Part shown: piece by piece, positions 1 to 64,000 of the stretch
Layout of the letters: every line of letters begins with the position of its first letter
Numbering within the stretch: position 1 is the stretch's first letter
Source: Micromonospora chokoriensis
Lineage (GTDB): Bacteria > Actinomycetota > Actinomycetes > Mycobacteriales > Micromonosporaceae
Assembly (NCBI RefSeq): GCF_000718555.1
Contig: NZ_JOAN01000009.1
Coordinates: 136,783-200,782 of the forward strand
Length of the DNA stretch: 64,000 nucleotides
Reading direction: 5' to 3'
Notes under the pieces: model-generated
The model's database searches: none
What the model was told of the DNA's origin: nothing
What the model saw: only the letters and a program-made list of their open reading frames with translations
Translations under genes and position numbers: made by a program

Positions 1-83
1 CCGTGGCGATCGGCCTCTACCGCAGTCTGGGCTTCGAGGTCACCTCGCAGCAGATGGCGAAGCGGATCACCCAGGCGAGCTGA
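1..83 (+). CDS. C-terminal end of a probable GNAT acetyltransferase (5' partial)
   Basis: Only the last 26 codons are present; the reading frame begins at base 3 and stops at TGA 81-83. The peptide contains AIGLYRSLGFEV. The pattern A-x-x-LY-x-x-LGFE is the usual last conserved block of GCN5-related N-acetyltransferases, where the Tyr lies near the acetyl-CoA thiol. The substrate cannot be judged because the acceptor-binding part is off the left edge. The next gene on the same strand begins 92 bases later, so co-transcription is possible but not shown. Confidence 0.6.
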   Translation, partial: VAIGLYRSLGFEVTSQQMAKRITQAS

Positions 84-175
84 GCCGCCCGCGACCCAGG
101 GACGGTCCCCCCGGCAGGACTGTTCAGCTGCCCAGCGGGAAACCGGCGCGGACCGCACCTGGGGAGGAGCGACGG

Positions 176-1318
176 ATGACGCACGGCGCTGGACTGACCA
201 TTGGTGTGCTCGGCTCGTACGGTGGGCGAAACCTCGGCGACGAGGCGATCCTCACCGGCCTGCTCACCGATCTGCGGACGCAGGAACCGAATGCCCGGAT
301 CATCGTCTTCTCCCGGAACCCGGAGCACACCCGGGTCGCACACCCGGACGTGGAAGCGGTGCCCTGGGAGGGTGTGAGCCGTGCCGACTCGGCCCTGGTC
401 CTGGCCCAGCTCGACCTGCTCATCCTGGGCGGTGGCGGCATCCTCTACGACCGGGAGGCCCGTCGCTACCTGCGGGTGGTCCGGGTCGCTCAGGAGCGGG
501 GCCTGCCGCTGATCACGTACGCGGTGGGGGTCGGGCCACTCAGCGACTCGGTGGACACCGGCATGGTCCGGGAAACGCTCTCCAGCGCGACCCAGGTGAC
601 CGTCCGGGACCAGGAGTCCCGGATGGTGCTGGAGGAGGCTGGCCTGCTCAACCCGATCACGGTCACCGCGGACCCGGCGTTCCTCCTGCAACCGGAGGAG
701 TTCCCGGCCCACCTGCTGGCCGAGGAGGGGGTGCCGGTCGGCAAGCGGTTGGTCGGGATAAGCGTGCGGGAGCCGGGGCGGGCCGCCGAACGCCTCGACG
801 TGGATGGTTACCACCGGCTGCTGGCCCAGATCGGTGACTTCCTGGTGCACCGGATCGACGCGTACGTGCTGTTCGTGCCGATGGAGCGCGACGACATCCG
901 GCACGCCCACGGGGTGCTGTCGCACATGGTCGCCGCCGAGCGGGGCCGGATCCTGCACGGCACCTACACTCCGCAGCAGGTGCTGGGGTTGATGCGCCAC
1001 TTCGACCTGGCCGTCGGCATGCGCCTGCACTTCCTGATCTTTGCGGCGATGGTCGGTACGCCGTTCCTACCGCTGCCGTACGCCGGCAAGGTCTTCGACC
1101 TGGCCCAACGACTCGGCGTGCCGGCGCTACGCGGCGTGGAGCGGGAGGTCGAGGGGCCACTGCTGGCCGAGGTCGACCGGCTCTGGGACGAGCGGGAGCA
1201 ACGCGCCGAGGCCACCGCGCGACGGGTGGCAGAGGTGTGCGACCAGGCGCGGGGCACCTCGGAGGTCACCCGCGGCGTGTTGGAGAGCCTGCGCAGCCAG
1301 ACCCTCACCCGGGTCTGA
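176..1318 (+). CDS. Polysaccharide pyruvyl transferase family protein (CsaB-like)
   Basis: This 380-residue protein matches the polysaccharide pyruvyl transferase family, which moves pyruvate from phosphoenolpyruvate onto cell-wall or capsule sugars as a ketal; CsaB does this for S-layer anchoring polymers. The N-terminus reads LGSYGGRNLGDEAIL (residues 12-26), the usual first block. LDLLILGGGGILYD follows near residue 80, and GMRLHFLIFAAMVGTPFL near residue 280 matches the C-terminal R-L-H-x-x-I-x-A block. There is no signal peptide, so it should act in the cytoplasm. The ATG is preceded by GGAGG about 9 bases upstream. No other polymer-synthesis gene is next to it, so the acceptor glycan is unknown. 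Confidence 0.85.
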   Translation: MTHGAGLTIGVLGSYGGRNLGDEAILTGLLTDLRTQEPNARIIVFSRNPEHTRVAHPDVEAVPWEGVSRADSALVLAQLDLLILGGGGILYDREARRYLRVVRVAQERGLPLITYAVGVGPLSDSVDTGMVRETLSSATQVTVRDQESRMVLEEAGLLNPITVTADPAFLLQPEEFPAHLLAEEGVPVGKRLVGISVREPGRAAERLDVDGYHRLLAQIGDFLVHRIDAYVLFVPMERDDIRHAHGVLSHMVAAERGRILHGTYTPQQVLGLMRHFDLAVGMRLHFLIFAAMVGTPFLPLPYAGKVFDLAQRLGVPALRGVEREVEGPLLAEVDRLWDEREQRAEATARRVAEVCDQARGTSEVTRGVLESLRSQTLTRV

Positions 1319-1326
1319 CCGGGCGG

Positions 1327-1533
1327 TCACACCGCGGGGCCGGTCCACCGGTAGCGCCACTCCCGGGCCTCCTCGCGGGCGGTCTCCAGCTCGTAGATCT
1401 GCGCGTCGGCCAGCCCACCGGAGCCGAGGTGATGGTGGGTCAGCGGTGGGCGGCCGTTGCTGTCGAGTTCGACGGTGATGGTCTGCCCGTCCGCCGTGCC
1501 GCCGACGAGAAGGATCTGCACGGATGAAGCCAT
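1327..1533 (-). CDS. Small conserved actinobacterial protein of unknown function
   Basis: A 68-residue protein starting MASSVQILLVGGTADGQ and ending REWRYRWTGPAV. It has no signal peptide, membrane segment or metal motif. A hydrophobic first strand is followed by a charged C-terminal helix (AQIYELETAREEAREW). The short start at ATG 1533 is chosen because upstream in-frame sequence is low-complexity and reads into a palindrome-containing spacer. It is convergent with the pyruvyl transferase gene, with an 8-base gap. I recognise the general look of a small conserved actinobacterial protein but cannot name a function. Confidence 0.6.
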   Translation of the reverse strand: MASSVQILLVGGTADGQTITVELDSNGRPPLTHHHLGSGGLADAQIYELETAREEAREWRYRWTGPAV

Positions 1534-1607
1534 GCGCCCATCCTGCCCGTCGTAGCGCCCGCTCGCAGCGGATAGCGGGCAGCGGGGGCCCAGCCACCCC
1601 GCCCCGC

Positions 1608-1677
1608 CGATCTTGCACTTCCTGTGCCGGCATAAGGCGCAAATCCGCACGCACCTCCGACACAACCCGCAAGATCG
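1608..1677. repeat. Imperfect inverted repeat between divergent genes
   Basis: CGATCTTGC at 1608-1616 is repeated in inverse orientation as GCAAGATCG at 1669-1677, around a 52-base centre with weaker internal pairing. It lies in the 234-base divergent spacer between the small minus-strand gene and the helicase. It could be a dispersed repeat or a cruciform-forming spacer; it is not placed as a terminator for either gene. Confidence 0.45.
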
Positions 1678-1767
1678 CGCAGGGGGACAGGTCGCGGGGG
1701 TGTGGGTGTGGTGGGGTGGTTCGCGGGGCCGCCTATCCTGGGCGCGGGCGGCGACGAGGGGGAGTAG

Positions 1768-4700
1768 GTGCTGGTCATCCACGGGCTGTGGCTGCCCGGC
1801 GACAGCTCGACCGGCGGTCTCGCCGTCTGGGCCGAGGACAGCGCCGCGCCACCCGCGCCGGTTCGTCCCGGCCGGCCGCCCCGGGAACGCCCACACCCCT
1901 TCGCCGCCGGGCACACCGAGCTGGCCGCCGTCCTCGCCGACGCCGCCGAGCCGACCCGCCTGGACAGCGCGCTGCTCACCCTGCCCACCCTGGCCGGCGC
2001 GCCGACCGACTCACCCGAGCTGATCCGGACCGCCGTCGCACCCGCGGCCCGCGGCCGGCTCACCCTGGCGCGGTGGCGGGTCCCCGTCCTGGTGTACGCC
2101 CCAGACGCCGCGCTGTCGTTACTGCGTACCCTCGACGACCTCCCGGCCGCACCCGGGGCCACCCTGCGGCACCTCGCCGAACTGGCCGACTTCGCCGCCG
2201 ACCTGGTGACCCGTGGCCGCCTCCTCCCCGGTGTCCGCACGACGATCGGTGACCAGGCGCCCAGCGCTGGTGTGCCGGCCCCGTCGGGCGCTGCCGCGAC
2301 GGTGCCCGCGCAGGCGGTCTGGCGTCCGCTGCTGACCGGCACCGACGCGGCCTGGGCGCGGGCGTTGGCGCTGGCCCTGCCACCAGCGGCCCGAGCCGCC
2401 GTCGTGCCGGCCGCCGCGTCGCCGCCGACCGCCGCACTGCCACCAGCCACCGCGGCTGCTCTGCCGCCCACCCCGGGCACCGCCCCGGCCGCCATCGCCC
2501 CGACTGCCATCGGCACGGCGACCCTCGGGTCGGACGGGCCCGAGCTGACCGCCGCGGTGCTGGTCGCGGATGCGCTCGACGCGTTGACCGATGCTGCCGC
2601 GCGGGCTGCTCTGGCGACCACCACGCTGGCCCGGGGGCTGCGCCCGGGTGGCCCGGCACCGGCCTGGTTGGCCGCGCTCGCCGGCCCCCAACGGGACTTC
2701 ACCATCGACCCGGCTGGGCTGGCCACCCTGCACGCCGAGCTGGACGCCTGGCAACGTGACGCCGCCGGTGGCCCGGTGCGGGCCAGTTTCCGGCTGGTGG
2801 AACCGGCCCCCGACGAGGTCACCGAACCGATCCTGGCCACCCGGGCGCTGCCCGCCGACAGCGCGCCGGTGCCGGTCGAGTCGACAGGTGGCGGGCGCTG
2901 GCGGCTGGAGTTCGGGTTGCAGGCCGCAGACGAGCCCGGCCTGCACGTCGACGCCGGGCAGGTCTGGCGGGCGCCGCACACGCTCGGCGGCCTGGCTGGC
3001 CGTACGACCAGCCCGCAGGAGACGCTCCTCGCCGAGCTGGGCCGGGCCAGTCGGCTCTGGCCGGACCTGGACGCCGCGCTGCGTACCGCCGCCCCGGAGG
3101 CGATGGAGTTCGACGTCGAGGGGGCCCACCGGTTCCTGAGCGCGGGTGCCCCGGTGCTGCACGCGGCCGGTTTCGGGGTGCTGCTGCCGTCCTGGTGGCA
3201 ACGTCCGTCGGCGCGGTTGGGCGCCCGGTTGCGGGCTCGCAGCCGCACCGCGCCGGGCACGGTGGGTGGCGCCGATGCCGGTGTCGGTCTGGATGCCCTG
3301 GTCGACTACCGCTGGGAGATCGCGCTCGGCGACCAGCCGCTCTCCGCCGAGGAGTTGGCGACGCTGGCCGAGCTGAAGACGCCGCTGGTGCGGCTGCGCG
3401 GCAGGTGGGTGGAGCTGGACCCGGGGCGGCTCGCCGCCGGTCTGCGTCTGCTCCGCTCGGCCGGCGAGTTGACCGTCGCCGACCTGCTCCGCCTCGGGCT
3501 GGCCGACGGTGAGGCCACCGGTGCGCTGCCAGTGCTGGAGGTTACCGCCGACGGAGCGCTTGGTGACCTGCTCGCCGGCGCGGTCGAGCGACGACTCGCC
3601 CCGCTCGATCCGCCGCCGGGCTTCCGGGGGACGTTGCGGCCGTACCAGCAGCGTGGGCTGGCCTGGCTGGCCTTCCTGCGCTCACTCGGCCTGGGCGGTG
3701 TGCTCGCCGACGACATGGGGCTGGGCAAGACGGTGCAACTGCTCGCGCTGCTCGCCGGGGACCCGCCGGAGGCCGGGCCGACCCTGCTGGTCTGTCCAAT
3801 GTCGCTGGTCGGCAACTGGCAGCGGGAGGCGGCACGGTTCACCCCGGAGCTGCGGGTGCACGTACACCATGGCGCGGAGCGCGCGCGGGGGGCGGAGTTC
3901 ACGGCGGCCGCACACGGCGCGGACCTGGTCCTCACCACCTACTCGGTGGCCGCCCGCGACGCCGCCGACCTGGCCGGCATCGACTGGCACCGGGTGGTGG
4001 TGGACGAGGCGCAGGCGATCAAGAACGCGTCGACCCGGCAGGCCGAAGCGGTTCGCGCGCTGCCCGCGAGGCAGCGGGTGGCGGTGACCGGTACGCCGGT
4101 GGAGAACCGGCTGGCCGACCTCTGGTCGATCATGCAGTTCGCCAACCCGGGGCTACTCGGGCCGGCGGCGACGTTCCGCAAGCGGTTCGCCGAGCCGATC
4201 GAGCGGCACGGCGACGCCGAGGCCGCCGAGCGGCTCCGCCGGATCACCGGGCCGTTCGTGTTGCGTCGGCTCAAGACCGACTCGTCGATCATCTCGGACC
4301 TGCCGGAGAAGCTGGAGATGGAGGTGCTCTGCAACCTCACCGCCGAGCAGGCCGCGCTGTACCGGGTGGTGGTCGACGACATGCTCGCCCGGATCGAGAC
4401 CAGCGACGGCATCGAGCGACGCGGCCTGGTGCTGGCCACCATGACCCGACTCAAACAGGTCTGCAACCACCCCGCCCAACTGCTGCGCGACGGCTCGCCG
4501 CTGGAGGGCCGCTCGGGCAAGCTGGCCCGGCTCACCGAGATCCTGGAGGAGGTGCTGGCGGCGGGGGAGCGGGCGCTGCTGTTCACCCAGTACGCCGAGT
4601 TCGGTGCGATGTTGCGCGGTCACCTGTCGGCGCGGTTCGGCCGGGAGGTGCTGTTCCTGCACGGTGGTCTCGGCAAAGCCGAGCGGGACGCCCTGGTGCA

Positions 4701-5052
4701 GCGCTTTCAGTCGGCGCAGGGTCCACCGTTGTTCGTCCTGTCCCTCAAGGCCGGCGGCACCGGGCTCACCCTGACCGCCGCCAACCACGTGGTGCACGTG
4801 GACCGGTGGTGGAACCCGGCGGTCGAGGACCAGGCCACCGACCGGGCGTTCCGGATCGGGCAGAGCCGACGGGTGCAGGTCCGCAAGTTCGTCTGCGCCG
4901 GCACGGTGGAGGAGAAGGTGGCTGCGATGATCGCCGACAAGCGCAGCCTCGCCGAGCGGGTGGTCGGCACGGGTGAGCAGTGGATCACGGAGTTGTCCAC
5001 CGGCCAGTTGCGGGACCTGTTCGCGCTGGAGGCCGGGGCGGTGGTGGAGTGA
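1768..5052 (+). CDS. SNF2/HepA-family DEAD/DEAH-box helicase
   Basis: A 1094-residue SNF2-type ATPase. The N-terminal ~550 residues are Ala/Pro-rich and hold the SNF2 N-terminal bacterial domain. The helicase core runs from about residue 610: Walker A DDMGLGKT at 648-655, DEAQ box (VVDEAQAIKN) at 746-749, motif III TGTPVEN, and in the C-terminal RecA lobe LFTQYAEF, SLKAGGTGLTLTAANHV and the arginine-finger motif DQATDRAFRIGQ. Such enzymes translocate on double-stranded DNA and remodel nucleoprotein rather than unwind. GTG 1768 is chosen for the purine-rich GAGGGGGA just upstream. The stop overlaps the start of the SWIM protein by GTGA, so the two are translationally coupled and probably partners. 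Confidence 0.93.
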   Translation: MLVIHGLWLPGDSSTGGLAVWAEDSAAPPAPVRPGRPPRERPHPFAAGHTELAAVLADAAEPTRLDSALLTLPTLAGAPTDSPELIRTAVAPAARGRLTLARWRVPVLVYAPDAALSLLRTLDDLPAAPGATLRHLAELADFAADLVTRGRLLPGVRTTIGDQAPSAGVPAPSGAAATVPAQAVWRPLLTGTDAAWARALALALPPAARAAVVPAAASPPTAALPPATAAALPPTPGTAPAAIAPTAIGTATLGSDGPELTAAVLVADALDALTDAAARAALATTTLARGLRPGGPAPAWLAALAGPQRDFTIDPAGLATLHAELDAWQRDAAGGPVRASFRLVEPAPDEVTEPILATRALPADSAPVPVESTGGGRWRLEFGLQAADEPGLHVDAGQVWRAPHTLGGLAGRTTSPQETLLAELGRASRLWPDLDAALRTAAPEAMEFDVEGAHRFLSAGAPVLHAAGFGVLLPSWWQRPSARLGARLRARSRTAPGTVGGADAGVGLDALVDYRWEIALGDQPLSAEELATLAELKTPLVRLRGRWVELDPGRLAAGLRLLRSAGELTVADLLRLGLADGEATGALPVLEVTADGALGDLLAGAVERRLAPLDPPPGFRGTLRPYQQRGLAWLAFLRSLGLGGVLADDMGLGKTVQLLALLAGDPPEAGPTLLVCPMSLVGNWQREAARFTPELRVHVHHGAERARGAEFTAAAHGADLVLTTYSVAARDAADLAGIDWHRVVVDEAQAIKNASTRQAEAVRALPARQRVAVTGTPVENRLADLWSIMQFANPGLLGPAATFRKRFAEPIERHGDAEAAERLRRITGPFVLRRLKTDSSIISDLPEKLEMEVLCNLTAEQAALYRVVVDDMLARIETSDGIERRGLVLATMTRLKQVCNHPAQLLRDGSPLEGRSGKLARLTEILEEVLAAGERALLFTQYAEFGAMLRGHLSARFGREVLFLHGGLGKAERDALVQRFQSAQGPPLFVLSLKAGGTGLTLTAANHVVHVDRWWNPAVEDQATDRAFRIGQSRRVQVRKFVCAGTVEEKVAAMIADKRSLAERVVGTGEQWITELSTGQLRDLFALEAGAVVE

Positions 5053-5990
5053 CCGACTACGGGCGTCCCCGTCGGGTCGACGGGGGTCTGCGGGCCCGCA
5101 GCGCTCGAGGCGCGATCGGGCAATCCTGGTGGTCGCGGCGTTTCCTGGAGGTGTTGGAGTCGTTCGCGCTCGGCACCCGGTTGACCCGGGGCCGCTCGTA
5201 CGCGCGGGCCGGTCAGGTGCTCAGCCTCGACATCGCACCCGGACAGGTCAGCGCGGTGGTGCAGGGCTCCCGGCCGAAGCCGTACCAGGTGTCGATCGCG
5301 CTGAAGCCGTTCCCGGCCGCGCTCTGGTCCCGGATCGAGAACGAGCTGGCCGGGCAGGCGTTCTTCAGTGCGCGGCTGCTTGCCGGGGATCTCCCCGACG
5401 AGTTGGAGGAGCTGTTCATCGCCGTCGGCGCGCCGCTCTTCCCGGCCGGCGTGGACGAGTTGACCCAGCGCTGCAACTGCCCCGACTTCGCGGTGCCGTG
5501 CAAGCACCTCGCGGCGACGTTCTACCTGCTGGCCGAGGCGTTCGACGCGGACCCGTTCGAGCTGCTGCACTGGCGCGGCCGGTCCCGCGCCCAGTTGCTC
5601 GACGAACTCCGCGCGCGACGGGCCGCGGCCACCGGCACCACCGGCCCGGTCGACGTACCGTCCGAACCGGACGGTGCGGTGTCGACAGTGGACTTTGTCG
5701 CGCCGGTCGGTGCCGCGCGTGCGCTCGCCGGGCTGTCGGCGACACCGCTTGCCGAGGCGGCAGACCGGTTCTGGTCAGCGCCGGTGCCGCTGCCGGATCG
5801 GCCGCCCCGACTGGTGACCGGCACCGATCTGCTGCTGCGCCAGCTCGGAGCGCCCGCCCCGGCCATCGGTGGGCCGGGGCTGCTCGAACGGTTGCGCCGC
5901 GCGTACCGGGCCTTCGGCCCGGCCGACCAGCGAGCCGTCACGTCCAGCGGTCGAGCAGTCACGTCCAGCGGCGGCGGAATCGCCACATGA
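5049..5990 (+). CDS. SWIM zinc-finger protein
   Basis: A 313-residue protein whose hallmark is the SWIM motif C-x-C-x(n)-C-x-H, seen as CNCPDFAVPCKHLAA around residues 140-155. SWIM domains bind zinc and mediate DNA or protein contacts, and in bacteria are typically encoded beside SNF2 ATPases. GTG 5049 overlaps the helicase TGA in a GTGA arrangement, which fixes the start. The C-terminal third is Ala/Arg-rich and ends in two near-identical 7-residue repeats (AVTSSGR/AVTSSGG) coded by a 21-base tandem repeat. The 3' end overlaps the convergent DUF3040 gene by 32 bases. Probable role: DNA-binding accessory of the helicase. Confidence 0.9.
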   Translation: MTDYGRPRRVDGGLRARSARGAIGQSWWSRRFLEVLESFALGTRLTRGRSYARAGQVLSLDIAPGQVSAVVQGSRPKPYQVSIALKPFPAALWSRIENELAGQAFFSARLLAGDLPDELEELFIAVGAPLFPAGVDELTQRCNCPDFAVPCKHLAATFYLLAEAFDADPFELLHWRGRSRAQLLDELRARRAAATGTTGPVDVPSEPDGAVSTVDFVAPVGAARALAGLSATPLAEAADRFWSAPVPLPDRPPRLVTGTDLLLRQLGAPAPAIGGPGLLERLRRAYRAFGPADQRAVTSSGRAVTSSGGGIAT

Positions 5991-6216
5991 TCGCGGCGTT
6001 GGCCACCAGCACCACCGCGCAGATCGCGCCGGTCATTCGACCGGCGAACACGGCTATCGCCGGCAGCGACGCCCACAGCACGATGGTCAACAACATCAGG
6101 TAGCGGCCCCTGCGGGCCCGGACCCGGTGGTCCAACCGGGCGAAGAAGGCCGGGTCACTCTCCCGGAGCTGACGGGTGATCTGGTCGAATCTGCGCTGAT
6201 CCTCTTTGCTGAGCAT
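5959..6216 (-). CDS. DUF3040 family membrane protein
   Basis: An 85-residue protein beginning MLSKEDQRRFDQITRQLRESDPAFFARLD, the typical amphipathic N-terminal helix of DUF3040, followed by two hydrophobic segments (about residues 40-58 and 60-78) and a basic tail WRFRRRWT. The family is widespread in actinobacteria and of unknown function; the topology suggests both termini in the cytoplasm. Its 3' end overlaps the SWIM gene tail by 32 bases. Confidence 0.85.
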   Translation of the reverse strand: MLSKEDQRRFDQITRQLRESDPAFFARLDHRVRARRGRYLMLLTIVLWASLPAIAVFAGRMTGAICAVVLVANAAIMWRFRRRWT

Positions 6217-6647
6217 GGCGCTGCCTTCCCCTCACGCGTTCAGCGGTTCGGCGGCATACCCGCTGCGGTGGCGGCTCACGCTCGCACGCTGCTGCTACTT
6301 TTCCTCCACGCGAGGTCGTCTCATGTCCGGCTTACCCGAACCTTAAGTTTGCCTTTGGTGGTGAACGGCGCCGAAAGTGCCGCGTACGGCGGCGCGGTCC
6401 GATCCGTGCTCGGCTGCCGCGCGTACGCCCTGCTGAGGCGGTCTGCGTGCGGACCCGCCCCACCGCCCGCCGCCGATGTGGCGCTGAGCGCTGTCTTAAG
6501 TGCCCTCACGAGTGCGGTTCCGGCCGCCTTGAAGGGCCCTGGGGCCTTGGTTACCTTGCCGTAGCAACCCCCTCAGGCAAAGTCGCCGCACCTGCCGCAC
6601 CTGCCCGGTAGCAGCTTCCGGCGCTCATCAGAAATCGGGATTGGTAC
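6217..6647. promoter_or_regulatory. 431-base non-coding leader upstream of the DUF1800 operon
   Basis: No convincing gene lies here. The stretch separates DUF3040 (minus) from the DUF1800 operon (plus) and must hold both promoters. A locally AT-richer patch (ACCTTAAGTTTGCC, about 6340-6354) and a run GGCCTTGGTTACCTTGCC (about 6543-6560) are candidate promoter or leader elements, but neither matches a consensus I can name. The start codon of the DUF1800 gene has only a weak ribosome-binding site. Confidence 0.4.
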
Positions 6648-8747
6648 ATGGCCGACCAGAATGTGCCACCACGTCGACCGCGGGACGACCGCGGTTGGGA
6701 CGGACACCAGCACCACAGCGCTGACGGTTACGGCGACCCCCACCCGCCCGCGCCCTACGGCTACGACTCGCCCCACCCCCACCAGGGCGGCTACGCCGCG
6801 CAGGCCGACCCGCGTGAGCAGTACGGCGACGGGTACGCGCACGCCGGGCAGCCCGCACCCGCCCCGCGCGGCCCGCAGTGGGTCGGCCCGGAGGGCCTGG
6901 GCCGCCCGGCCCCGGCGCGACCGGCCGGCACCGGACTGCCCACCCTCGACGATGACGATGAGCCGGGTCGCAAGGTCGGCCGACGCAAGGCGATGGTGGC
7001 CCTCGGCGGCACCGCCGCTGTCGTCGCCGGTGGCGCGGCGCTCGCCATGACCCCGCAGTTCCGTGGCCTCTTCGGCGACGAGGCGGCGGCTGGCGACGCG
7101 ACCGGCAGCACGGTGACCGACGGCACCGCGGCGCGGCCCAGCGGCCAGCAGCCCAGCACGGTGCGGACGTACACCGAGCAGAACGAGAGCTACATGGGCT
7201 CCCGGGCCGGTGAGGCGCTGAAGAAGAACGCGCCGGCCGGTGGACGGACCTTCTCCGGCCCGGCCGCGGCCGCGGCGGCGACCCAGGTGACCGTGAAGAC
7301 GGTGCTGGCCAAGGACCCGATCCTGCACCTGGCCCGGCGCACCACCTTCGGCGTGACGCCCGCCGTGGTCGCCGACATCAAGCGTGAGGGCATCGACGGC
7401 TGGATCCGGGCTCAGCTGGACCCGGGCAAGTTGGAGCCGAGCAAGGGCGAGCTGAAGCTCGCCGAGCTGCCCACCCAGAAACTCTCCGTGCAGCAGCTGC
7501 GCGACCAGCGGGACAAGCTCAACGAGCAGGACGCCCACCCGGAGCGGGAGATGGTCGACGCCACCATCGCCCGGCAGATCTGGTCCAAGCGCCAGCTGTT
7601 CGAGGTGATGGTCGACTTCTGGAACGACTTCCTGCACGTCGCGGCGGACTTCGACGGCGGCGAGGTGTACCGCAGCTCGTTCGACCAGGACGTCGTACGC
7701 AAGCACGCGCTGGGCAGCTACCCGGAGATGTTGGTCGCCGCGAACAAGCACCCCGCGCTGCTGATCTACCTGAACCAGAAGGACTCCCGCAAGGACGCGA
7801 TCAACGAGAACCTCGCCCGGGAGAACCTCGAGCTCTACTCGGTCGGTGTCGACGGCGGTTACAAGGAGCCGGACGTCCGGCAGGCCGCCATGTTGCAGAC
7901 CGGCCGCGGCGTCGACGACAAGGGCAAGTACGTCTTCCGCCCCGAGCAGCACTACGTCGGCAAGGTGAAGATCCTCGGCTTCAGCCACGCGAACAACTCG
8001 GCCGACCCGAAAAAGGCCGAAGCGGCGATCGACGCGTACATCACCTACATCGCGCTGCACCCGTCGACCGCGAAGTACGTGGCGCAGAGCCTGGCCACCC
8101 GGTTCGTCTCGGACACCCCGCCGAAGTCCCTGGTGGACCGGCTGGCCAAGTCGTACACCACGAACAACGGCATGATCAAGCCGGTCCTGATGACGCTCTT
8201 CTGCTCCTCGGAGTTCTGGGCCGGGGTGGGCCAGAAGGTGCGCCGGCCGATGGAGTACCTGATCGCCACGTACCGCACCCTGGGCGTCGCACCGGACGCG
8301 TCGCCGAAGCACAACAACGGCGACAGCAAGCGCACCCCGTACGCCCGGGGGTTGCGCCAGATCCACGACAAGCTGCGCGAGTTGGGCCACTACCCGATGG
8401 GTCAGCCCACCCCGGACGGCTACCCGGACGTCTACATCGCCTGGACCTCCGCCGGCACCATGGTCAACGGCTGGAACGAGGCGGGCGAGATCCTCGCCGG
8501 CTACCGCACCACCTTCACGTACACGGCGCCGGAGAAGCTGGTCGCCAAGGCGCCGGCGACGGCCGGGGCGTACGTGGACGCTCTCTCCCTGCGGCTGGTG
8601 GGCCAGAAGTTGAGCACGCGGGAGAAGAACCTCATTCTCGGCGTGGCCGGTGTGACGGCGACCGCCAAGGTCGACGCCACGTTCAACGGGGCCATCACCG
8701 CCGTCGCGCGGGCGATCCTCGCTTCCCCCCAGCACCACCTCCGGTGA
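6648..8747 (+). CDS. DUF1800 domain protein, probably exported
   Basis: A 699-residue protein. Residues 1-110 are Pro/His/Gly/Tyr-rich and disordered. GRRKAMVALGG at 111-121 followed by a hydrophobic stretch to about 135 looks like a twin-arginine or anchor signal set behind an unusually long cytoplasmic extension. The rest matches DUF1800 (LARRTTFGVTPAVVADI; RQIWSKRQLFEVMVDFWNDF; NLARENLELYSVGVDGGY; TLFCSSEFW). DUF1800 proteins nearly always sit next to DUF1501 proteins; the biochemical role is unknown. The stop overlaps the next start (GTGA). Co-operon with a ferric-reductase-like protein, an FMN carrier and ApbE suggests a cell-envelope redox function; that is inference. Confidence 0.9.
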   Translation: MADQNVPPRRPRDDRGWDGHQHHSADGYGDPHPPAPYGYDSPHPHQGGYAAQADPREQYGDGYAHAGQPAPAPRGPQWVGPEGLGRPAPARPAGTGLPTLDDDDEPGRKVGRRKAMVALGGTAAVVAGGAALAMTPQFRGLFGDEAAAGDATGSTVTDGTAARPSGQQPSTVRTYTEQNESYMGSRAGEALKKNAPAGGRTFSGPAAAAAATQVTVKTVLAKDPILHLARRTTFGVTPAVVADIKREGIDGWIRAQLDPGKLEPSKGELKLAELPTQKLSVQQLRDQRDKLNEQDAHPEREMVDATIARQIWSKRQLFEVMVDFWNDFLHVAADFDGGEVYRSSFDQDVVRKHALGSYPEMLVAANKHPALLIYLNQKDSRKDAINENLARENLELYSVGVDGGYKEPDVRQAAMLQTGRGVDDKGKYVFRPEQHYVGKVKILGFSHANNSADPKKAEAAIDAYITYIALHPSTAKYVAQSLATRFVSDTPPKSLVDRLAKSYTTNNGMIKPVLMTLFCSSEFWAGVGQKVRRPMEYLIATYRTLGVAPDASPKHNNGDSKRTPYARGLRQIHDKLRELGHYPMGQPTPDGYPDVYIAWTSAGTMVNGWNEAGEILAGYRTTFTYTAPEKLVAKAPATAGAYVDALSLRLVGQKLSTREKNLILGVAGVTATAKVDATFNGAITAVARAILASPQHHLR

Positions 8748-10138
8748 GGCACCCGATGGAGAAGACTGTGTACAACTCTTTCCCCCTGCACCCCGAATGC
8801 CCCGACGTGCGGCGGCTGGCCGACAACCCGGCCGAGGCGTTGCTGCGCGCCGAGGCGGACATCGTCGCCGCCGAGAACGCCGCCGAGTTCGACCGCTACC
8901 GCACCCTGGAGAACCTGGAGGAGGCCCAGCAGGACGGTCGGGGCGTCACCCGACGGACCTTCGTCGCCGGTGCCGCGGCCACCGCCACCGCGCTGGCCAC
9001 CGCCCAGTTCGTCACCACGTCGGCGTCGTTCGCGGCGACCAAGACCGGCACCCTGATCCACGTCTTCCTCTACGGCGGGCTGGACGGGCTGAGCCTGGTC
9101 GCACCGGACAACGACCCGGTGCTCGCCAAGGCCCGCCCCGACCTGCTGCTCGGTAACGACTCGCTGGCCCTGGGCCGCGGCTTCAAACTGACCAGCGCCT
9201 TCAAGCCGCTGGAGAAGTGGCTCACGGCCGGCCAGTTGGGCTTCATCCCGGCGGTCTCCGACGAGCGGCTGTCGCGCAGCCACTTCCAGGCCGCCGACGC
9301 CTGCAACCTGGGCGGGCTGCCGAACGAGACCGGTGGCCGGGGCTGGCTCGACGGGCTCGTCGACAACCTGGGCAAGGGCACCGCGTTCCGCAGCGTCGGC
9401 GTCGGCAGCACGCTGCCCCGCTCGCTGGTCGGCAACAACGGCGCGATCTCGCTGAACAACGTCGGGTCGCTGCGGCTCAACGGTGACGAGCGGTTCCGCG
9501 CCGCCACCGAGAAGGCCATCAAGGGGCTCTTCACCGGGATCAACCACCCGGTCGAGGAGGCCGTGCAGGAGGGCATGGGCGCGCTGGCCACCGCCCAGCG
9601 GCTCGCCGCCAAGCCGTACCAGCCCGTCGAGGGCGTCAAGTACGAGGGCGTCGGCAACGCGTTCCAGCAACTCGCCCAGCTGATCAAGGGCGGCGCCAAC
9701 GTCCGGGTCGCCACCGTCGGCATGGGTGGCTACGACACCCACGAGAACCAGGGCACCCGCGAGGGCGGTCAGCTGCACCGCCGGCTCAACGAGCTGGCCA
9801 GCGCGATGGCCGCCTTCTTCACCGACCTCGGCCCGCAGGCCGCCGATGTGACGATCATGGTGTCCAGCGAGTTCGGCCGCCGGGTCGGCTCCAACGGCGG
9901 CGGCACCGACCACGGGCACGGCGGGGTCGTCACCCTGCTCTCCGGCAAGAAGCTGGCCGGCTCGCTGCTCGGCACCTGGAACGGCCTGGACAAGCTGGAC
10001 TCCGGTGACGTGCCGGAGTACAACAACATGTTCAACGTCTACGGCGCGGTGGCGCAGGGCCGGTTCGGGCTCACCAACGCGGAGGTCGACAAGGTCTTCC
10101 CCCGCCAGAAGTACGCCCCGATGAAGCTGTACGCGTGA
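8744..10138 (+). CDS. DUF1501 domain protein with Tat signal
   Basis: A 464-residue protein. A twin-arginine motif TRRTFVAG at residues 69-76, a hydrophobic Ala/Thr-rich region and a likely AxA cleavage site (ASFAA, near 95-98) mark Tat export, implying folding with a cofactor in the cytoplasm. The body matches DUF1501 (LIHVFLYGGLDGLSLVAP; MVSSEFGRRVGSNGGGTDHGHGG), which belongs to the alkaline-phosphatase/sulfatase-like fold; the H-x-H in DHGHGG is a plausible metal site. GTG 8744 overlaps the upstream stop; ATG 8756 is an alternative start. The stop overlaps the next gene by GTGA, so the first three genes form a translationally coupled block. Confidence 0.92.
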   Translation: MRHPMEKTVYNSFPLHPECPDVRRLADNPAEALLRAEADIVAAENAAEFDRYRTLENLEEAQQDGRGVTRRTFVAGAAATATALATAQFVTTSASFAATKTGTLIHVFLYGGLDGLSLVAPDNDPVLAKARPDLLLGNDSLALGRGFKLTSAFKPLEKWLTAGQLGFIPAVSDERLSRSHFQAADACNLGGLPNETGGRGWLDGLVDNLGKGTAFRSVGVGSTLPRSLVGNNGAISLNNVGSLRLNGDERFRAATEKAIKGLFTGINHPVEEAVQEGMGALATAQRLAAKPYQPVEGVKYEGVGNAFQQLAQLIKGGANVRVATVGMGGYDTHENQGTREGGQLHRRLNELASAMAAFFTDLGPQAADVTIMVSSEFGRRVGSNGGGTDHGHGGVVTLLSGKKLAGSLLGTWNGLDKLDSGDVPEYNNMFNVYGAVAQGRFGLTNAEVDKVFPRQKYAPMKLYA

Positions 10139-11553
10139 CGCATCCGCACACCCACGCCGCCGGCCGTCGTACCGGGACCTCGTCCCGGCACGGCGGCCGG
10201 TCGGCTGCACCCGTACCCCCGCAGATCCCGGCCCGGCGCGGGCCCGGCGGCCGACGGCTACTGGGCGTGCTGCTCCTGGTTGGCCTGCTCGCCAGTGTGC
10301 TGCCGTGGTGGCTGGGCACCCCTGCCGGTTCGCTGCGCAGCACCGCCGCCACCGTCACGGCGGCGGGCCGGATCACCGGTCTGATCGCCGGCTACCTGCT
10401 GCTGGTGCAGGTGCTCATGATGAGCCGGCTGGCGGTGCTGGAACGGTGGATCGGCGGCGAGCACCTGGGTCGCTGGCACCGCGACATCGGGGCCACCCTG
10501 CTGGTCACCGTGCTGGCGCACATGTCGCTGATCCTCATCGGCTACGCCGACCTGCGGAACCAGTCGATCCTCGCCGAGGTCGGCACGCTGCTCGGCGACT
10601 ACGAGGACATGGTCTCGGCGTTCGTCGCCACCGGCATCATGGTGCTGGTCGGGTTCAGCAGCGTCCGGGCGATCCGACGGGCGTTGCCCTACGAGCTGTG
10701 GCACCTGCTGCACCTGTCCAGCTACCTGATCCTGCTGCTCGGCTTCGGCCACCAGTTCACCCACGGCGCGCAGCTGTACAAGGCCGGTCCGGTGCGTACC
10801 GGCTGGATCGCGCTCTACCTGCTGGTGGTCGCCGCGCTGCTCTGGGGCCGCGTGATCGCGCCGCTGGCGTTCAACCTGCGCTACCGGCTGCGGGTCGCCG
10901 ACGTGGTCGCCGAGAGCCCGGACACCATCTCCATCTACCTCACCGGCGAACGGCTCGGCCGGCTGGCGATGCTCGGCGGCCAACACTTCCGCTGGCGGTT
11001 CCTCACCCGGGGCTGCTGGTGGCAGTCGCACCCATTCTCCGTCTCCGCCGCCGCGAACGGCCGTTGGCTGCGGATCACCGTCAAGGTGGTCGGCACCCAC
11101 ACCGCGGACCTGCGCGACCTGGAGCCGGGCACCCGGGTCTGGGCGGAGGGCCCGTCGGGCACCTTCACCGCCGCGCACCGGCTCCGCGAGCGGGCGCTGC
11201 TGATCGCCGGTGGCAGCGGCATCACACCGATCCGGGCGATGCTGGAGGAGCTGCCGCCGGGCGCCGCGCTGATCTACCGGGCCCGCACCCCCGCCGACGT
11301 CCTGCTCAACCGCGAGCTGGACTGGCTGGCCCAGGAGCGCGACACCTCGGTCTGGTACGTCATCGGCTCCCGCGACGACCCCGGCCCCCGCCAACTGATG
11401 AGCCCGGACGGGTTGCGTCAACTGGTGCCCGACGTGGCCCGGCGCGACGTCTACCTGTGCGGGCCACCCGGTTTGGTGGAACAGTCGGTGCGTGCGCTGC
11501 GGCGCGCCGGCGTGCCCCGACGGCAGATCCACCTGGCCACGTTCGAGCTGTAG
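10135..11553 (+). CDS. Ferric-reductase-like transmembrane protein with FAD/NAD(P) oxidoreductase domain
   Basis: A 472-residue membrane flavoprotein. After a basic N-terminus come about six membrane segments (residues 40-245) with heme-ligand-type histidines in WHRDIGATLLVTVLAHMSL and LLHLSSYLILLLGFGHQFTHG. The C-terminal half is a ferredoxin-reductase module: flavin-binding GGQHFRWRF and HPFSVSAA, nucleotide-binding GGSGITPIRAML, and the terminal VYLCGPPGLVEQSV block. Such proteins move electrons from cytoplasmic NAD(P)H via FAD and heme to the outside. GTG 10135 overlaps the DUF1501 stop. The downstream FMN-binding protein is the obvious external electron acceptor. Confidence 0.92.
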   Translation: MTHPHTHAAGRRTGTSSRHGGRSAAPVPPQIPARRGPGGRRLLGVLLLVGLLASVLPWWLGTPAGSLRSTAATVTAAGRITGLIAGYLLLVQVLMMSRLAVLERWIGGEHLGRWHRDIGATLLVTVLAHMSLILIGYADLRNQSILAEVGTLLGDYEDMVSAFVATGIMVLVGFSSVRAIRRALPYELWHLLHLSSYLILLLGFGHQFTHGAQLYKAGPVRTGWIALYLLVVAALLWGRVIAPLAFNLRYRLRVADVVAESPDTISIYLTGERLGRLAMLGGQHFRWRFLTRGCWWQSHPFSVSAAANGRWLRITVKVVGTHTADLRDLEPGTRVWAEGPSGTFTAAHRLRERALLIAGGSGITPIRAMLEELPPGAALIYRARTPADVLLNRELDWLAQERDTSVWYVIGSRDDPGPRQLMSPDGLRQLVPDVARRDVYLCGPPGLVEQSVRALRRAGVPRRQIHLATFEL

Positions 11554-11565
11554 GAAGGGCATTTC

Positions 11566-12150
11566 ATGCGTCGCGCGTTCCTCGCGATCACCGGCCTGGC
11601 CGCCAGCACCACCGCGTTGGTGGTGCTCAAGGGCTCGCCGGGCGCCACCCCGGTCGCCCAGAACGTGCCGACCGCCCAGCCGGTCAACCCCACCCCGCTG
11701 GGGGTCGACCCGAGCGCCGACCCGGCCGCCGGCCCACCGACGCCGTCGGTCGCCCCCACGGCGCCGACGTCGCCCAAGCCCGGCAAGACCACCACCCGCC
11801 CGTCGGGCACCAAGACGACCACGAAGGCCCCCAGCGCACCCCGGACCACCACCAAGGCGCCACAGTCGACCAACCGCCGGGTGACCGGCAACGGCTTCGA
11901 GAACGAGTACGGGTACGTGCAGGTGCAGATCGTCGTCTCGGGTAACCGGATCGTCGAGGCCGTCGCGCTGTCGCTGCCCAGCGGGGGTGAGTCCGACATC
12001 CACAGCGGCGACGTCCGCAACCGCTACGACGGCAGCGGCGGCGAGGTGGTGCAGAAGCAGAACGCGAACCTCAACACCGTCTCCGGGGCCACCGAGACCA
12101 GCAACTCCTACAAGCAGTCGCTGCGCTCCGCCATCGAGCAGGCGTTCTGA
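11566..12150 (+). CDS. Membrane-anchored FMN-binding domain protein (covalent flavin carrier)
   Basis: A 194-residue protein. The N-terminus MRRAFLAITGLAASTTALVVL is a signal/anchor without a lipobox Cys. Residues 30-105 are a Pro/Thr/Lys-rich linker. The C-terminal ~85 residues are an FMN-binding domain with SGAT at 173-176, the sequence in which ApbE attaches FMN to the last Thr through phosphoester linkage. The usual Asp three residues before the Ser is Asn here (NTVSGAT). The gene starts 12 bases after the ferric-reductase-like gene and ApbE starts one base after its stop. It should shuttle electrons outside the membrane. Confidence 0.9.
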   Translation: MRRAFLAITGLAASTTALVVLKGSPGATPVAQNVPTAQPVNPTPLGVDPSADPAAGPPTPSVAPTAPTSPKPGKTTTRPSGTKTTTKAPSAPRTTTKAPQSTNRRVTGNGFENEYGYVQVQIVVSGNRIVEAVALSLPSGGESDIHSGDVRNRYDGSGGEVVQKQNANLNTVSGATETSNSYKQSLRSAIEQAF

Positions 12151-12151
12151 C

Positions 12152-12922
12152 GTGCGGGCCACGCTGACCCGACCCGGGCTGTGCCGGGTCGAACAGATCA
12201 TGGGTACGGCGATCACCCTGGACCTCGCCGACGACCTGCCCCCGGCGACCCTGCGTGAGCTGGCCGATGAGGTCTTCGCCTGGATGCACGAGGTGGACGC
12301 GCGGTTCAGCACGTACCAGCCGGACAGCGAGGTGTGCCGCTTCGACCGGGGCGAGGTGCTGCTCTCCGAGGCGTCCGCGGACCTGCGGTTCGTGCTGGAG
12401 ACCTGCGCCGACCTGTGGGGGGCCACCGACGGGTTCTTCGACGCGTACGCCACCGGTCGACTCGACCCGTCCGGCTTCGTCAAGGGCTGGGCGGCTCAGG
12501 TCGCCTCGGACCGCCTCGTCGCCGCCGGTGCCGTCAACCACTGTGTGAACGCCGGCGGCGACGTACGGGTGCGGGGGCTGTCGCCGTCCGGGGAGCCGTG
12601 GCGCATCGGCATCCGGCACCCGTGGGACGCGATGGCGGCCTGCCTGGTGCTGACCGGGACCGATCTGGCCGTGGCCACGTCCGGCGTCTACGAGCGGGGC
12701 CGGCACGTGCTGGACCCGCGCCGGGGCACGCCGGCCAGTGGGCTGCGCTCGGTGACCGTGGTCGGCACCGACCTCGGGGTGGCCGACGCGTACGCCACCG
12801 CCGCCCTGGCCATGGGCACTCCCGGCCTGGGCTGGCTGGCCCGCCTGGACGACCACACCCACGCGGCGATAACGGACAACGCCCGTCAGCACCACTCCGT
12901 CGACCTCCCGCTGACCGACTAG
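12152..12922 (+). CDS. apbE: FAD:protein FMN transferase (ApbE family)
   Basis: A 256-residue ApbE-type flavin transferase that splits FAD and links FMN to a Thr/Ser of the partner FMN-binding domain with Mg2+. It opens with EQIMGTAITLDL, then FSTYQPDSEVCRF, DPSGFVKGWAAQ, VNAGGDVRVRG, HVLDPRRG and the metal-site ADAYATAALAMG. It is shorter than the ~330-residue Gram-negative enzymes and has no signal peptide, as expected for compact actinobacterial forms. GTG 12152 lies directly after the FMN-carrier stop. Its target is almost certainly the preceding gene's product. Confidence 0.93.
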   Translation: MRATLTRPGLCRVEQIMGTAITLDLADDLPPATLRELADEVFAWMHEVDARFSTYQPDSEVCRFDRGEVLLSEASADLRFVLETCADLWGATDGFFDAYATGRLDPSGFVKGWAAQVASDRLVAAGAVNHCVNAGGDVRVRGLSPSGEPWRIGIRHPWDAMAACLVLTGTDLAVATSGVYERGRHVLDPRRGTPASGLRSVTVVGTDLGVADAYATAALAMGTPGLGWLARLDDHTHAAITDNARQHHSVDLPLTD

Positions 12923-13176
12923 CGCAGCGGGCGGTGGGTGCCGGCTGGGCGGGAGCCGGTGGGGCGTGGGCGGCCGGGGCGGGAGCCGGACGGCCGGGTG
13001 CCGGCCCAGCGGTGCCGTGGGTGGCTGCGCCGGGGCGGCTCGGTGCCGCCGGGATGAGGCACCCTGTCGTTTGTGGACATCGTTCCCCCGTTCGTGGCGC
13101 GCGTTCGCACCGTCTCCCTGTCAACGAGGACCGACGCCCCGGCGACGCTGTCGGCCACCGGATCGAGTCGCCTGTC
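12923..13176. other. 254-base GC-rich spacer
   Basis: Mostly G/C repeats of GGGCGGGAGCCGG type. A minus-strand frame from ATG 13080 to a stop at 12919 would give a 53-residue Pro/Arg/Ser-rich peptide downstream of the prim-pol-like gene. It has no recognisable domain and overlaps the apbE stop, so I do not call it. No clear terminator for the flavin operon is visible. Confidence 0.4.
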
Positions 13177-13893
13177 TCACATGCCTCGTCGAGGCAGCGG
13201 CAGATGGCCGGGGAGCAGGTCGGGGGCGAGCGTCACCCCGGTGGCCCGCAGCGCCCCGATCAACGTGTTCTGCACGAGGTACGAGTCTGGAAGCTGCCAG
13301 CGCGCCTGCTCCGGGGCGACCGCCCAGCGGACCGTGCCCTCCGGCAGTCGGGTGGGCGGCGCGGGGATCCACGAGCCCGGCCCGTGTCGGACCACGTGGA
13401 AGCAGTGCTCCAACTCCGGCCGGAGCGGGTCGCCGGGGCGGACCAGGAACATCCACCGCCCGGTGGGAGTGACAAGCACCGGCCCGCGTACGCCGGTGCC
13501 GGCCGGGTGGATCTGGACCGCGTCGAGCACGTGCCGGCCGAGGTGGGCGGGCACCTCCAGCACGTCGAAGGCCCGCCCGGTGGGCAGCAGCACCCCGTGC
13601 GGGCGGCTCCGCCACCAGGTGGCCACCCGGGCCGGGTCGGCGCTGGCGGCCAGCTCCCAGTTCTCCAGGGCGGGATGGCAACCCACGGTGGGACAGCCGG
13701 CCCGGCCGCAGACGAAGCGGCTGCGGGCCAGACAGGCGCCCGGGGTGACCTCCCAACCGTGTGCGGCGTACCGGATGGCGACCCGGCGCAGCCGGACCCG
13801 TTCCAGCGGCGACAGTTCAGCGACGCGCGGTCCGACGTTCCCCCACATGTGCGCTATCTCCTCTCGTCGGGCCCGGCGTTCGCCAGGTGGCAT
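13177..13893 (-). CDS. Small bifunctional primase/polymerase (prim-pol)-like protein
   Basis: A 238-residue protein from ATG 13893 (GTG 13908 would add five residues). The core contains CGRAGCPTVGCHP, an ATWW-type block (ADPARVATWWRSRPHGVLLPTGRAFDVLEVP) and a C-terminal half with SWIPAPPTRLP, which together resemble the N-terminal prim-pol domain found in actinobacteria. True prim-pols have D-x-D at the DVLDVD position; here it is D-V-L-E-V-P, so catalysis is doubtful. No helicase domain is present. Three Cys in the N-terminal third could bind metal. It is divergent from the XRE regulator, with a palindrome in the shared upstream region that probably controls both. Confidence 0.7.
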   Translation of the reverse strand: MPPGERRARREEIAHMWGNVGPRVAELSPLERVRLRRVAIRYAAHGWEVTPGACLARSRFVCGRAGCPTVGCHPALENWELAASADPARVATWWRSRPHGVLLPTGRAFDVLEVPAHLGRHVLDAVQIHPAGTGVRGPVLVTPTGRWMFLVRPGDPLRPELEHCFHVVRHGPGSWIPAPPTRLPEGTVRWAVAPEQARWQLPDSYLVQNTLIGALRATGVTLAPDLLPGHLPLPRRGM

Positions 13894-13945
13894 GTCGAGC
13901 ACCGTCACTGCCGTAACCCACGATCGTTGAGGTTGACGAACGGCT

Positions 13946-13960
13946 CGTGCAACTTGCACG
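13946..13960. promoter_or_regulatory. Perfect palindrome, probable operator between prim-pol-like and XRE genes
   Basis: CGTGCAACTTGCACG is a perfect 7-base inverted repeat around one central base. It lies 53 bases upstream of the prim-pol-like ATG and 136 bases upstream of the XRE start. The size and symmetry suit a dimeric helix-turn-helix regulator. The adjacent XRE protein is the natural candidate; binding is inferred, not shown. Confidence 0.55.
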
Positions 13961-14095
13961 AAAAGTACGAGGACCAGCTGTACGGCTGACGTACATCCTG
14001 TGCGACCAGCGAAAACCTGAAAGTGAACAACGGCCGCCGCGCCCAGAGACATCGCCCCGACTCGATTGGTGTCGGCGGCAGGGGAGGATGGGGAG

Positions 14096-15325
14096 ATGGA
14101 CGAGCTACCCATAGGACGGCGAGTGGCCTACTGGCGAGGGCGACGCAAGATGTCGCAGCAGGTCTTCGCGGACCGGCTGGGCAAGTCCAAGAGCTGGGTG
14201 GACAAGGTCGAACGCGGCGTCCGTCGGTTGGACAAGTTCTCCGTCCTCTACGAGATCGCCGACATCCTCCAGGTGGATGTGCAACTGCTCATGGGCAAGG
14301 ACCCCGAGCGCCGCACCGACGCGCTGAACTGCATCGACCAGGTCGAGGTGCAGGAGATCCGGGCGGCGCTGGAACGCTACGACTCGATGAGCGCGTACTT
14401 CGACGCGGTGCCGTTTCCGCCGCCACTGGACGACATGCGCAAGGCCGTCAACCACGCCTGGCTCACCTACCAGTACGGCCGTTACGGGATGCTCACCCGG
14501 GCGCTGCCCAAGCTGCTGCGTGACGCCCAGGCGGCCGACGCCGCCTACGGCGGTGAGCAGGCCGCCGAGGCGGCCCACCTGCTTGGGCAGGTCTATCAGA
14601 TCGCCTCCTCGGTGCTGCGCAAGCTTGGCGAGTGCGAGCTCGCCTGGCTGGCCGCCGACCGGTCGATGGCAGTGGCCCAGCGGGCCGACGACCCCCTGCT
14701 GGCCGGGATCGCCACCACGCGCGTGTGCAATGCCCTGGTTGCGATGGGGCGGGCCCGTCCCGCGCTGGAGCTGAATGTCCAGATCGCCGGCCGGCTGGCA
14801 CCGGGCGGGATCAACGAGCTGTCCCCGGCCCGGCTCTCCGTCTACGGGATGCTGCTGCTCCAGGGTGCGATGGCCGCTTCCCGCATCGGCGACTCGTCCA
14901 GCGTCGACGACCTGATCAACTGTGCGCAGGAGGCCGCCGACCTGCTTGGCGGCGACCACAACCACTACTGGACGTCGTTCGGCCCGACAAACGTCGAGCT
15001 GCACCGGGCCGCCGCCGCCGTGGAGCTGGGCGACGGGGGGCGGGCCGTGGAGGTGCACCAGCTGCGCATCGCGGAGCCCGCCTTCAACGCGCTGCTGCCC
15101 GAGCGCCGCGCCCACCACCTGCTCGACATCGCCCGGGGGTACGCCCAGATAGGCGACGTGGCCAACGCCGGCGAGATGCTGCTGCTCGGTGATCGACTCG
15201 CCCCGTCGGAGATCCGCTGCCGGCCGATCGCGCACGAGGTGATGTCCGACATCCTCCGTCGCACACGTGGTGCGCCGCCTTCTCCGATAGCGGAGTTGGC
15301 TGAGCACATGGGAGTAGGGGTATGA
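14096..15325 (+). CDS. XRE-family regulator with TPR-like C-terminal domain
   Basis: A 409-residue protein. Residues 4-65 form an XRE helix-turn-helix (GRRVAYWRGRRKMSQQVFADRLGKS, then SWVDKVERGVRRLDKFSVLYEIADIL). The remaining ~330 residues are helical repeats resembling TPRs (AAEAAHLLGQVYQIASSVLRKLGECELAWLAADRSMAVA), as in actinobacterial Rgg-like or signal-sensing regulators. ATG 14096 is preferred over the upstream GTG at 14066 because GGGGAGG lies in front of it and the HTH begins immediately. It is co-directional with the flavoprotein gene, 16 bases downstream, suggesting that the sensor and the flavoprotein act together. Confidence 0.88.
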   Translation: MDELPIGRRVAYWRGRRKMSQQVFADRLGKSKSWVDKVERGVRRLDKFSVLYEIADILQVDVQLLMGKDPERRTDALNCIDQVEVQEIRAALERYDSMSAYFDAVPFPPPLDDMRKAVNHAWLTYQYGRYGMLTRALPKLLRDAQAADAAYGGEQAAEAAHLLGQVYQIASSVLRKLGECELAWLAADRSMAVAQRADDPLLAGIATTRVCNALVAMGRARPALELNVQIAGRLAPGGINELSPARLSVYGMLLLQGAMAASRIGDSSSVDDLINCAQEAADLLGGDHNHYWTSFGPTNVELHRAAAAVELGDGGRAVEVHQLRIAEPAFNALLPERRAHHLLDIARGYAQIGDVANAGEMLLLGDRLAPSEIRCRPIAHEVMSDILRRTRGAPPSPIAELAEHMGVGV

Positions 15326-15341
15326 GCGCGGAGCCGGTGTG

Positions 15342-15914
15342 ATGGCCGGTGCGACACGCAACAGCGGGCACCGCGAGGTGCTCTACGTCATCGCCTGCGG
15401 TTCGCCGCTGGCACGGCACGTCGGTCGTCTGGTCGACCTCGCCCAACACGATGGTTGGGACGTCTGCGTGGTCACCACGCCGGACGGCGCGAAGTTCGTC
15501 GACCAGTCGGCCCTGATTCGCCAGACCGGCCATCCGGTGCGGACGCACTACAAGAATCCCGGTGACCCGGACGTATTGCCGCCCGCCGACGCCATGATCG
15601 TCTGCCCGGCGACCGTCAATACGGTCAACAAGTGGGCCGCTGGGATCACCGACACCCTGGCGCTCGGGCTGCTGGTCGAGGCCCAGGGCAAGGGCGTCCC
15701 CATCGTGGCAGTGCCGTACACAAACGTGGCGATGGCCTGCCACCCGGCATTTCGGGCCGGGGTGTCCCGGTTGGCCGAGTGGGGCGTCACGGTGCTCTTC
15801 GGTGACGACGTGATCGCTCTGCATCCGCCCGGGACGGGGGAGCAGCACCTGCACGCCTTCCCCTGGGCGATGCCGCTGGCCGCGCTGCGCACGATCTCCT
15901 GGAGCGCTGCCTAG
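15342..15914 (+). CDS. Flavoprotein (HFCD/phosphopantothenoylcysteine decarboxylase-like fold)
   Basis: A 190-residue flavoprotein of the family that includes the CoaC half of Dfp and EpiD. It shows VLYVIACGSPLARHVGRLVDLA at the N-terminus, DAMIVCPATVNTVNKWAAGITDTLAL in the middle (the FMN-binding A/P-A-T-x-N-T-x-x-K-x-A-x-G-I motif) and PYTNVAMACHPAF. It lacks the DNA-binding or synthetase domains of CoaBC. The start at ATG 15342 is chosen because GGAG ends 8 bases upstream; GTG 15339 is in frame. The gene follows the XRE regulator closely. A redox or metabolite-sensing partner role is inferred; the substrate is unknown. Confidence 0.85.
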   Translation: MAGATRNSGHREVLYVIACGSPLARHVGRLVDLAQHDGWDVCVVTTPDGAKFVDQSALIRQTGHPVRTHYKNPGDPDVLPPADAMIVCPATVNTVNKWAAGITDTLALGLLVEAQGKGVPIVAVPYTNVAMACHPAFRAGVSRLAEWGVTVLFGDDVIALHPPGTGEQHLHAFPWAMPLAALRTISWSAA

Positions 15915-15996
15915 CGCTTCCGGCAGATCTTCCGCCCGACGCGGCCGGGCCGGGTGTCACCCTCCGGCGGCCTCCACGCCGGTAAGCTGGCCCGCC

Positions 15997-16869
15997 GTGA
16001 GCACAAGCGGATCCGCCCCCACGGTGGCCGACGTGGTGGCCGAGCTGGAACGGCGCTATCCGCCGGCCTGGGCGCAAGAGTGGGACCGGGTGGGCCTGGT
16101 GCTCGGCGAGCCGGCCGCCCCGGTCCGCCGGGTGCTCTGCGTGGTCGACGTGGTGCCCGAGACGGTCGCCGAAGCGCTGGCCGCCGACGCGGACATGATC
16201 GTCGCGCACCACCCCCTGCTGCTGCGGGGGGTGTCGTCGGTCGCTCCGACGACCTTCAAGGGGCGGATCATCCACCAGCTGATCCGGGCCGGGGTGGCGC
16301 TCTACGCGGCGCACACCAACGCCGACGTCGCCTCCCCGGGTGTCTCCGACGCCCTCGCCGCCCGGTTCGGGCTCACCGGGCTGCGCCCGCTGCAACGGCC
16401 CGCGCCTGGCTCGCCCGCCCACGGCGACGACCGGGGGTTCGGCCGGATCGGCGAGCTACCCGAGTCGATGACCCTCGCGGAGTTGACCCGGCACGCCGCC
16501 GCCGTGCTCCCCGTCACGTCCTGGGGAGTTCGCGCGGCGGGGGATCCCAAGCGTATGGTTCGTACCCTCGCCGTCAGCGGCGGGTCGGGGGACAGCTTCC
16601 TCGGCGCCGCGACCGCCGCCGGGGTGGACGCGTTTCTCACCGCCGACCTGCGGCACCACCCGGCCGGCGAGCACCTCGCCGCCGATGGTCCCGCCCTGAT
16701 CGACGCCGCCCACTGGGCGACCGAACGACCGTGGCTGGATGACCTGGCTGCCCTCCTGCGGGAGGCGCTGGGCGTCGAGACGCTGGTGTCCGACCTGGAC
16801 ACCGACCCGTGGACCGTGCACGCCGCCGCACCCGTTGTGGACGACAAGGAGCCCGACCGTGAAGGCTGA
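15997..16869 (+). CDS. Nif3-like dinuclear metal-centre protein
   Basis: A 290-residue Nif3/YbgI/YqfO family protein. The metal ligands appear as MIVAHHPLLLRG (residues ~67-78) and HTNADVA (~107-113), plus the C-terminal DLRHHPAGEHLAADGPALIDAAHW block. The family forms a toroidal hexamer with two metals per subunit; it has been linked to GTP cyclohydrolase-like or iron-related roles, but the function is not settled. GTG 15997 is the only sensible start. The 3' end overlaps the zinc-ribbon gene by 11 bases. The order Nif3, zinc ribbon, RNase HI matches that known in Mycobacterium tuberculosis (Rv2230c-Rv2228c). Confidence 0.92.
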   Translation: MSTSGSAPTVADVVAELERRYPPAWAQEWDRVGLVLGEPAAPVRRVLCVVDVVPETVAEALAADADMIVAHHPLLLRGVSSVAPTTFKGRIIHQLIRAGVALYAAHTNADVASPGVSDALAARFGLTGLRPLQRPAPGSPAHGDDRGFGRIGELPESMTLAELTRHAAAVLPVTSWGVRAAGDPKRMVRTLAVSGGSGDSFLGAATAAGVDAFLTADLRHHPAGEHLAADGPALIDAAHWATERPWLDDLAALLREALGVETLVSDLDTDPWTVHAAAPVVDDKEPDREG

Positions 16870-17596
16870 CCCTCAGGTGCAGCGCCGCCTGCTCGACCTC
16901 CAGGCGATCGACACCAACCTCGCCCAGCTCGCCCACCGCCGGCGGTCGCTGCCCGAGCGGGCCGAGCTGGAGTCGCTGGCCCGCGAGCTGTCGTCGATGG
17001 AGGACGAGCGGGTCCGCGCCCAGGTGGCGGTCGACGACCTGGACCGGGACATCGCCCGGTTGGAGAAGGACGTCGAGCAGGTCCGGGCCCGCAAGGAGAA
17101 GGACGAGAACCGGCTGGCCGCCGGCACCGGTCCCGCCCGCGAGCTGGAGGCGCTCCAGCACGAGCTGGTCTCGCTGAAGCGGCGCCAGGGCGACCTGGAG
17201 GACGCCGAGCTGGAGCTGATGGAGCAGCGGGAGACCGCGCAGGGCGTCCTGGACGGCGTCGAGCAGCGACTGGCCGAGACCCGGGACAAGCGGGCCGCGA
17301 CCGAGCAGCGCCGCGACGACGCGCTGGCCGAGATCGCCAAGGAGGAGGAGTTCAAGCGGGGAGCCCGTCAGCCGCTCGCCGCCGACCTCCCCAGCGACCT
17401 GGTGACCCTCTACGACAAGATCCGCGCGGACACCGGGCTCGGTGCCGCACTGCTCACCGCGGGCCGCTGCGGCGGATGCCGGCTGGACCTCTCCGGCGCC
17501 GACCTGGCCCGGATCCGCAAGGCCGCCCCCGACGACGTGGTCCGCTGCGAGGACTGCCGTCGGATCATGGTCCGCACCAACGAGTCGGGTCTGTAG
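16859..17596 (+). CDS. C4-type zinc ribbon coiled-coil protein
   Basis: A 245-residue protein. Residues 15-165 form a long charged coiled coil (ELESLARELSSMEDERVRAQVAVDDLDRDIARLEK in overlapping pieces). The C-terminus carries a C4 zinc ribbon: CGGCRLDLS ... CEDCRRIM. This is the CdsZ/Rv2229c-type family, always found beside Nif3-like and RNase HI genes in actinobacteria; similar helical-hairpin/zinc proteins bind nucleic acid or the cell-pole machinery. The start GTG 16859 overlaps the Nif3 gene. The RNase H gene starts 3 bases after the stop, so the trio is one operon. Confidence 0.9.
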   Translation: MKADPQVQRRLLDLQAIDTNLAQLAHRRRSLPERAELESLARELSSMEDERVRAQVAVDDLDRDIARLEKDVEQVRARKEKDENRLAAGTGPARELEALQHELVSLKRRQGDLEDAELELMEQRETAQGVLDGVEQRLAETRDKRAATEQRRDDALAEIAKEEEFKRGARQPLAADLPSDLVTLYDKIRADTGLGAALLTAGRCGGCRLDLSGADLARIRKAAPDDVVRCEDCRRIMVRTNESGL

Positions 17597-17599
17597 GTC

Positions 17600-18736
17600 G
17601 TGGCGCCGCGCGTGGTCTCCGTCGAGGCCGACGGCGGGTCCCGGGGCAACCCCGGCCCCGCCGGCTACGGCGCGGTGGTGCGCGACCCGGAGACCGGCGA
17701 GGTGCTCGCCGAGCGCGCCGAGTCGATCGGCATGGCCACCAACAACGTCGCCGAGTACCAGGGGCTGATCGCCGGATTGACCGCGGCGGCCGAGTTGGGC
17801 GCCGCCGAGGTGGACGTCCGGATGGACTCCAAGCTGGTGGTCGAGCAGATGTGCGGCCGGTGGCAGATCAAGCACCCCGGCCTGCGTCCCCTCGCCGCCC
17901 AGGCCGCCGCGCTGGTCGGCCGGTTCAGCATGGTCCGGTTCAGCTGGATCCCCCGCGAGCAGAACCGGCACGCGGACGCCCTGGCCAACGCCGCCATGGA
18001 CGCCGCCGCGGGCCGTCCCCCGAAGGCTGCCACCGAGCAGCCGCCGGCGACGTCCACGACCGGCAGCGATCCGGCGACCGCGCCGGCCTCCTGGGAGCCC
18101 CGACCGAGCTTCACCGCCACCCGGCTGATCCTGGTCCGGCACGGCGAGACCGCCTACACCGAGCAGCGGCGCTACTCCGGCCGCGGCGACGTGCCGCTCT
18201 CCGAGCGTGGCCGGGCCCAGGTCAGCGCCACCGCCGCCCGGGTCGCCGCGCTGGCCCCGTCCGTCGCGGCGGTGCTCAGCTCACCGCTGTCCCGGTGTAC
18301 GACCACCGCGGCGTCGATCGCGGCGGCGCTCGGTGACGTGCCGGTCCGCACCGAGGACGACCTGATCGAGTGCGACTTCGGCCAGTGGGAGGGGCGCACC
18401 TTCGCCGAGGTGCGCGATCAGTGGCCGGGAGAGATGGACGCCTGGCTCGCCTCACCCCGGATCGCGCCGCCGGGCGGGGAGTCGTTCACCCACGTCGCCG
18501 AACGCGTGCACCGCGTCATCGCCGGGCTGCTCACCGCGTACCCCGGGGAGACCGTGGTGGTCGTCTCGCACGTCTCACCGATCAAGCTGGTGCTGCGCGA
18601 CGCCCTCGCGGCCGGCGACGGCTTCCTGCACCGGCTCTTCCTAGACGCGGCCGGCATCTCGGTGCTCGACATGTGGCCCGACGGTGGCGTGGCCGTGCGC
18701 ACGGTCAACGACACCGCCCACCTCGCCGCTCTCTGA
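17600..18736 (+). CDS. Bifunctional RNase HI / histidine phosphatase
   Basis: A 378-residue two-domain enzyme. The N-terminal ~140 residues are RNase HI with the four acidic residues visible: D in SVEADGGSRGNPGPAG, E in NNVAEYQGL, D in VRMDSKLVV and D in NRHADALAN. After a Pro/Thr linker, residues ~175-378 form a phosphoglycerate-mutase-like (CobC-type) phosphatase with LVRHGETAYTEQRRYSG and VVSHVSPIKLVL supplying the catalytic histidines. The same fusion is known as Rv2228c in M. tuberculosis, where the RNase H half degrades RNA:DNA hybrids and the C-terminal half is an acid phosphatase linked to cobalamin synthesis. Confidence 0.95.
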   Translation: MAPRVVSVEADGGSRGNPGPAGYGAVVRDPETGEVLAERAESIGMATNNVAEYQGLIAGLTAAAELGAAEVDVRMDSKLVVEQMCGRWQIKHPGLRPLAAQAAALVGRFSMVRFSWIPREQNRHADALANAAMDAAAGRPPKAATEQPPATSTTGSDPATAPASWEPRPSFTATRLILVRHGETAYTEQRRYSGRGDVPLSERGRAQVSATAARVAALAPSVAAVLSSPLSRCTTTAASIAAALGDVPVRTEDDLIECDFGQWEGRTFAEVRDQWPGEMDAWLASPRIAPPGGESFTHVAERVHRVIAGLLTAYPGETVVVVSHVSPIKLVLRDALAAGDGFLHRLFLDAAGISVLDMWPDGGVAVRTVNDTAHLAAL

Positions 18737-18763
18737 GCCGGCGCAGCTGAGGTCACCTGCCAA

Positions 18764-18799
18764 GCTGGTCGGCCGCGCCGTTCGGCGCAGCCGACCAGC
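18764..18799. terminator. Possible hairpin terminator after the RNase HI gene
   Basis: GCTGGTCGGC (18764-18773) pairs with GCCGACCAGC (18790-18799) across a 16-base loop that itself contains GCGCCGTTCGGCGC. There is no T tract, as is common in GC-rich actinomycetes. It lies 27 bases past the stop of the RNase HI/phosphatase gene. Confidence 0.5.
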
Positions 18800-18901
18800 C
18801 GTTCGGCGCAGCCCCCTCCGAACGGGAGCAGTGACCGCCATCACAGAGTCGTAGCCTCCGGCCGTTACATCGAGAGTCTCGACTCCCCGGAGGTGTGTCA
18901 G

Positions 18902-19144
18902 ATGGCTGCACCGGAACCGGAGGCGCCCAGCGCGGCGCCGACCAGGGCGAAGGACCACAGCCCCTGGAACTGGTTGCTCTTCATCCCGATCGTGGTGCCG
19001 CTGATCCCGGTCTTCTTCAATGGCGACTCGCCCCGGGTCTTCGGCTTCCCGCGCTTCTACTGGCTGCAACTGGCGTACATCCTGCTCGGCGTCGCCACCA
19101 CGACGCTGGTCTACCAGATGACGAAGAAGCGGGGTGGTTCCTGA
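18902..19144 (+). CDS. DUF3311 small membrane protein, symporter partner
   Basis: An 80-residue protein with two membrane segments (NWLLFIPIVVPLIPVFF and FYWLQLAYILLGVATTTLVYQM) and a basic tail KKRGGS. This is the DUF3311 pattern, a small subunit-like protein commonly encoded just before a sodium:solute symporter. ATG 18902 is chosen because GGAGG at 18888-18892 sits 9 bases upstream. Its stop and the symporter start overlap as TGATG. Confidence 0.85.
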   Translation: MAAPEPEAPSAAPTRAKDHSPWNWLLFIPIVVPLIPVFFNGDSPRVFGFPRFYWLQLAYILLGVATTTLVYQMTKKRGGS

Positions 19145-20793
19145 TGTGGCGGGACCATCTCACCGAGATCATCGTCTTCACGTTCCTCTTCCTGCTGGTG
19201 AGCGTGATGGGCTTCGTGGCCGCCCGGTGGCGGGCACCGAACGACATGGCGCACCTGGACGAGTGGGGGCTGGGCGGGCGCAGCTTCGGCGGCTGGATCA
19301 CCTGGTTCCTGGTCGGCGGTGACCTCTACACCGCGTACACCTTCGTGGCGGTGCCGGCGTTGATGTTCGGTGCCGGCGCGGCCGGGTTCTTCGCCGTGCC
19401 GTACACCATCGTCATCTACCCGCTGGTCTTCCTGGTGCTGGTGCGGCTCTGGTCGGTGTCGCACCGCCACGGGTTCGTCACGCCTGCCGACTTCGTCCGC
19501 AACCGGTTCGACTCGCCGGTGCTGGCGCTGCTGATCGCGATCACCGGCATCGTCGCCACCATGCCGTACATCGCGTTGCAGCTGATCGGCATCGAGGCCG
19601 TGCTCAAGACGATGGGCGTCACCGGCGACAACGCGCTGGCCCGGCACCTGCCGATCATCATCGCGTTCGCGATCCTGGCCGCCTACACGTACCAGTCGGG
19701 GCTGCGCGCGCCCGCGCTCATCGCGTTCGTCAAGGACAGCCTGATCTACATCGTCATCCTGGTGGCGATCGTCTACCTGCCGTACAAGCTGGGCGGCTGG
19801 GGTGACATCTTCGCCGCCGCCGACGCGAAGTTCGACGCCTCACCCAATCCGAACGACGGCATCCTGCTCAACGGCAACAACCAGCTTCAGTACGTGACGT
19901 TGGCGCTCGGCTCGGCGCTGGCGCTCTTCCTCTACCCGCACAGCATCACCGGTGTGCTGGCCAGCAAGAACCGCGACGTGATCAAGCGGAACATGTCGGC
20001 GCTGCCCGCGTACAGCCTGCTGCTCGGGTTGATCGCGCTGCTCGGCTACATGGCCATCGCGGCCGGCGTGAAGCCGCTGCCCGGCGCCAAGGAGGGCACG
20101 GTCGACAACAACACCGTCGTGCCGTTGCTCTTCGACCAGCAGTTCCCGGACTGGTTCGCCGGTGTCGCGTACGCGGCGATCGGCATCGGCGCGCTGGTGC
20201 CTGCGGCGATCATGTCGATCGCGGCGGCGAACCTCTTCACCCGCAATATCTACAAGGAGTACCTGAAGCGGGACGCCTCCCCGGCCCAGGAGGCGAACGT
20301 CTCGAAGATCACCTCGCTGGTGGTGAAGGTCGGCGCGGTGGCCTGCATCGTCTTCCTCGACCCGCAGTTCTCCATCGACCTTCAGCTGATCGGCGGCGTG
20401 ATCATCCTCCAGACGCTGCCGGCGGTGGCGCTGGGTCTCTACACCCGCTGGTTCCACCGCACCGGTCTGATCGTCGGCTGGGCGGCCGGCATGGGGTTGG
20501 GCATGTGGATGCTCTACCAGGTGGCCAGCCCGACCCGGAAGCACTTCGGTGGGTCGGCGTTCCCGCTGTCGGAGTTCGGGTTCGACACCACCCGGACGAT
20601 CTACGTCGGCATCGTGGCGGTGGCGGTCAACCTGGCCGTGGCGGCGCTGGTGACGCTGGCGCTGCGGGCCGCGAAGGTCGCCGAGGGAGTCGACGGCACC
20701 GAGCCGGACGACTACTTCGCCGACGAGGGTGACCCCCGAGTCACCCCCGGCACCGAAAGCGACGCCGCGTCAGCCCGCGAGCCAGTCGCCTGA
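19144..20793 (+). CDS. Sodium:solute symporter (SSS family)
   Basis: A 549-residue transporter with about 13 membrane segments. The N-terminus includes DEWGLGGRSFGGWITWFLVGGDLYTAYTF, and the core has YPHSITGVLASKN and ALVPAAIMSIAAANLFTRNIYKEYL, the last being the standard SSS signature region near TM8-9. Members of this branch in actinobacteria take up small monocarboxylates such as acetate, pyruvate or propionate; the actual substrate is not readable here. The C-terminal 40 residues are acidic and cytoplasmic. It is coupled to the DUF3311 gene by TGATG. Confidence 0.93.
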   Translation: MWRDHLTEIIVFTFLFLLVSVMGFVAARWRAPNDMAHLDEWGLGGRSFGGWITWFLVGGDLYTAYTFVAVPALMFGAGAAGFFAVPYTIVIYPLVFLVLVRLWSVSHRHGFVTPADFVRNRFDSPVLALLIAITGIVATMPYIALQLIGIEAVLKTMGVTGDNALARHLPIIIAFAILAAYTYQSGLRAPALIAFVKDSLIYIVILVAIVYLPYKLGGWGDIFAAADAKFDASPNPNDGILLNGNNQLQYVTLALGSALALFLYPHSITGVLASKNRDVIKRNMSALPAYSLLLGLIALLGYMAIAAGVKPLPGAKEGTVDNNTVVPLLFDQQFPDWFAGVAYAAIGIGALVPAAIMSIAAANLFTRNIYKEYLKRDASPAQEANVSKITSLVVKVGAVACIVFLDPQFSIDLQLIGGVIILQTLPAVALGLYTRWFHRTGLIVGWAAGMGLGMWMLYQVASPTRKHFGGSAFPLSEFGFDTTRTIYVGIVAVAVNLAVAALVTLALRAAKVAEGVDGTEPDDYFADEGDPRVTPGTESDAASAREPVA

Positions 20794-20869
20794 CCCCAGG
20801 CAGGCCCGGGTGCCGACGTGGGTCGGTGCCCGGGCCTTGCCGGCGCTGCGGCCTCGCCGGCGTTTACCC

Positions 20870-20950
20870 CCAAGATCGTGCTCGATCATTGTTGTAGTGG
20901 TGTCGGACCGCCTGGGATGCCACTACAACAAGGATCGTGCGCGATCTTGG
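20870..20950. terminator. Long stem-loop between convergent genes (bidirectional terminator or dispersed palindrome)
   Basis: Two 31-base arms, 20870-20900 and 20920-20950, pair with only three mismatches around a 19-base loop. The arms begin CCAAGATCG and end TTGTTGTAGTGG. It lies between the convergent symporter and MarR genes, so it could end transcription from both sides. Length and near-perfect pairing exceed an ordinary terminator and suggest a repeated intergenic element. Confidence 0.7.
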
Positions 20951-20967
20951 CGGTGGAGCGAGGCTGG

Positions 20968-21429
20968 TCAGCGGGGGCGGTTGCGGTTTATCAGGGCCTG
21001 GTTGAGGCGGCCCAGCAGGGCCGCCAGGGTCTCCCGGTCTTCGGGGCTCCAGTCGCCGAGCATGTCGCCGTAGAGGCGGGTGCGGGCGGCCTGCACGGCG
21101 GCCATCCGCTGAAGGCCGGCCGGAGTGGGGGAGATGACCGTGCCCCGACCGTCGGACGGGTCCGGGGTACGGGTGATCAGGCCGTCGCGCTGAAGCGCGG
21201 ACACCTGTCGGGTGACGGTCGAGCCATCCAGGTTGAGCCGGGCGGCGAGCGCCGAGACGTTCTGCGGGCCGGCGTCGGCCAGGTGGCGCAGGATGACGTA
21301 CGCCGCGCGGTCCAGCACCCGGTGCTCGGCGGTGCCGGTGGCCCGCCGAGTGGCCTCGCCGAAGCGCATCAACAGCGCCACCTCGGTCTCGATCCGGCCG
21401 AGGGCGCTCTCGTCATCGTCATCGCTCAT
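20968..21429 (-). CDS. MarR-family transcriptional regulator
   Basis: A 153-residue winged-helix regulator. The acidic N-terminus MSDDDDES leads into dimerisation helices, then LRHLADAGPQNVSALAARLNLDGSTVTRQVSALQRDGLITRTPDPSDGRGTVISPTPAG, the MarR HTH and wing with the conserved D-x-R-D/G-x-x-x turn. It is divergent from an MFS transporter with a 54-base spacer that holds two copies of a 13-base palindrome. The layout is that of a repressor controlling itself and an efflux pump, released by a small ligand. Confidence 0.92.
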   Translation of the reverse strand: MSDDDDESALGRIETEVALLMRFGEATRRATGTAEHRVLDRAAYVILRHLADAGPQNVSALAARLNLDGSTVTRQVSALQRDGLITRTPDPSDGRGTVISPTPAGLQRMAAVQAARTRLYGDMLGDWSPEDRETLAALLGRLNQALINRNRPR

Positions 21430-21431
21430 AG

Positions 21432-21466
21432 CTGTATGATACAGAATAAGTACCTGTACAATACAG
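21432..21466. promoter_or_regulatory. Twin MarR operators
   Basis: CTGTATGATACAG (21432-21444) is a perfect palindrome. CTGTACAATACAG (21454-21466) matches it at 11 of 13 bases. Their centres are 22 bases apart, two helical turns, so two dimers would bind the same DNA face. They lie between MarR (start 21429) and MFS (start 21484). An outer repeat AGCTGTAT/ATACAGCT (21430-21437, 21461-21468) frames both. Confidence 0.75.
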
Positions 21467-21483
21467 CTAACTGAGGAGTCGGA

Positions 21484-22692
21484 GTGGATCGGCGTTCCGA
21501 ACCCAACCGCAGTGCCATCTACGCCACCACGCTGGTGGCCTTCCTCGCCATCGCCGGCATCGCCGTCGTCGACCCGATCCTGCCCGCCATCGGCGACGCG
21601 ATCGGGGTCACCGCCTGGCAGGTCGAGCTGCTGTTCACCGCGTACATCGCGGTCATGGCCCTGGGCATGATCCCGGCGACGCTGGCCAGCGGCCGGTTCG
21701 GCTTCAAGCCGGTGCTCATCACCGGCGTCTCCGTGGTCGGCCTCGCCGCGATCCTCGCCTCGTTCAGCGACAACATCGTGCAGCTCTCCGTGCTGCGCGG
21801 CGTCTGGGGTCTGGGCAACGCGATGTTCTTCGCCACCGCCATGGTGGTGCTTGTCAACCTGGCCGTCGACCGAGAATGGGTGGTCGGCCTCTTCGAGACC
21901 GCCCTGGGCCTCGGCTTCGCCGTCGGCCCGCTGATCGGTGGCCTGCTCGGCGAGGTGACCTGGCGGCTGCCGTTCTTCGTCTGCGGCGTCTTCATGGTCC
22001 TCGCCCTCGGCGTGGCCTCCCGCAAACTCCGCGAGCCCACCAACCGGCAGGCCCCGGTACGCGTCGGCCAGATCTTCGCCACCTACCGCCGACCGGCGTT
22101 CATCGCCCTCTGCGTGGTCACCGCCGCGTACAACTTCGTGTTCTTCGTGGTGCTCGGCTACACGCCGCTCTTCCTCGGCCTCGACGTCATCCCGCTCGGG
22201 CTCGCGTTCACCGGCTGGGGTCTCGGCCTGGCCGCCGGCATCATGGTGATCGGCCACCGGCTGGCCCACCGCATCGGCGCGGTGCAGACCGTCGGCGTGG
22301 CCATCGCCGGGCTGCTGGTCTGCATGGTCCTCTTCGCCACCTCCACCAGCACCGCCGAGGCGCTCGTGGTGCTGGTGCTCGCCGGGCTCTGCATGGGGCT
22401 GGCCAACGCCAACCTCACCGACCTGGCGCTCGGCCTCGGCTCCACCGACCGGCGCGTCGCCACCGGCGCGTTCAACCTGGTCCGCTGGGGCGCCGCCGCG
22501 CCAGCGCCGATCATCTCCGGCAAGCTCGCCGAGCGGTCGCTGTCGCTGCCGTTCTGGGTCGGCTTCGGGGTGCTCGCCGTCGGCGTGCTCGTCTACCTGG
22601 CCTGCGCGCACCTGATGGCCGCCGGCTACGGCGAACGGGTGCTCTGGTCGCGCGGGAACCGCGCCGCCGCCGAACGCGAGCAGACGTGCTGA
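21484..22692 (+). CDS. MFS transporter (drug-efflux type)
   Basis: A 402-residue protein with about 12 hydrophobic segments. The first helix reads FLAIAGIAVVDPILPAIG, typical of DHA1 drug:proton antiporters, and the loop ASGRFGFKPVLI matches the G-x-x-x-D/G-R-x-G-R/K-K-x motif between TM2 and TM3 in modified form. TM5 contains ALGLGFAVGPLIGGLLGEVTWRLPFF, the antiporter motif C region. GTG 21484 follows GAGGAG. Divergence from MarR and the twin operators indicate induction by a toxic compound. Confidence 0.9.
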   Translation: MDRRSEPNRSAIYATTLVAFLAIAGIAVVDPILPAIGDAIGVTAWQVELLFTAYIAVMALGMIPATLASGRFGFKPVLITGVSVVGLAAILASFSDNIVQLSVLRGVWGLGNAMFFATAMVVLVNLAVDREWVVGLFETALGLGFAVGPLIGGLLGEVTWRLPFFVCGVFMVLALGVASRKLREPTNRQAPVRVGQIFATYRRPAFIALCVVTAAYNFVFFVVLGYTPLFLGLDVIPLGLAFTGWGLGLAAGIMVIGHRLAHRIGAVQTVGVAIAGLLVCMVLFATSTSTAEALVVLVLAGLCMGLANANLTDLALGLGSTDRRVATGAFNLVRWGAAAPAPIISGKLAERSLSLPFWVGFGVLAVGVLVYLACAHLMAAGYGERVLWSRGNRAAAEREQTC

Positions 22693-22708
22693 TCGCCGGT
22701 CGGCCGGG

Positions 22709-23470
22709 TCAGCTCAGCGCGCGCCAGAGTAGGTAGACGCCGATCGTCGTACCGAACACCACGATCAGCGTCTTGAGCACCACCGGCGGCAGCCGGCGGA
22801 CGAGCCGCGCACCCGCGTACCCCCCAATCAGGGTGGCCGGCGCGACCACCGCGACCGCCGCCCAGTTCAAGGGGCCGAACAGGGCGAACACCACGAGCGT
22901 CGTGAAGCCCACCACCGCGGAGAGCAGATTCTTGATCGCGCTCACCCGCGCCAGGGTCGCGTCCAGCACCAGGGCCAACCCGGCCACCAGCATCACCCCG
23001 AGCGCCGCACCGAAGTAACCGCCGTACACCGCACCCAGCGCGACCATCGTCTGCACCGCGATCGTCCGCTGGCGTGGCGACAGATCGCGGGGGTGACCGA
23101 CCAGCCGGCGCAGCGGATCCTGGAAGGCCAGGACCGCGGTCGCGCCAAGAACCAGAAAGGGTACGACCAGCTCGAACGCGCGGGCCGGAGTGGCCAGCAG
23201 CAGCAACGCGCCGACGATCGTGCCAACAATTGTGGTGGGCACCAGCGTGGCAAGCGCGCGAGGCCGCGGCAGATCCTGCCGACTGCCCGCGACGCTGGCC
23301 AGGTACCCAGGGAAGACGGCGACAGAATTGCTGACGTTCGCCGGCACCGGGGGCAACCCGACCGCGATCATCGCCGGAAAAGTGATCAATGAACCGCCAC
23401 CGGCCACCGCGTTGACCGTGCCAGCGGCGAGACCGGCGGCGAGCAGCAGCGCGGCGTGGGAGAGATCCAT
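22709..23470 (-). CDS. TauE/SafE-family permease
   Basis: A 253-residue membrane protein with about eight hydrophobic segments. GTVNAVAGGGSLITFPAMIAVGLPPVPANVSN near the N-terminus and KNLLSAVVGFTTLVVF near the middle are standard TauE/SafE (DUF81) blocks. The family exports or imports sulfite, sulfonates or organic anions; the substrate is unknown here. It converges on the MFS gene with a 16-base gap. ATG 23470 is the natural start, since the first helix follows at once. Confidence 0.9.
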   Translation of the reverse strand: MDLSHAALLLAAGLAAGTVNAVAGGGSLITFPAMIAVGLPPVPANVSNSVAVFPGYLASVAGSRQDLPRPRALATLVPTTIVGTIVGALLLLATPARAFELVVPFLVLGATAVLAFQDPLRRLVGHPRDLSPRQRTIAVQTMVALGAVYGGYFGAALGVMLVAGLALVLDATLARVSAIKNLLSAVVGFTTLVVFALFGPLNWAAVAVVAPATLIGGYAGARLVRRLPPVVLKTLIVVFGTTIGVYLLWRALS

Positions 23471-23590
23471 AGCCCCACGAGGCTAGCCCTCGCCCTGCGA
23501 GACGGATTCGCCGGACTGCCCTTGAGCTGCACGCTCTTGCCCAGGCGGGGTGGCAATACCGACAGCAGGCCCGTCGTTAGGATGAGAGCG

Positions 23591-24016
<426 letters not shown>

Positions 24017-24157
24017 CCCACCAGGTCAGCTATCCTTCACATGGTGGCTGACCTGCTGTTTCTTCGGGCGCTGCTGGTTGTCGTCGGTCATCCTTGGTCG
24101 TCGTTTGACGGCCCAGACGGCCCGAGGGCGGCCCGAACTCCACTCTGATCCACGCCG

Positions 24158-25645
24158 ATGTCCCCGCCTACTCGCCCCCGGGCCAAGCAATCCTGTAGAC
24201 ACGCTGCTGATACTGGTGGGGTGAGATTCCCTCGACCGGGCAGCAAGCGCAAGAAGCGGCCGTCGCGCGCTCCAAGCGCGTACGTCACTGGGATCGTTAG
24301 GGGTGAAACTTCTTCGCTTCATGCCGAGAAGTGCCCGATCCCCAAAACGCATAACCGTATGCGAGATTGTCACGACCAATGGCACGCACTGACCCGCGAG
24401 TACCACCATCCGCAGCACTTCCGTCGCGAGCTGAATAGTCTCATACAGAGCCTCCGAAATGTGACTTTCATTCTTCAGGCCGAGAAGTCTGGGATTGAGA
24501 ATTTCGACGCATGGTATGAGCCTTGGCGGGAACGAATGCGCGGAAACCCGGTTATGCGTTGGATTGTGGACTCGCGTAACCGTGTCGTGAAGCAGGGAGA
24601 CTTGGATGCCAAGTCTGTTGCGAAGGCTTCACTCATCGCTGCCTACTGGTCAGGAGATCCGCCCGAGGGTTTCAACCGTGCTGCCGGTCCTGGCTCCGAT
24701 GAGCAAATTGAGGTATCGGTCGATATGCCGCCTTCGGCGTCAACGAAGGAGCAAGTGCAGGACCTGCGGAAGATTCCTGATTTCTTCGTCCGTGAAGGTT
24801 ACATCGAACTAACTCGGAGATGGGTAGACAGCGCACTCCCGGATCGAGAGGTGGCTGATGCTTGCGCCGAAGCCTTCGGCTTTATGTCTGTTATGCTGGA
24901 TGACCTCCATCAGGCGTTGGGAATTGAGTCCGGGACGGCTTTGGCGCACCCAGGCGGCCATGTAGTTGTAGATGACCTCCCGAATGGTCGTCTACCCTGT
25001 ATGGGCCCGATGGACTACGCCGTGCATCGGCTTAAGTTGTCAAACGGAGCAACGGATGTCGGCGGTACCCGCTATGCCTTCGCGTCCAGTGAGGAAGATT
25101 ACCAGCGGTCGGCAAAGAGATACGGCATCCAAGTCCCTGAGCCTCAGACTTGGGACTCGGTTACGGGTCTTGCGGACTGGTGCATGAGCAATGCTCGCGC
25201 CATCCTTAAGAAGGATCGTTGGCATGGATGGTACGTAATGCTTTATAAGGGTAGCCAGCTCGTCAATATTGAAGCCCTGGAAGCGCGGGATCGTCCTGAC
25301 AAGATTGTGATGATGCGTGAGCTCGCGGCAACGATCGAGCGGAGCGGCATTGACGGCATCATCGAGATCGGAGACGCCTGGTTCGGCAAGATCGTCCGTG
25401 ACGATCAGGGCTTCGTGATTGCGCCGGCGCTGCTGCCGGATCGCATGGAGAGCCTTACTGTTGTCGCGGAGGACGCCTACGGAAACTATAAGAATCTGGT
25501 CTCGCCGTATACGCGAAAAGGTCAGAGAATTGAATTCTCGGACGAACCGATCGACATGAGTGAAACTTCGTTCGCAAACAATCTTCAGCCGATCCGCGAT
25601 GCGTGGCGGCGTATGGGGTTCACGTCTACCGTGCGCCAACCCTAG
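24158..25645 (+). CDS. Unrecognised protein in a lower-GC accessory region
   Basis: An open frame of up to 495 residues. Starts at 24158 (ATG), 24221 (GTG) or 24359 (ATG) are possible; the region after 24359 (CHDQWHALTREYHHPQHFRRELNSL) looks most protein-like, so the true product may be ~428 residues. It contains MRWIVDSRNRVVKQGDLDAKS, a block I associate with uncharacterised actinobacterial proteins, and no signal peptide or membrane segment. One 60-base row within it is 50% GC, against about 70% in neighbouring genes, which suggests recent acquisition. A hairpin follows the stop. The function is unknown. Confidence 0.7.
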   Translation: MSPPTRPRAKQSCRHAADTGGVRFPRPGSKRKKRPSRAPSAYVTGIVRGETSSLHAEKCPIPKTHNRMRDCHDQWHALTREYHHPQHFRRELNSLIQSLRNVTFILQAEKSGIENFDAWYEPWRERMRGNPVMRWIVDSRNRVVKQGDLDAKSVAKASLIAAYWSGDPPEGFNRAAGPGSDEQIEVSVDMPPSASTKEQVQDLRKIPDFFVREGYIELTRRWVDSALPDREVADACAEAFGFMSVMLDDLHQALGIESGTALAHPGGHVVVDDLPNGRLPCMGPMDYAVHRLKLSNGATDVGGTRYAFASSEEDYQRSAKRYGIQVPEPQTWDSVTGLADWCMSNARAILKKDRWHGWYVMLYKGSQLVNIEALEARDRPDKIVMMRELAATIERSGIDGIIEIGDAWFGKIVRDDQGFVIAPALLPDRMESLTVVAEDAYGNYKNLVSPYTRKGQRIEFSDEPIDMSETSFANNLQPIRDAWRRMGFTSTVRQP

Positions 25646-25693
25646 AATGAGAGTGGCGGGTGACTGTCGGTGAGACCGTGTGCGGACAGCAGT

Positions 25694-25717
25694 AAATGCT
25701 AGGGCTGGGCAGCATTT
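25694..25717 (+). terminator. Hairpin after the accessory gene
   Basis: AAATGCT (25694-25700) pairs perfectly with AGCATTT (25711-25717) around a 10-base loop, 49 bases past the stop of the preceding gene and before the convergent minus-strand gene. It is AT-rich and lacks a clear T tract, so terminator function is tentative. Confidence 0.45.
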
Positions 25718-25801
25718 GACAGCTTCTACGGGTATTTAGCGACCCTTGAAGGGCCCTTGGGCTCAGACTGCTTCCCGGTACGGTTCCTGCAAGTGAAAGC
25801 C

Positions 25802-26425
25802 TCAGTTCATTCCCTGTTCCCACATTTCGTATAGGTGAGTCTCGTGGACATCTAGCATGGTGAGCACTCCACCATGAACCATATCGAACGCCTCGCGGAA
25901 TGCAGACGCAAGACGAACAACGTCGACCGCCGTTGCGTCCGTCTTGAGGTGGTTGGCGTATCGAAACGCCTCCCCGCTCGGATCGAGTTGGTGCAAGCGC
26001 ATGAGCCAACGCATTGTCTCAGGCGGAAGGCTGCCCAACTGGAGCTGGTTGAGAAGCCCGGCGAGCTGCTCTGCTAGAGGACCTAGTCGGTGCCGCTGCT
26101 TGCTCTTGAGATGTGCCTCCAACTCAGAAGGCGTTGGGACACCATGATCTCGTCTAGCCATCTGCAGGCATTCCACTGCCTGACGGATCGCCTGCTTCAA
26201 GGCCAGTTCGATGCCATGGCGGTAGTTATAGATCATGGGTAGCAGCAGGGGATCGTTCGGATGGGGGCCGCTCTGCCACGCGGCCAGGACAGCATCCCCG
26301 GCGTCGGCGAAACCGCAGGCTAGACCCCTATCCCCGTCGTAGTAGCCCACCCATGCAATGTCCTGCCAATCGGACGGTTCTGGAAGAGAGCTGAGTAGGT
26401 CGCCCATGCGAGGATGATGCAGCAT
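25802..26425 (-). CDS. Uncharacterised helical protein
   Basis: A 207-residue protein with no signal peptide or membrane segment. It contains PLLLPMIYNYRHGIELALKQAIRQAVECL (in overlapping parts), a long helix with a conserved-looking Y-x-Y-R-H-G-I-E-L-x-L-K, and a predominantly helical C-terminal half. This pattern recalls HEPN-like or AbiV-type helical bundles but no R-x(4-6)-H catalytic motif can be assigned with confidence. Base composition is lower in GC than flanking core genes. Its neighbours are also unrecognised. The function is unknown. Confidence 0.65.
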   Translation of the reverse strand: MLHHPRMGDLLSSLPEPSDWQDIAWVGYYDGDRGLACGFADAGDAVLAAWQSGPHPNDPLLLPMIYNYRHGIELALKQAIRQAVECLQMARRDHGVPTPSELEAHLKSKQRHRLGPLAEQLAGLLNQLQLGSLPPETMRWLMRLHQLDPSGEAFRYANHLKTDATAVDVVRLASAFREAFDMVHGGVLTMLDVHETHLYEMWEQGMN

Positions 26426-27220
26426 TAGGTGAGAGTTCGCCTGCCTTGACGTCCGACCGGCGCGTCACCCATCCGAACCTGGTCAAGCAAACCTTGACGC
26501 GATGCATGGCCCCTTGTTAAAGCGACGCGTTATCTGGTATTTGTCCATGCATGGCGAGTAGGTGGGGGCAGTGCACTGCCGCGACGGCATCTGGCTCGCG
26601 GTGTCCCAATGGCGCGGCGAGCGAATCAAGGCTCTGCCACATCCATGATCCTGCCCTGCCATGCGGCGCAATCGTTGGTCCCGGCACTCGGCGATGAACT
26701 GTCGCCACGGGTGGCTGCCAGTGCCTTCACCAGCAGGAGCCTGAGCAGGACACGCTGTTCTAGCAACGATGGAAATCGCGTCGGCGGGTAGCTGCGCGAT
26801 GAGGCCGGGGCGGGGATGTGGCGCGCGCACCCCGGGCAGGCCCTGGCCTGCCGGCGACGCCGGCCGGAGGGGCGGCCCGGCACACTCCGCGCCGCATCCG
26901 GCCCCGGCCGCGGTGACTCGCGCTTTGGCGTGTCCTGCGACGGCCGCCGCGCCTCGGCCGGCTGCCGGCCCACGACCCCATCAGTAAAGGGTCTGTCGTT
27001 CTGCGGCGGCCCTCGGGGCTTCCCGCCTCCGTGCCAGCCGCTGGGCGTCAGGTGTGACGGCCGCAGAGCGCCAGCGGTAGCGGCCGGCGCACGCCCAGGC
27101 GGCGGCGCGTTTGGCCCGTTCAGGGCCGCCTTCAATGCGTACAGAAACTTTGAACGCAGCAGCCGGCCGGCAGCCGACTCCGGTTCTCGAGCATGGCCTG
27201 ACCGCCCTTGCCCCCTGATA
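26426..27220. other. 795-base non-coding stretch in the accessory region
   Basis: No gene is supported here. The left part contains two perfect palindromes, CCATGCATGG (26545-26554) and GGCAGTGCACTGCC (26567-26580). From about 26800 to 27200 the sequence turns very GC-rich with no codon bias in any frame. It is the divergent region between two unrelated accessory genes and must hold both promoters. Confidence 0.5.
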
Positions 27221-27886
27221 ATGAGCGCTGTGGATGATCTGTACGCGGTCCGCTTCAGCCTGCCCGGAGGGGTGCCCCTCGACGAGTTGGGCAACGCCGA
27301 AGGTCCTGGCGAAGACGAAGATGAAGAGCCGGACGTCAAGACGACTTTTGCTCATTTCGGCCTCGCGTACTACCAAGCATGCGTCCTTGAGCACGAGATC
27401 GTGAACTTACTATCCGTGGCCAGGATCGTCGAGGCTCGACGAGACGCCGAGCGGCTCTTGTCGGATCCCTGGGATGAGAAGTTCAAGAAGACGATGGGGG
27501 CACTCATCAAGCAACTTGAGCCGAACCTAGGGGCTGATCCCGAACTTGCTGCCGATCTAACGGAAGCACTGCGGCAGCGCAACTACCTTGCACACACCTT
27601 CTGGCGTGAAAGGGCAGACGACTTTGCTGACGATTCAGGCCGGGCGCAAATGATCGCTTTCCTCATCGAAGCTCGCAGGACCTTCGAGAGCGTGAACGAG
27701 CGGTTGACGTTGGCACTTGGAACGCCCCTTCTACGAGAGTGGGGTGTGACGCCAGCGGCGGTGGATGCCTGGTATCGGAACACCATAGAGCGGGTGGTGC
27801 GTGGCGAGTTACGCGTGCCACGGGACACCATCGACTCGGTGCGCCGGTCGCTGCTGGACCGGATCGCGCCGCCGAGCTCCGACTAG
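27221..27886 (+). CDS. HEPN-like helical protein
   Basis: A 221-residue protein from ATG 27221; upstream in-frame sequence is GC-rich low-complexity and is excluded. Residues 22-45 are acidic. The helical core has LAYYQACVLEHEIVNLL (49-65) and LTEALRQRNYLAHTFWRERADDF, containing R-N-Y-L-A-H (120-125), an R-x4-H motif typical of HEPN ribonucleases and their relatives. HEPN proteins are common in toxin-antitoxin and defence systems. No partner nucleotidyltransferase gene is adjacent. Activity is inferred only from this motif. Confidence 0.65.
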   Translation: MSAVDDLYAVRFSLPGGVPLDELGNAEGPGEDEDEEPDVKTTFAHFGLAYYQACVLEHEIVNLLSVARIVEARRDAERLLSDPWDEKFKKTMGALIKQLEPNLGADPELAADLTEALRQRNYLAHTFWRERADDFADDSGRAQMIAFLIEARRTFESVNERLTLALGTPLLREWGVTPAAVDAWYRNTIERVVRGELRVPRDTIDSVRRSLLDRIAPPSSD

Positions 27887-28235
27887 TGGAGTGGGACTGT
27901 GGGTGATCCGTTCCGTCAGTACGCTGGCGGTATGTTCGCCCACGTCGATACCGCCCGGGAGATCGCCGGCTCAAGTTGGAGCCTGCTCTGCCTCGCCGTT
28001 GGATTCACGTCCAAGTGGTAGCCGCTGAGGCGCGACAAGTCGCCGCGGCTGTTCCCACCGAGGATGAGGACGTGTTCGTAGCTGCATGACGTGGGCTACA
28101 GCCCGGATCTCGTCAACACCGGCTTCCACTCCCTGGGTGGCGCCCGTTTGCCTAAGTGGGCCGTGATTAGTGGCTATCGATATTCGAACTTGGGTGATTC
28201 CTCGGTCAGGCGCTCCTCTTCGCGCAGGACATCAG
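27887..28235. other. 349-base region with no supported gene
   Basis: A 29-codon frame (27931-28020, starting MFAHVDTAREIAGSSWSLL) could be a gene fragment but has no support. A string ATTCGAAC near 28181 recalls a tRNA T-loop, but no acceptor or anticodon stems surround it. The region probably marks the edge of the accessory block. Confidence 0.4.
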
Positions 28236-28427
28236 TTAAAGGCGCTTGGCGATCTCAGCGACGAACGACCGCCAAGCCGTCGGACCGAACGTCAGGGCCG
28301 GACCGGAAGGGTCCTTGCTGTCCCGGACACCGATCACACCGGGCAGGTTGTCAGCGACCTCGATGCAGTTGCCTCCGGACGATCCGCTGCGCCGGGACTT
28401 GCGCCAGGTGGCGTTAGTGAGGTCCAT
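28236..28427 (-). CDS. DUF397 family protein
   Basis: A 63-residue protein with the standard DUF397 pattern: WRKSRRSGSSGGNCIEVA, then VRDSKDPSGPALTF and AWRSFVAEI. These proteins are partners, often antagonists, of XRE/DUF5753 (Scr1-type) regulators such as the BldB/WhiJ-associated pairs of Streptomyces. The start overlaps the end of the upstream XRE gene by 14 bases, so the two are co-translated. Confidence 0.95.
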   Translation of the reverse strand: MDLTNATWRKSRRSGSSGGNCIEVADNLPGVIGVRDSKDPSGPALTFGPTAWRSFVAEIAKRL

Positions 28428-29220
28428 GATCGCTGTGCACTTCCTTCATCAGCTCGTTGGACTGTCGACGCGGGAGTGCCTCGTTCCTCACGTTCTCCCA
28501 CCTCGTCTGAAGAGTATGTAGCCCATCTTCGTTGTCGACCACGATCCCGCCTAGCTGATTTTCGAGGTGCCCGACCCAGGCCCCGTCGCCAGCTCGCGCC
28601 AGCGCGAACGGCCCGGACAGCCCGATGTGGAGGCCGGCACCCGCTGGGATCACGTGGATGTGAACGTGCGGCAGCTCGGCAACGGTGATGAGGTGGGCGA
28701 CCTGCTCGGCCATGATGCCGGCGTGTTCGTCGCCCGCGCGACGAAGCGTGGATTCATCGAGCACGGCCACCACCTGCGGCGGCGTATCGCCGGTCAGGAT
28801 CTTGTGTCGACTCATGCGAGCGCTTACCTGCTGGTCGACTTCGGTGGCGGACATGAGGTCGTTCAGGCGCATCACGACGCGGGCGTAGTTCTCGGTCTGG
28901 AGCAGGCCCGGGATCAGCAACGGCTCGAAGAGACGAAGCTGTCGAGCGCCACGCTCGGCATCCAGCCACGGCAGAAACCACGACGGTGCGCCGAGTTTCA
29001 CCACCAGGCGTCCGAACAACCCGTCGTTGTTGAAGGCGCGGTCTGCTCCCCGGATGAAGTCCATTGTCAGCGCCCGAGTGCCGCTCTCCACGGCGCTGAC
29101 GTGTGAGGCGCTGAAGCCCGCTGCCCGACCGAACGACTCTTGCGTCATCCCGGACGCCCCACGAGCGCGGCGGATCTCGCTCACGATGAAGTCCGCGAGA
29201 GGGCTCGGCACGTCAGCCAT
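28414..29220 (-). CDS. XRE regulator with DUF5753 domain (Scr1 type)
   Basis: A 268-residue protein. Residues 10-70 are an XRE helix-turn-helix (RRARGASGMTQESFGRAAGFS, then SHVSAVESGTRALTMDFI). Residues ~95-265 are DUF5753 (FEPLLIPGLLQTENYARVVM ... LPHVHIHVIPAGAGLHIGL). ATG 29220 is preceded by GAGGAG at good spacing. It is paired with DUF397, a widespread actinobacterial regulator set affecting development or antibiotic output. Two small genes lie divergently upstream. The target genes are not identified. Confidence 0.93.
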   Translation of the reverse strand: MADVPSPLADFIVSEIRRARGASGMTQESFGRAAGFSASHVSAVESGTRALTMDFIRGADRAFNNDGLFGRLVVKLGAPSWFLPWLDAERGARQLRLFEPLLIPGLLQTENYARVVMRLNDLMSATEVDQQVSARMSRHKILTGDTPPQVVAVLDESTLRRAGDEHAGIMAEQVAHLITVAELPHVHIHVIPAGAGLHIGLSGPFALARAGDGAWVGHLENQLGGIVVDNEDGLHTLQTRWENVRNEALPRRQSNELMKEVHSDHGPH

Positions 29221-29462
29221 ACAAGACTCCTCAAATCGGAGATCGACTACCCGAGGTGCCACACGCCTGGAGCCTGTTCTGCCAGCTCCGGCCCGGACAC
29301 CTGGAACGCCTTCCGAGCGTAACGGTCTCCACAGCAGAGTGTCACCAGGCGGCGCGGCTGGTAGGGACCACGAGACCCGGCGGTCGCGTTCGTAGCGGGG
29401 CCGCTCCCGACGGGCGAGCACTCACGGGAGCGGCCTCTTCCCAACAGCACCAGGGGGAGACC

Positions 29463-29756
29463 GTGCCCGACGACAAACCCGAGAAGCCCATGAAGGCCGG
29501 CGACGTGATTCTCTTGACCACGGCGGCGAGCGTGCAGTTCCTGCGCCCGATCTTCGTTCGCGTCATCCGCGAGTTGCCCGAGCGGCACACGTACCACGGG
29601 TGGGTCTGGATTGAAGGCTATGAGCTGAACGCGGCGGGCCTCGCGGTCGCGCGGCGCGAGTTGTACGTGATGCGTGCGGGCGTGCGGCTGCAAGCCCTGC
29701 CCGTCGCACCGACCAGGCCAGCCAGACGCCGCCGAACGCCGGTGCGGGTCGGATGA
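29463..29756 (+). CDS. Small conserved hypothetical protein
   Basis: A 97-residue protein starting MPDDKPEKPMKAGDVILLTTAASVQFLRPIFVRVI and ending in an Arg/Pro-rich tail RRRRTPVRVG. The central part reads as a compact beta-rich domain (YHGWVWIEGYELNAAGLAVARRELYVM). GTG 29463 follows a purine run AGGGGGAGA. Its stop overlaps the next start (ATGA). The pair is divergent from XRE/DUF397 with a 242-base spacer and may be under its control. I recognise no named domain. Confidence 0.7.
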   Translation: MPDDKPEKPMKAGDVILLTTAASVQFLRPIFVRVIRELPERHTYHGWVWIEGYELNAAGLAVARRELYVMRAGVRLQALPVAPTRPARRRRTPVRVG

Positions 29757-30019
29757 CCGCCCGCCCTCGCCCGCACCTGCCGATGCGCCCGGCGTGGCTG
29801 TGCCGCAACTGCGCCGCAGCCTGGCCGTGTGGCCCGGCGCAGCTCGCACTCGCGACGGAGTTCTACGGCCATTCGATCGCGCTGGCGTTCTACCTGGCCG
29901 CGTCGATGCAGGAGGCGATCGACGACGTGTACGGCCTGGGGATGCGCCCGGACCCGTCCGCGCTGCACGCCCGGTTCCTCGGGTGGCTGTCGCTGGCCCG
30001 GCGGCCTCGCCGACGCTGA
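29753..30019 (+). CDS. Small conserved hypothetical protein with Cys pair
   Basis: An 88-residue protein starting MTARPRPHLPMRPAWLCRNCAAAWPCGP. The C-x-x-C plus a third Cys in WLCRNCAAAWPC suggests metal binding, followed by a helix (LALATEFYGHSIALAFYLAASMQEAIDDVYGLG) and a basic end. ATG 29753 overlaps the upstream stop, so the two products are made together. A strong hairpin terminator follows 8 bases after the stop. The function is unknown. Confidence 0.7.
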   Translation: MTARPRPHLPMRPAWLCRNCAAAWPCGPAQLALATEFYGHSIALAFYLAASMQEAIDDVYGLGMRPDPSALHARFLGWLSLARRPRRR

Positions 30020-30026
30020 ACCAAAG

Positions 30027-30064
30027 GACGCCGGCCGGGTGGGTTGCCCCACCCGGCCGGCGTC
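30027..30064 (+). terminator. Strong hairpin terminator
   Basis: GACGCCGGCCGGGTGGG (30027-30043) pairs perfectly over 17 bases with CCCACCCGGCCGGCGTC (30048-30064) around a TTGC loop, followed by TTGATCCCTAAAA. It lies between the convergent small-gene pair and the GH31 gene and can serve both. Confidence 0.85.
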
Positions 30065-30079
30065 TTGATCCCTAAAACC

Positions 30080-32875
30080 TCAGTGCTTCTTGAACACCGG
30101 CATGGTGTCAAGCGTGGTGGTGATGTCCTGCGTGGTGCCGCCCTTGTACGTCTTCCCGGTGAAGATGTCGGTCCAGCTGTTGCCCGGCGGGAACCACACC
30201 GACGTGGTGGCGGTGCTGCCCGGCGTCGTCACCGGCGCCACCAGGTAGTCCGGGCCGTACAGGTACTGGGAACCGGCGGTGGCGTACGCGGCCTGCTCAT
30301 TCGGGTACGCCAGGTACATCGAGCGGACGATCGGCGTACCCGTGCGGGTGGCTTCCTTGGCTGCGGCGTAGGTGTACGGCAGCAGCTGCTCGCGCAGGTT
30401 CAGGAACTTCTTGGCCGACGCGTTCGCCACCGGGCCGTACTGCCAGGGCAGCCGGTCGCTGTGGTTGGAGTGCAGCCGGTCGATCGGCTGGAACGTGCCG
30501 AACTGGACCCACCGGGCGTAGAGGTCGTCGGGCAGCTTCGTGCTGCCCGGCTCGGTGCCCGGCTCCTGGAGGCCGCCGGTGTGCCCGCCGATGTCGTGGC
30601 TGACTGCGGCCAGCCCGGTCGCGGCCGACTCGCCCGGGGTGTAGCCGACCTCCATCTGCAGGGTCGACCAGTCGGAGGTGGTGTCGCCGGTGAAGTGCAG
30701 CGTGGTGCGCTTGTCGGCCCACGGGCCGGTCGACACCGGGGTCGGGCTGCTGTAGCCGCCGGCCTGCAACGAGCCGTACGCCCGGGAGAACGCGAAGCCG
30801 GTCTTGTCGGCGTACTGCTGGTTGATCCAGGCGTCCGCGGTCACGCCGGCGAGCGAGGACTTGGTGTTGTCGCAGCACCAGTCCAGCCACCAGAGGTCCG
30901 GGCCCTTGCTGCCCTTCGGGATCATCCCGTCGTGCAGCTGCATGTACGCCTTGAGCTGGTCCGGGTCGCCGAAGTCGAAGGTGTAGCAGTCGGGGCCGCC
31001 GTTGCAACCGACGCGCTGCAGCTTGCCCTTCGCGGTGGCCTGCGCCTGCGCGAACTTCGGGTCGGAGCCGAGGATGCTCGGGTGGATGTTGAGGCCGGTG
31101 TGCAGGCCCTGCTTCTTGGCCCAGTCGAAGAACGCCTTCGGGTCGGGGATCCGGGTGGGGTCGATGCTCCAGCCGTTCCACCTGTCCGGCGCCTTGACGT
31201 CGGTGTCGAGGACGAGCACGTCCATCGGCACACCCGCGGCCTTGGCCCGGTTCACCAGGTTCTGGAACTCGGTGGCGGTGCGGTCGTAGTACTCGGAGTA
31301 CCACACCCCGTACGCCCACTTCGGCAGCAGCTTCGTGGGCCCGGTCAGGGTCGACAGGTCCTTCAGGGCACGGGTGAAGTCCTGCCCGTACGCGAAGACG
31401 TAGCCGTCCTGCTCGGGGGCGGGCCGGGGCTTGGTGTTGCTCAGCGCCGAGGCCGAGTCGTCGAGCAGGTACCAGCCGTCCTGGTAGAGCAGGCCCGGGG
31501 CGGTAAGTGCGGAGCCGGTCACGCCGTCCAGGCCCCGGCGGTAGCCACCGAGCGGCGCGTGCGGGGCGAGCAGCGGGGAAGCCTTGCTCGTGACGGCGAC
31601 CGTGTCGACGTTGACGTTGCAGCTGGCGTCCGTGGGGCAGCCCAGCGTCACGGTGTTGGTGCCACGGTCGAGGTGGACCGGGACGGAGACGGTGTTCCAG
31701 TAGTCCCAGCCGCTGGTCGGCGGAAGGGTCGCCGTGACCGGTGCCGCCGTTCCCGCGGTGACCGACATGGTGCGCGACTGGACCGGCTGGGCGCCGGCCT
31801 GGCCGTTGGCGTAGCGGATCTGCACCTGGTAGTCACCGGCGGCCGGAACGTTCGTCACGGTGAGCGCCACGGCGGAGGTGGTGCTCTCCAGGCCGGCCAG
31901 GAATCCCGTACCGGAAGCGCCGTTGTGGTCGTTCGCGGGCCGCGCGCCGCCGGTCAGTGCGCCGGTCTCGGCCTCTCCCAGGGTGCCGAAGGGCAGGGGC
32001 TGCGGCTGGGGCGGGGCCGGCGCCGGGAACGGATCGCCCGGGTTGACCACTGCGAGGCTGTCCACGTTCACGTTGCCGGAGTCGTTGGGGCCCCGCACGA
32101 CGCTGATCTCGTGCCGGCCCGCGGTGAGGTCGACCGGCACGCTGGCCAGGCCCCAGGTGTCCCAGTTCGCGGTGGGCGGCAGCGTCAGCGTGTGGCCGGC
32201 GTCGCCGTCGACCTGAACCGTCAGGGTGCGGGCCACGTTCTGGCCGTCGCCGCCGGTGCTGTTGGCGTAGCGGACGGTGAGCTGCTTCGTGCCGCCCTCT
32301 GCGGCATTGAGCGCGAACGTGGCCGAGTCGCCGGACGCGGCGAAACCGGCCGCGAAGCCGCGCCCGGTGTATCCCTGGTGGTCGGTGGCCACGCCAGGGC
32401 CGTTGAGCTGCAGCGATTCGGTCTCGCAGAGCGCGCCGAACGCGCAGTCCGGTGCGCCGTGGCCGGCCCAGGGCTGGCCCTGCACGATCTGCTTGCCGGC
32501 CTTGAGCTGCACGGTGAGGTTGTCGGCGGTGAACGTGCCCGAGCCGACCTGGTAGCGCAGCGTCATCGCGTCGGTCTCGATGACGAGCCAGCCGTGCTCG
32601 ACGCGCTTCGTGAATCGCGTACGGGGGAAGTCGTCGCGCCCGATGGCGTTGAAGGTGGCGGCGTTGGTGAACTTGCCGTCCTTCTGGTACTCGGTGCGGA
32701 TCAGGGTCGGGGACAGCACCTCGAAGCGTGCGTTGCCCGACCGTACGGCGTCGTCCTGCGCCTGGTGGTGGCTGGCCTGGGCCGGCGCGGACGGAGCGAG
32801 TGCAAGCCCCGTGATGAGGATGCCGGCTGCGGCGGCGGCTGTCGCGCTGCGGCGGCGTGAGTTCCGATAGAGCAA
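30080..32875 (-). CDS. Secreted GH31 alpha-glycosidase with CBM35-like modules
   Basis: A 931-residue exported enzyme. The signal peptide spans residues 1-34 (RRRSATAAAAAGILITGLALAPSAPAQA). Two carbohydrate-binding-like repeats (about 165-300 and 305-445, each with LTVRYAN or VQIRYAN and NVNVDS/TVAV) are inserted before the TIM barrel. The GH31 nucleophile is Asp665 in WWLDWCCD and the acid/base is probably Asp731 in GDTTSDW; SHDIGGHTGG follows. The family hydrolyses alpha-glucosides or alpha-xylosides. TTG 32875 is chosen because GAGGAG lies 6 bases upstream and no in-frame ATG precedes the signal. A LacI-type operator sits 38 bases upstream. Confidence 0.9.
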   Translation of the reverse strand: MLYRNSRRRSATAAAAAGILITGLALAPSAPAQASHHQAQDDAVRSGNARFEVLSPTLIRTEYQKDGKFTNAATFNAIGRDDFPRTRFTKRVEHGWLVIETDAMTLRYQVGSGTFTADNLTVQLKAGKQIVQGQPWAGHGAPDCAFGALCETESLQLNGPGVATDHQGYTGRGFAAGFAASGDSATFALNAAEGGTKQLTVRYANSTGGDGQNVARTLTVQVDGDAGHTLTLPPTANWDTWGLASVPVDLTAGRHEISVVRGPNDSGNVNVDSLAVVNPGDPFPAPAPPQPQPLPFGTLGEAETGALTGGARPANDHNGASGTGFLAGLESTTSAVALTVTNVPAAGDYQVQIRYANGQAGAQPVQSRTMSVTAGTAAPVTATLPPTSGWDYWNTVSVPVHLDRGTNTVTLGCPTDASCNVNVDTVAVTSKASPLLAPHAPLGGYRRGLDGVTGSALTAPGLLYQDGWYLLDDSASALSNTKPRPAPEQDGYVFAYGQDFTRALKDLSTLTGPTKLLPKWAYGVWYSEYYDRTATEFQNLVNRAKAAGVPMDVLVLDTDVKAPDRWNGWSIDPTRIPDPKAFFDWAKKQGLHTGLNIHPSILGSDPKFAQAQATAKGKLQRVGCNGGPDCYTFDFGDPDQLKAYMQLHDGMIPKGSKGPDLWWLDWCCDNTKSSLAGVTADAWINQQYADKTGFAFSRAYGSLQAGGYSSPTPVSTGPWADKRTTLHFTGDTTSDWSTLQMEVGYTPGESAATGLAAVSHDIGGHTGGLQEPGTEPGSTKLPDDLYARWVQFGTFQPIDRLHSNHSDRLPWQYGPVANASAKKFLNLREQLLPYTYAAAKEATRTGTPIVRSMYLAYPNEQAAYATAGSQYLYGPDYLVAPVTTPGSTATTSVWFPPGNSWTDIFTGKTYKGGTTQDITTTLDTMPVFKKH

Positions 32876-32912
32876 GATGCGCTCCTCGTCTCATATGGAG
32901 GAAATGAGTCGA

Positions 32913-32926
32913 TGACAACGCTGTCA
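32913..32926. promoter_or_regulatory. LacI-family-like operator upstream of GH31
   Basis: TGACAACGCTGTCA is a 14-base palindrome with a central CG and one mismatched pair, the form of operators used by LacI-type sugar repressors in actinomycetes. It lies 38-51 bases before the GH31 start. No LacI gene is in the window, so the regulator must be encoded elsewhere. Confidence 0.55.
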
Positions 32927-33012
32927 CTCGACCGAAACACATGTCAACTGGCCCCGGAGAGTGTCCCTTCTCTCTTTCGTCAACAGCCGTACCGATGACG
33001 TTCGACCGCCGG

Positions 33013-34167
33013 TCAGCCCTTGATGGCCTGCGGTAGTCGGACCTGCCCGTCGGTTGCGGCCCTCTTTCGGGGAAGCGTGACGCGGACGGAGAGGCCGCCG
33101 CCGGGATGTGGCGCGGCGTCCGCGTCACCGCCGTGGGCTCGGACGACCGCACGGACGATGGAGAGGCCGAGACCGCTGCCTTCCGCGGTGCCGACCCGGT
33201 CGGTGAGGCGTCGGAAGGGTTCGAAGAGCGTGGGCACCTCATGGGACAGGATGACGGGACCGGTGTTCGACACCATCACCTCGGCGCGCTCGGCGTCGGC
33301 GCTCGTGCTGACCCACACGGTTCCGCCGAGCTGGTTGTAGCGGACGGCGTTGTCGACCAGGTTGTAGATGAGCTGCTGAAGCAGGAGCGGGTCACCGAGT
33401 ACGGTCGCGGACCCCAGCCTGGTCGCGATCCTGACCTGCTTCTCTGCGGCGCGGGGCTCCACGGCCTGAGCGGCTCTCGTGGCGAGTTCAGCCAGATCAA
33501 GGTGCCCGGTGTTGGTGATCGTGTGTTCGGCGCGGGCGAGGGTGAGCAGAGATTCGATGAGCCGTTCGTGGCGGTGGTTGACGGCCAGCAGGTTCTCCCC
33601 GAGCTGGCGTAGCTCGACTGGGTAGTCGGGACGCCCCATCGCGACCTCGACGAGGACGCGGTTGACCGCGATGGGGGTCTTCAGCTCGTGGGCGGCGTTG
33701 GCGATGAACCGGTCCTGGCCGGCGAACGCCTCGTCGAGGCGGTCGAGCATCGAGTCGAACGAGTCGGCGAGGCTCTTGACCTCTCCGGGTGCGGAGTTGA
33801 GGGCGATGCGCTGGTGCAGCGTACGGCCGGCGATCCGGTGGGCGGTCGCGGTGATCATGTTGAGCGGGCGTAACAGCTGGCCGGAGACGAACCAGCCCAC
33901 CGCGGTGCCGACCAACCAGACCACCACCACGGTCAACCCGCACTTGAGAAGCAGATTGCTCTGCATCGTATCGAGGATGACCTGCGGTGTCGGGTCGTCG
34001 GGTCGATACACGCGCCACTTGCCGTAGGCCACTGCCAGGCTGTATTCCATCCCGTTGTTGACCACGATCAGGGTTCCCCCCAGCACCGTGCTGCCGCCCA
34101 GCAGGAGCACTGCGGAGATGACAAGAGTCAGGCGGACCCGCAGGCTGCCGCGCCAGCTGCCGATCAT
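33013..34167 (-). CDS. Membrane sensor histidine kinase
   Basis: A 384-residue kinase from ATG 34167 (MIGSWRGSLRVRL). TM1 is at about 13-36, a short external loop follows (VYRPDDPTPQ), TM2 at about 75-97, then HAMP. The H-box is NAAHELKTP with His160, the N-box NLVDNAVRYN, and the G-box GSGLGLSIV. The start overlaps the stop of the degenerate response regulator upstream (ATGA), showing the original RR-HK operon. With its own regulator broken, the kinase may signal to another regulator or be decaying in function. It lies downstream of an exporter operon. Confidence 0.93.
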   Translation of the reverse strand: MIGSWRGSLRVRLTLVISAVLLLGGSTVLGGTLIVVNNGMEYSLAVAYGKWRVYRPDDPTPQVILDTMQSNLLLKCGLTVVVVWLVGTAVGWFVSGQLLRPLNMITATAHRIAGRTLHQRIALNSAPGEVKSLADSFDSMLDRLDEAFAGQDRFIANAAHELKTPIAVNRVLVEVAMGRPDYPVELRQLGENLLAVNHRHERLIESLLTLARAEHTITNTGHLDLAELATRAAQAVEPRAAEKQVRIATRLGSATVLGDPLLLQQLIYNLVDNAVRYNQLGGTVWVSTSADAERAEVMVSNTGPVILSHEVPTLFEPFRRLTDRVGTAEGSGLGLSIVRAVVRAHGGDADAAPHPGGGLSVRVTLPRKRAATDGQVRLPQAIKG

Positions 34168-34373
34168 CGCGGCCGGCACCCGACCGCGGTGGCGGTCTCG
34201 ATCAGCTGCGGGTCGCCGAGCTTGCGTCGCAGATCGCAGATGGCGCTGAACGGATCCATGTTTCGTCGCAGACCTTCTCGAGCAGGGCGGTGTGGAGAGC
34301 GTTCGGCGCGCAGGAGTTCCGCCAGCAGCACGAACTCATTGCGCCCGGGACTGATGTGTCGTTGGCCTGCCGA
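34164..34373 (-). pseudogene. Remnant of an OmpR-type response regulator
   Basis: The frame upstream of the kinase reads ISPGRNEFVLLAELLRAE, then (after a frame change) LLEKVCDE, then MDPFSAICDLRRKLGDPQLIETATAVG and a stop overlapping the kinase ATG. This is the C-terminal winged-helix of an OmpR/PhoB regulator (E-F-x-L-L-x-x-L-L; D-P-F; L-R-R-K-L-G-D-P-x-x-I-E-T-x-x-x-V-G). The receiver domain is missing entirely, and the frame is broken near 34275. The remnant begins right at a 16-base inverted repeat. Confidence 0.75.
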
Positions 34374-34410
34374 CGATCGCGATCACGACGGTGCCGCGAT
34401 CGTCGGCAGG
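34366..34410. repeat. Perfect 16-base inverted repeat at the response-regulator truncation
   Basis: CCTGCCGACGATCGCG (34366-34381) and CGCGATCGTCGGCAGG (34395-34410) pair perfectly around 13 bases. The right arm and following bases (GTGCCGCGATCGTCGGC then GATCAC) recur near 35056, after the second lipoprotein gene. It sits where the response-regulator homology ends, and can also act as a terminator for the lipoprotein gene. Confidence 0.7.
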
Positions 34411-34438
34411 ATCACCCATATGCGCGTCGGCGCCTCGG

Positions 34439-35008
34439 TCAGCCGGCCTTACCGTTGCCGGAATCCGGAAGCGGATACTGCTCCTCGCACGCCCGGGCGG
34501 CTGGCGCGAAGTTGGGCTTGTTGACCATCCGGTAGTGGGCCTCCTTCTCGCCTGGGATGCCTGCGGCGTTCGGGTCGGGGTCTTTGTATTCGGTAATTCC
34601 GTGTTCCCTCATGCACACGGCGAATTTCCTATCCCTTTCCAGCGCTTCCGCAAAAGCCTTGTTGTCGAGGTCTTGCACGGGCGCATCGGGCAGCGGGAAC
34701 AGCGTCACGCACTCCTGTACCCGCGAGTCGTTGAGGTTGTCCGTGGGATAATCGCCAAGCAGTTGAGGTGCCCCACGTCCGTTGTAGCGCACAGTGGTGA
34801 AACCGCGGTCGTTCAGGCATTTCACGTGGTCGCGGAACTGCTTGTCGTACGCGGCCAACTCCGCGGACTCACCGGTTGACGCGGCGTCCTTTGGCTCCTC
34901 GGACGAACACGCCGCCATCGCCACCACCAGAAGGGAAAGGCAAGCGGCAACCGCTGCGTGCTGTCGCCAACCCCTCGAACGCATTTCTGGCCGCTGTCTG
35001 AGCAGCAT
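34439..35008 (-). CDS. Lipoprotein with CMRxHG motif, copy 1
   Basis: A 189-residue lipoprotein. A basic start MLLRQRPEMRSRGWRQH leads into a hydrophobic stretch and a lipobox-like AMAAC (Cys34). The mature part has paired motifs VKCLNDRGFTTV and FAVCMREHGITEYKDPD, then ARACEEQYPLP, so four or more Cys could form disulfides outside the membrane. The CMRxHG-(x)-PDP pattern recurs in actinobacterial lipoproteins next to MacAB-like exporters. ATG 35008 follows GGGGAGG at close spacing. It is a tandem duplicate of the next gene, with very similar N-terminal thirds. Confidence 0.82.
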   Translation of the reverse strand: MLLRQRPEMRSRGWRQHAAVAACLSLLVVAMAACSSEEPKDAASTGESAELAAYDKQFRDHVKCLNDRGFTTVRYNGRGAPQLLGDYPTDNLNDSRVQECVTLFPLPDAPVQDLDNKAFAEALERDRKFAVCMREHGITEYKDPDPNAAGIPGEKEAHYRMVNKPNFAPAARACEEQYPLPDSGNGKAG

Positions 35009-35099
35009 GGTGCCTCCCCTGATCGGTGTTTCAGTAACGGAACTTCAGCAGTAGGTGCCGCGATCGTCGGCGGATCACGGGTGCGTGTCGTTGCTTTGG

Positions 35100-35675
35100 T
35101 CAGCCAACCCCGCCGCCGCTGGTCCGAGGCATTGGAAATTGCTCCTCGCACGCCTGGAGCGCGGGCGCCCAGGCCGGCTTGGCCTGCAACCGCAGGTAGC
35201 CCGCCTTCCCGCCCGGGTACTCTATGCCGCCGCCCGCTTCCGGGTCCGGAAACTCGGTGACTCCGTGTTCCCTCATACACACGGCGAATTTCCTATCCCT
35301 TTCCAACACTTCCGCAGAAGGCTTGTTGTCAAGGCCATGCACGGGCTCCTCCGGCACCGGGAACAGTCTTACGCACTCCAGCACCTTCGGATCGTTTGGC
35401 TGGTAAATGGGATAATCGGTAAGCAGTTGAGGCGCGTCGCGGCCGTTGTAGCGCACAGTGGCAAAACCGTGGTCGTTCAGGCATTTCACGTGGTCGCGGA
35501 ACTGCTTGTCGTACGCGGCCAACTCCGCGGACTCGCCGGTTGACGCGGCGTCCTTTGGCTCATCCTCCGACGAACACGCCGCCATCGCCACCACCAGAAG
35601 GGAAAGGCAAGCGGCAACCGCTGTGTGCTGTCGCCAACCCCTCGAACGCATTTCCGGCCTCTGTCTGAGCAGCAT
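35100..35675 (-). CDS. Lipoprotein with CMRxHG motif, copy 2
   Basis: A 191-residue paralogue of the preceding lipoprotein. From MLLRQRPEMRSRGWRQH through CSS and AAYDKQFRDHVKCLNDHGF the two are almost identical; they diverge in the C-terminal half (EFPDPEAGGGIEYPGGKAGY here). ATG 35675 is used by analogy with copy 1, with GGGAGG just upstream; a longer frame exists. It lies between the ABC permease and copy 1 on the same strand, so it probably belongs to the exporter operon. A role as substrate-binding or docking partner of the exporter is inferred. Confidence 0.82.
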   Translation of the reverse strand: MLLRQRPEMRSRGWRQHTAVAACLSLLVVAMAACSSEDEPKDAASTGESAELAAYDKQFRDHVKCLNDHGFATVRYNGRDAPQLLTDYPIYQPNDPKVLECVRLFPVPEEPVHGLDNKPSAEVLERDRKFAVCMREHGVTEFPDPEAGGGIEYPGGKAGYLRLQAKPAWAPALQACEEQFPMPRTSGGGVG

Positions 35676-35763
35676 GATGCCTCCCATGATGGGTTTTTCG
35701 GTAACGGATTTCAGCAATAGCGGCGTCAGCCGTCAGTTGATCGAACTCGAAAGATGTCGAGTC

Positions 35764-36969
35764 TCAGGAAGCGGCGAGGGCTTCCGTCGGGGTCAGGCGC
35801 GCAGCGCGTACGGCGGGGTAGAGCCCCGCGATCGCGCCGATCACCAGCGTGGCCGCGAAGGCTCCCGCTGTCGCCCAGATCGGCAGCGCAGCCGGCCAGT
35901 GGCGGGTAGCCGCGTAGGCCACCGTGACGAGGACTCCGATCAGGACACCGCCAATGCCGCCGAGCGTGGACAGCAGTAGCGATTCCATCAGGAACTGCAT
36001 CAGGATCTGACTGCGAGTCGCCCCCAGTGATCGGCGTAACCCGATCTCGGCGCGACGTTCGAGCACGGAGATGACCATCGTGTTCGTGACGCCGATCCCG
36101 CCGACCAGCAGCGCCACCGCCCCAAGCCCGAGGAGCAGGCCACTGAGGGTGTCCTCAGTGATCATCTTGGCGGCCAGCGCCTCGGAGGGCCGGGAGACCA
36201 GTACCTCTCGGGGGGCCTGGGGCTTGACGGTCCGGGGCAGCAGGGTGCGTACGCCGGCCGCGGCGTTCTCCGCGGTACGGGTGTAGATCGTCGTGGCGAT
36301 CCCTTTGAAGCCGAGGTACTTCTGTGCGGCCGACCAGCTGACGAACACGGCGTTGTTCAACTCGTCGGCGATCTCCACGGGCGCGAGGATCCCGACCACA
36401 CCGAAGCGCTGTCTGCCGATCACCACCTGTGGCTGGGACTCGACGTCGTCGATCCCCAGACGCTGTGCCGCCGTCCAGCCGAGCACGGCGGTAGGGAACT
36501 CGTCGGTGGAAGCGTTGAGCCAACGACCGTCGACCGGGCTGAAGCCGATCGTCTCCGCCAGGCTCGCCTGGCTGGCGATCACGGCCATGCTTCCCGTCTC
36601 ACCGGTCCCCACGTGTTCGTTGCGGTACACGTAGACGCCGTTCAACGACCCGACCGCCGCCACCGACTCCACCGCTGCCACACGCGAGATCATCGGAGTG
36701 GCTTCCTGCGGCAGTTGAGTCCGCTTGCCGTCCGGGGTCTTCCCTGGCTCGATCTTCAACAGGTCGGTACCAAGCCGATCCAGTTGCCGGTCAAGCTCGG
36801 CCTGGCTCGAACTTGAGATCCCCACGACGCCGATCATCGCGGCGATACCGATGGCGATGCCGAGGGCCGACAGAAGAACCCGCAGCCGCCGAGACCGCAG
36901 CCCTGCCGCACCGACCTGAAGCAGGTCACGCAGGGAAAGCTTGCCGGGGCGGGGAGGTGGGATGCTCAT
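35764..36969 (-). CDS. MacB-type ABC transporter permease
   Basis: A 401-residue permease with the MacB layout: one N-terminal membrane segment ([25 protein letters not shown]), a ~200-residue external domain, and three C-terminal segments ([40 protein letters not shown] in overlapping parts; [45 protein letters not shown]). The motif [13 protein letters not shown] is the usual coupling region. It overlaps the ATPase gene stop by four bases. MacB proteins use mechanotransmission to push periplasmic or external substrates out, often peptides or antibiotics. Confidence 0.93.
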
Positions 36970-37724
36970 GCCGTACGCCCGATCACCGGAAGCACGACCG
37001 TACGGTCGGCCTTCTCAGCGGTGGCGTCACCCTGCCTGCTGCGCTTGCCGATTCCCGCGCCACTGTCGTGCGAGATCACACCGTCGGATATCTCGACCTG
37101 CCGCGGCAGACGTGCCGCCAGTTCGCGGTCGTGGGTGATGATCAGGACGGTGGTGCCGGCCGCGTGGAGGTCCGTCAGCAGGCCGAGAACGGTGGCGCCC
37201 GAGTTGGAGTCGAGATTGCCGGTCGGTTCGTCGGCCAGCAGCAGTGGCGGGTTGCCAATCAGGGCACGAGCGATCGCCACCCGCTGCCGCTCGCCACCGG
37301 ACAGCTCGTGCGGCCGGTGGTGCAGGCGATGTCCGAGACCAACGCGTTCCAGGGCCGCGTCCGCACGTTCACGTCGTTCTCGGATGGCGACGCTCGAATA
37401 CAGCAGCCCGTCGGCCACGGCGTCGCGTACCGGCACGCCCGACGTCAGGTGGAACTGCTGGAACACGAAGCCAATCGTGGTGGCCCGGAGCCCGGACAGT
37501 TGCCGGTCGGTGAGGGTGGCGACATCGTGCCCACCGATACGTACCTGCCCTGACGTCGGCTTGTCCAGGGTGCCGATCAGGTTGAGCAGGCTGGACTTGC
37601 CGGACCCGGAGCGGCCGACCACCGCCAGCGCCTCGCCGTACCCGACCGCAAGGGAGACGCCGCGCACGGCCTGCACCCCGCCGGGGTAGACCTTGGTGAC
37701 GTCCGTCAGCTCGACCACGTTCAC
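36966..37724 (-). CDS. ABC transporter ATP-binding protein (MacB/LolD type)
   Basis: A 252-residue ATPase. Walker A is [11 protein letters not shown]-loop GFVFQQFHL, signature [13 protein letters not shown], Walker [10 protein letters not shown] and H-switch [10 protein letters not shown]. The sequence ([33 protein letters not shown]) is that of the MacB/LolD/FtsE group. Both ends overlap neighbours by four bases (permease downstream, adaptor upstream), so the three transporter genes are coupled. Confidence 0.95.
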
Positions 37725-38809
37725 TGCGGCATCACCACCGTCACGCCTTCAGCAATGCCGTCGCCGCTGATCTCGACCTTGCCACTGGAGAAGAGTCCCG
37801 TCTGGACCGGTACCACCCGGCTGGTCGCGCCTTCCCGGATCTCGACACCGAAGCCACGGTCCCCGATCGCCAGCAGCGCGTGAACGGGCACCGCGAGAAC
37901 GTTGGCGTGCTCTTCGGTGACGAACACGACGTCCACCCGCCCAGGCGGAAGCTCGCCCTTGTGTTGCAGGTTCAGCAACACCGTCACCTGCGGCTCGGCG
38001 TCGCCCGCAGGCGGCGCCGCCTGTTCCGACTCCTGGCCGCCGGGGGAGGGAGGCTCTACGACACTCGCGACGGTCGCCTGCACAGCGGTGCCGTCAGGCA
38101 GCGTGACGGTGGCTTTCGCCCCCTTCTTGGACAGCTCCGGCTTGGCTGCCGGCACCGATGCCGTGACGATCCGATTCGTCGGGCTAGCGGTGAGAACGTC
38201 AGCGCTGGCTGGCGTACCGAGTCGCGCGGAGTGCGAGACGACGCGGACAGCTCCCGGCGCCACGATCACCGTGGCCGGGTCGACCACGCCCGTCGGCTCC
38301 AGGCCAAGGTCGGTCTGCCAGCGTTTGACGGCCGCCGTGGTGGAGGCGGTGAAATTCTCGTCGGCGTCGAAGCCCGTGTAATTCAGGTCCCGCAGGTTGG
38401 TCTCCAACTGCCCGACATCCGGCCCCTTCGCGCCTACGTTGATGGGGCGGTAGAACGGCAGGTTGCCGTAGAGCAGCACGACCGGATTGTTGTCCGCGCG
38501 CAGCAGGGGCTGCCCCCGCTTGACGGTGCTGCCGACCGGTGCCAGCCAGGTCAGGGTGCCGGCAGCCCGTGAGGTCACTGGAAGCGGCTGCCCGTATCCG
38601 ACCTCGCCAGTCGCGTTCACGGCCACGGTGACGGTGGTACGCGTCACCGTCGCGGTGCCGAGCGGAGGCTTGCCCCCAGTCTCTTTCGGGTCGCCACCGA
38701 ACTTGAGGCCTCCGGACAGGGCCGCCGCCACTGCGGCGACCGCGACGACGCCAACCACCCCCAACACGACCCGCGGTTTCCCGCCCAATGCCCTGCGCGA
38801 GCCGCTCAT
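37721..38809 (-). CDS. Membrane-fusion-type adaptor with peptidoglycan-binding domain
   Basis: A 362-residue protein from ATG 38809, chosen because GGAGG lies 6 bases upstream. A single N-terminal anchor ([21 protein letters not shown]) is followed by HlyD/RND-like strands ([36 protein letters not shown]), a peptidoglycan-binding-like insert ([37 protein letters not shown]) and the beta-barrel portion. In Gram-positive actinobacteria such adaptors replace MacA and may dock the MacB pump to the wall. It is the first gene of the operon. Confidence 0.9.
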
Positions 38810-39086
38810 CGAATTCCTCCATTGGTGGCGCGCGACTGCGGCAGCCACCGAGCGCATCCTGGCCGCGCCAGCACGGCGGTTGTCTGAGCTGCCTTGCCGT
38901 TCCGCGCAGCCCAGCCCAGGGTCTGCCCGTCTGGCCGACCATCGGGGCGGACTTCCAGCCCGGTGGTCGGCTCCGACCTGGCCGCGTGTTCACGACCAAA
39001 CATCATCTTTTCTCCGAACTGACTCAGTGGCAGGCGCGCGACAGCCCCTCATCTGACCTGCACAGAAGGCGAGGGCGACGCAGGGT
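38810..39086. promoter_or_regulatory. Divergent promoter region, 277 bases
   Basis: It lies between the exporter operon (minus) and the membrane-protein gene (plus). No palindrome longer than a few bases and no -10/-35 match that I trust was found. It should hold the promoter of the adaptor-ATPase-permease-lipoprotein operon. Confidence 0.4.
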
Positions 39087-40610
39087 GTGTTCACGGATGC
39101 GATCCGGCGGTCGCTCTCGATCAACAGTTCAGCAGAGCCCGGGTATGGGGAACATAAGCGCGCCACCGCGAAGGACCCACCGGGTCGGCGTGGAAGGCGC
39201 TTTGACCCCGTGCTGGACGATGAGTTGGTGAAGGTACGGCGTTCGTACTTCGACCGTCTCGTCGTCCTGCTGTTTGGGATGCTGATGCTCTTCGGAGCTG
39301 TCTCGATCGTCTACACGGCGGTGACGACTGATATCGGCTGGGTCGGCCTGCTCCTGTTCGCCGGGGCTATGGCGTTCGGCCTGGCGCTAGGTGGCCAGTT
39401 GGTGCGGCACGCCGTGCTGCCGTTCCGCGTCGATGTCGACTCGCATGGGTGGTCGTTGCGGACCCCGAAGCTCAACCACCACCTGCGGTGGGACGAGGTT
39501 GACGCGGTTGTGCTGGCCGATGCTCCCGCAAACGCCGGCCAACGCATCCCGGCGGGTCCGCGGTTGCTCTTGGTGCCTGCGGTCGGAGTGGGCCTGGGCG
39601 TTCCGCTTCCTGAAGAGGTGGACGGCCAGGCAGCCATCGAACTGTTTCAGCTCGACGAGGTGGCCTGCACAGAGGACCAGCTCGTACGGGACGTGACGGT
39701 GCTGGCCGGCGACCGCTTTCACGATCTGCGCCGACGTCCGATCCCGCCGGCTGACGGGATCCCGTTGCGGCGCTTTCCCGACGAGCCGGACAGTGCCCGG
39801 TTGACGCGATGGCTGGACCGGCGTCAGGCCCTGCTGTTTGTCGGCTGGTACCTGCTCGTCCTTGTCCCTACGCTGACGCTCATCGTCTGGGCGGCACAGC
39901 GCAGCGAGTTGCTCGGCGTCATCGTGCTTGTCGTGTCCCTGGTGACGATCGGCACCGTCACCTCCAAGGTCCGGGCCACCGTTGACTGCTGCCGGGACCT
40001 GGTCGACAGGGCAGAGTCGATCAACGGCGCGGACCTGGTAATCAATCTTGAGATCTTGTCTGGCCGGACAAGCCTGCATTCTGGGATCGTCAGCGTGCTG
40101 CCACCGGGCTCGTTGAAGGGCTTCGGCAAGGCGTGGCTGCTCACGCAATCGGCAGACGATGGCGTTCCAAACCCGATCTTGCTTCTCAGCGACCCGCGCA
40201 CCGGACGGGTACGCAGCCGGGACGACCTCCAGACACTGGAGGCGGTCCTGCGTGTCGCCCCCGACGAACGGTCACGGGCCGCAGGCCGGCAACTCGAAGA
40301 ATTGGCCGTGCAGGCGTCGGCATCTGCCCTGTCGCCCCACACGCCCTCGTCAGAAGCTCCGCCAGCTTCCGCATACGCCACTGCCCTCTGGCAGGCATCG
40401 AAAGGTGTGGGGCGTGCTGTTGTGCTGCTCGGCGTCCCGGTCACCGTTGCGATCGCGGGCGGCTGGGTGGTCGAGAACTCGGCCTTCGTGGGGCCCGCCC
40501 TGATCATCGCCGCCGTCTGCCTGTTCGGCATCTGGATCTTCTACGCGCTGTACCGCGTACTGCGGCTGCTCGGGGCACTGTTCGCGATCGTCGCGCGCAT
40601 GTTCCGCTAG
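39087..40610 (+). CDS. Multi-pass membrane protein of unknown function
   Basis: A 507-residue protein with about six membrane segments: FDRLVVLLFGMLMLFGAVSIVY, VGLLLFAGAMAFGLALGG, ALLFVGWYLLVLVPTLTLIVW, LLGVIVLVVSLVTIGTV, VVLLGVPVTVAIAGGWVV and ALIIAAVCLFGIWIFYALY. Between the second and third lies a PH-like beta-rich region (FRVDVDSHGWSLRTPKLNHHLRWDEVDAVVLAD in parts), common in actinobacterial membrane proteins. GTG 39087 is used; a nearby GTG at 39085 is out of frame. It converges with the expansin-like gene. The function is unknown. Confidence 0.75.
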   Translation: MFTDAIRRSLSINSSAEPGYGEHKRATAKDPPGRRGRRFDPVLDDELVKVRRSYFDRLVVLLFGMLMLFGAVSIVYTAVTTDIGWVGLLLFAGAMAFGLALGGQLVRHAVLPFRVDVDSHGWSLRTPKLNHHLRWDEVDAVVLADAPANAGQRIPAGPRLLLVPAVGVGLGVPLPEEVDGQAAIELFQLDEVACTEDQLVRDVTVLAGDRFHDLRRRPIPPADGIPLRRFPDEPDSARLTRWLDRRQALLFVGWYLLVLVPTLTLIVWAAQRSELLGVIVLVVSLVTIGTVTSKVRATVDCCRDLVDRAESINGADLVINLEILSGRTSLHSGIVSVLPPGSLKGFGKAWLLTQSADDGVPNPILLLSDPRTGRVRSRDDLQTLEAVLRVAPDERSRAAGRQLEELAVQASASALSPHTPSSEAPPASAYATALWQASKGVGRAVVLLGVPVTVAIAGGWVVENSAFVGPALIIAAVCLFGIWIFYALYRVLRLLGALFAIVARMFR

Positions 40611-40644
40611 GACGTCGACCACCGAGGCCGTCAATCGCGTGCGG

Positions 40645-41580
40645 TCAGCAGCGATGGCTGTCGAGCGGGGCGGCGCCGGCGAGGGCTTCGACTGTCGTCG
40701 TCGGTGCGACCGACTCCGTCGGGGTCGGCGAGGGCGGGGCGGCGCTCGCCGTGGGGGTCGGCGGGGCCGAGGGCGAAGCGCTGGGCGTGGGGGAGGTGTT
40801 GACCAGGGCAGCCGTGCTGCGTTGGACCTGCTTCGAGACCATCCGGATGGCGGTGGCGGTCGTCTGCTGTCCGTACACGTCGGTGACCCTGATGCTGTAG
40901 GGCCCGGGGCCGATCCCGTCCTCGACGGTCCAGTAGTTGTCGGTCTGGCGGGCGGCCTTGCGGAAGCCCCCGGTGGGGCCCTTAGCCTCGACCGCACGCA
41001 GCGGGTTGCCATGGTTGCCGACCTGCACCGCGAACCAATACTGCGATGCGCCGCTCTTCATCCGGAAGGTGAGGCCGCCGGTGATCGGCGGGTTCACCAC
41101 CGCCCGGTACGTCACGGGTGCGATGCCCTGCGCCCGGTCGGCGATCCGGGCGAAGGCCTCGTTTGAGAGGTCGATCTTGCCGGGCCCGCAGCCGCCGCAC
41201 TGGTCCATGACCATGACCCGGACCTTGCCCTTCGGGCCGCTCACGTCCAGGTAACTGCCGCAGGCCGCCGCCCTGGAGTATTCGGATGCGCCGAGCGCCA
41301 CGTAGAGGCGGTCCGCCGGAGGGCTCGGGAAGGAGCAGGTGCCGCCCGAGCGGCCCGCGTCATAGAAGCTGGCCTTGCCCTTGTGGACGGTGTTGCCGGT
41401 CGGTGGCGCGGCGCAGGCCGGGGTGGCGCCGTCGCGTACGGCGAGGGTGATGCCGAGGACGGCGGCCAGGGCGGTGACCCCGGCACCGGCCAGCCAGTGT
41501 CTGACCCGCCGACTCGACCGGGGCGTGCCGTTGTCGCTGGCCGGGGTGTCGTTTTCGGGGGCCACGCCTGGTGCCGTCAC
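40645..41580 (-). CDS. Expansin-like secreted protein
   Basis: A 311-residue protein. The N-terminus has a membrane/signal segment (HWLAGAGVTALAAVLGITLAV). Residues ~65-160 are a double-psi beta-barrel: KGKASFYDAGRSGGTCSFPSP, CGSYLDVSGPKGKVRVMVMDQCGGCGPGKIDLSNEAF, including the expansin H/D-type catalytic-site region and paired Cys. Residues ~160-245 resemble the second expansin domain (ITGGLTFRMKSGASQYWFAVQVGNHG). The tail is Pro/Ser/Thr/Ala-rich. Bacterial expansins loosen plant cell walls without hydrolysis. The GTG start at 41580 lacks a good ribosome-binding site; GTG 41565 is an alternative. Confidence 0.85.
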   Translation of the reverse strand: MTAPGVAPENDTPASDNGTPRSSRRVRHWLAGAGVTALAAVLGITLAVRDGATPACAAPPTGNTVHKGKASFYDAGRSGGTCSFPSPPADRLYVALGASEYSRAAACGSYLDVSGPKGKVRVMVMDQCGGCGPGKIDLSNEAFARIADRAQGIAPVTYRAVVNPPITGGLTFRMKSGASQYWFAVQVGNHGNPLRAVEAKGPTGGFRKAARQTDNYWTVEDGIGPGPYSIRVTDVYGQQTTATAIRMVSKQVQRSTAALVNTSPTPSASPSAPPTPTASAAPPSPTPTESVAPTTTVEALAGAAPLDSHRC

Positions 41581-41638
41581 GGCGTTTGATGTTGCCGCAC
41601 CAGGCTGTGGCAGCGCAAAGCCGTCCCACCGATCGTCA

Positions 41639-41690
41639 CTCGCCGGATCGGCGGGGGTGCAATCCGTTGAGGGCGGTGGCGATGACGCGG
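41639..41690. repeat. 52-base direct repeat, left copy (remnant of a TetR 3' end)
   Basis: Matches 42414-42465 at 51 of 52 bases. On the minus strand it encodes RVIATALNGLHPRRSGE followed by a stop, equal to the C-terminus of the TetR gene (RVIATALNGLRPRRSGETG). The TM-anchored gene 41720-42286 lies between the copies. No terminal inverted repeat or transposase accompanies it. Confidence 0.85.
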
Positions 41691-41719
41691 CGTGACTCGC
41701 GGCCCTCGCTCCGGCGGGT

Positions 41720-42286
41720 TTACCGCTCCCGCACCGAGAGGGCGGCTCGCTCAGGACGCGACACCGTCAATGCCGCGACATCCCGCCGGGAAAATTGCCC
41801 GGGGACGCTCAGTCCAGCCCTGGCGTTCGAATGGAAGTTGTTCAGAGCTTTCACCCACTCGTCGGCGAGAGCGTGCCACGTCTCGTCGTCTAGCTTCTTG
41901 CCCTGCCGGGCAGGCTGCTCAAGCTGCCAGACGGCGCGGTTCAGCTCGTGCGCCGCCTCGATGGTGGGCGCGTCGGCTAGTAGAGGTAGCGCTTCGAACG
42001 CTTCGGATCTGCGTAACTCGACGTCGGCGAGCTCTCGAAGCAACGCCTCAATGTCGCTCTCAGGTACGCCCTCTATGCGGCCTGCGTGAACCTGGTTCGC
42101 TCGAGTGCCGGCCATTTTTGCCGCTGAAACGTAGGACACGTAGGCATCCAGTCGACGCTGATCCCACCGGACCTGCAGCTCCCTGGCAAATCTGTCCCGG
42201 TCGGTCAGTCTGCCTACGACGTAGGTGCCGGCTGCTCCCGAAAGCACTGCGATCACGGCCGCTAACGCGGTGATTGCTTGATCCAT
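41720..42286 (-). CDS. Membrane-anchored protein of unknown function
   Basis: A 188-residue protein starting MDQAITALAAVIAVLSGAAGTYVVGRLTDRDRFARELQVRWDQRRLDAY (in parts): one N-terminal membrane segment, then a long charged helical cytoplasmic domain (IEALLRELADVELRRSEAFEALPLL; WHALADEWVKALNNFHSNARAGL). This single-TM plus helical-bundle layout is common among actinobacterial proteins of unknown role. It sits between two copies of a TetR 3' end, so it was probably inserted or carried in by a duplication. ATG 42286 is chosen since the TM follows directly. Confidence 0.7.
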   Translation of the reverse strand: MDQAITALAAVIAVLSGAAGTYVVGRLTDRDRFARELQVRWDQRRLDAYVSYVSAAKMAGTRANQVHAGRIEGVPESDIEALLRELADVELRRSEAFEALPLLADAPTIEAAHELNRAVWQLEQPARQGKKLDDETWHALADEWVKALNNFHSNARAGLSVPGQFSRRDVAALTVSRPERAALSVRER

Positions 42287-42404
42287 CGTCGACGCATCCC
42301 TCCGCTCTCTGCAGACGGCACGCACGGTAGCGGCACAGGTCAAGTTCACCATCCGGCGATGCGGGCTGCCAGGACGGGGGCCAGGGGAGGAGGGTCGATG
42401 GTGC

Positions 42405-43013
42405 TTACCCTGTCTCGCCGGATCGGCGGGGGCGCAATCCGTTGAGGGCGGTGGCGATGACGCGGTCGGCGTACTCGGCGGTGAGCGGCCCACTGCGTTG
42501 CAGCCAGCGACTGAACAACGGCCCCCAGATCAGGTCCACCGCAACATCGAGGTCGACGTCGTTGGCGAGTTGGCCCGCCCGCTGGGCGCTGCGCAGGCGT
42601 TGCCGCTTTGCCTCCTTCAACGGCCCGTCCAACCGTTCGGCGTACGCCGCTGCCAGCTCGGGGTCGAGCGCGATCTCGGTGGCCAGCGCGCGCATCGGTT
42701 GCTCGTACCGGGGATCGTTCATCTCCGCGACCGTGGCGTGCAGCACCGTGGTCAGGTCCGCCGTCAGGTCGCCGGTGTCCGGCAGGGTCGGCGGCCCACC
42801 CTCGGTGGCTTCGCTGAGCATGAGGAACGCGTCGAAGATGACCGCGCCTTTCGACGGCCACCAGCGGTAGATGGTCTGTTTGCCGACACCGGCCCGCGCG
42901 GCGATGCCCTCGATGCTGACCTTCGCGTAACCGACCTCCTGAAGCAGGTCGAAGGCCGCGCTGAGGATGGCGCGTCGCGAGGTCTCTCTCCGGCGGGCCG
43001 TGTTGGGCGTCAT
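42405..43013 (-). CDS. TetR/AcrR-family regulator
   Basis: A 202-residue regulator. HTH at residues ~12-58: RRAILSAAFDLLQEVGYAKVSIEGIAARAGVGKQTIYRWWPSKGAVIFDAF (in overlapping parts). The C-terminal ligand domain (LHATVAEMNDPRYEQPMRALATEIALDPELAAAY; WGPLFSRWLQRSGPL) matches TetR_C_11. It is divergent from an SDR gene with two near-identical operators between. The last 17 codons are duplicated at 41639-41690. Confidence 0.93.
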   Translation of the reverse strand: MTPNTARRRETSRRAILSAAFDLLQEVGYAKVSIEGIAARAGVGKQTIYRWWPSKGAVIFDAFLMLSEATEGGPPTLPDTGDLTADLTTVLHATVAEMNDPRYEQPMRALATEIALDPELAAAYAERLDGPLKEAKRQRLRSAQRAGQLANDVDLDVAVDLIWGPLFSRWLQRSGPLTAEYADRVIATALNGLRPRRSGETG

Positions 43014-43032
43014 GAGCGGTCACGATAGCAGT

Positions 43033-43053
43033 GGCGAGACGAACCGTCTCGTC
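43033..43053. promoter_or_regulatory. TetR operator 1
   Basis: Core GAGACGAACCGTCTC (43036-43050), an imperfect palindrome lying 20 bases upstream of the TetR start. A matching site is exactly 60 bases away, which places both on one DNA face if helical repeat is ~10 bases. It probably mediates autorepression. Confidence 0.7.
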
Positions 43054-43092
43054 TTGACGACGTCGGTGGAGAAGTCCTAGCCTTCCCTTCAT

Positions 43093-43113
43093 GGCGAGAC
43101 GGACCGTCTCGTC
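43093..43113. promoter_or_regulatory. TetR operator 2
   Basis: Core GAGACGGACCGTCTC (43096-43110), a perfect 7-base inverted repeat around one base. It differs from operator 1 at a single position over 21 bases. It lies 27 bases before the SDR start and likely represses the SDR gene. Confidence 0.75.
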
Positions 43114-43139
43114 TCGGGTGAACCGAAGTGGAGACCGAG

Positions 43140-43973
43140 ATGCGTACCTGGTTCATCACCGGCGCCAGTCGCGGCCTGGGCCGCGCCTTCGTCGACGCCG
43201 CGCTCGACCGCGGTGACCGGGTGGTCGCCGCCGCCCGGACCATCGCCCAGGACGACTTCGACGAGCGGCACAGCGACCGGCTGCTGGCCCTGACCCTTGA
43301 CGTGACCGACCGGGCCGCGGTCATCGCCGCCGTGGACACCGCCGTCGAGCACTTCGGACGGCTCGACATCGTCGTCAACAACGCCGGCACCCTGTCCATG
43401 GGCATGGTCGAAGAGTTCACCGAGGCCGAGGCGCGTTCCCAGTTCGAGGTCAACCTCTTCGGCGCGCTCTGGGTCAGCCAGGCCGTGCTGCCGCACCTAC
43501 GTGCCCAACGGTCCGGCCACATCGTGCAGGTCTCCAGCATCGCCGCCCTCGGCGGGTATCCGAGCACCGGCCTGTACAGCGCGAGCAAGTTCGCCCTGGA
43601 GGGCATGAGTGAGGCGTTGGCGATGGAGGCGGCGGCCTTCGACATCAAGCTCAGCATCGTGCAGCCGGGCGGGTACTGGACCGACCTCTACACAAGCGTG
43701 CGCGCCACCACCCCGATGGACGCCTACGCGCCGCTGCGCGCCGAGTTGGAGCGGCAGTGGTCGGAAGGCTCGATCGACAGCGAACCCCGGCTCGCCGCCG
43801 AGGCGCTGCTGCACCTGGTCGACAGCGACGACCCGCCGCTGCGGCTCCTGCTCGGCAGCATGGTGTACGACCTGGCGTTCGACATCTGCCGCCGGCGGAT
43901 GGACACCTGGGCGAGCTGGGAGCAGGTCAGTCGAGCCGCCGAGCATGCCGTCGCGGCCCCCGAGGCGCACTGA
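43140..43973 (+). CDS. SDR-family oxidoreductase
   Basis: A 277-residue short-chain dehydrogenase/reductase. The cofactor motif TGASRGLGRAF (residues 7-17), NNAG (~82-85) and catalytic Ser...Tyr-x-x-x-Lys (VSSIAALGG; YSASK) are intact. The Arg after the first Gly of TGASRG and the following residues fit NADP(H). ATG 43140 follows GGAG by 7 bases. Its promoter contains a TetR operator, so expression should be induced by the TetR ligand, perhaps the SDR substrate. Confidence 0.93.
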   Translation: MRTWFITGASRGLGRAFVDAALDRGDRVVAAARTIAQDDFDERHSDRLLALTLDVTDRAAVIAAVDTAVEHFGRLDIVVNNAGTLSMGMVEEFTEAEARSQFEVNLFGALWVSQAVLPHLRAQRSGHIVQVSSIAALGGYPSTGLYSASKFALEGMSEALAMEAAAFDIKLSIVQPGGYWTDLYTSVRATTPMDAYAPLRAELERQWSEGSIDSEPRLAAEALLHLVDSDDPPLRLLLGSMVYDLAFDICRRRMDTWASWEQVSRAAEHAVAAPEAH

Positions 43974-44126
43974 CGGCGTATCGCCACGGGTGCGGGGTGC
44001 CGCGTTCTAGGCTCCGAGATATGGCGGCGGCGTGCCCATTTCGAATTGGCACACACAAGTCCGGGCAGTGCGTTCACCCATGATTTCTCCTCGCGAGGCG
44101 CAAACCTAGACGGAGAGGAAACACGC

Positions 44127-45353
44127 ATGGCTGTCAAAACCAAGACTCGTCCGGGCACCACGGAGATTCGGCCGTTCTCGGTCGACATTCCCCAGGCCGA
44201 CCTCGATGACCTGAAGAGGCGCATCAAGGCCACCCGTTGGCCGGACAAGGAAACGGTGGACGACCAGTCGCAGGGCGTGCCACTCGCGACGATCCAGGCC
44301 GTCGCCCGCTATTGGGAGAATGAGTACGACTGGCGCAAGGTCGAGGCACGGCTGAATGCGGTGCCGCAGTTCATGACGACCATCGACGGGGTGGACATCC
44401 ACTTCATCCACGTGCGCTCGAAGCACGAGGACGCGCTGCCGCTCATCGTCACCCACGGGTGGCCCGGCTCGATCATCGAGCAGTTGAAGATCATTGAGCC
44501 GCTCACCGACCCCACCGCGCACGGCGGGAGCGCCTCGGACGCCTTCCACCTGGTGATCCCGTCGCTGCCCGGTCACGGATTCTCGGGCAAGCCGACCGCG
44601 TCGGGCTGGAACCCGCAGAAGATCGCGACCGCCTGGACGGAGCTGATGCAGCGTCTCGGCTACACCCGGTTCGTCGCGCAGGGCGGCGACTGGGGTGCGG
44701 TCATCGTGGATCAGATGGGCATCCAGGCACCTGCGGAGTTGCTCGGCATCCACACCAACATGCCCGGTGCGGTCCCACCGGAGATCGACCTGTTGTTCCA
44801 GGGCGACACCACTGGCGCGAACAACGCCATGGGCTCGCTGCCATCCGGTCTCTCCGCCGATGAGATGCGTGCTGCCGAGGAGGTCAACTTCGTCTGGAAA
44901 CACGTCGCGTACGCCCTCATGATGGCGACGCGTCCGCAGACGCTGACCGGGCTGGCGGATTCCCCGGTCGGCCTGGCGTCCTTCCTGCTCGACCACGACG
45001 CGAAGAGCCTGGCCCTGATCGCGCAGGTCTTCGACGGGGCCAAGGCGGGCCTCACCCGCGACGACATCCTGGACAACATCTCGCTCTACTGGCTGACGAA
45101 CACCGCGGTCTCCGCGTCCCGCCTGTACGCGGAGAACAAGCTGTCGTTCTTCGCCGCCAAGGGCGTGAACGTCCCGGTCGCCGTGAGCGTCTTCCCCGAC
45201 GAGTTGTACGAGGCGCCGCAGAGTTGGGCCGAGCAGGCGTACTCCAACCTCATCTACTACAACAAGCTCGACGTGGGCGGGCACTTCGCGGCCTGGGAAC
45301 AGCCGAAGATCTTCTCCGAAGAGCTTCGCACCGCCTTCCGGTCGCTTCGCTAG
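44127..45353 (+). CDS. Epoxide hydrolase (alpha/beta hydrolase with EHN domain)
   Basis: A 408-residue enzyme. Residues 10-115 form the N-terminal EHN domain (IRPFSVDIPQADLDDLKRRIKATRWPD). The hydrolase core has the oxyanion HGWPGS, the nucleophile Asp in GGDWGAV and the terminal His in VGGHFAAWEQP. The family opens epoxides by an alkyl-enzyme ester with Asp, and the length matches juvenile-hormone-type EHs. ATG 44127 follows GGAGAGG. The next gene begins directly after the stop, so both are probably co-transcribed. Confidence 0.92.
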   Translation: MAVKTKTRPGTTEIRPFSVDIPQADLDDLKRRIKATRWPDKETVDDQSQGVPLATIQAVARYWENEYDWRKVEARLNAVPQFMTTIDGVDIHFIHVRSKHEDALPLIVTHGWPGSIIEQLKIIEPLTDPTAHGGSASDAFHLVIPSLPGHGFSGKPTASGWNPQKIATAWTELMQRLGYTRFVAQGGDWGAVIVDQMGIQAPAELLGIHTNMPGAVPPEIDLLFQGDTTGANNAMGSLPSGLSADEMRAAEEVNFVWKHVAYALMMATRPQTLTGLADSPVGLASFLLDHDAKSLALIAQVFDGAKAGLTRDDILDNISLYWLTNTAVSASRLYAENKLSFFAAKGVNVPVAVSVFPDELYEAPQSWAEQAYSNLIYYNKLDVGGHFAAWEQPKIFSEELRTAFRSLR

Positions 45354-46295
45354 ATGGCCGTGCACCTGCCCCCGCTGACCGGGGCGGCCGAGTGGCTCAA
45401 CTCCGAGCCACTCGGCCCCGCCGACCTGGGTGGGCGCGTCGTCCTGGTGAACTTCTGGACGCTTACCTGCATCAACTGGCTGCGTCAGGAGCCGTACGTG
45501 CGTGCCTGGTCGCAGGCGTACCGCGACGACGGGCTGGTAGTCGTCGGTGTCCACACGCCGGAGTTCGGGTTCGAGCACGAGATTGACTGGGTGCGGCGGG
45601 CGGTCGCGGCCCGCTCGATCGACTACCCGGTCGCGGTCGACAACGACTACGCGATCTGGAGCGCGTTCGACAACCACTACTGGCCGGCGCTCTACTTCGT
45701 CGACACCTTGGGGGTCATCCGCGACGAGCACTTCGGCGAGGGACGCTACGAGCAGTCCGAGCGGGTGCTCCAGCAACTGCTCGGCATCGAGCGCGACCCC
45801 GTACCCGTCAAGGGGGTCGGCCCGGAGGCGGAGGCCGACTGGACCAACCTGCGTACGCCCGAGACGTACCTCGGTTTCAGTCGGGGCGAACACTTCGCGT
45901 CGCCGAACGGCGCCGCGCTCGACGAACGTCGCGTCTACCAGGTGCCGGAGCGCCTGGGCGTCAACCAGTGGGCCCTGGCGGGGGAGTGGACGATCGGGTC
46001 GGCGAACGTCGTGCTCGACCAGGCCGGCGGTGGTATCGCCTTTCGGTTCCACGCCCGCGACGCGCATCTCGTGCTGGCCCCCGGGGCGGGAGCACCGATC
46101 CCGTTCCGCGTGCTGCTCGACGGCGCGGCGCCCGGCCCGTCGCACGGCGTCGACGTCGACGAGGACGGCAACGGCGTACTCCAGGACGGCCGCCTCTACC
46201 AGCTCATCCGCCAGGACGGCGCGGTCGGTGAGCGGACCGTGGAGATCACGTTCGGCGAGCCCGGCGCCGAGGCGTACGCCTTCACCTTCGGATAA
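45354..46295 (+). CDS. Thioredoxin-fold protein with CxxW active site
   Basis: A 313-residue protein. Residues 1-150 are a redoxin/TlpA-like thioredoxin domain: VVLVNFWTLTCINWLRQEPYVRAWSQAY with Cys-Ile-Asn-Trp at the active-site position, lacking the second Cys. This form is known from DipZ-associated relatives. The C-terminal ~150 residues (EWTIGSANVVLDQAGGGIAFRFHARDAHLVL) form a beta-rich DipZ-C-like domain. There is no signal peptide. It abuts the epoxide hydrolase gene and its 3' end overlaps the convergent transglutaminase-like gene by 14 bases. A peroxidase or monothiol role is inferred. Confidence 0.85.
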   Translation: MAVHLPPLTGAAEWLNSEPLGPADLGGRVVLVNFWTLTCINWLRQEPYVRAWSQAYRDDGLVVVGVHTPEFGFEHEIDWVRRAVAARSIDYPVAVDNDYAIWSAFDNHYWPALYFVDTLGVIRDEHFGEGRYEQSERVLQQLLGIERDPVPVKGVGPEAEADWTNLRTPETYLGFSRGEHFASPNGAALDERRVYQVPERLGVNQWALAGEWTIGSANVVLDQAGGGIAFRFHARDAHLVLAPGAGAPIPFRVLLDGAAPGPSHGVDVDEDGNGVLQDGRLYQLIRQDGAVGERTVEITFGEPGAEAYAFTFG

Positions 46296-47166
46296 CGCGC
46301 AGATCGACCGTGCTCACCGTGCCCGAGACCGGTGAGATGCTGCGCACCTGATCGCCGGGACGTAGGCGGGCGTCGGTCGCGTACCGGTCGGTGAGTGCCT
46401 TCTCCGCGGCCTCGTCGCCGTCGTCGGCGGCGAGTAGCAGGGCGGCGATCTCGTCGACGAGCGTGAGGTCGGCGTCGGCGAAGTCGTCGGTCATCGCGCC
46501 GAAGCCGTCCCACAGCAGCAGTTCGTCCTTCTGCCGGTGGGCGAGTTCCTGCAGGACATAGTCGTAGATGAACCAGGCGCCCCCGATCGGCGATTCCGGG
46601 GCCACGCCGTAGACGTCGGGGTCGATCGCCCCGGCCCGGTACGCCGACCACACCCGTGCGGCCGAGTCGAAGAGCCCCGCCGCCGGGTCGATGTCGTAGC
46701 CGTCGAACCGCCAGTCGCCGGCCGGGTCGATCTCCGGGTCGGCCCAGACCCAGCGTTCGCCGTTCCAGTGCTCGACCAACACATGGTCGTGGTGCCAGCC
46801 GGGCGTGAAGTAGGAGGCGAAGCCGATCCGGCTGCGGCTGGGGATGCCGTGCTGACGGAGCACCGCCACCGAGAGCAGCGAGTGGTCCCGGCAGCAGCCG
46901 GCCACCCGTTCGACGGCAGGGCGCTCGGCGCTCAGCGGCAGGGGAAAGCGGGACTGGTCCGTGTCGAGGATGCGGTCCACCCAGCGGCAGTTGACCTCGT
47001 CGAGCCGGTCGGTGGGCAGCTCGACGCCCCCGGCGCGGTAGTGGACGATCACGTTGCGGGCGGTCGCGGCCACGGTGGCGAAGTCGGCGGGCACATCATC
47101 GAGCAGTGTGGCGTGCCGGCCGGGGTCGCTGTAGGGGGAGTGTTCGCGGTAGTCATCGAGGTCCAT
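46282..47166 (-). CDS. Transglutaminase-like protein
   Basis: A 294-residue protein. The catalytic Cys is in VAGCCRDHSLLSVAVLRQHGIPSRSRIGF, followed by the His-bearing WHHDHVLVEHWNGERWVWADPE, which supplies the His and Asp of the papain-like triad. Both blocks are spaced as in microbial transglutaminase-like (TGc) proteins. There is no signal sequence. It overlaps the thioredoxin-like gene tail-to-tail. Substrate unknown; such proteins may be peptidases or amidases rather than cross-linking enzymes. Confidence 0.85.
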   Translation of the reverse strand: MDLDDYREHSPYSDPGRHATLLDDVPADFATVAATARNVIVHYRAGGVELPTDRLDEVNCRWVDRILDTDQSRFPLPLSAERPAVERVAGCCRDHSLLSVAVLRQHGIPSRSRIGFASYFTPGWHHDHVLVEHWNGERWVWADPEIDPAGDWRFDGYDIDPAAGLFDSAARVWSAYRAGAIDPDVYGVAPESPIGGAWFIYDYVLQELAHRQKDELLLWDGFGAMTDDFADADLTLVDEIAALLLAADDGDEAAEKALTDRYATDARLRPGDQVRSISPVSGTVSTVDLRVIRR

Positions 47167-47219
47167 GAGGCCAGTCTCCGGCCCGCCACCGTGTCAGGGT
47201 CAAGGCGCTTTTCCCGATA

Positions 47220-47807
47220 GTGTCGACTGCTGTGACAACGCCTGAGATCACCATCGCCACCCCAGCAGACCGCTCTGCGGTGGTCGGTTCGCTGGTCGCA
47301 GCGTTCGTCAAGGATCCGATCCTGCGGTGCCTCTTCCCGGACGAGGAGACCTATCCGCGGTACGCGGCCGCCTTCTTCGGGCACCTCTTCGACAAGCGGG
47401 TGCACCAGTCGTCGATCTGGACGATCGGCGGGGGCGCGTCGGTCGCCATCTGGGAGCCACCGGCGGGGTCGCTGACCGGGTCACCGGAGGGCGGGCTGGC
47501 GGCTCACTACCCCGCCGACGTGCTGGCCCGGGTTCAGCGCTACGACGACGCCGTGCACGCCGCCCTGCCGACGTTCCCGTTCTGGTACCTCGGCGTCCTG
47601 GGCACCCACCCGGACAGCGCCGGACGCGGTTGGGGCCGTGCCGTCATGCGGGCCGGGCTAGTCCGTGCCGCCGCCGACGGACTGCCGGCGATCCTGGAGA
47701 CCAGCAACCCGGCCAACGTCGAGCTGTACCGCCGCGCCGGTTGGGAGGTGGCGGGCTTCCTGTCGGAGCCCGTGCCCACCTGGATCATGCAGCAGCCGCC
47801 GCGCTGA
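47220..47807 (+). CDS. GNAT-family N-acetyltransferase
   Basis: A 195-residue acetyltransferase. The acetyl-CoA loop appears as HPDSAGRGWGRAVMRAGL, and the last block is ILETSNPANVELYRRAGWEVAG. The N-terminal half (FVKDPILRCLFPDEETYPRYAAAFFGHLF) is like small-molecule acetyltransferases. GTG 47220 is used; GTG 47232 is possible. No ribosome-binding site is obvious, so it may be leaderless. Confidence 0.88.
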   Translation: MSTAVTTPEITIATPADRSAVVGSLVAAFVKDPILRCLFPDEETYPRYAAAFFGHLFDKRVHQSSIWTIGGGASVAIWEPPAGSLTGSPEGGLAAHYPADVLARVQRYDDAVHAALPTFPFWYLGVLGTHPDSAGRGWGRAVMRAGLVRAAADGLPAILETSNPANVELYRRAGWEVAGFLSEPVPTWIMQQPPR

Positions 47808-47821
47808 ACACGCTGATGCGC

Positions 47822-48051
47822 TCACCTGAGGGTGAGCGGGACCGGTTGCCCTTGGCGTATCTCGAGGACCGGTCGCTTGCCCAGCGGTTGGGCCAGATTG
47901 AGGGTCGCGCTACGCGGAGAGCCCGCAAGGGAGCACACTTCGCCGCTGTTGTGGTGCTGCGCGATGACGATGACCACGCGTTCGCGTCGGTGTCGCAACC
48001 AGCGAGCATCGCCGCCGCCGCAACCCCGACGACCCAGTGCCATCGCACCAT
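47822..48051 (-). pseudogene. Frameshifted lipoprotein gene
   Basis: From ATG 48051 the frame gives MVRWHWVVGVAAAAMLAGCDTDAN, a lipoprotein signal with lipobox MLAGC, and then turns to low-complexity Ser/Arg. A second minus frame directly continues as RVVIVIAQHHNSGEVCSLAGSPRSATLNLAQPLGKRPVLEIRQGQPV (in parts), a coherent beta-rich end with a stop at 47822-47824, similar to short actinobacterial lipoproteins. The break falls near 47984. Either a recent frameshift or a sequencing error. Confidence 0.6.
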
Positions 48052-48197
48052 CGAAGACCCCTTTTCCCGGCAGAGTGACCGCCAGGCTAGAAAACGACGA
48101 TAGGTGCGGCCCCACCCGACCGATGCGGGCATCGGATGTCGGGAGGGCCACCACCCCTGCGACCTAACGTCGGTGCTCGAAAGGGAAGGAGATCCGA

Positions 48198-49070
48198 GTG
48201 CTGGATCGGCTCAACGAGGCCATGGCGTACATCGAGCGGCACCTCGACCAGAAGATCGAGGTGGCCGAGCTGGCGCGGATCGCGCTGACGTCGGAGTACC
48301 ACTTCCGGCGGCTGTTCTCCGCACTGGCCGGCATGCCGTTGTCGGAGTACATCCGGCGGCGTCGGCTGACCGTCGCCGGTGCGGACGTACTGGCGGGCGA
48401 GCGGACGTTGCTCGACGTCGCGGTGCACTACGGCTACGGGTCGGCGGAGGCATTCGCCCGGGCGTTCCAGGCCGTGCACGGCGTGGGGCCAGGAGTTGCT
48501 CGGCGTACGGGGGCAGCGCTGCGTGCCCAGCCCCGGATGTCCTTCCGACTCACCGTCGAAGGGAGCGGCAGCATGGAGTACCGAATAGTCGACAAGGACG
48601 CGTTCGCGTTGGTGGGGCGCAAGGCCCGGGTCCCGCTGGTGCACGAGGGGATGAACCCGGCGATCGTCGCGTTCATCCGGAGCATCGACAAGGAGACGAC
48701 CGGGCGGATCGAGGCGCTCTCCGATCAGGAGCCGAAGGGGATCGTCAACGTCAGTGACAACCTCGCCGACAGTCGGCAGGAGGGCACCGAGCTGGACTAC
48801 TGGCACGGTGTGGTGACCGGTGCCGCGCCGCCGGAGGACCTGGACGCGCTGCCGGTACAGGCCGGGTCGTGGGCGGTGTTCACCAGCTCCGGTGCGTTTC
48901 CGCAGGCGGTGCAGTACCTGTGGCGTGACGTGTTCACCCAGTGGTTTCCGTCCAACCCGTACCGCAGCCGACCTGGACCGGAGATCTCCCGGGTGCGGGT
49001 GTCCGCGGACGGCACCGAGGCGGACGCCGAGCTGTGGATCCCCGTCGAACGGGTACCCACCCCTATGTAG
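48198..49070 (+). CDS. AraC-family regulator with GyrI-like effector domain
   Basis: A 290-residue regulator. Residues 1-105 carry two AraC helix-turn-helix motifs (VAELARIALTSEYHFRRLFSALAGMPLSEYIRRRRL; LLDVAVHYGYGSAEAFARAFQAVHG). Residues ~125-290 form a GyrI/Rob-type effector-binding domain (YRIVDKDAFALVGRKARVPL; VQAGSWAVFTSSGAFPQAVQYLWRDVFTQWFPSNPY), which binds small hydrophobic molecules. GTG 48198 follows an excellent AAGGAGAT. It probably activates a resistance or efflux gene in response to a drug-like compound. Confidence 0.92.
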   Translation: MLDRLNEAMAYIERHLDQKIEVAELARIALTSEYHFRRLFSALAGMPLSEYIRRRRLTVAGADVLAGERTLLDVAVHYGYGSAEAFARAFQAVHGVGPGVARRTGAALRAQPRMSFRLTVEGSGSMEYRIVDKDAFALVGRKARVPLVHEGMNPAIVAFIRSIDKETTGRIEALSDQEPKGIVNVSDNLADSRQEGTELDYWHGVVTGAAPPEDLDALPVQAGSWAVFTSSGAFPQAVQYLWRDVFTQWFPSNPYRSRPGPEISRVRVSADGTEADAELWIPVERVPTPM

Positions 49071-49090
49071 AGTTCCGATATAGTGGCGGG

Positions 49091-49423
49091 ATGCGGATCA
49101 CCATTCCGGTCGCGAAGGTGCTCGCGGCGCTGCTCGCCGAGCCCGACGAGCAGCGCTACGGGCTGGACCTGATGCGGTTGACCGGCCTGCCCAGCGGCAC
49201 GCTCTACCCGGTGCTGCACCGGTTGCAGGGTGCCGGCTGGCTGACCGCCGACTGGGAGGCGATCGACCCGGTCACGGCCGGTCGGCCGGCTCGTCGCTAC
49301 TACTGCCTGACGGCTGTCGGGGTGGCGCAGGCCCGCCAGGCGCTCGCCGACCTGCGGGCCGCGATCCCCGACGGTCGTCCCTCGTGGGGCGGCACCGAGC
49401 CCACCGGGGCACCGGCGTGGTGA
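49091..49423 (+). CDS. PadR-family regulator
   Basis: A 110-residue winged-helix protein. It shows VLAALLAEPDEQRYGLDLMRLTGLPSGTLYPVLHRLQGAGWLTADWE and RRYYCLTAVGVAQARQAL, the PadR pattern of Y-G-x-x-L, G-T-L-Y-x-x-L-x-R-L and R-R-Y-Y-x-L-T. It begins 20 bases after the AraC gene. Its stop overlaps the start of the next gene by GTGA, forming the common PadR-membrane protein pair. Confidence 0.9.
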   Translation: MRITIPVAKVLAALLAEPDEQRYGLDLMRLTGLPSGTLYPVLHRLQGAGWLTADWEAIDPVTAGRPARRYYCLTAVGVAQARQALADLRAAIPDGRPSWGGTEPTGAPAW

Positions 49424-50385
49424 CCCGCCGGGCCGCCGAACTGCTGTTGGCGTTGGCCGCGCGCCGCTGGCCGATCGAGGTTCGCGACGATCTGCGCCGC
49501 GAGTGGGCCGCCGAGCTGCACGTCCTCGCCGAGAGTGGTCACCGGACGAAGATGCTCGGCTTCGCGGTGAGCCTGGCCGTCAGCCGGGCCGGCGCCCCGA
49601 TCGTCGACCGCACCCTGATGCGCGGTCGAGCCGGCCGCACCGTCGCCGCACTACTGCTGTCCCCGATCGCCTGCGTCGGGATCGTGCTCGTCAGCGCGTT
49701 CGCTCTCAACCCGATCGAGCGCATAGTGGCCGAGAGCTGGTCGGAGCGGGCGCAGAAGCCGATCTGGACGGCGCTCACCCTCGGCTTGGCGGTGTTGCTG
49801 GCGGTGCTCGCCGCACGTTGGGCCCGGCACACCGCACTCGACGGCCCGCTGCGCATCGCGCTCGGCGTGGTGCTTCCCATCGGCGCGGTCGCGGTCGTGT
49901 TCCTCTCTGCCATCTCCCCGGACGACATGGTCACCTTCGTACCCGGGCTGCTGCTCTGGTTGGTCGGCCTGACGCTGGCCCTCTGGGCCGCCGCGCGCCT
50001 CGCCTCCCGCAATCGCCTCCGTGCGGCCTGGTGGGTGGGCGTCCTCGGCGCACTCGCCGCCGCCGACCTCGCGGTGATTCTCGCTGTCGTTGACGTCATC
50101 GGGGCGGGCGGTCGAGCCGGCCCGGTCAGCGGTCCGACGCCTCTGGACGGCGTCGACCAGATCTCCGCGCCGCTGTGGCTCCTCGTCGCCTGGACGGACT
50201 GGAACGTGGGCTTACCCCGGCCCACCATCCCATGGGAGATCTTCCACATCATCACCAACGAGGTGCTGGCGGAACCCATGCTCTACCTGGCCTGCATGCC
50301 GTACGCGCTCGCGTACACCATCCGGGCGGCCCGGTCCGCGCCCGCCGCGCCGGTCGTCCTCGCCGAGACGCCGACCCTGGTGTGA
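49420..50385 (+). CDS. Membrane protein co-encoded with PadR
   Basis: A 321-residue protein. The N-terminus VTRRAAELLLALAARRWPIEVRDDLRREWAAELHVLAESGH is a cytoplasmic helical domain; about seven hydrophobic segments follow (e.g. VAALLLSPIACVGIVLVSAFAL; LTLGLAVLLAVLAARW; LLLWLVGLTLALWAAARL; LAYTIRAARS). GTG 49420 overlaps the PadR stop. The family is widespread in actinobacteria next to PadR and is of unknown function; it is probably the PadR-controlled gene. Confidence 0.78.
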   Translation: MTRRAAELLLALAARRWPIEVRDDLRREWAAELHVLAESGHRTKMLGFAVSLAVSRAGAPIVDRTLMRGRAGRTVAALLLSPIACVGIVLVSAFALNPIERIVAESWSERAQKPIWTALTLGLAVLLAVLAARWARHTALDGPLRIALGVVLPIGAVAVVFLSAISPDDMVTFVPGLLLWLVGLTLALWAAARLASRNRLRAAWWVGVLGALAAADLAVILAVVDVIGAGGRAGPVSGPTPLDGVDQISAPLWLLVAWTDWNVGLPRPTIPWEIFHIITNEVLAEPMLYLACMPYALAYTIRAARSAPAAPVVLAETPTLV

Positions 50386-50388
50386 GCC

Positions 50389-50886
50389 TCAGTCGGGTAC
50401 GTCGTCCCAGGTCGTGCCCGGCTCCAGATAACCGGTCAACGTGTTCTCGCGTAGCGCGTAGGCGATGACCAGCAGGGCGTGCTTGTCCAACTCAGGCAGC
50501 CGATCCAACGGAAACCACCGCACGTCCAGCGACTCGTCGTCGTTGACCCGGGCGGTGCCGGCCACCACCCGGCACAGGAACCCCAGGTTGAGGTATTCGC
50601 AGCGGTCCCCATTCGGGTACGTGTGCGGGTGCGAGACGGCGCTGGACATGCGCACCGGCACGACGTCCAGACCGGTCTCCTCGCGTACCTCGCGGACCAG
50701 CGCGGTGGCCGGCTGCTCGCCTGGCTCGACGAAACCGCTGATCACCGACCAGCGCCCGTCGTCGGCGCGCTGGCCGAGCAGCAGCTCACCGGCGTCGTTG
50801 CGGACGACAGCGCTGACGCTCGGCAGCCAGAGAAGGTCGTTGCCGACGTGCTTGCGCAACCCCACGATGTAGTCCGGTATCGCCAT
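50389..50886 (-). CDS. Nudix hydrolase
   Basis: A 165-residue Nudix protein. The Nudix box is complete: G-F-V-E-P-G-E-Q-P-A-T-A-L-V-R-E-V-R-E-E-T-G-L, matching G-x5-E-x7-R-E-U-x-E-E-x-G-U. Flanking strands (VSAVVRNDAGELLLGQRADDGRWSVISG) are typical. Nudix enzymes cleave nucleoside diphosphates linked to a further group; the substrate cannot be deduced. It converges with the PadR-linked membrane-protein gene. Confidence 0.94.
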   Translation of the reverse strand: MAIPDYIVGLRKHVGNDLLWLPSVSAVVRNDAGELLLGQRADDGRWSVISGFVEPGEQPATALVREVREETGLDVVPVRMSSAVSHPHTYPNGDRCEYLNLGFLCRVVAGTARVNDDESLDVRWFPLDRLPELDKHALLVIAYALRENTLTGYLEPGTTWDDVPD

Positions 50887-50968
50887 CCGGCGATCATAGA
50901 TGTGCCCACAGCGAGGCTCACCTGCGCATCTTCTGGTGTTCCAGTCCCACGCGTTTCGCCATTTCGGC

Positions 50969-51007
50969 CCGACGATCGCAATGCATATCTACTGTGGAGA
51001 TCGTCGG
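50969..51007. repeat. Inverted repeat upstream of the small protein gene
   Basis: CCGACGATC (50969-50977) pairs with GATCGTCGG (50999-51007) around 21 AT-richer bases (ATGCATATCTACTG). It lies in the divergent spacer between Nudix and the small-protein gene, so it could be an operator or a repeat. Its arms share GATCGTCGG with the 34366-34410 repeat. Confidence 0.45.
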
Positions 51008-51060
51008 CGACTTGTGCGATCCGGTGGCGGCCGGCCGGTTCGCGGTGCACAGTGATTCCC

Positions 51061-51264
51061 ATGAGCGACAGCGGACGTGGTGGGCAGTACTACTGGTGCA
51101 CCCGGCATCACCGGGTCGAGACGGACGCCGACGTGTGTCCGGCGAAGCACGTCCTCGGCCCGTACGACTCGGCGGCCGACGCGGAGAACGCCCTGCAACG
51201 AGTGCAGGAGCGGAACGAGGCGTGGGATGCCGAGGATGCTCGTTGGGCTGGGGAGGACAAGTAG
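51061..51264 (+). CDS. Small conserved actinobacterial protein
   Basis: A 67-residue acidic protein: YYWCTRHHRVETDADVCPAKHVLGPYDSAADAENALQRVQERNEAWDAEDARW (in parts). The pattern Y-x-C...C then LGPYxSxxxAExALxxVxERNExW resembles a SPOR-like minimal fold seen in many actinobacteria. Two Cys and a His pair could bind metal. ATG 51061 has no obvious ribosome-binding site. The histone-like gene follows 82 bases later. Confidence 0.8.
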   Translation: MSDSGRGGQYYWCTRHHRVETDADVCPAKHVLGPYDSAADAENALQRVQERNEAWDAEDARWAGEDK

Positions 51265-51346
51265 GCGGCGCGGGACGGCTCGCGCCGAGGCATTTCGTGC
51301 TCCGCGAGGACGCACGCGAGAGCACGTCCCCAAGGAGGGAACCACG

Positions 51347-52222
51347 ATGGCCGAGACACAGCAGGCCACCACCCGCCCGGCCGCCCGACGCACCACCGCG
51401 AAGAAGACCGCCGCGGCGGAGCGGAACACTGCGGCGAGCCGGACCACCCCCGTGCGCAAGTCCACCGCGGCTGCCGCGAAGGCACCGGCCCGCAAGGCCG
51501 CCGGCGGGGCGGGTCGCGCCCCGGCCAAGAAGACCACCACGGCGGCGAAGAAGGCCCCCGCGAAGAAGGCCACGACCAAGACCACCGCCGCAGCCAAGAA
51601 GGCGCCGACGAAGAAGACCACCACCCGGACGACAACCGCCACCGCGAAGCGGGCCCCGGCGTCCGCGACCCGCAAGACCACCACCGCCGCCGCGAAGAAG
51701 ACCACGGGTACGGCGAAGAAGACCACAAGCGCCGCCAAGAAGACCGTGAGCGCGGCGAAGAAGACCACCGCCTCGGCTGCGCGTAAGACCACCGCCTCGG
51801 CGGCCAAGAAGACCACCGCCGCGGTGAAGGCTCCGGCGCGTAAGACCGCCACCGCGACGAAGGCCCCGGCGCGTAAGGCCGCGACCAAGGCGTCGGCCGC
51901 CAAGAAGACAGCGGCGAAGACGACAGCGGCGAAGACGACAGCGGCGAAGAAGACGGTAGCGGCGAAGAAGACCGCGTCCACCCGCCCCAGCGGCGGTGCC
52001 CGCAAGGCTGCGGCCAAGAAGGCCCCGGCCGCGAAGGCGACGGGCACCTCGTCGACCACCGCCCGCAAGGCGGCGGCGAAGAAGGCCCCGGCGAAGAAGA
52101 CCGTCGCGGCCAAGGCTCCGGCCCGCAAGGTGACCGCCCGCAAGTCGCCGGCCAGCCCGGCCGCCGCACGAGCCACCGCCCCAAGGAGCACGCGCAGCGC
52201 CGCCCGAAAGGCGACCGGCTGA
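51347..52222 (+). CDS. Histone H1-like Lys/Ala/Thr-rich DNA-binding protein
   Basis: A 291-residue protein composed almost entirely of Ala, Lys, Thr, Pro, Arg and Ser. AAKKT/APAKK/KAPARK repeats run from residue 15 to the end, like eukaryotic H1 tails and the C-terminal tails of actinobacterial HupB. No globular HU domain precedes the tail, so this is a tail-only protein. The DNA has many internal repeats, including GCGGCGAAGACGACA copies near 51910-51945. ATG 51347 follows AAGGAGGG. A nucleoid or RNA-binding role is inferred from composition. Confidence 0.82.
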   Translation: MAETQQATTRPAARRTTAKKTAAAERNTAASRTTPVRKSTAAAAKAPARKAAGGAGRAPAKKTTTAAKKAPAKKATTKTTAAAKKAPTKKTTTRTTTATAKRAPASATRKTTTAAAKKTTGTAKKTTSAAKKTVSAAKKTTASAARKTTASAAKKTTAAVKAPARKTATATKAPARKAATKASAAKKTAAKTTAAKTTAAKKTVAAKKTASTRPSGGARKAAAKKAPAAKATGTSSTTARKAAAKKAPAKKTVAAKAPARKVTARKSPASPAAARATAPRSTRSAARKATG

Positions 52223-52302
52223 GAGCGGGCCACCCCTCGCCGGGCGGATTTCTCGGCCGGTCACCGGAAGCGGATCACCCGTGGCGCTGTCAGGATTGAA
52301 CC

Positions 52303-53733
52303 GTGGTCATCCGACGCGTACTCGCGCCCCGCATCGACTTCGGCGCGTTGCGCCGCGAGCTCGGCCTGCCCGAGGACTTCCCGGCCGACGCCCAGCGTGA
52401 GGCGGACGAGGCGGCTGCGGCACCGCCGCAGCCGCCCGTCGACCGTACCGACATACCGTTCGTCACGGTCGACCCCGCCACCTCCCGCGACCTGGACCAG
52501 GCGATGCACCTCGCCCGCCGCCCGGGTGGGGGCTACCGGGTGCGGTACGCGATCGCCGACGTCGCCGCGCACGTCACCCCGGGTGGCGCGTTGGAGGCGG
52601 AGACCTGGCGGCGGGGGCAGACCATCTACCTTCCCGACGGAAACGTGCCGCTGCACCCGCGCACCCTCAGCGAGGGTGCCGCCAGCCTGCTGCCCGACGA
52701 TGACCGGGCCGCGGTGGTCTGGACCATCGACCTGGACGCCGACGGCGGCACCGTGGCCGTCGAGCTGGAACGTGCCCTGGTCCGCAGCCGGGCCAAACTC
52801 GACTACACCGGGGTGCAGGCGGCAGCCGACGCCGGGCGGCTCCCCGACCCGATCGCGTTGCTACCGGAGATCGGCGACCGACTGACCGCGCGCGGGTTGC
52901 GGCGCGGCGCCATCAACCTGCCGTTGCCCGAGCAGGATCTGGAGCCCGACGGTGAGGGTTGGCGGCTGGTGCTGCGGGCCCCGGCGACCATGGAAGAGCA
53001 CAACGCGCAGATCTCCCTGCTGACCGGGATGGCCGCCGCCGACATCATGCTGGCCGGGCGGGTCGGCCTGCTGCGGACCATGCCGGCACCGAAACCGGAG
53101 GCGGTGCAGCGGCTCCGTGCCGCCGCCGCGCCGCTGGGCGTGCACTGGCCGGACGACGCGGGCCCGGGTCAGGTCATCGCTGGTCTGGACGCCGCCCAGC
53201 CGCGCGCCGCCGCGTTCATCGACCAAGCGGCCGAGCTGATGCGCGGCGCCGCGTACACCGCCTTCGACGGGGAGCTGCCGGAGCAGCCGGAGCATGGTGG
53301 CGTGGCTGCCGCGTACGCCCATGTGACGGCACCGTTGCGGCGCCTGGCCGACCGGTACGCCACCGAGGTCTGCCTGGCCCTGCACGCGGGCCAGGCGGTG
53401 CCCGACTGGGCCCGCGCCGCGCTGCCCCGACTGCCCGAGGTGATGGCGAGCACCGACCGGACCGCCTCGGCTGCCGCTCGTGGTGCCGTCGAGCTGGCCG
53501 AGGCAGCGGTGCTGGAGCACCGGGTGGGCGAGAGCTTCGATGCCGCCGTCCTCGACGTCGACGCCCCGCCCAACGGCAAGTCCCGGCCCCGACCACCCGG
53601 CGGCACCGTCGCGCTGGACGCCCCACCGGTACGTGCCCGCTGCCTCGGCCAACTGCCGCTCGGCGAACGGGTCCGGGTCCGCCTGGTCACCGCCGACCCG
53701 GCGGCCCGGACCGTCCTGTTCGAGCTGGCCTGA
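52303..53733 (+). CDS. RNB-domain ribonuclease
   Basis: A 476-residue protein. The RNB catalytic signature appears as VDPATSRDLDQAMHLARR (about residues 63-80): Asp, Asp and Asp are in place but the fourth Asp of the RNase II D-x5-D-x-D-D site is Gln. Downstream blocks (YAIADVAAHVTPGG; PLHPRTLSEGAASLLPDDDRAAVVW; AYAHVTAPLRRLADRYA) match RNase II/R. The usual cold-shock and S1 domains are absent or reduced. Exoribonuclease activity is plausible. GTG 52303 is used. Confidence 0.88.
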   Translation: MVIRRVLAPRIDFGALRRELGLPEDFPADAQREADEAAAAPPQPPVDRTDIPFVTVDPATSRDLDQAMHLARRPGGGYRVRYAIADVAAHVTPGGALEAETWRRGQTIYLPDGNVPLHPRTLSEGAASLLPDDDRAAVVWTIDLDADGGTVAVELERALVRSRAKLDYTGVQAAADAGRLPDPIALLPEIGDRLTARGLRRGAINLPLPEQDLEPDGEGWRLVLRAPATMEEHNAQISLLTGMAAADIMLAGRVGLLRTMPAPKPEAVQRLRAAAAPLGVHWPDDAGPGQVIAGLDAAQPRAAAFIDQAAELMRGAAYTAFDGELPEQPEHGGVAAAYAHVTAPLRRLADRYATEVCLALHAGQAVPDWARAALPRLPEVMASTDRTASAAARGAVELAEAAVLEHRVGESFDAAVLDVDAPPNGKSRPRPPGGTVALDAPPVRARCLGQLPLGERVRVRLVTADPAARTVLFELA

Positions 53734-53838
53734 CCGGGCTGCCCTGCCAAGCGGGGCGGTCTGCGCCGGCACGGGCAGCGGGGATTCTCACAGCGCTCGG
53801 CGCTGCTGCCGGGCCGAGCGGTTTGCGAGGATGAGGTC

Positions 53839-54537
53839 ATGGCATACGACGCGAGCACGCTGCCCGACGTGTCCGGGCTGACGGTCGGCATCATCGGTGG
53901 CACCGGCGACCAGGGGCGGGGCCTCGCCTACCGGTTCGCGCGGGCCGGTCAGACGGTGCTGATTGGATCCCGGTCGGCCGAGCGGGCCGCCGAGTCCGCG
54001 GCCGAGATCGCCGCCCTGCCCGGCGTGCCGGCCAGCGGCAGCGTCACCGGCGCGACCAACGACGAGGTGGCGCGACGAAGCGACGTGGTCATCATCGCGG
54101 TGCCGTGGGACGGGCACGCCGCCACCGTCGCCGCCCTCGCCGAGCCGCTCGCCGGCCGGATCGTCGTCGACTGCGTCAACCCGCTCGGCTTCGACAAGCA
54201 GGGCCCGTACGCGCTGACCGTCGCCGAGGGCAGCGCCGTGCAGCAGGCCGCCGCGTTGCTGCCCGACTCCCGGGTGTGCGCGGCGTTCAACCACGTCAGT
54301 GCTCCGCTGCTGGCCGACCCCGAGGTCGACCGGATCGACCTGGACGTGCTGATCTGCACCGAGGACCGCGAGCTGGTCGACGTGGTCGGTGCGCTCGCCG
54401 CCCGGATCCCCGGCATGCGGGGCATCTACGCCGGCCGGTTGCGCAACGCCCACCAGATCGAGGCGTTCACCGCCAACCTGATCGCCATCAACAAGCGCTA
54501 CAAGGCACACGCCGGCATCCGCGTCACCGACCTCTAG
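53839..54537 (+). CDS. npdG: F420-dependent NADP oxidoreductase (NADPH-dependent F420 reductase)
   Basis: A 232-residue enzyme that passes hydride between F420 and NADP. The dinucleotide motif GIIGGTGDQGRGLAYRFARAGQTVLIGSRS (residues 18-47, in overlapping parts) has the S-R-S that binds the NADP phosphate. VVIIAVPWDGH, FNHVSAPLL and the C-terminal RLRNAHQIEAFTANLIAINKRY match the NpdG/Fno family. Actinomycetes use it to supply F420H2 for reductases. ATG 53839 is the only start without truncating the motif. Confidence 0.94.
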   Translation: MAYDASTLPDVSGLTVGIIGGTGDQGRGLAYRFARAGQTVLIGSRSAERAAESAAEIAALPGVPASGSVTGATNDEVARRSDVVIIAVPWDGHAATVAALAEPLAGRIVVDCVNPLGFDKQGPYALTVAEGSAVQQAAALLPDSRVCAAFNHVSAPLLADPEVDRIDLDVLICTEDRELVDVVGALAARIPGMRGIYAGRLRNAHQIEAFTANLIAINKRYKAHAGIRVTDL

Positions 54538-54596
54538 GCGGACGTGCCCACGCCCAGGGGCCGGCGAATCCGCCGGCTGACACGTACGGTCGGGCC

Positions 54597-55130
54597 ATGA
54601 GCACCGACGACGGTGTGCGGGTCTGGCTCCGCCGGCAAGGAGCTGAGCGGATCGCGCACCCCGGGGGCAACCTGTACGCCCACCTGTGCCGAGTCAGTGA
54701 ACGACTCGCGCTGCTTGGCTGCGGCAGTGACGTGCAGGCCGCGGGCCTGACCCATGCCGTCTACGGCACCGACGGGTTCGACCTCGCCCTGCTTGATCGG
54801 GCCGATCGTGCGGTGCTCCGGGATCTCGTTGGTGCCGACGCCGAGGAGCTTGTCTATCTCTACGGTGCCTGTGACCGTGGCCGCAGCTGGCGGGAGCTGG
54901 CACAGACCGGCCAGGTCTTCGACCGCTTCGTAGGTCAGGTGAGAACGCCGGATGCGGCTCACCTTCGGTCACTCATGGACCTGAGCATCGTCAACGAACT
55001 GGACGTCATCGAGCACGATCCCGCGGTGGCGGACCGGTACGGCGCCTACTTCCGGGACCTGTTCGCCTCCTGGGTGTCACTGGCCTCCGAGCAGGTCATC
55101 CGCGATGCGCAGCGGGTCTTGCGGCCGTGA
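54597..55130 (+). CDS. DUF6817-type protein
   Basis: A 177-residue protein. It contains HPGGNLYAHLCRVSERLALLGC, then AGLTHAVYGTDGFDLALL and DRGRSWRELA, the pattern of DUF6817-type proteins that are related to HD-domain folds; the spaced His residues (HPGGN, AH, TH) could bind metal. ATG 54597 is chosen; frames upstream are not protein-like. The stop overlaps the CoaD-like gene by GTGA, so the two are coupled. Confidence 0.75.
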   Translation: MSTDDGVRVWLRRQGAERIAHPGGNLYAHLCRVSERLALLGCGSDVQAAGLTHAVYGTDGFDLALLDRADRAVLRDLVGADAEELVYLYGACDRGRSWRELAQTGQVFDRFVGQVRTPDAAHLRSLMDLSIVNELDVIEHDPAVADRYGAYFRDLFASWVSLASEQVIRDAQRVLRP

Positions 55131-55591
55131 CACCCGAACCATCGGCAGGGCCACGTTCGTCGGCACGCACCCCCGGTCGCCTACTGGTGCGCGCCGTCTA
55201 CCCCGGCAGCTTTGATCCCTTCACTCCTGGGCATGTGAATGTGGTGAAGCGGGCACGTGCCCTCTTCGATGAAGTGGTGGTGCTTGTCGCGGTCAACAGC
55301 GTCAAGCATCCGGACACCGACGAGGAGGAGCGCGCGGCCGCCGTCCGGGCCATTCTGCCGGTCGACTGGACCTCCGTCACCGTCGTGGCCTGGAGCGGGT
55401 TGACCTCCACCTACTGCCGACGCCATGACGTGGGAGTGATCGTCCGCGGCGTACGTAACACCACCGACCTTCAGGCCGAATACCAGCTCGCCGCGATGAA
55501 CCAGTCGCTGGGCGTCCCCACGGTATTCCTGCCTGCGCAGGCCGACCTGGCCGCGGTGTCGTCGACTGCGGTGCGCGCGCTGAGGACGTGA
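55127..55591 (+). CDS. CoaD-like nucleotidyltransferase
   Basis: A 154-residue protein of the phosphopantetheine adenylyltransferase fold. VYPGSFDPFTPGHVNVV holds a T-x-G-H site, with Pro where most CoaD proteins have Asn. VIVRGVRNTTDLQAEYQLAAMNQSLGVPTVFLP and VSSTAVRAL match the substrate and nucleotide regions. A ~20-residue N-terminal extension is added and the usual ~25-residue C-terminal helix is missing. GTG 55127 overlaps the DUF6817 stop; GTG 55187 would remove the extension. Probably a paralogue of the housekeeping CoaD with a changed substrate. Confidence 0.8.
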   Translation: MTPEPSAGPRSSARTPGRLLVRAVYPGSFDPFTPGHVNVVKRARALFDEVVVLVAVNSVKHPDTDEEERAAAVRAILPVDWTSVTVVAWSGLTSTYCRRHDVGVIVRGVRNTTDLQAEYQLAAMNQSLGVPTVFLPAQADLAAVSSTAVRALRT

Positions 55592-55829
55592 CCTTCGTCC
55601 ACCCGGCCGCAGACCGCCGGACAGGGGAGAACCCTCACCGGCCACAGCGTGCGGTCATCGGTTGCTGAGTCCGGCCTTCATCGTCGAGGTCGGCCTCCAT
55701 CGCCGTAGGGGCAGGACGGGTGGTCGGTGACCGCGGCACCTTGCTGCTCGACGCTGGCCCGGCGTGACCGGGCCGTCCCGGTGAACGCTGCACCGGTCTG
55801 ACCAGGAGGAATGGTCGCCCCCGACGTGC

Positions 55830-57080
55830 TCACGTTCGTCGGTGGTAGTGGTTGCGGCGGGGGAGTTGTGTGGGGTCGAGCCAGGCGGGCGGGATGAACT
55901 CAGGGTGGCCGTCTCCGCCGAGTCGCACGGTCCAGTCGCTGTGGTGGAGGTGTCGGTGATGGTGGCCGCAGAGCAGCACCGCGTTGTCGAGGCTGGTCGG
56001 GCCGCCGTCGGCCCAGTGCCGGATGTGGTGGGCGTCGCACCAGCGGGGCGGACGGTCGCAGCCCGGGAACGCGCAGCCGCGATCGCGCAGGACGAGGGCG
56101 CGGCGGAGGGGCCCGGTGATGAGGCGTCGTTGCCGGCCGACGTCGAGTGGTTGGCCTGCGCCACCGAGGATGGCGGGGAGGACGGAGGCGTCGCAGGCGA
56201 GGCGGCGCACGGTGTCGGGGGTGAGCTGCAGGCCGGTGTCGAGGGCACCGCTGCCCAGCTGTCGGGTCAGCTCGTCGTAGCTCGTGGTGACGACGACCTG
56301 GGCGACGTCACCGCCGTGCTCGGGTAGGTCGCCGGTGCGCAGGGCGATTCGGCAGACGTCGGCAAGGGCGTCGTGGCGACGTTGGCCCGGGGTGCGGGTG
56401 TCGTCCGGGCCGGACGGTGCTGTCAGCGGGTCGATGGCGGCGCGGAGCGCGGCGGCGGCTTCGGTGTCGAGGATGCCGGTGAGTCGGAGTCGCCCGTCGG
56501 GCTGTTCGTTGAAGGTGACGTGCCGGTCGCGTGCGGCCCGCGACTCGGCCGCCCGCAGCGCGGCGTCGGCGGCAGCGTCGGCAACCTCGGGGGCGACGTG
56601 GTCGAGGATGCGGGTGCCGAGTTTGCGCAGCAGGCTGGCGTCGAACTGGGCTGCCCAGTCGACGAGGACGCCGACGGCCTTGTCAGCCGCTTCAGGCCCC
56701 GCGGTGGCGTGCACGGTGGTGACGGTGTCGGCGATGACACGGACCTGCTCCACGTCGACCGCCCCGCCGGTCAACGCATCGCGCACCCCGGGCGGCGCGG
56801 TGTCGAGGGTCGCGGCAAGCTCGACCAGGCGGCGGGCGGCACCGACCCCGAGACGTAACCGGTCGCGCAGCCACACTGCCGTCGAGGATGCGCCCTGCGC
56901 GGTCGCGGTGCCGCGGCCGTCCACCTCGCGTACCAGGGTCAGTTTGACCGCCGCGAGGCGTTGCTCAAGGCGGTGTGCGACGTGGAGCGCGGTGATCAGG
57001 TCATGCTCGGTGAGGGCCCAAGGGGCGGCACTGGTGCAGGCGGCGACCGCGTCGTCTGCCAGCGCCAACTCCTCAACCAT
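55830..57080 (-). CDS. DUF222 protein with C-terminal HNH nuclease domain
   Basis: A 416-residue protein. The N-terminal two-thirds are the DUF222 domain (helical; LRDRLRLGVGAARRLVELAATL; RHVTFNEQPDGRLRLTGILDTEAAAALRAAID). The C-terminal HNH reads RDRGCAFPGCDRPPRWCDAHHIRHWADGGPTSLDNAVLLCGHHHRHLH (in parts), with zinc Cys pairs and the H-H...N...H set. The 13E12-type family is highly repeated in actinobacteria. A role in mobile DNA is often assumed but unproven. Confidence 0.92.
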   Translation of the reverse strand: MVEELALADDAVAACTSAAPWALTEHDLITALHVAHRLEQRLAAVKLTLVREVDGRGTATAQGASSTAVWLRDRLRLGVGAARRLVELAATLDTAPPGVRDALTGGAVDVEQVRVIADTVTTVHATAGPEAADKAVGVLVDWAAQFDASLLRKLGTRILDHVAPEVADAAADAALRAAESRAARDRHVTFNEQPDGRLRLTGILDTEAAAALRAAIDPLTAPSGPDDTRTPGQRRHDALADVCRIALRTGDLPEHGGDVAQVVVTTSYDELTRQLGSGALDTGLQLTPDTVRRLACDASVLPAILGGAGQPLDVGRQRRLITGPLRRALVLRDRGCAFPGCDRPPRWCDAHHIRHWADGGPTSLDNAVLLCGHHHRHLHHSDWTVRLGGDGHPEFIPPAWLDPTQLPRRNHYHRRT

Positions 57081-57168
57081 GACCCGACACTAGAACAGGC
57101 GTACGACACTTTCAGTGGCCGAGATCGATTGATCCGCCGACGATCTCGGCTGGTTGGTAGGGCTCGCC

Positions 57169-57253
57169 GGCGTGATCCACTCCGGTTCAGTGATATCGGG
57201 GTGTCTCGGTGTCAGGGACACCCGGACTTCGGCAACACCGAGTGGATCACGCC
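57169..57253. repeat. Dispersed palindromic element, copy A
   Basis: GGCGTGATCCACTC (57169-57182) pairs perfectly with GAGTGGATCACGCC (57240-57253); inner sequence pairs partially (GTGATATCGGGGTGTC against GGGACACCCGGACTTCGG). Its left arm (37 bases) matches the right arm of the 62.2-kb element at 29 of 37 positions after reverse complementing. It lies downstream of panB and upstream of the HNH gene, so it may act as terminator. Confidence 0.7.
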
Positions 57254-57276
57254 GTGTGATCAGGCCGCTGTCCGGA

Positions 57277-58122
57277 CTAGAAGGTGTGTTCGGCGGCGGG
57301 GAATTCGCCGCCGCGCACCTCGTCAGCGAAGCGGCGGGTGGCGTCGGTGAGGGCGCCGGCCAGGTCCGCGTACCGCTTGACGAAGCGTGGCGCCTTGCCC
57401 GTCCGTAGCCCGGCCATGTCCTGCCAGACCAGCACCTGCGCGTCGGTGTCCGGGCCCGCGCCGATGCCCACCGTGGGGATCGGCAGTTCGTGGGTGATCC
57501 GCTTGGCGACCTCACCGGGCACCATCTCCAGCACCACCGCGAACGCACCCGCCTCGGTCACCGCCCGCGCATCGGCGAGCACCTCCTCGGCGGCGTCGCC
57601 TCGGCCCTGCACGCGGTAGCCGCCCAGGGTGTGCTCGCTCTGCGGCGTGAAGCCGATGTGCGCCATCACCGGGATGCCGGCGCCGACGATCGCGGCGATC
57701 TGCGCGGCGTTGCGGCGGCCACCCTCCAACTTCACCGCGTGACAGCCGCCCTCCTTCATGAACCGGACGGCGGTACGCAGCGCCTGCGCCGGACCCTCCT
57801 CGTACGAGCCGAACGGCAGGTCACCGACGATCAGCGCCTGCCGGGTCGCCCGCACCACGGCCCGTACCAACGGAAGCAGCTCGTCGGCGGTGATCGGCAG
57901 AGTCGTCTCGTAGCCGAACACGTTGTTCGCGGCCGAGTCGCCGACCAGCAGCACCGGAACACCGGCCTGGTCGAAGATCGACGCCGTGTACTGGTCGTAC
58001 GAGGTGAGCATCGGCCACCGCTCGCCACGCTCCTTGGCGGCCATCAGGTCGCGGGTGCGGACCCGTCGAGTGGCCGGGCCGCCGTACAACGCGGTCACCT
58101 CGTTCGGAGTGGACTCCACCAT
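57277..58122 (-). CDS. panB: 3-Methyl-2-oxobutanoate hydroxymethyltransferase (PanB)
   Basis: A 281-residue enzyme of pantothenate synthesis: it adds a hydroxymethyl group from methylene-tetrahydrofolate to alpha-ketoisovalerate. [39 protein letters not shown] and [32 protein letters not shown] carry the metal Asp and catalytic Glu/Lys regions; [12 protein letters not shown] and [24 protein letters not shown] are the later conserved blocks. ATG 58122 is used with GGGAGACAGAA upstream. Synteny with glnA2 and nadE resembles mycobacteria. Confidence 0.96.
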
Positions 58123-58311
58123 TTCTGTCTCCCTTCCTCGAGGCCGCCTGCGCGGTCCCCGGGTGCTGTCGCGATCGTCGCACCGCGGGACGGGGTGACG
58201 GCAGGGATCAGTGCAAGATGTCACTCCGCCAGCACGCGGCGGCCGCGCCGCGAGGGCACCGCGCGGCGGTGCCGGGCCGCGTCACCAACCCGGCACCCCC
58301 AGGTGTACGGC

Positions 58312-60069
58312 TCAGCCGTGCTCGCGCCACCGGTTGGTGATCGGCAGCCGGCGGTCCCGGCCGAACGCCTTCATGGAGATCTTCGTGCCCGGCGCCGACT
58401 GCCGTCGCTTGTACTCGGCGGTATCCACCAGCCGCAGCACCTTGTCCACCACCGCCGGGTCGTGACCCGACTCGACCAGCCCGTCGCGGCCGAGGTCACC
58501 GTCGACGTAGCCGATCAGGATCGGGTCCAGGACGTCGTACTCGGGAAGGTTGTCGCTGTCGAGTTGCCCCGGGCTCAGCTCGGCGCTCGGCGGCTTGCCG
58601 ATCGAGTTCTCCGGGATCGGAGCGGTCTCACCGCGCCGGGCCGCGTCCGTGTTGCGCCACTTCGCGAGCCGCCAGATCAGCGTCTTCCAGACGTCCTTGA
58701 CCGGGTTGAAGCCACCCACCGAGTCGCCGTACAGGGTGGAGTAGCCGACCGCCAGCTCGCTCTTGTTGCCGGTGGTCAGCACCAGGTGGCCCTCCTGGTT
58801 CGACAGCGCCATCAGGATCACGCCACGGACCCGGGCCTGCAGGTTCTCCACGGCCACGCCCGAGAGCGACAGGTTGGCCAGGAAGCCGTCGACCATCGGC
58901 TGGATCGGCTCGACGCGGTAGTCCAGGCCGGTGCGCTTGGCCAGGTCGGCGGCGTCCTCCCGGGAGTGCTCGGAGGAGTGCTGGCTGGGCAGCGACACCC
59001 CGACCACCCGCCCCGGCCCCAGGGCGTCGACGGCCAACGCGGCGACCACCGCCGAGTCGATGCCACCGGAGAGACCGAGCACGACCGAGGGGAACCGGTT
59101 CTTGTTGACGTAGTCGCGCAGCCCCAGCACCAGCGCCTGCCACACCTCGGCCTCGTCCGCCACCGGCTCGATCAGCCCGCCCGTGGCGGCCGGGCCGGAC
59201 GGCGCAGACGGAATGCCGTCAAGCGTGCGGTGCACGATCCGCATCCCGTCGGCCACGGTCTCGGGGGACGGCGGGGCACCGGCGGCCGGCAGCTCGACGT
59301 CGTGCACGAGCAGGTGTTCGACGAACTGCGGCGCCCGGGTGAGCAGCTCACCGTCGGCGGTCACGATCATCGAGTCGCCCTCGAAGACCAGCTCGTCCTG
59401 GCCGCCGATCATGTTGACGTACGCGACGGTGGCGCCCGCCTCGGCGGCCCGGCGGCGGACCAGCGGCAGCCGGATGTCGTCCTTGTTCAGCTCGTACGGC
59501 GAGCCGTTGATGTTGACGACCAGGCCGACGCCCGCCCGCCGGGCGGCGGCGAACGGACCGCCGGCCTGCCACAGGTCCTCGCAGATGGTCAGCGCGACGT
59601 CCACGTCGCCGATCCGCACCACGGTCAGGGTGTCGCCGGAGACGAAGTACCTGTCCTCGTCGAAGACCCCGTAGTTGGGCAGGTGGTGCTTGAAGTAGCG
59701 GGCGGCCACTACGCCCCGGTGCAGCAGCGCGGCGGCGTTGCGGGCACCTCGGCCCGGCTCGGCGTCCCCGCTGACCTGCGGAGGCCCGTCGGCGTCCAGG
59801 TAGCCGACCACGACCGGCACCTCGCCGAGGCCGTCGGCGGCCAGGTCGGCGGCCAGCCGCTCGACGGCGGCGCGGGACGCGGCGACGAAGGAGCGCCGGA
59901 AGACCAGGTCCTCGACCGGGTACCCGGTCAGCATCATCTCCGGGAAGAGCACCAACTGGGCACCGGCATCGGCGGCCTGGCGAGTCCAGCTGCGGACCAG
60001 ATCGGCGTTTCCGGCGAGGTCGCCGACGCTCGGGTTGACCTGGGAAAGGGCGAGACGCAGGGTGGGCAT
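58312..60069 (-). CDS. nadE: Glutamine-dependent NAD+ synthetase
   Basis: A 585-residue two-domain enzyme. The N-terminal nitrilase-type glutaminase has Glu44 in LFPEMMLTGYP, Lys in YFKHHLPNYGVFDE and Cys in ALTICEDLW. The C-terminal synthetase has the PPi loop GLSGGIDSAVVAALAVDALG and HSREDAADLAKRTGLDYR. It converts deamido-NAD+ to NAD+ with ATP and glutamine. ATG 60069 is chosen as the first in-frame ATG. It is divergent from glnA2, and a GlnR-like box lies between them, which fits the nitrogen-linked substrate. Confidence 0.96.
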   Translation of the reverse strand: MPTLRLALSQVNPSVGDLAGNADLVRSWTRQAADAGAQLVLFPEMMLTGYPVEDLVFRRSFVAASRAAVERLAADLAADGLGEVPVVVGYLDADGPPQVSGDAEPGRGARNAAALLHRGVVAARYFKHHLPNYGVFDEDRYFVSGDTLTVVRIGDVDVALTICEDLWQAGGPFAAARRAGVGLVVNINGSPYELNKDDIRLPLVRRRAAEAGATVAYVNMIGGQDELVFEGDSMIVTADGELLTRAPQFVEHLLVHDVELPAAGAPPSPETVADGMRIVHRTLDGIPSAPSGPAATGGLIEPVADEAEVWQALVLGLRDYVNKNRFPSVVLGLSGGIDSAVVAALAVDALGPGRVVGVSLPSQHSSEHSREDAADLAKRTGLDYRVEPIQPMVDGFLANLSLSGVAVENLQARVRGVILMALSNQEGHLVLTTGNKSELAVGYSTLYGDSVGGFNPVKDVWKTLIWRLAKWRNTDAARRGETAPIPENSIGKPPSAELSPGQLDSDNLPEYDVLDPILIGYVDGDLGRDGLVESGHDPAVVDKVLRLVDTAEYKRRQSAPGTKISMKAFGRDRRLPITNRWREHG

Positions 60070-60187
60070 GTCCTCATCTTGCCCCAGCCCCCTCGGGAGA
60101 ATTCGTACCCTCGGACGAGATTGCCGCCACCTGCGGTGGCAGGCGCTCGGCGGACGGGACGTGAGAGGACGGCCGGCGGCAGTTCGC

Positions 60188-60203
60188 GTAACGTCTGCGT
60201 AAC
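60188..60203 (+). promoter_or_regulatory. Possible GlnR box upstream of glnA2
   Basis: GTAAC (60188-60192), six bases, GTAAC (60199-60203) matches the GlnR half-site pattern gTnAC-n6-GnAAC described in Streptomyces and mycobacteria for nitrogen regulation. It lies 80 bases before the glnA2 start and 119 bases upstream of nadE. Only two half-sites are visible. Confidence 0.45.
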
Positions 60204-60282
60204 CAGGCCCGGGAACACTGGGCGATCAGGCCGGGTGCAGCCCGGCCAAGACGGACAAAGAGTGTCGCGAGGGGTTGGGGAA

Positions 60283-61632
60283 GTGGACCGTCAGCAGGAG
60301 TTCGTCCTCCGCACGCTGGAAGAGCGGGACATCCGGTTCGTCCGTCTGTGGTTCACCGACGTGCTGGGCACGCTCAAGAGCGTTTCGGTGGCCCCTGCCG
60401 AGCTGGAGGCTGCCTTCGAAGAGGGCATCGGCTTCGACGGCTCGGCGATCGAGGGCTTCGCCCGGGTCTTCGAATCGGACATGGTGGCCATGCCCGACCC
60501 GACCACCTTCCAGGTCTTCCCCTTCGAGGGCGGGGTCAGCGGCGAGAGCGCGCGGATGTTCTGCGACATCCTGCTGCCCGACGGTGGGCCGTCCTGGGCC
60601 GACCCCCGGCACGTGCTGCGCCGCGCGCTGTCCAAGGCAGCCGAGAAGGGCTTCACCTTCTACACCCACCCCGAGATCGAGTTCTTCCTGCTGGAGAACG
60701 GCCCGCAGGACGGCTCGGTGCCCACCCCGGTCGACACCGGCGGCTACTTCGAGCACACCACCCACGCCGTGGCTCGGGACTTCCGCCGCCAGGGTGTGCT
60801 CGCACTGGAACGGATCGGCATCTCGGTGGAGTTCAGCCACCACGAGGTCGCCCCCGGCCAGCAGGAGATCGACCTGCGCTACGCCGACGCGCTGACCACC
60901 GCCGACAACATCATGACCTTCCGGCACGTGATCAAGGAGGTGGCGCTCTCCACCGGAGTGCAGGCCAGCTTCATGCCGAAGCCGTTCACCGACCAGCCGG
61001 GCAGCGGGATGCACACTCACCTGTCGCTGTTCGAGGGTGAGCGCAACGCCTTCCACGACAACGGCGACCCGATGAAGCTGTCCAAGGTGGCGAAGTCGTT
61101 CATCGCCGGCCTGCTGGTGCACGCCCGGGAGTACACGGCGGTCACCAACCAGTGGGTCAACTCGTACAAGCGGCTCTTCCCGCAGGCCCTGCCGGACCGG
61201 ATCACCGAGAGCCCGGCGTACGTCTGCTGGGGTCACCTCAACCGGTCCGCGCTGGTCCGGGTTCCCGCGTACGGCAAGCCGAACTCGGCCCGGGTCGAGG
61301 TCCGCTCACTGGACTCGGCGACCAACCCGTACCTCGCCTTCGCGGTGCTGCTCGGCGCCGGCCTGAAGGGCATCGAGGAGGGGTACGAGCTGCCGCCCGG
61401 CGCTGAGGACGACGTCTGGTCGCTGACCAGCGCCGAGCGGCGCGCCATGGGCTACGAGGCGCTGCCGGAGAACCTCGCCGAGGCGATCGACGTGATGGCC
61501 GAGTCCGAGCTGGTCGCGGAGGTGCTCGGCGAGCACGTCTTCGACTTCTTCCTGCGCAACAAGCGGGCCGAGTGGGAGCAGTACCGCCGCGAGGTCACCC
61601 CGTACGAGCGGCAGCGCTACCTGGCGCTGTAG
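60283..61632 (+). CDS. glnA2: Type I glutamine synthetase, GlnA2
   Basis: A 449-residue synthetase. Opening VDRQQEFVLRTLEERDIRFVRLWFTDVLGTLKSV is nearly that of mycobacterial GlnA2. The glutamate/ammonium region GFDGSAIEGFARVFESDM, HHEVAPGQQEIDL, GSGMHTHLSLF and ARVEVRSLDSATNPYLAF are intact. The usual adenylylation loop NLYDLP is replaced by YELPPGAEDDVWSLT, so control by GlnE is not expected. GTG 60283 is chosen; the antisense of nadE gives a long spurious extension upstream. Confidence 0.95.
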   Translation: MDRQQEFVLRTLEERDIRFVRLWFTDVLGTLKSVSVAPAELEAAFEEGIGFDGSAIEGFARVFESDMVAMPDPTTFQVFPFEGGVSGESARMFCDILLPDGGPSWADPRHVLRRALSKAAEKGFTFYTHPEIEFFLLENGPQDGSVPTPVDTGGYFEHTTHAVARDFRRQGVLALERIGISVEFSHHEVAPGQQEIDLRYADALTTADNIMTFRHVIKEVALSTGVQASFMPKPFTDQPGSGMHTHLSLFEGERNAFHDNGDPMKLSKVAKSFIAGLLVHAREYTAVTNQWVNSYKRLFPQALPDRITESPAYVCWGHLNRSALVRVPAYGKPNSARVEVRSLDSATNPYLAFAVLLGAGLKGIEEGYELPPGAEDDVWSLTSAERRAMGYEALPENLAEAIDVMAESELVAEVLGEHVFDFFLRNKRAEWEQYRREVTPYERQRYLAL

Positions 61633-61718
61633 GCAGGGGCTGACGCGGTTGCGTGCTGCCGCTATCGTCTCGATCACCGCGCCGGTACCCCTCCGGGCGG
61701 AGAGTCGGGAGGCAGTCG

Positions 61719-62144
61719 GTGCTGGAGGATCTGCTCAGCGGTGCCTGGCAGAGCATTGTGTTCGGGATCGTTGGCGTCGGGCTCATGGCGGCCGGCTTCG
61801 GGCTCGTCGACCTGCTCACCCCGGGCCGGCTACGGGACCTGATCTGGGTCGAACGCAACGCCAACGCGGGGCTGCTGCTCGCCGCCAACCAACTCGGCAT
61901 CGCCGGGATCGTCTTCACCGCGATCCTGACCAGCTACAGCGACTTCGGCAAGGGGCTCGCCTCCACCGTGGTCTTCGGGCTGCTCGGGCTGGGCATCATG
62001 GCGTTGGCGTTCGTGGTGCTGGACCTGCTCACCCCCGGCAAGCTCGGCGAGGTCATCTGCTCGCCCGAGCCGCACCCGGCCGCCCGGGTCAGCGCCGCCA
62101 CCCACTTCGGCGCCGCGCTGATCGTCTGCGCCTGCATCGCCTGA
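61719..62144 (+). CDS. DUF350 family membrane protein
   Basis: A 141-residue protein with four hydrophobic segments (SIVFGIVGVGLMAAGFGLVDLL; AANQLGIAGIVFTAILTSY; STVVFGLLGLGIMALAFVVLDLLTPG; THFGAALIVCACIA), the two-repeat layout of DUF350, where FGLVDLLTPGRL and FVVLDLLTPGKL are homologous. GTG 61719 is chosen for GGGAGGCAG just before. The family is linked with glutathionylspermidine- or redox-related operons in other bacteria; function here unknown. Confidence 0.85.
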   Translation: MLEDLLSGAWQSIVFGIVGVGLMAAGFGLVDLLTPGRLRDLIWVERNANAGLLLAANQLGIAGIVFTAILTSYSDFGKGLASTVVFGLLGLGIMALAFVVLDLLTPGKLGEVICSPEPHPAARVSAATHFGAALIVCACIA

Positions 62145-62182
62145 GGGCTGGCCTCCGGGCCCGTGATCGACACCGGATCGTT

Positions 62183-62246
62183 GATGTCGCGGTGTCCGAA
62201 CGATCCGGACACCGCGACATCATGAAAGCCGAGTGGATCAAGCCTG
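62183..62246. repeat. Dispersed palindromic element, copy B
   Basis: GATGTCGCGGTGTCCG (62183-62198) and CGGACACCGCGACATC (62206-62221) pair perfectly over 16 bases with a 7-base loop; GAGTGGATCAAGCC (62231-62244) follows. The right half, reverse complemented, is homologous to the left arm of the element at 57169. It lies between the convergent DUF350 and secreted-protein genes, where it can terminate both. Confidence 0.75.
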
Positions 62247-62333
62247 GGCCGGCCGGGCTGGCCGCCCGGGTATGTCCCGGCTGGCCGGGCCGACCGGGGC
62301 TGGCTCGGGCTGGCTAGGGCTGGCCCTGCTGGG

Positions 62334-62828
62334 TCACTTGCTGGGCGTACCTTCGGGTCCGCCGTGACCGCCCGGCCAGCGGTGGCCGCCGGGGCCGGGG
62401 AAGACGCCGGCCTCGACGGCCTTGGTGATGGCGTCGGCCTGCTCCTGGGTGAGCTTGCCGTCCTTGACCGCCTGGTTCAGACGCTCCTTGAGCGCGGCCT
62501 GCCGGTCCTCGGCGGACGGCCACTGCGAGCGGTCGAACTGCCGGTGCGGGCGGTCGGTCGGCCGGTGCTGCTCACGAACCTTCTGCAGTGCGGCGGTCAC
62601 CTTGTCGGTGGGCACGCCCAACTCCTTGGCGAGCGCTTCGGCGAACTCGCCCTGCCGGTCGGCCTTCGTGCCGGGAGCCGTGCCGGGGGCCGGGGCGGTG
62701 CTGGCGCTCGGTGTCGGCGTCGGGGTGTCCGCGGCGAACGCGATCGTCGGGGCCGCGATCCCGACGCCGAGGACGCCGGCGGTGGCCAGGCCAGCCAGCA
62801 GGTGCTTCCTACGGATGGTGCGGGACAT
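62334..62828 (-). CDS. Secreted small protein of unknown function
   Basis: A 164-residue protein. The signal peptide MSRTIRRKHLLAGLATAGVLGVGIAAPTIAFA ends at AxA (~30-32). After a Thr/Pro/Ala linker comes FAEALAKELGVPTDKVTAALQKVREQ, and ALKERLNQAVKDGKLTQEQADAITKAVEAGVFPGPGG, paired EF-hand-like or ClpX-N-like helical repeats found in actinobacterial exported proteins. The last 25 residues are Gly/His/Pro-rich. It is divergent from the streptogramin lyase gene with two small palindromes between. The role is unknown. Confidence 0.82.
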   Translation of the reverse strand: MSRTIRRKHLLAGLATAGVLGVGIAAPTIAFAADTPTPTPSASTAPAPGTAPGTKADRQGEFAEALAKELGVPTDKVTAALQKVREQHRPTDRPHRQFDRSQWPSAEDRQAALKERLNQAVKDGKLTQEQADAITKAVEAGVFPGPGGHRWPGGHGGPEGTPSK

Positions 62829-62858
62829 GCTGTCCTCCAGAAGTTCGGTCGTCTTGCC

Positions 62859-62925
62859 CTGTCGTCACCGACAGTGACCGGGCAGTCTGGGTGCGAGCCG
62901 TGGCGAACCTGTCAGCGGGCTGACA
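62859..62925. promoter_or_regulatory. Two short palindromes between divergent genes
   Basis: CTGTCGTCACCGACAG (62859-62874) and TGTCAGCGGGCTGACA (62910-62925) are each perfect 6-base inverted repeats with a 4-base centre; both use TGTC/GACA ends, centred 51 bases apart (close to five helical turns). They lie between the secreted-protein gene and the vgb-like gene and may bind a shared regulator. Confidence 0.4.
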
Positions 62926-63013
62926 ATCGAGGCCGGCGGTGGCCGAAATCGGTTGTGTCGACGCTGCCCGACCGGTCAGGGTCGACGATCCGACGACGGG
63001 AAGGACACTCGGG

Positions 63014-63901
63014 ATGACCGTCGAGATTCGGGAAATTCCACTCGTTGAGCTGGGCGCCGGGCCGTACGGGATCACGCCTGGCCCGGACGGCGCGCTGTGG
63101 CTGACGCTGGCCCATGCCGGCGGGATCGCCCGGTTGTCGCCCGACGGCGCGGTCCGGACCTTTCCGCTGGACTCGCCCGGCGGTCGCCCGCTGATCATCA
63201 CGGCCGGGCCTGATGACGCGCTCTGGTTCACCTGCTCCGGGGACGACCGGATCGGTCGGATCACCGTCGACGGCGAGCAGCGCACGATCGCCCTTCCGGC
63301 CGGCACCGGGCCGGGAGGCATCGCGGTCGGGCCTGATGGCGCGCTCTGGTACGCCGGGATGACCTCCGACACGATCGGTCGGGTGGAGACCGACGGCACC
63401 CTCAAGGTGTTTCCGCTGCCGGTGACCGGCGGGTTCGCCTCGATGATCACTGCTGGCGCGGACCAGGCCCTCTGGTTCACCCTCAACCAGGCGAACGCGA
63501 TCGGCCGGATCGACCTCGACGGCAGGGTGACGCTGCATTCGCTGCCTACCGTGAACGCGGGCCCGGTCGGCATCACCCTCGGCGCTGACGGCGTCATCTG
63601 GTTCGTGGAGATCGCCGCCGGCCAGCTCGGTCGGATCGACCCGGACGGCAAGATCGTCGAGTTCCCGCTTCCGGACCGCGCGGCCCGTCCGCACGCGATC
63701 GTGGCGGACCCGGCCGGCGGGGCGTGGTTCACCGAGTGGGGTGCCAACCGGATCGGTCATCTCGATCCCACGGGACGCATCGAGGGCTACGCCCTACCCA
63801 CCCCCAACGCCGAACCGCACGGCATCACCCGCACCCCCACCGGCATCTGGGCCGCCCTGGAAATAGGCGCAATAGCCCACCTAACCCCACCCACCCCCTA
63901 A
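63014..63901 (+). CDS. vgb: Virginiamycin B lyase (streptogramin B lyase)
   Basis: A 295-residue seven-bladed beta-propeller with repeated PDGALW and IGRI/V blade motifs. The lyase linearises type B streptogramins by C-O elimination. His227 (PHAI), Glu267-Pro-His269 (AEPHGI) and Glu283 (ALE) fall at the spacings of the staphylococcal Vgb residues His228, Glu268, His270 and Glu284. ATG 63014 is chosen since it gives the family length. It is a core-like chromosomal gene here, with no mobile element next to it. Confidence 0.9.
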   Translation: MTVEIREIPLVELGAGPYGITPGPDGALWLTLAHAGGIARLSPDGAVRTFPLDSPGGRPLIITAGPDDALWFTCSGDDRIGRITVDGEQRTIALPAGTGPGGIAVGPDGALWYAGMTSDTIGRVETDGTLKVFPLPVTGGFASMITAGADQALWFTLNQANAIGRIDLDGRVTLHSLPTVNAGPVGITLGADGVIWFVEIAAGQLGRIDPDGKIVEFPLPDRAARPHAIVADPAGGAWFTEWGANRIGHLDPTGRIEGYALPTPNAEPHGITRTPTGIWAALEIGAIAHLTPPTP

Positions 63902-63912
63902 CCCCCTGCTCC

Positions 63913-63974
63913 GGTTGATCAAGAGGTTTGCGTCAGGATCCGCCCCGAAAATGACGCAAACCTCTTGATCACCG
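63913..63974. terminator. Long stem-loop after vgb
   Basis: TGATCAAGAGGTTTGCGTCA (63916-63935) pairs perfectly over 20 bases with the sequence at 63952-63971, around a 16-base loop; three further pairs extend outwards with one bulge. It begins 12 bases after the vgb stop, so it can terminate that transcript, but its length suggests a dispersed palindrome. Confidence 0.75.
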
Positions 63975-64000
63975 GGGGCGGGGTGGGTGGGGGTGGGAGG

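Follow-up and report, generated by a model that had tools for sequence, protein, structure and literature searches.

Among the described systems, the MsrQ-like flavinylation systems are closest to one half of the locus analysed here. They comprise 1797 clusters, mostly from Actinobacteria, where they are widely conserved, and they combine a PF01794 heme protein that often has a C-terminal PF00175 domain with an FMN-binding carrier and ApbE (Meheust 2021, PMC8238504, accessible text). DUF1800 and DUF1501 genes in front of such systems are not mentioned in that text. According to the available part of a 2025 review, most ApbEs are secreted, and one cytosolic ApbE with a cytosolic target is named (PMC12052999). 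For the other half of the locus, the DUF1800-DUF1501 tandem module has been described, which has the same two domains in the same order and a Tat motif on DUF1501 (e.g., PMC5122149, in part). In the same source the tandem lies beside bacterial chitin synthase genes, and a predicted operon is cited. The accessible portions of the literature found on DUF1800 or DUF1501 give a function for neither. All parts of the operon described below are of known kinds, whereas their combination appears to be new as far as the literature searched is concerned: no published description of an operon of DUF1800/DUF1501 and flavinylation genes was found, with the cluster tables in the supplements of Meheust 2021 and most subscription journals lying outside the scope of the search.

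The window, i.e., the whole stretch of 64,000 nt that was analysed, contains five genes on the + strand at positions 6648-12922, separated by no more than 12 nt. An earlier note had claimed a five-gene operon of DUF1800, DUF1501 and a flavin chain, and the open reading frames, the strand and the Pfam families all confirmed it. The features are as follows:

6342-6349 and 6495-6502, + strand: two CTTAAGT boxes, a possible operator, upstream of the operon and 153 nt apart
6648-8747, + strand: DUF1800 protein, 699 aa, with a long N-terminal stretch, the RR motif GRRKAMV (residues 111-117) and the domain at residues 227-696 (Pfam PF08811, 2e-111)
8744-10138, + strand: DUF1501 protein, 464 aa (460 aa from ATG 8756), Pfam PF07394 (3.4e-20), Tat motif TRRTFV at 8948-8965
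10135-11553, + strand: MsrQ/NOX-like membrane flavocytochrome (the reductase), 472 aa, with Ferric_reduct PF01794 (3.8e-13), NAD_binding_1 PF00175 (2.5e-10) and FAD_binding_8 PF08022 (2.4e-5)
11566-12150, + strand: FMN_bind carrier, 194 aa, with an N-terminal RR, a low-complexity linker and the SGAT flavinylation motif at 12082-12093 (residues 173-176)
12152-12922, + strand: ApbE (FAD:protein FMN transferase), 256 aa, Pfam PF02424 (1.5e-44), NAGGD at 12548-12562, without an N-terminal export signal

The five-gene unit is bounded, because the upstream neighbour, a DUF3040 gene on the - strand, is divergent, and the downstream neighbour, a Prim-Pol gene on the - strand, is convergent. The 4-base overlaps that had also been claimed were borne out for one junction and depend on the start codon for the other. 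The overlap between DUF1501 and the reductase (GTG 10135) is the firmer one, as the next in-frame ATG or GTG lies 128 nt past the stop of DUF1501, and 22 of 29 linked loci, i.e., loci that contain the DUF pair together with the flavin genes, have a 4-nt overlap at this junction. In the case of DUF1800 and DUF1501, GTG 8744 results in an overlap of 4 nt, and ATG 8756 results in a gap of 8 nt. The most likely start of ApbE is GTG 12152. A simple scan revealed no sigma-70-type promoter at the operon, and the simple scan for terminator-like sites revealed one site, on the other strand, compared with a mean of 2.1 in shuffled sequence.

Three matches to CTTAAGTK were found in the 64-kb window, while 0.19 were expected. 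Both upstream boxes were kept in all 15 aligned upstream regions of the genus (one box reads CTTAAAT in two of them), and longer forms of the two boxes each have one exact occurrence in the genome. The box pair is possibly a dedicated operator of the operon. A convincing IdeR- or SigR-like box was not detected upstream of the operon, and the best IdeR match had 6/19 mismatches. Elsewhere in the window, at positions 24001-28000, the GC content is 0.61, compared with about 0.68-0.70 in the adjoining 4-kb steps.

The distribution of the genes was analyzed in 37 Micromonospora genomes, including that of the window, with orthologue identities of at least 74% for the reductase and at least 84% for DUF1501. 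Both proteins were found in 27 genomes, neither of them in nine, the reductase only in one (G030), and DUF1501 only in none. The fused-type DUF1800 was present in the same 27 genomes, and in all 27 the genes for DUF1501 and the reductase were adjacent by coordinates. A fused-type DUF1800/DUF1501 pair without the reductase was not present in any of the 37 genomes. The naive hypergeometric value for the co-occurrence of reductase and DUF1501 was 8e-8, a value that ignores common descent. The flanking SWIM and Prim-Pol genes were 604-2273 nt apart in eight of the nine genomes without the block, and in the ninth (G001) they were on different contigs. In contrast, G000 and G002 have 7.2 kb between these genes, and G030, where only the trio of reductase, carrier and ApbE is present, has 4.0 kb. 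The spacing with and without the block shows that the five-gene block was gained or lost as a unit at one site. The earlier note had named a chance adjacency confined to this lineage as what would refute its claim. It was ruled out by the genus profile, the empty sites and the conserved order, and several genera share the five genes as a conserved unit.

The wider family sample comprised 150 genomes from 44 genera of the Micromonosporaceae, and loci were fetched for a selection of them. A reductase homologue was detected at E 1e-20, paralogues included, in at least 110 genomes, and DUF1800 was detected in at least 104. Among the matches listed, 23 genomes had the two genes on the same strand and no more than about 1.5 kb apart. 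The complete five-gene order was identified in 22 loci, including that of the window, and the genera with this order are g1, g221 (the Micromonospora pisi group), g229 (Asanoa), g226 and g248. In two further loci (L024 and L107) everything except a carrier was recognised, L065 ends at the contig end, and L075 (g249) contains four genes, with no ApbE found. Decaying copies were also seen, i.e., L072 (g213, Plantactinospora), in which DUF1800 and reductase are frame-broken and ApbE is absent, and L102, in which DUF1800 is frame-broken. In L103 (G486) a C-terminal remnant of DUF1501 (8866-9192) is followed by an intact trio.

The trio without the DUF pair is found in L101 (G030) and is common in other genera of the family, with 26 loci classed as "alone"; of these, L111 is in fact a linked locus that repeats L061. 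In the slot of the DUF pair, the unlinked trios had no other partner apart from doubtful ORFs. The linked rows require four state changes in the reductase tree (66 rows), where the unlinked L063, L064 and L101 are nested among them; in the DUF1501 tree (94 rows) two changes are needed. Because of these nested rows, the linkage would most simply be explained by one gain, followed by later losses of the DUF pair. In the stretches fetched for a second reductase lineage of the family, with about 40% identity (L087-L091, L093 and L095), neither ApbE nor DUF1800 nor DUF1501 was matched.

Judged by its domains, the trio fits a known kind, namely an MsrQ-like flavinylation system, and it also has a carrier with the [S/T]GA[S/T] motif next to apbE. 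Four histidines of the reductase, the heme ligands H115, H129, H193 and H206 (spaced 14 and 13), were invariant in 66 of 66 homologues. The membrane protein among the PDB matches of the reductase was 8qt6 (SpNOX), with an E value of 2.5e-10, across residues 163-456 only. It has the four-histidine heme pattern and the FAD and NAD(P) domains in common with bacterial NOX and ferric reductases (8qt6), and differs from them by a carrier that appears to be dedicated and flavinylated. The Pfam match of the carrier to FMN_bind (PF04205, 7e-5) had 23.8 bits, just above the cut-off of 22 bits, and its FMN domain matched PDB entry 8p2a (9.1e-12), a domain of SaFMN3 of Streptomyces azureus. The four histidines and the flavinylation motif fit the route from NAD(P)H via FAD and heme to FMN that had been proposed in the earlier note.

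Carriers of the other loci were found by their flavinylation motif, and RR starts were counted by eye, leaving out L111 and reading three rows in another frame. An RR pair before a hydrophobic stretch was present at the start of all 51 readable carriers, linked and unlinked alike. ApbE matched PDB entry 6nxi (1.8e-20). The distance from the carrier stop to the ApbE domain was at most 32 residues, with a median of 7, in the 45 loci with normal gene order, and a hydrophobic stretch ahead of the ApbE domain was found in none of the 36 measurable loci. The missing room for a signal on ApbE, together with the RR-type carrier, suggests that the carrier is flavinylated in the cytosol and then exported in a folded state. 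The ApbE of the window differs in this respect from the MsrQ-like systems as described, and the trios of the Micromonosporaceae may generally have their carrier flavinylated before export. An ApbE without room for an export signal lies beside an RR-type carrier in linked and in unlinked trios (L018-L133).

Our best reading, which is tentative and to which we give slightly less than an even chance, is that the DUF pair is an exported metalloenzyme with its own dedicated flavin electron feed. The cytosolic ApbE would attach FMN to the carrier, and we infer that carrier, DUF1501 and DUF1800 would leave the cell via twin-arginine signals or anchors. The flavocytochrome would then transfer electrons from cytosolic NAD(P)H to FAD, via two b-hemes across the membrane, and to the tethered FMN, which would pass them on to the DUF1800/DUF1501 pair. 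The pair would probably be an extracytoplasmic metalloenzyme, composed of an alkaline phosphatase superfold and a helical partner, and its substrate could perhaps be a glycan. That the five genes form one unit is much better supported than the electron transfer to the DUF pair. The outward direction of the flow is likewise a matter of interpretation. A reverse flow, in which the pair oxidises an extracellular substrate and electrons move inward through FMN and heme, would run counter to NOX and ferric reductases, where the NAD(P)H/FAD domain joined to the heme core donates the electrons. We regard such a flow as very improbable, although the direction is reversible in principle (Meheust 2021, PMC8238504, accessible text).

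The structural model indicates that DUF1501, one component of the proposed electron-fed metalloenzyme, has the fold of the alkaline phosphatase superfamily (phosphatase/sulfatase), an assignment that is new here. Foldseek TM-scores against structures of this superfamily were low (0.3-0.4), and a weak Pfam Sulfatase match was found in 9 of 68 DUF1501 members. At one strand end the superfamily (PafA 5tj3, NPP 7mw8, sulfatases) has an Asp-His, whereas DUF1501 apparently has SEFGR. The conserved residues of DUF1501 are D114, S179-H180, D331/H333, E376 and D389-H390, and this set of D, S, H, D, H, E, D and H is a candidate two-metal site with a nucleophile. The Tat motif and the invariant Asp and His residues agree with the earlier proposal of a Tat-type DUF1501 with metal-ready residues. 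In addition, Cys187 was present in 25 of 25 linked and in 10 of 16 near unlinked sequences. Both the Asp/His set and the distribution of the cysteine would fit a role of the chain in maintenance, i.e., that it maintains the reduced state of a metal or cysteine in the exported pair, or shields the pair from oxidation, without a role in turnover. This would also account for the pair working elsewhere without a dedicated chain. However, near unlinked pairs contain the sole conserved core cysteine as well, and a redox-active metal of the pair is hypothetical, and we consider maintenance improbable.

For DUF1800, the second component of the proposed enzyme, the RR motif was found in the linked loci listed, except for the frame-broken L072. 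The AF2 model had a pLDDT of 89.3, and no PDB match was found for it. Comparison of DUF1800 with PSD1 by hhalign gave a probability of 85.5 and an E value of 5.7e-6, with 58 columns only, and weak Pfam matches to PSD2 and PSD1 were found in 12 and 3 of 73 DUF1800 proteins, respectively. By this alignment DUF1800 appears to share a subdomain with planctomycete PSD1, which is also new here. In 25 of 30 loci of PVC bacteria, the PSD1 gene immediately precedes DUF1501, and CXXCH was present in the PSD1 of 21 of the 30. The PSCyt/PSD1-DUF1501 pairs of planctomycetes and relatives (PMC5615132, in part, and our 30 loci) therefore have in common with the operon that DUF1501 is directly downstream of a protein sharing the DUF1800 subdomain, and that an extracytoplasmic electron carrier is tied in. 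That carrier is a heme c inside the partner protein, in contrast to the separate, putatively covalent FMN protein of the Micromonosporaceae. CXXCH was found in none of 99 actinobacterial and 79 cross-phylum DUF1800 proteins, and in none of 97 actinobacterial and 79 cross-phylum DUF1501 proteins. Eight positions in DUF1501 and four in DUF1800 were specific for linked pairs, and none of them is obviously redox. The earlier claim that DUF1800 and DUF1501 are terminal redox partners was thus not supported by a heme-c motif in the proteins examined or by a linked-specific redox residue.

DUF1501 adjoined DUF1800 in all 51 actinobacterial DUF1800 loci outside the family (order and phylum samples), and no reductase or ApbE match was found in the flanks fetched for them. 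The same was true for the surroundings of two further DUF1800 loci of the window genome and of 14 more family loci (L117-L130). The latter include fused-type pairs of Dactylosporangium- and Phytohabitans-like genera, in which DUF1501 is 65 and 69% identical and the trio is missing. In 79 cross-phylum DUF1800 loci (of 80 named), an all-ORF search over up to 8 kb recognised DUF1800 in 77 and matched none of the three trio genes; some of the loci are short, and the flavin-gene profiles were built from Micromonosporaceae, so that distant flavin genes may escape. In total, DUF pairs without the trio were present in 67 other actinobacterial and 79 cross-phylum loci. The tandem with DUF1800 first was found in the window locus, and a simple ORF rule identified it in 116 of 146 other loci. 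DUF1800/DUF1501 is thus a separate, widespread two-gene module. It has no recurrent partner elsewhere, as no Pfam family occurred more than twice among the 66 neighbours analysed upstream and the 75 of 76 analysed downstream (FMN_red occurred twice, among the 66 upstream), whereas the pair of the Micromonosporaceae is joined in an operon with the flavin chain. A general link of DUF1800/DUF1501 to flavin genes, for which the earlier note had suggested a survey, was not seen, and linkage was confined to Micromonosporaceae among the samples examined. A cytochrome b gene upstream of the pair in Vibrio maritimus was not counted as a partner, as a transposase-like ORF (judged by eye) lies between them, and DUF1800-DUF1501 fusions suspected in L142 and L159 were rejected, because Pfam finds DUF1501 alone. 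The loci examined included four plasmid hits, one of which lacks annotation.

As trio and pair each occur apart elsewhere, they could also be two modules in one operon that catalyze separate reactions under the same condition, the trio as a general extracellular reductase (e.g., of iron) and the pair as a hydrolytic envelope enzyme. The hydrolase superfold of DUF1501 and the lack of a redox residue specific for linked pairs would fit this explanation, and the iron transporter VIT1 is found in some MsrQ-like clusters (PMC8238504, accessible text). Gain and loss as a block, the overlap that 22 of 29 linked loci retain, the lack of a convincing IdeR box upstream (6/19 mismatches at best) and the PVC parallel with heme c argue against it, and we regard it as possible, but rather unlikely.

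For the preferred reading, i.e., a pair that is fed with electrons, we counted the genus profile, in which no fused-type pair lacks the reductase, the conserved gene order, the gain and loss of the block, the kept overlaps, the invariant heme histidines, the carrier with SGAT and RR, the Tat motif and the superfold of DUF1501, and the heme parallel of PSD1-DUF1501 in PVC bacteria. Counted against it were the single origin in one family, the trio without the pair (also in G030 and G486), the pairs without the trio, the lack of CXXCH and of a linked-specific redox residue, and a DUF1501 fold that is known for hydrolysis. A broader proposal would be that DUF1501 and a DUF1800/PSD1-type partner form an unrecognised class of electron-fed extracytoplasmic metalloenzymes, which probably act on glycans. 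Their feeds would be interchangeable, i.e., heme c of the partner in PVC bacteria, an NADPH-heme-covalent-FMN chain in Micromonosporaceae, with a carrier flavinylated in the cytosol and exported folded, and a shared donor elsewhere. On balance, this generalisation is doubtful.

DUF1800 and DUF1501 are widespread exported proteins, and in culturable actinomycetes the operon unites them with an electron chain that is both complete and nameable. Because the operon joins the pair to this chain, the question of its function becomes a direct test, namely whether the reduced carrier feeds the pair. If this is true, similar reasoning would apply to the PSCyt/PSD1-DUF1501 expansions of planctomycetes, and the MsrQ-like flavinylation systems, few of which have an assigned acceptor, would gain a client.

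DUF1800 and PI-PLC are both named as enriched up-regulated domains in the available part of a study on coccolithophores (PMC7563939). On a Sphingomonas plasmid (L136, 6256-10340), a PI-PLC-like gene and a TonB receptor gene were found upstream of DUF1800-DUF1501.
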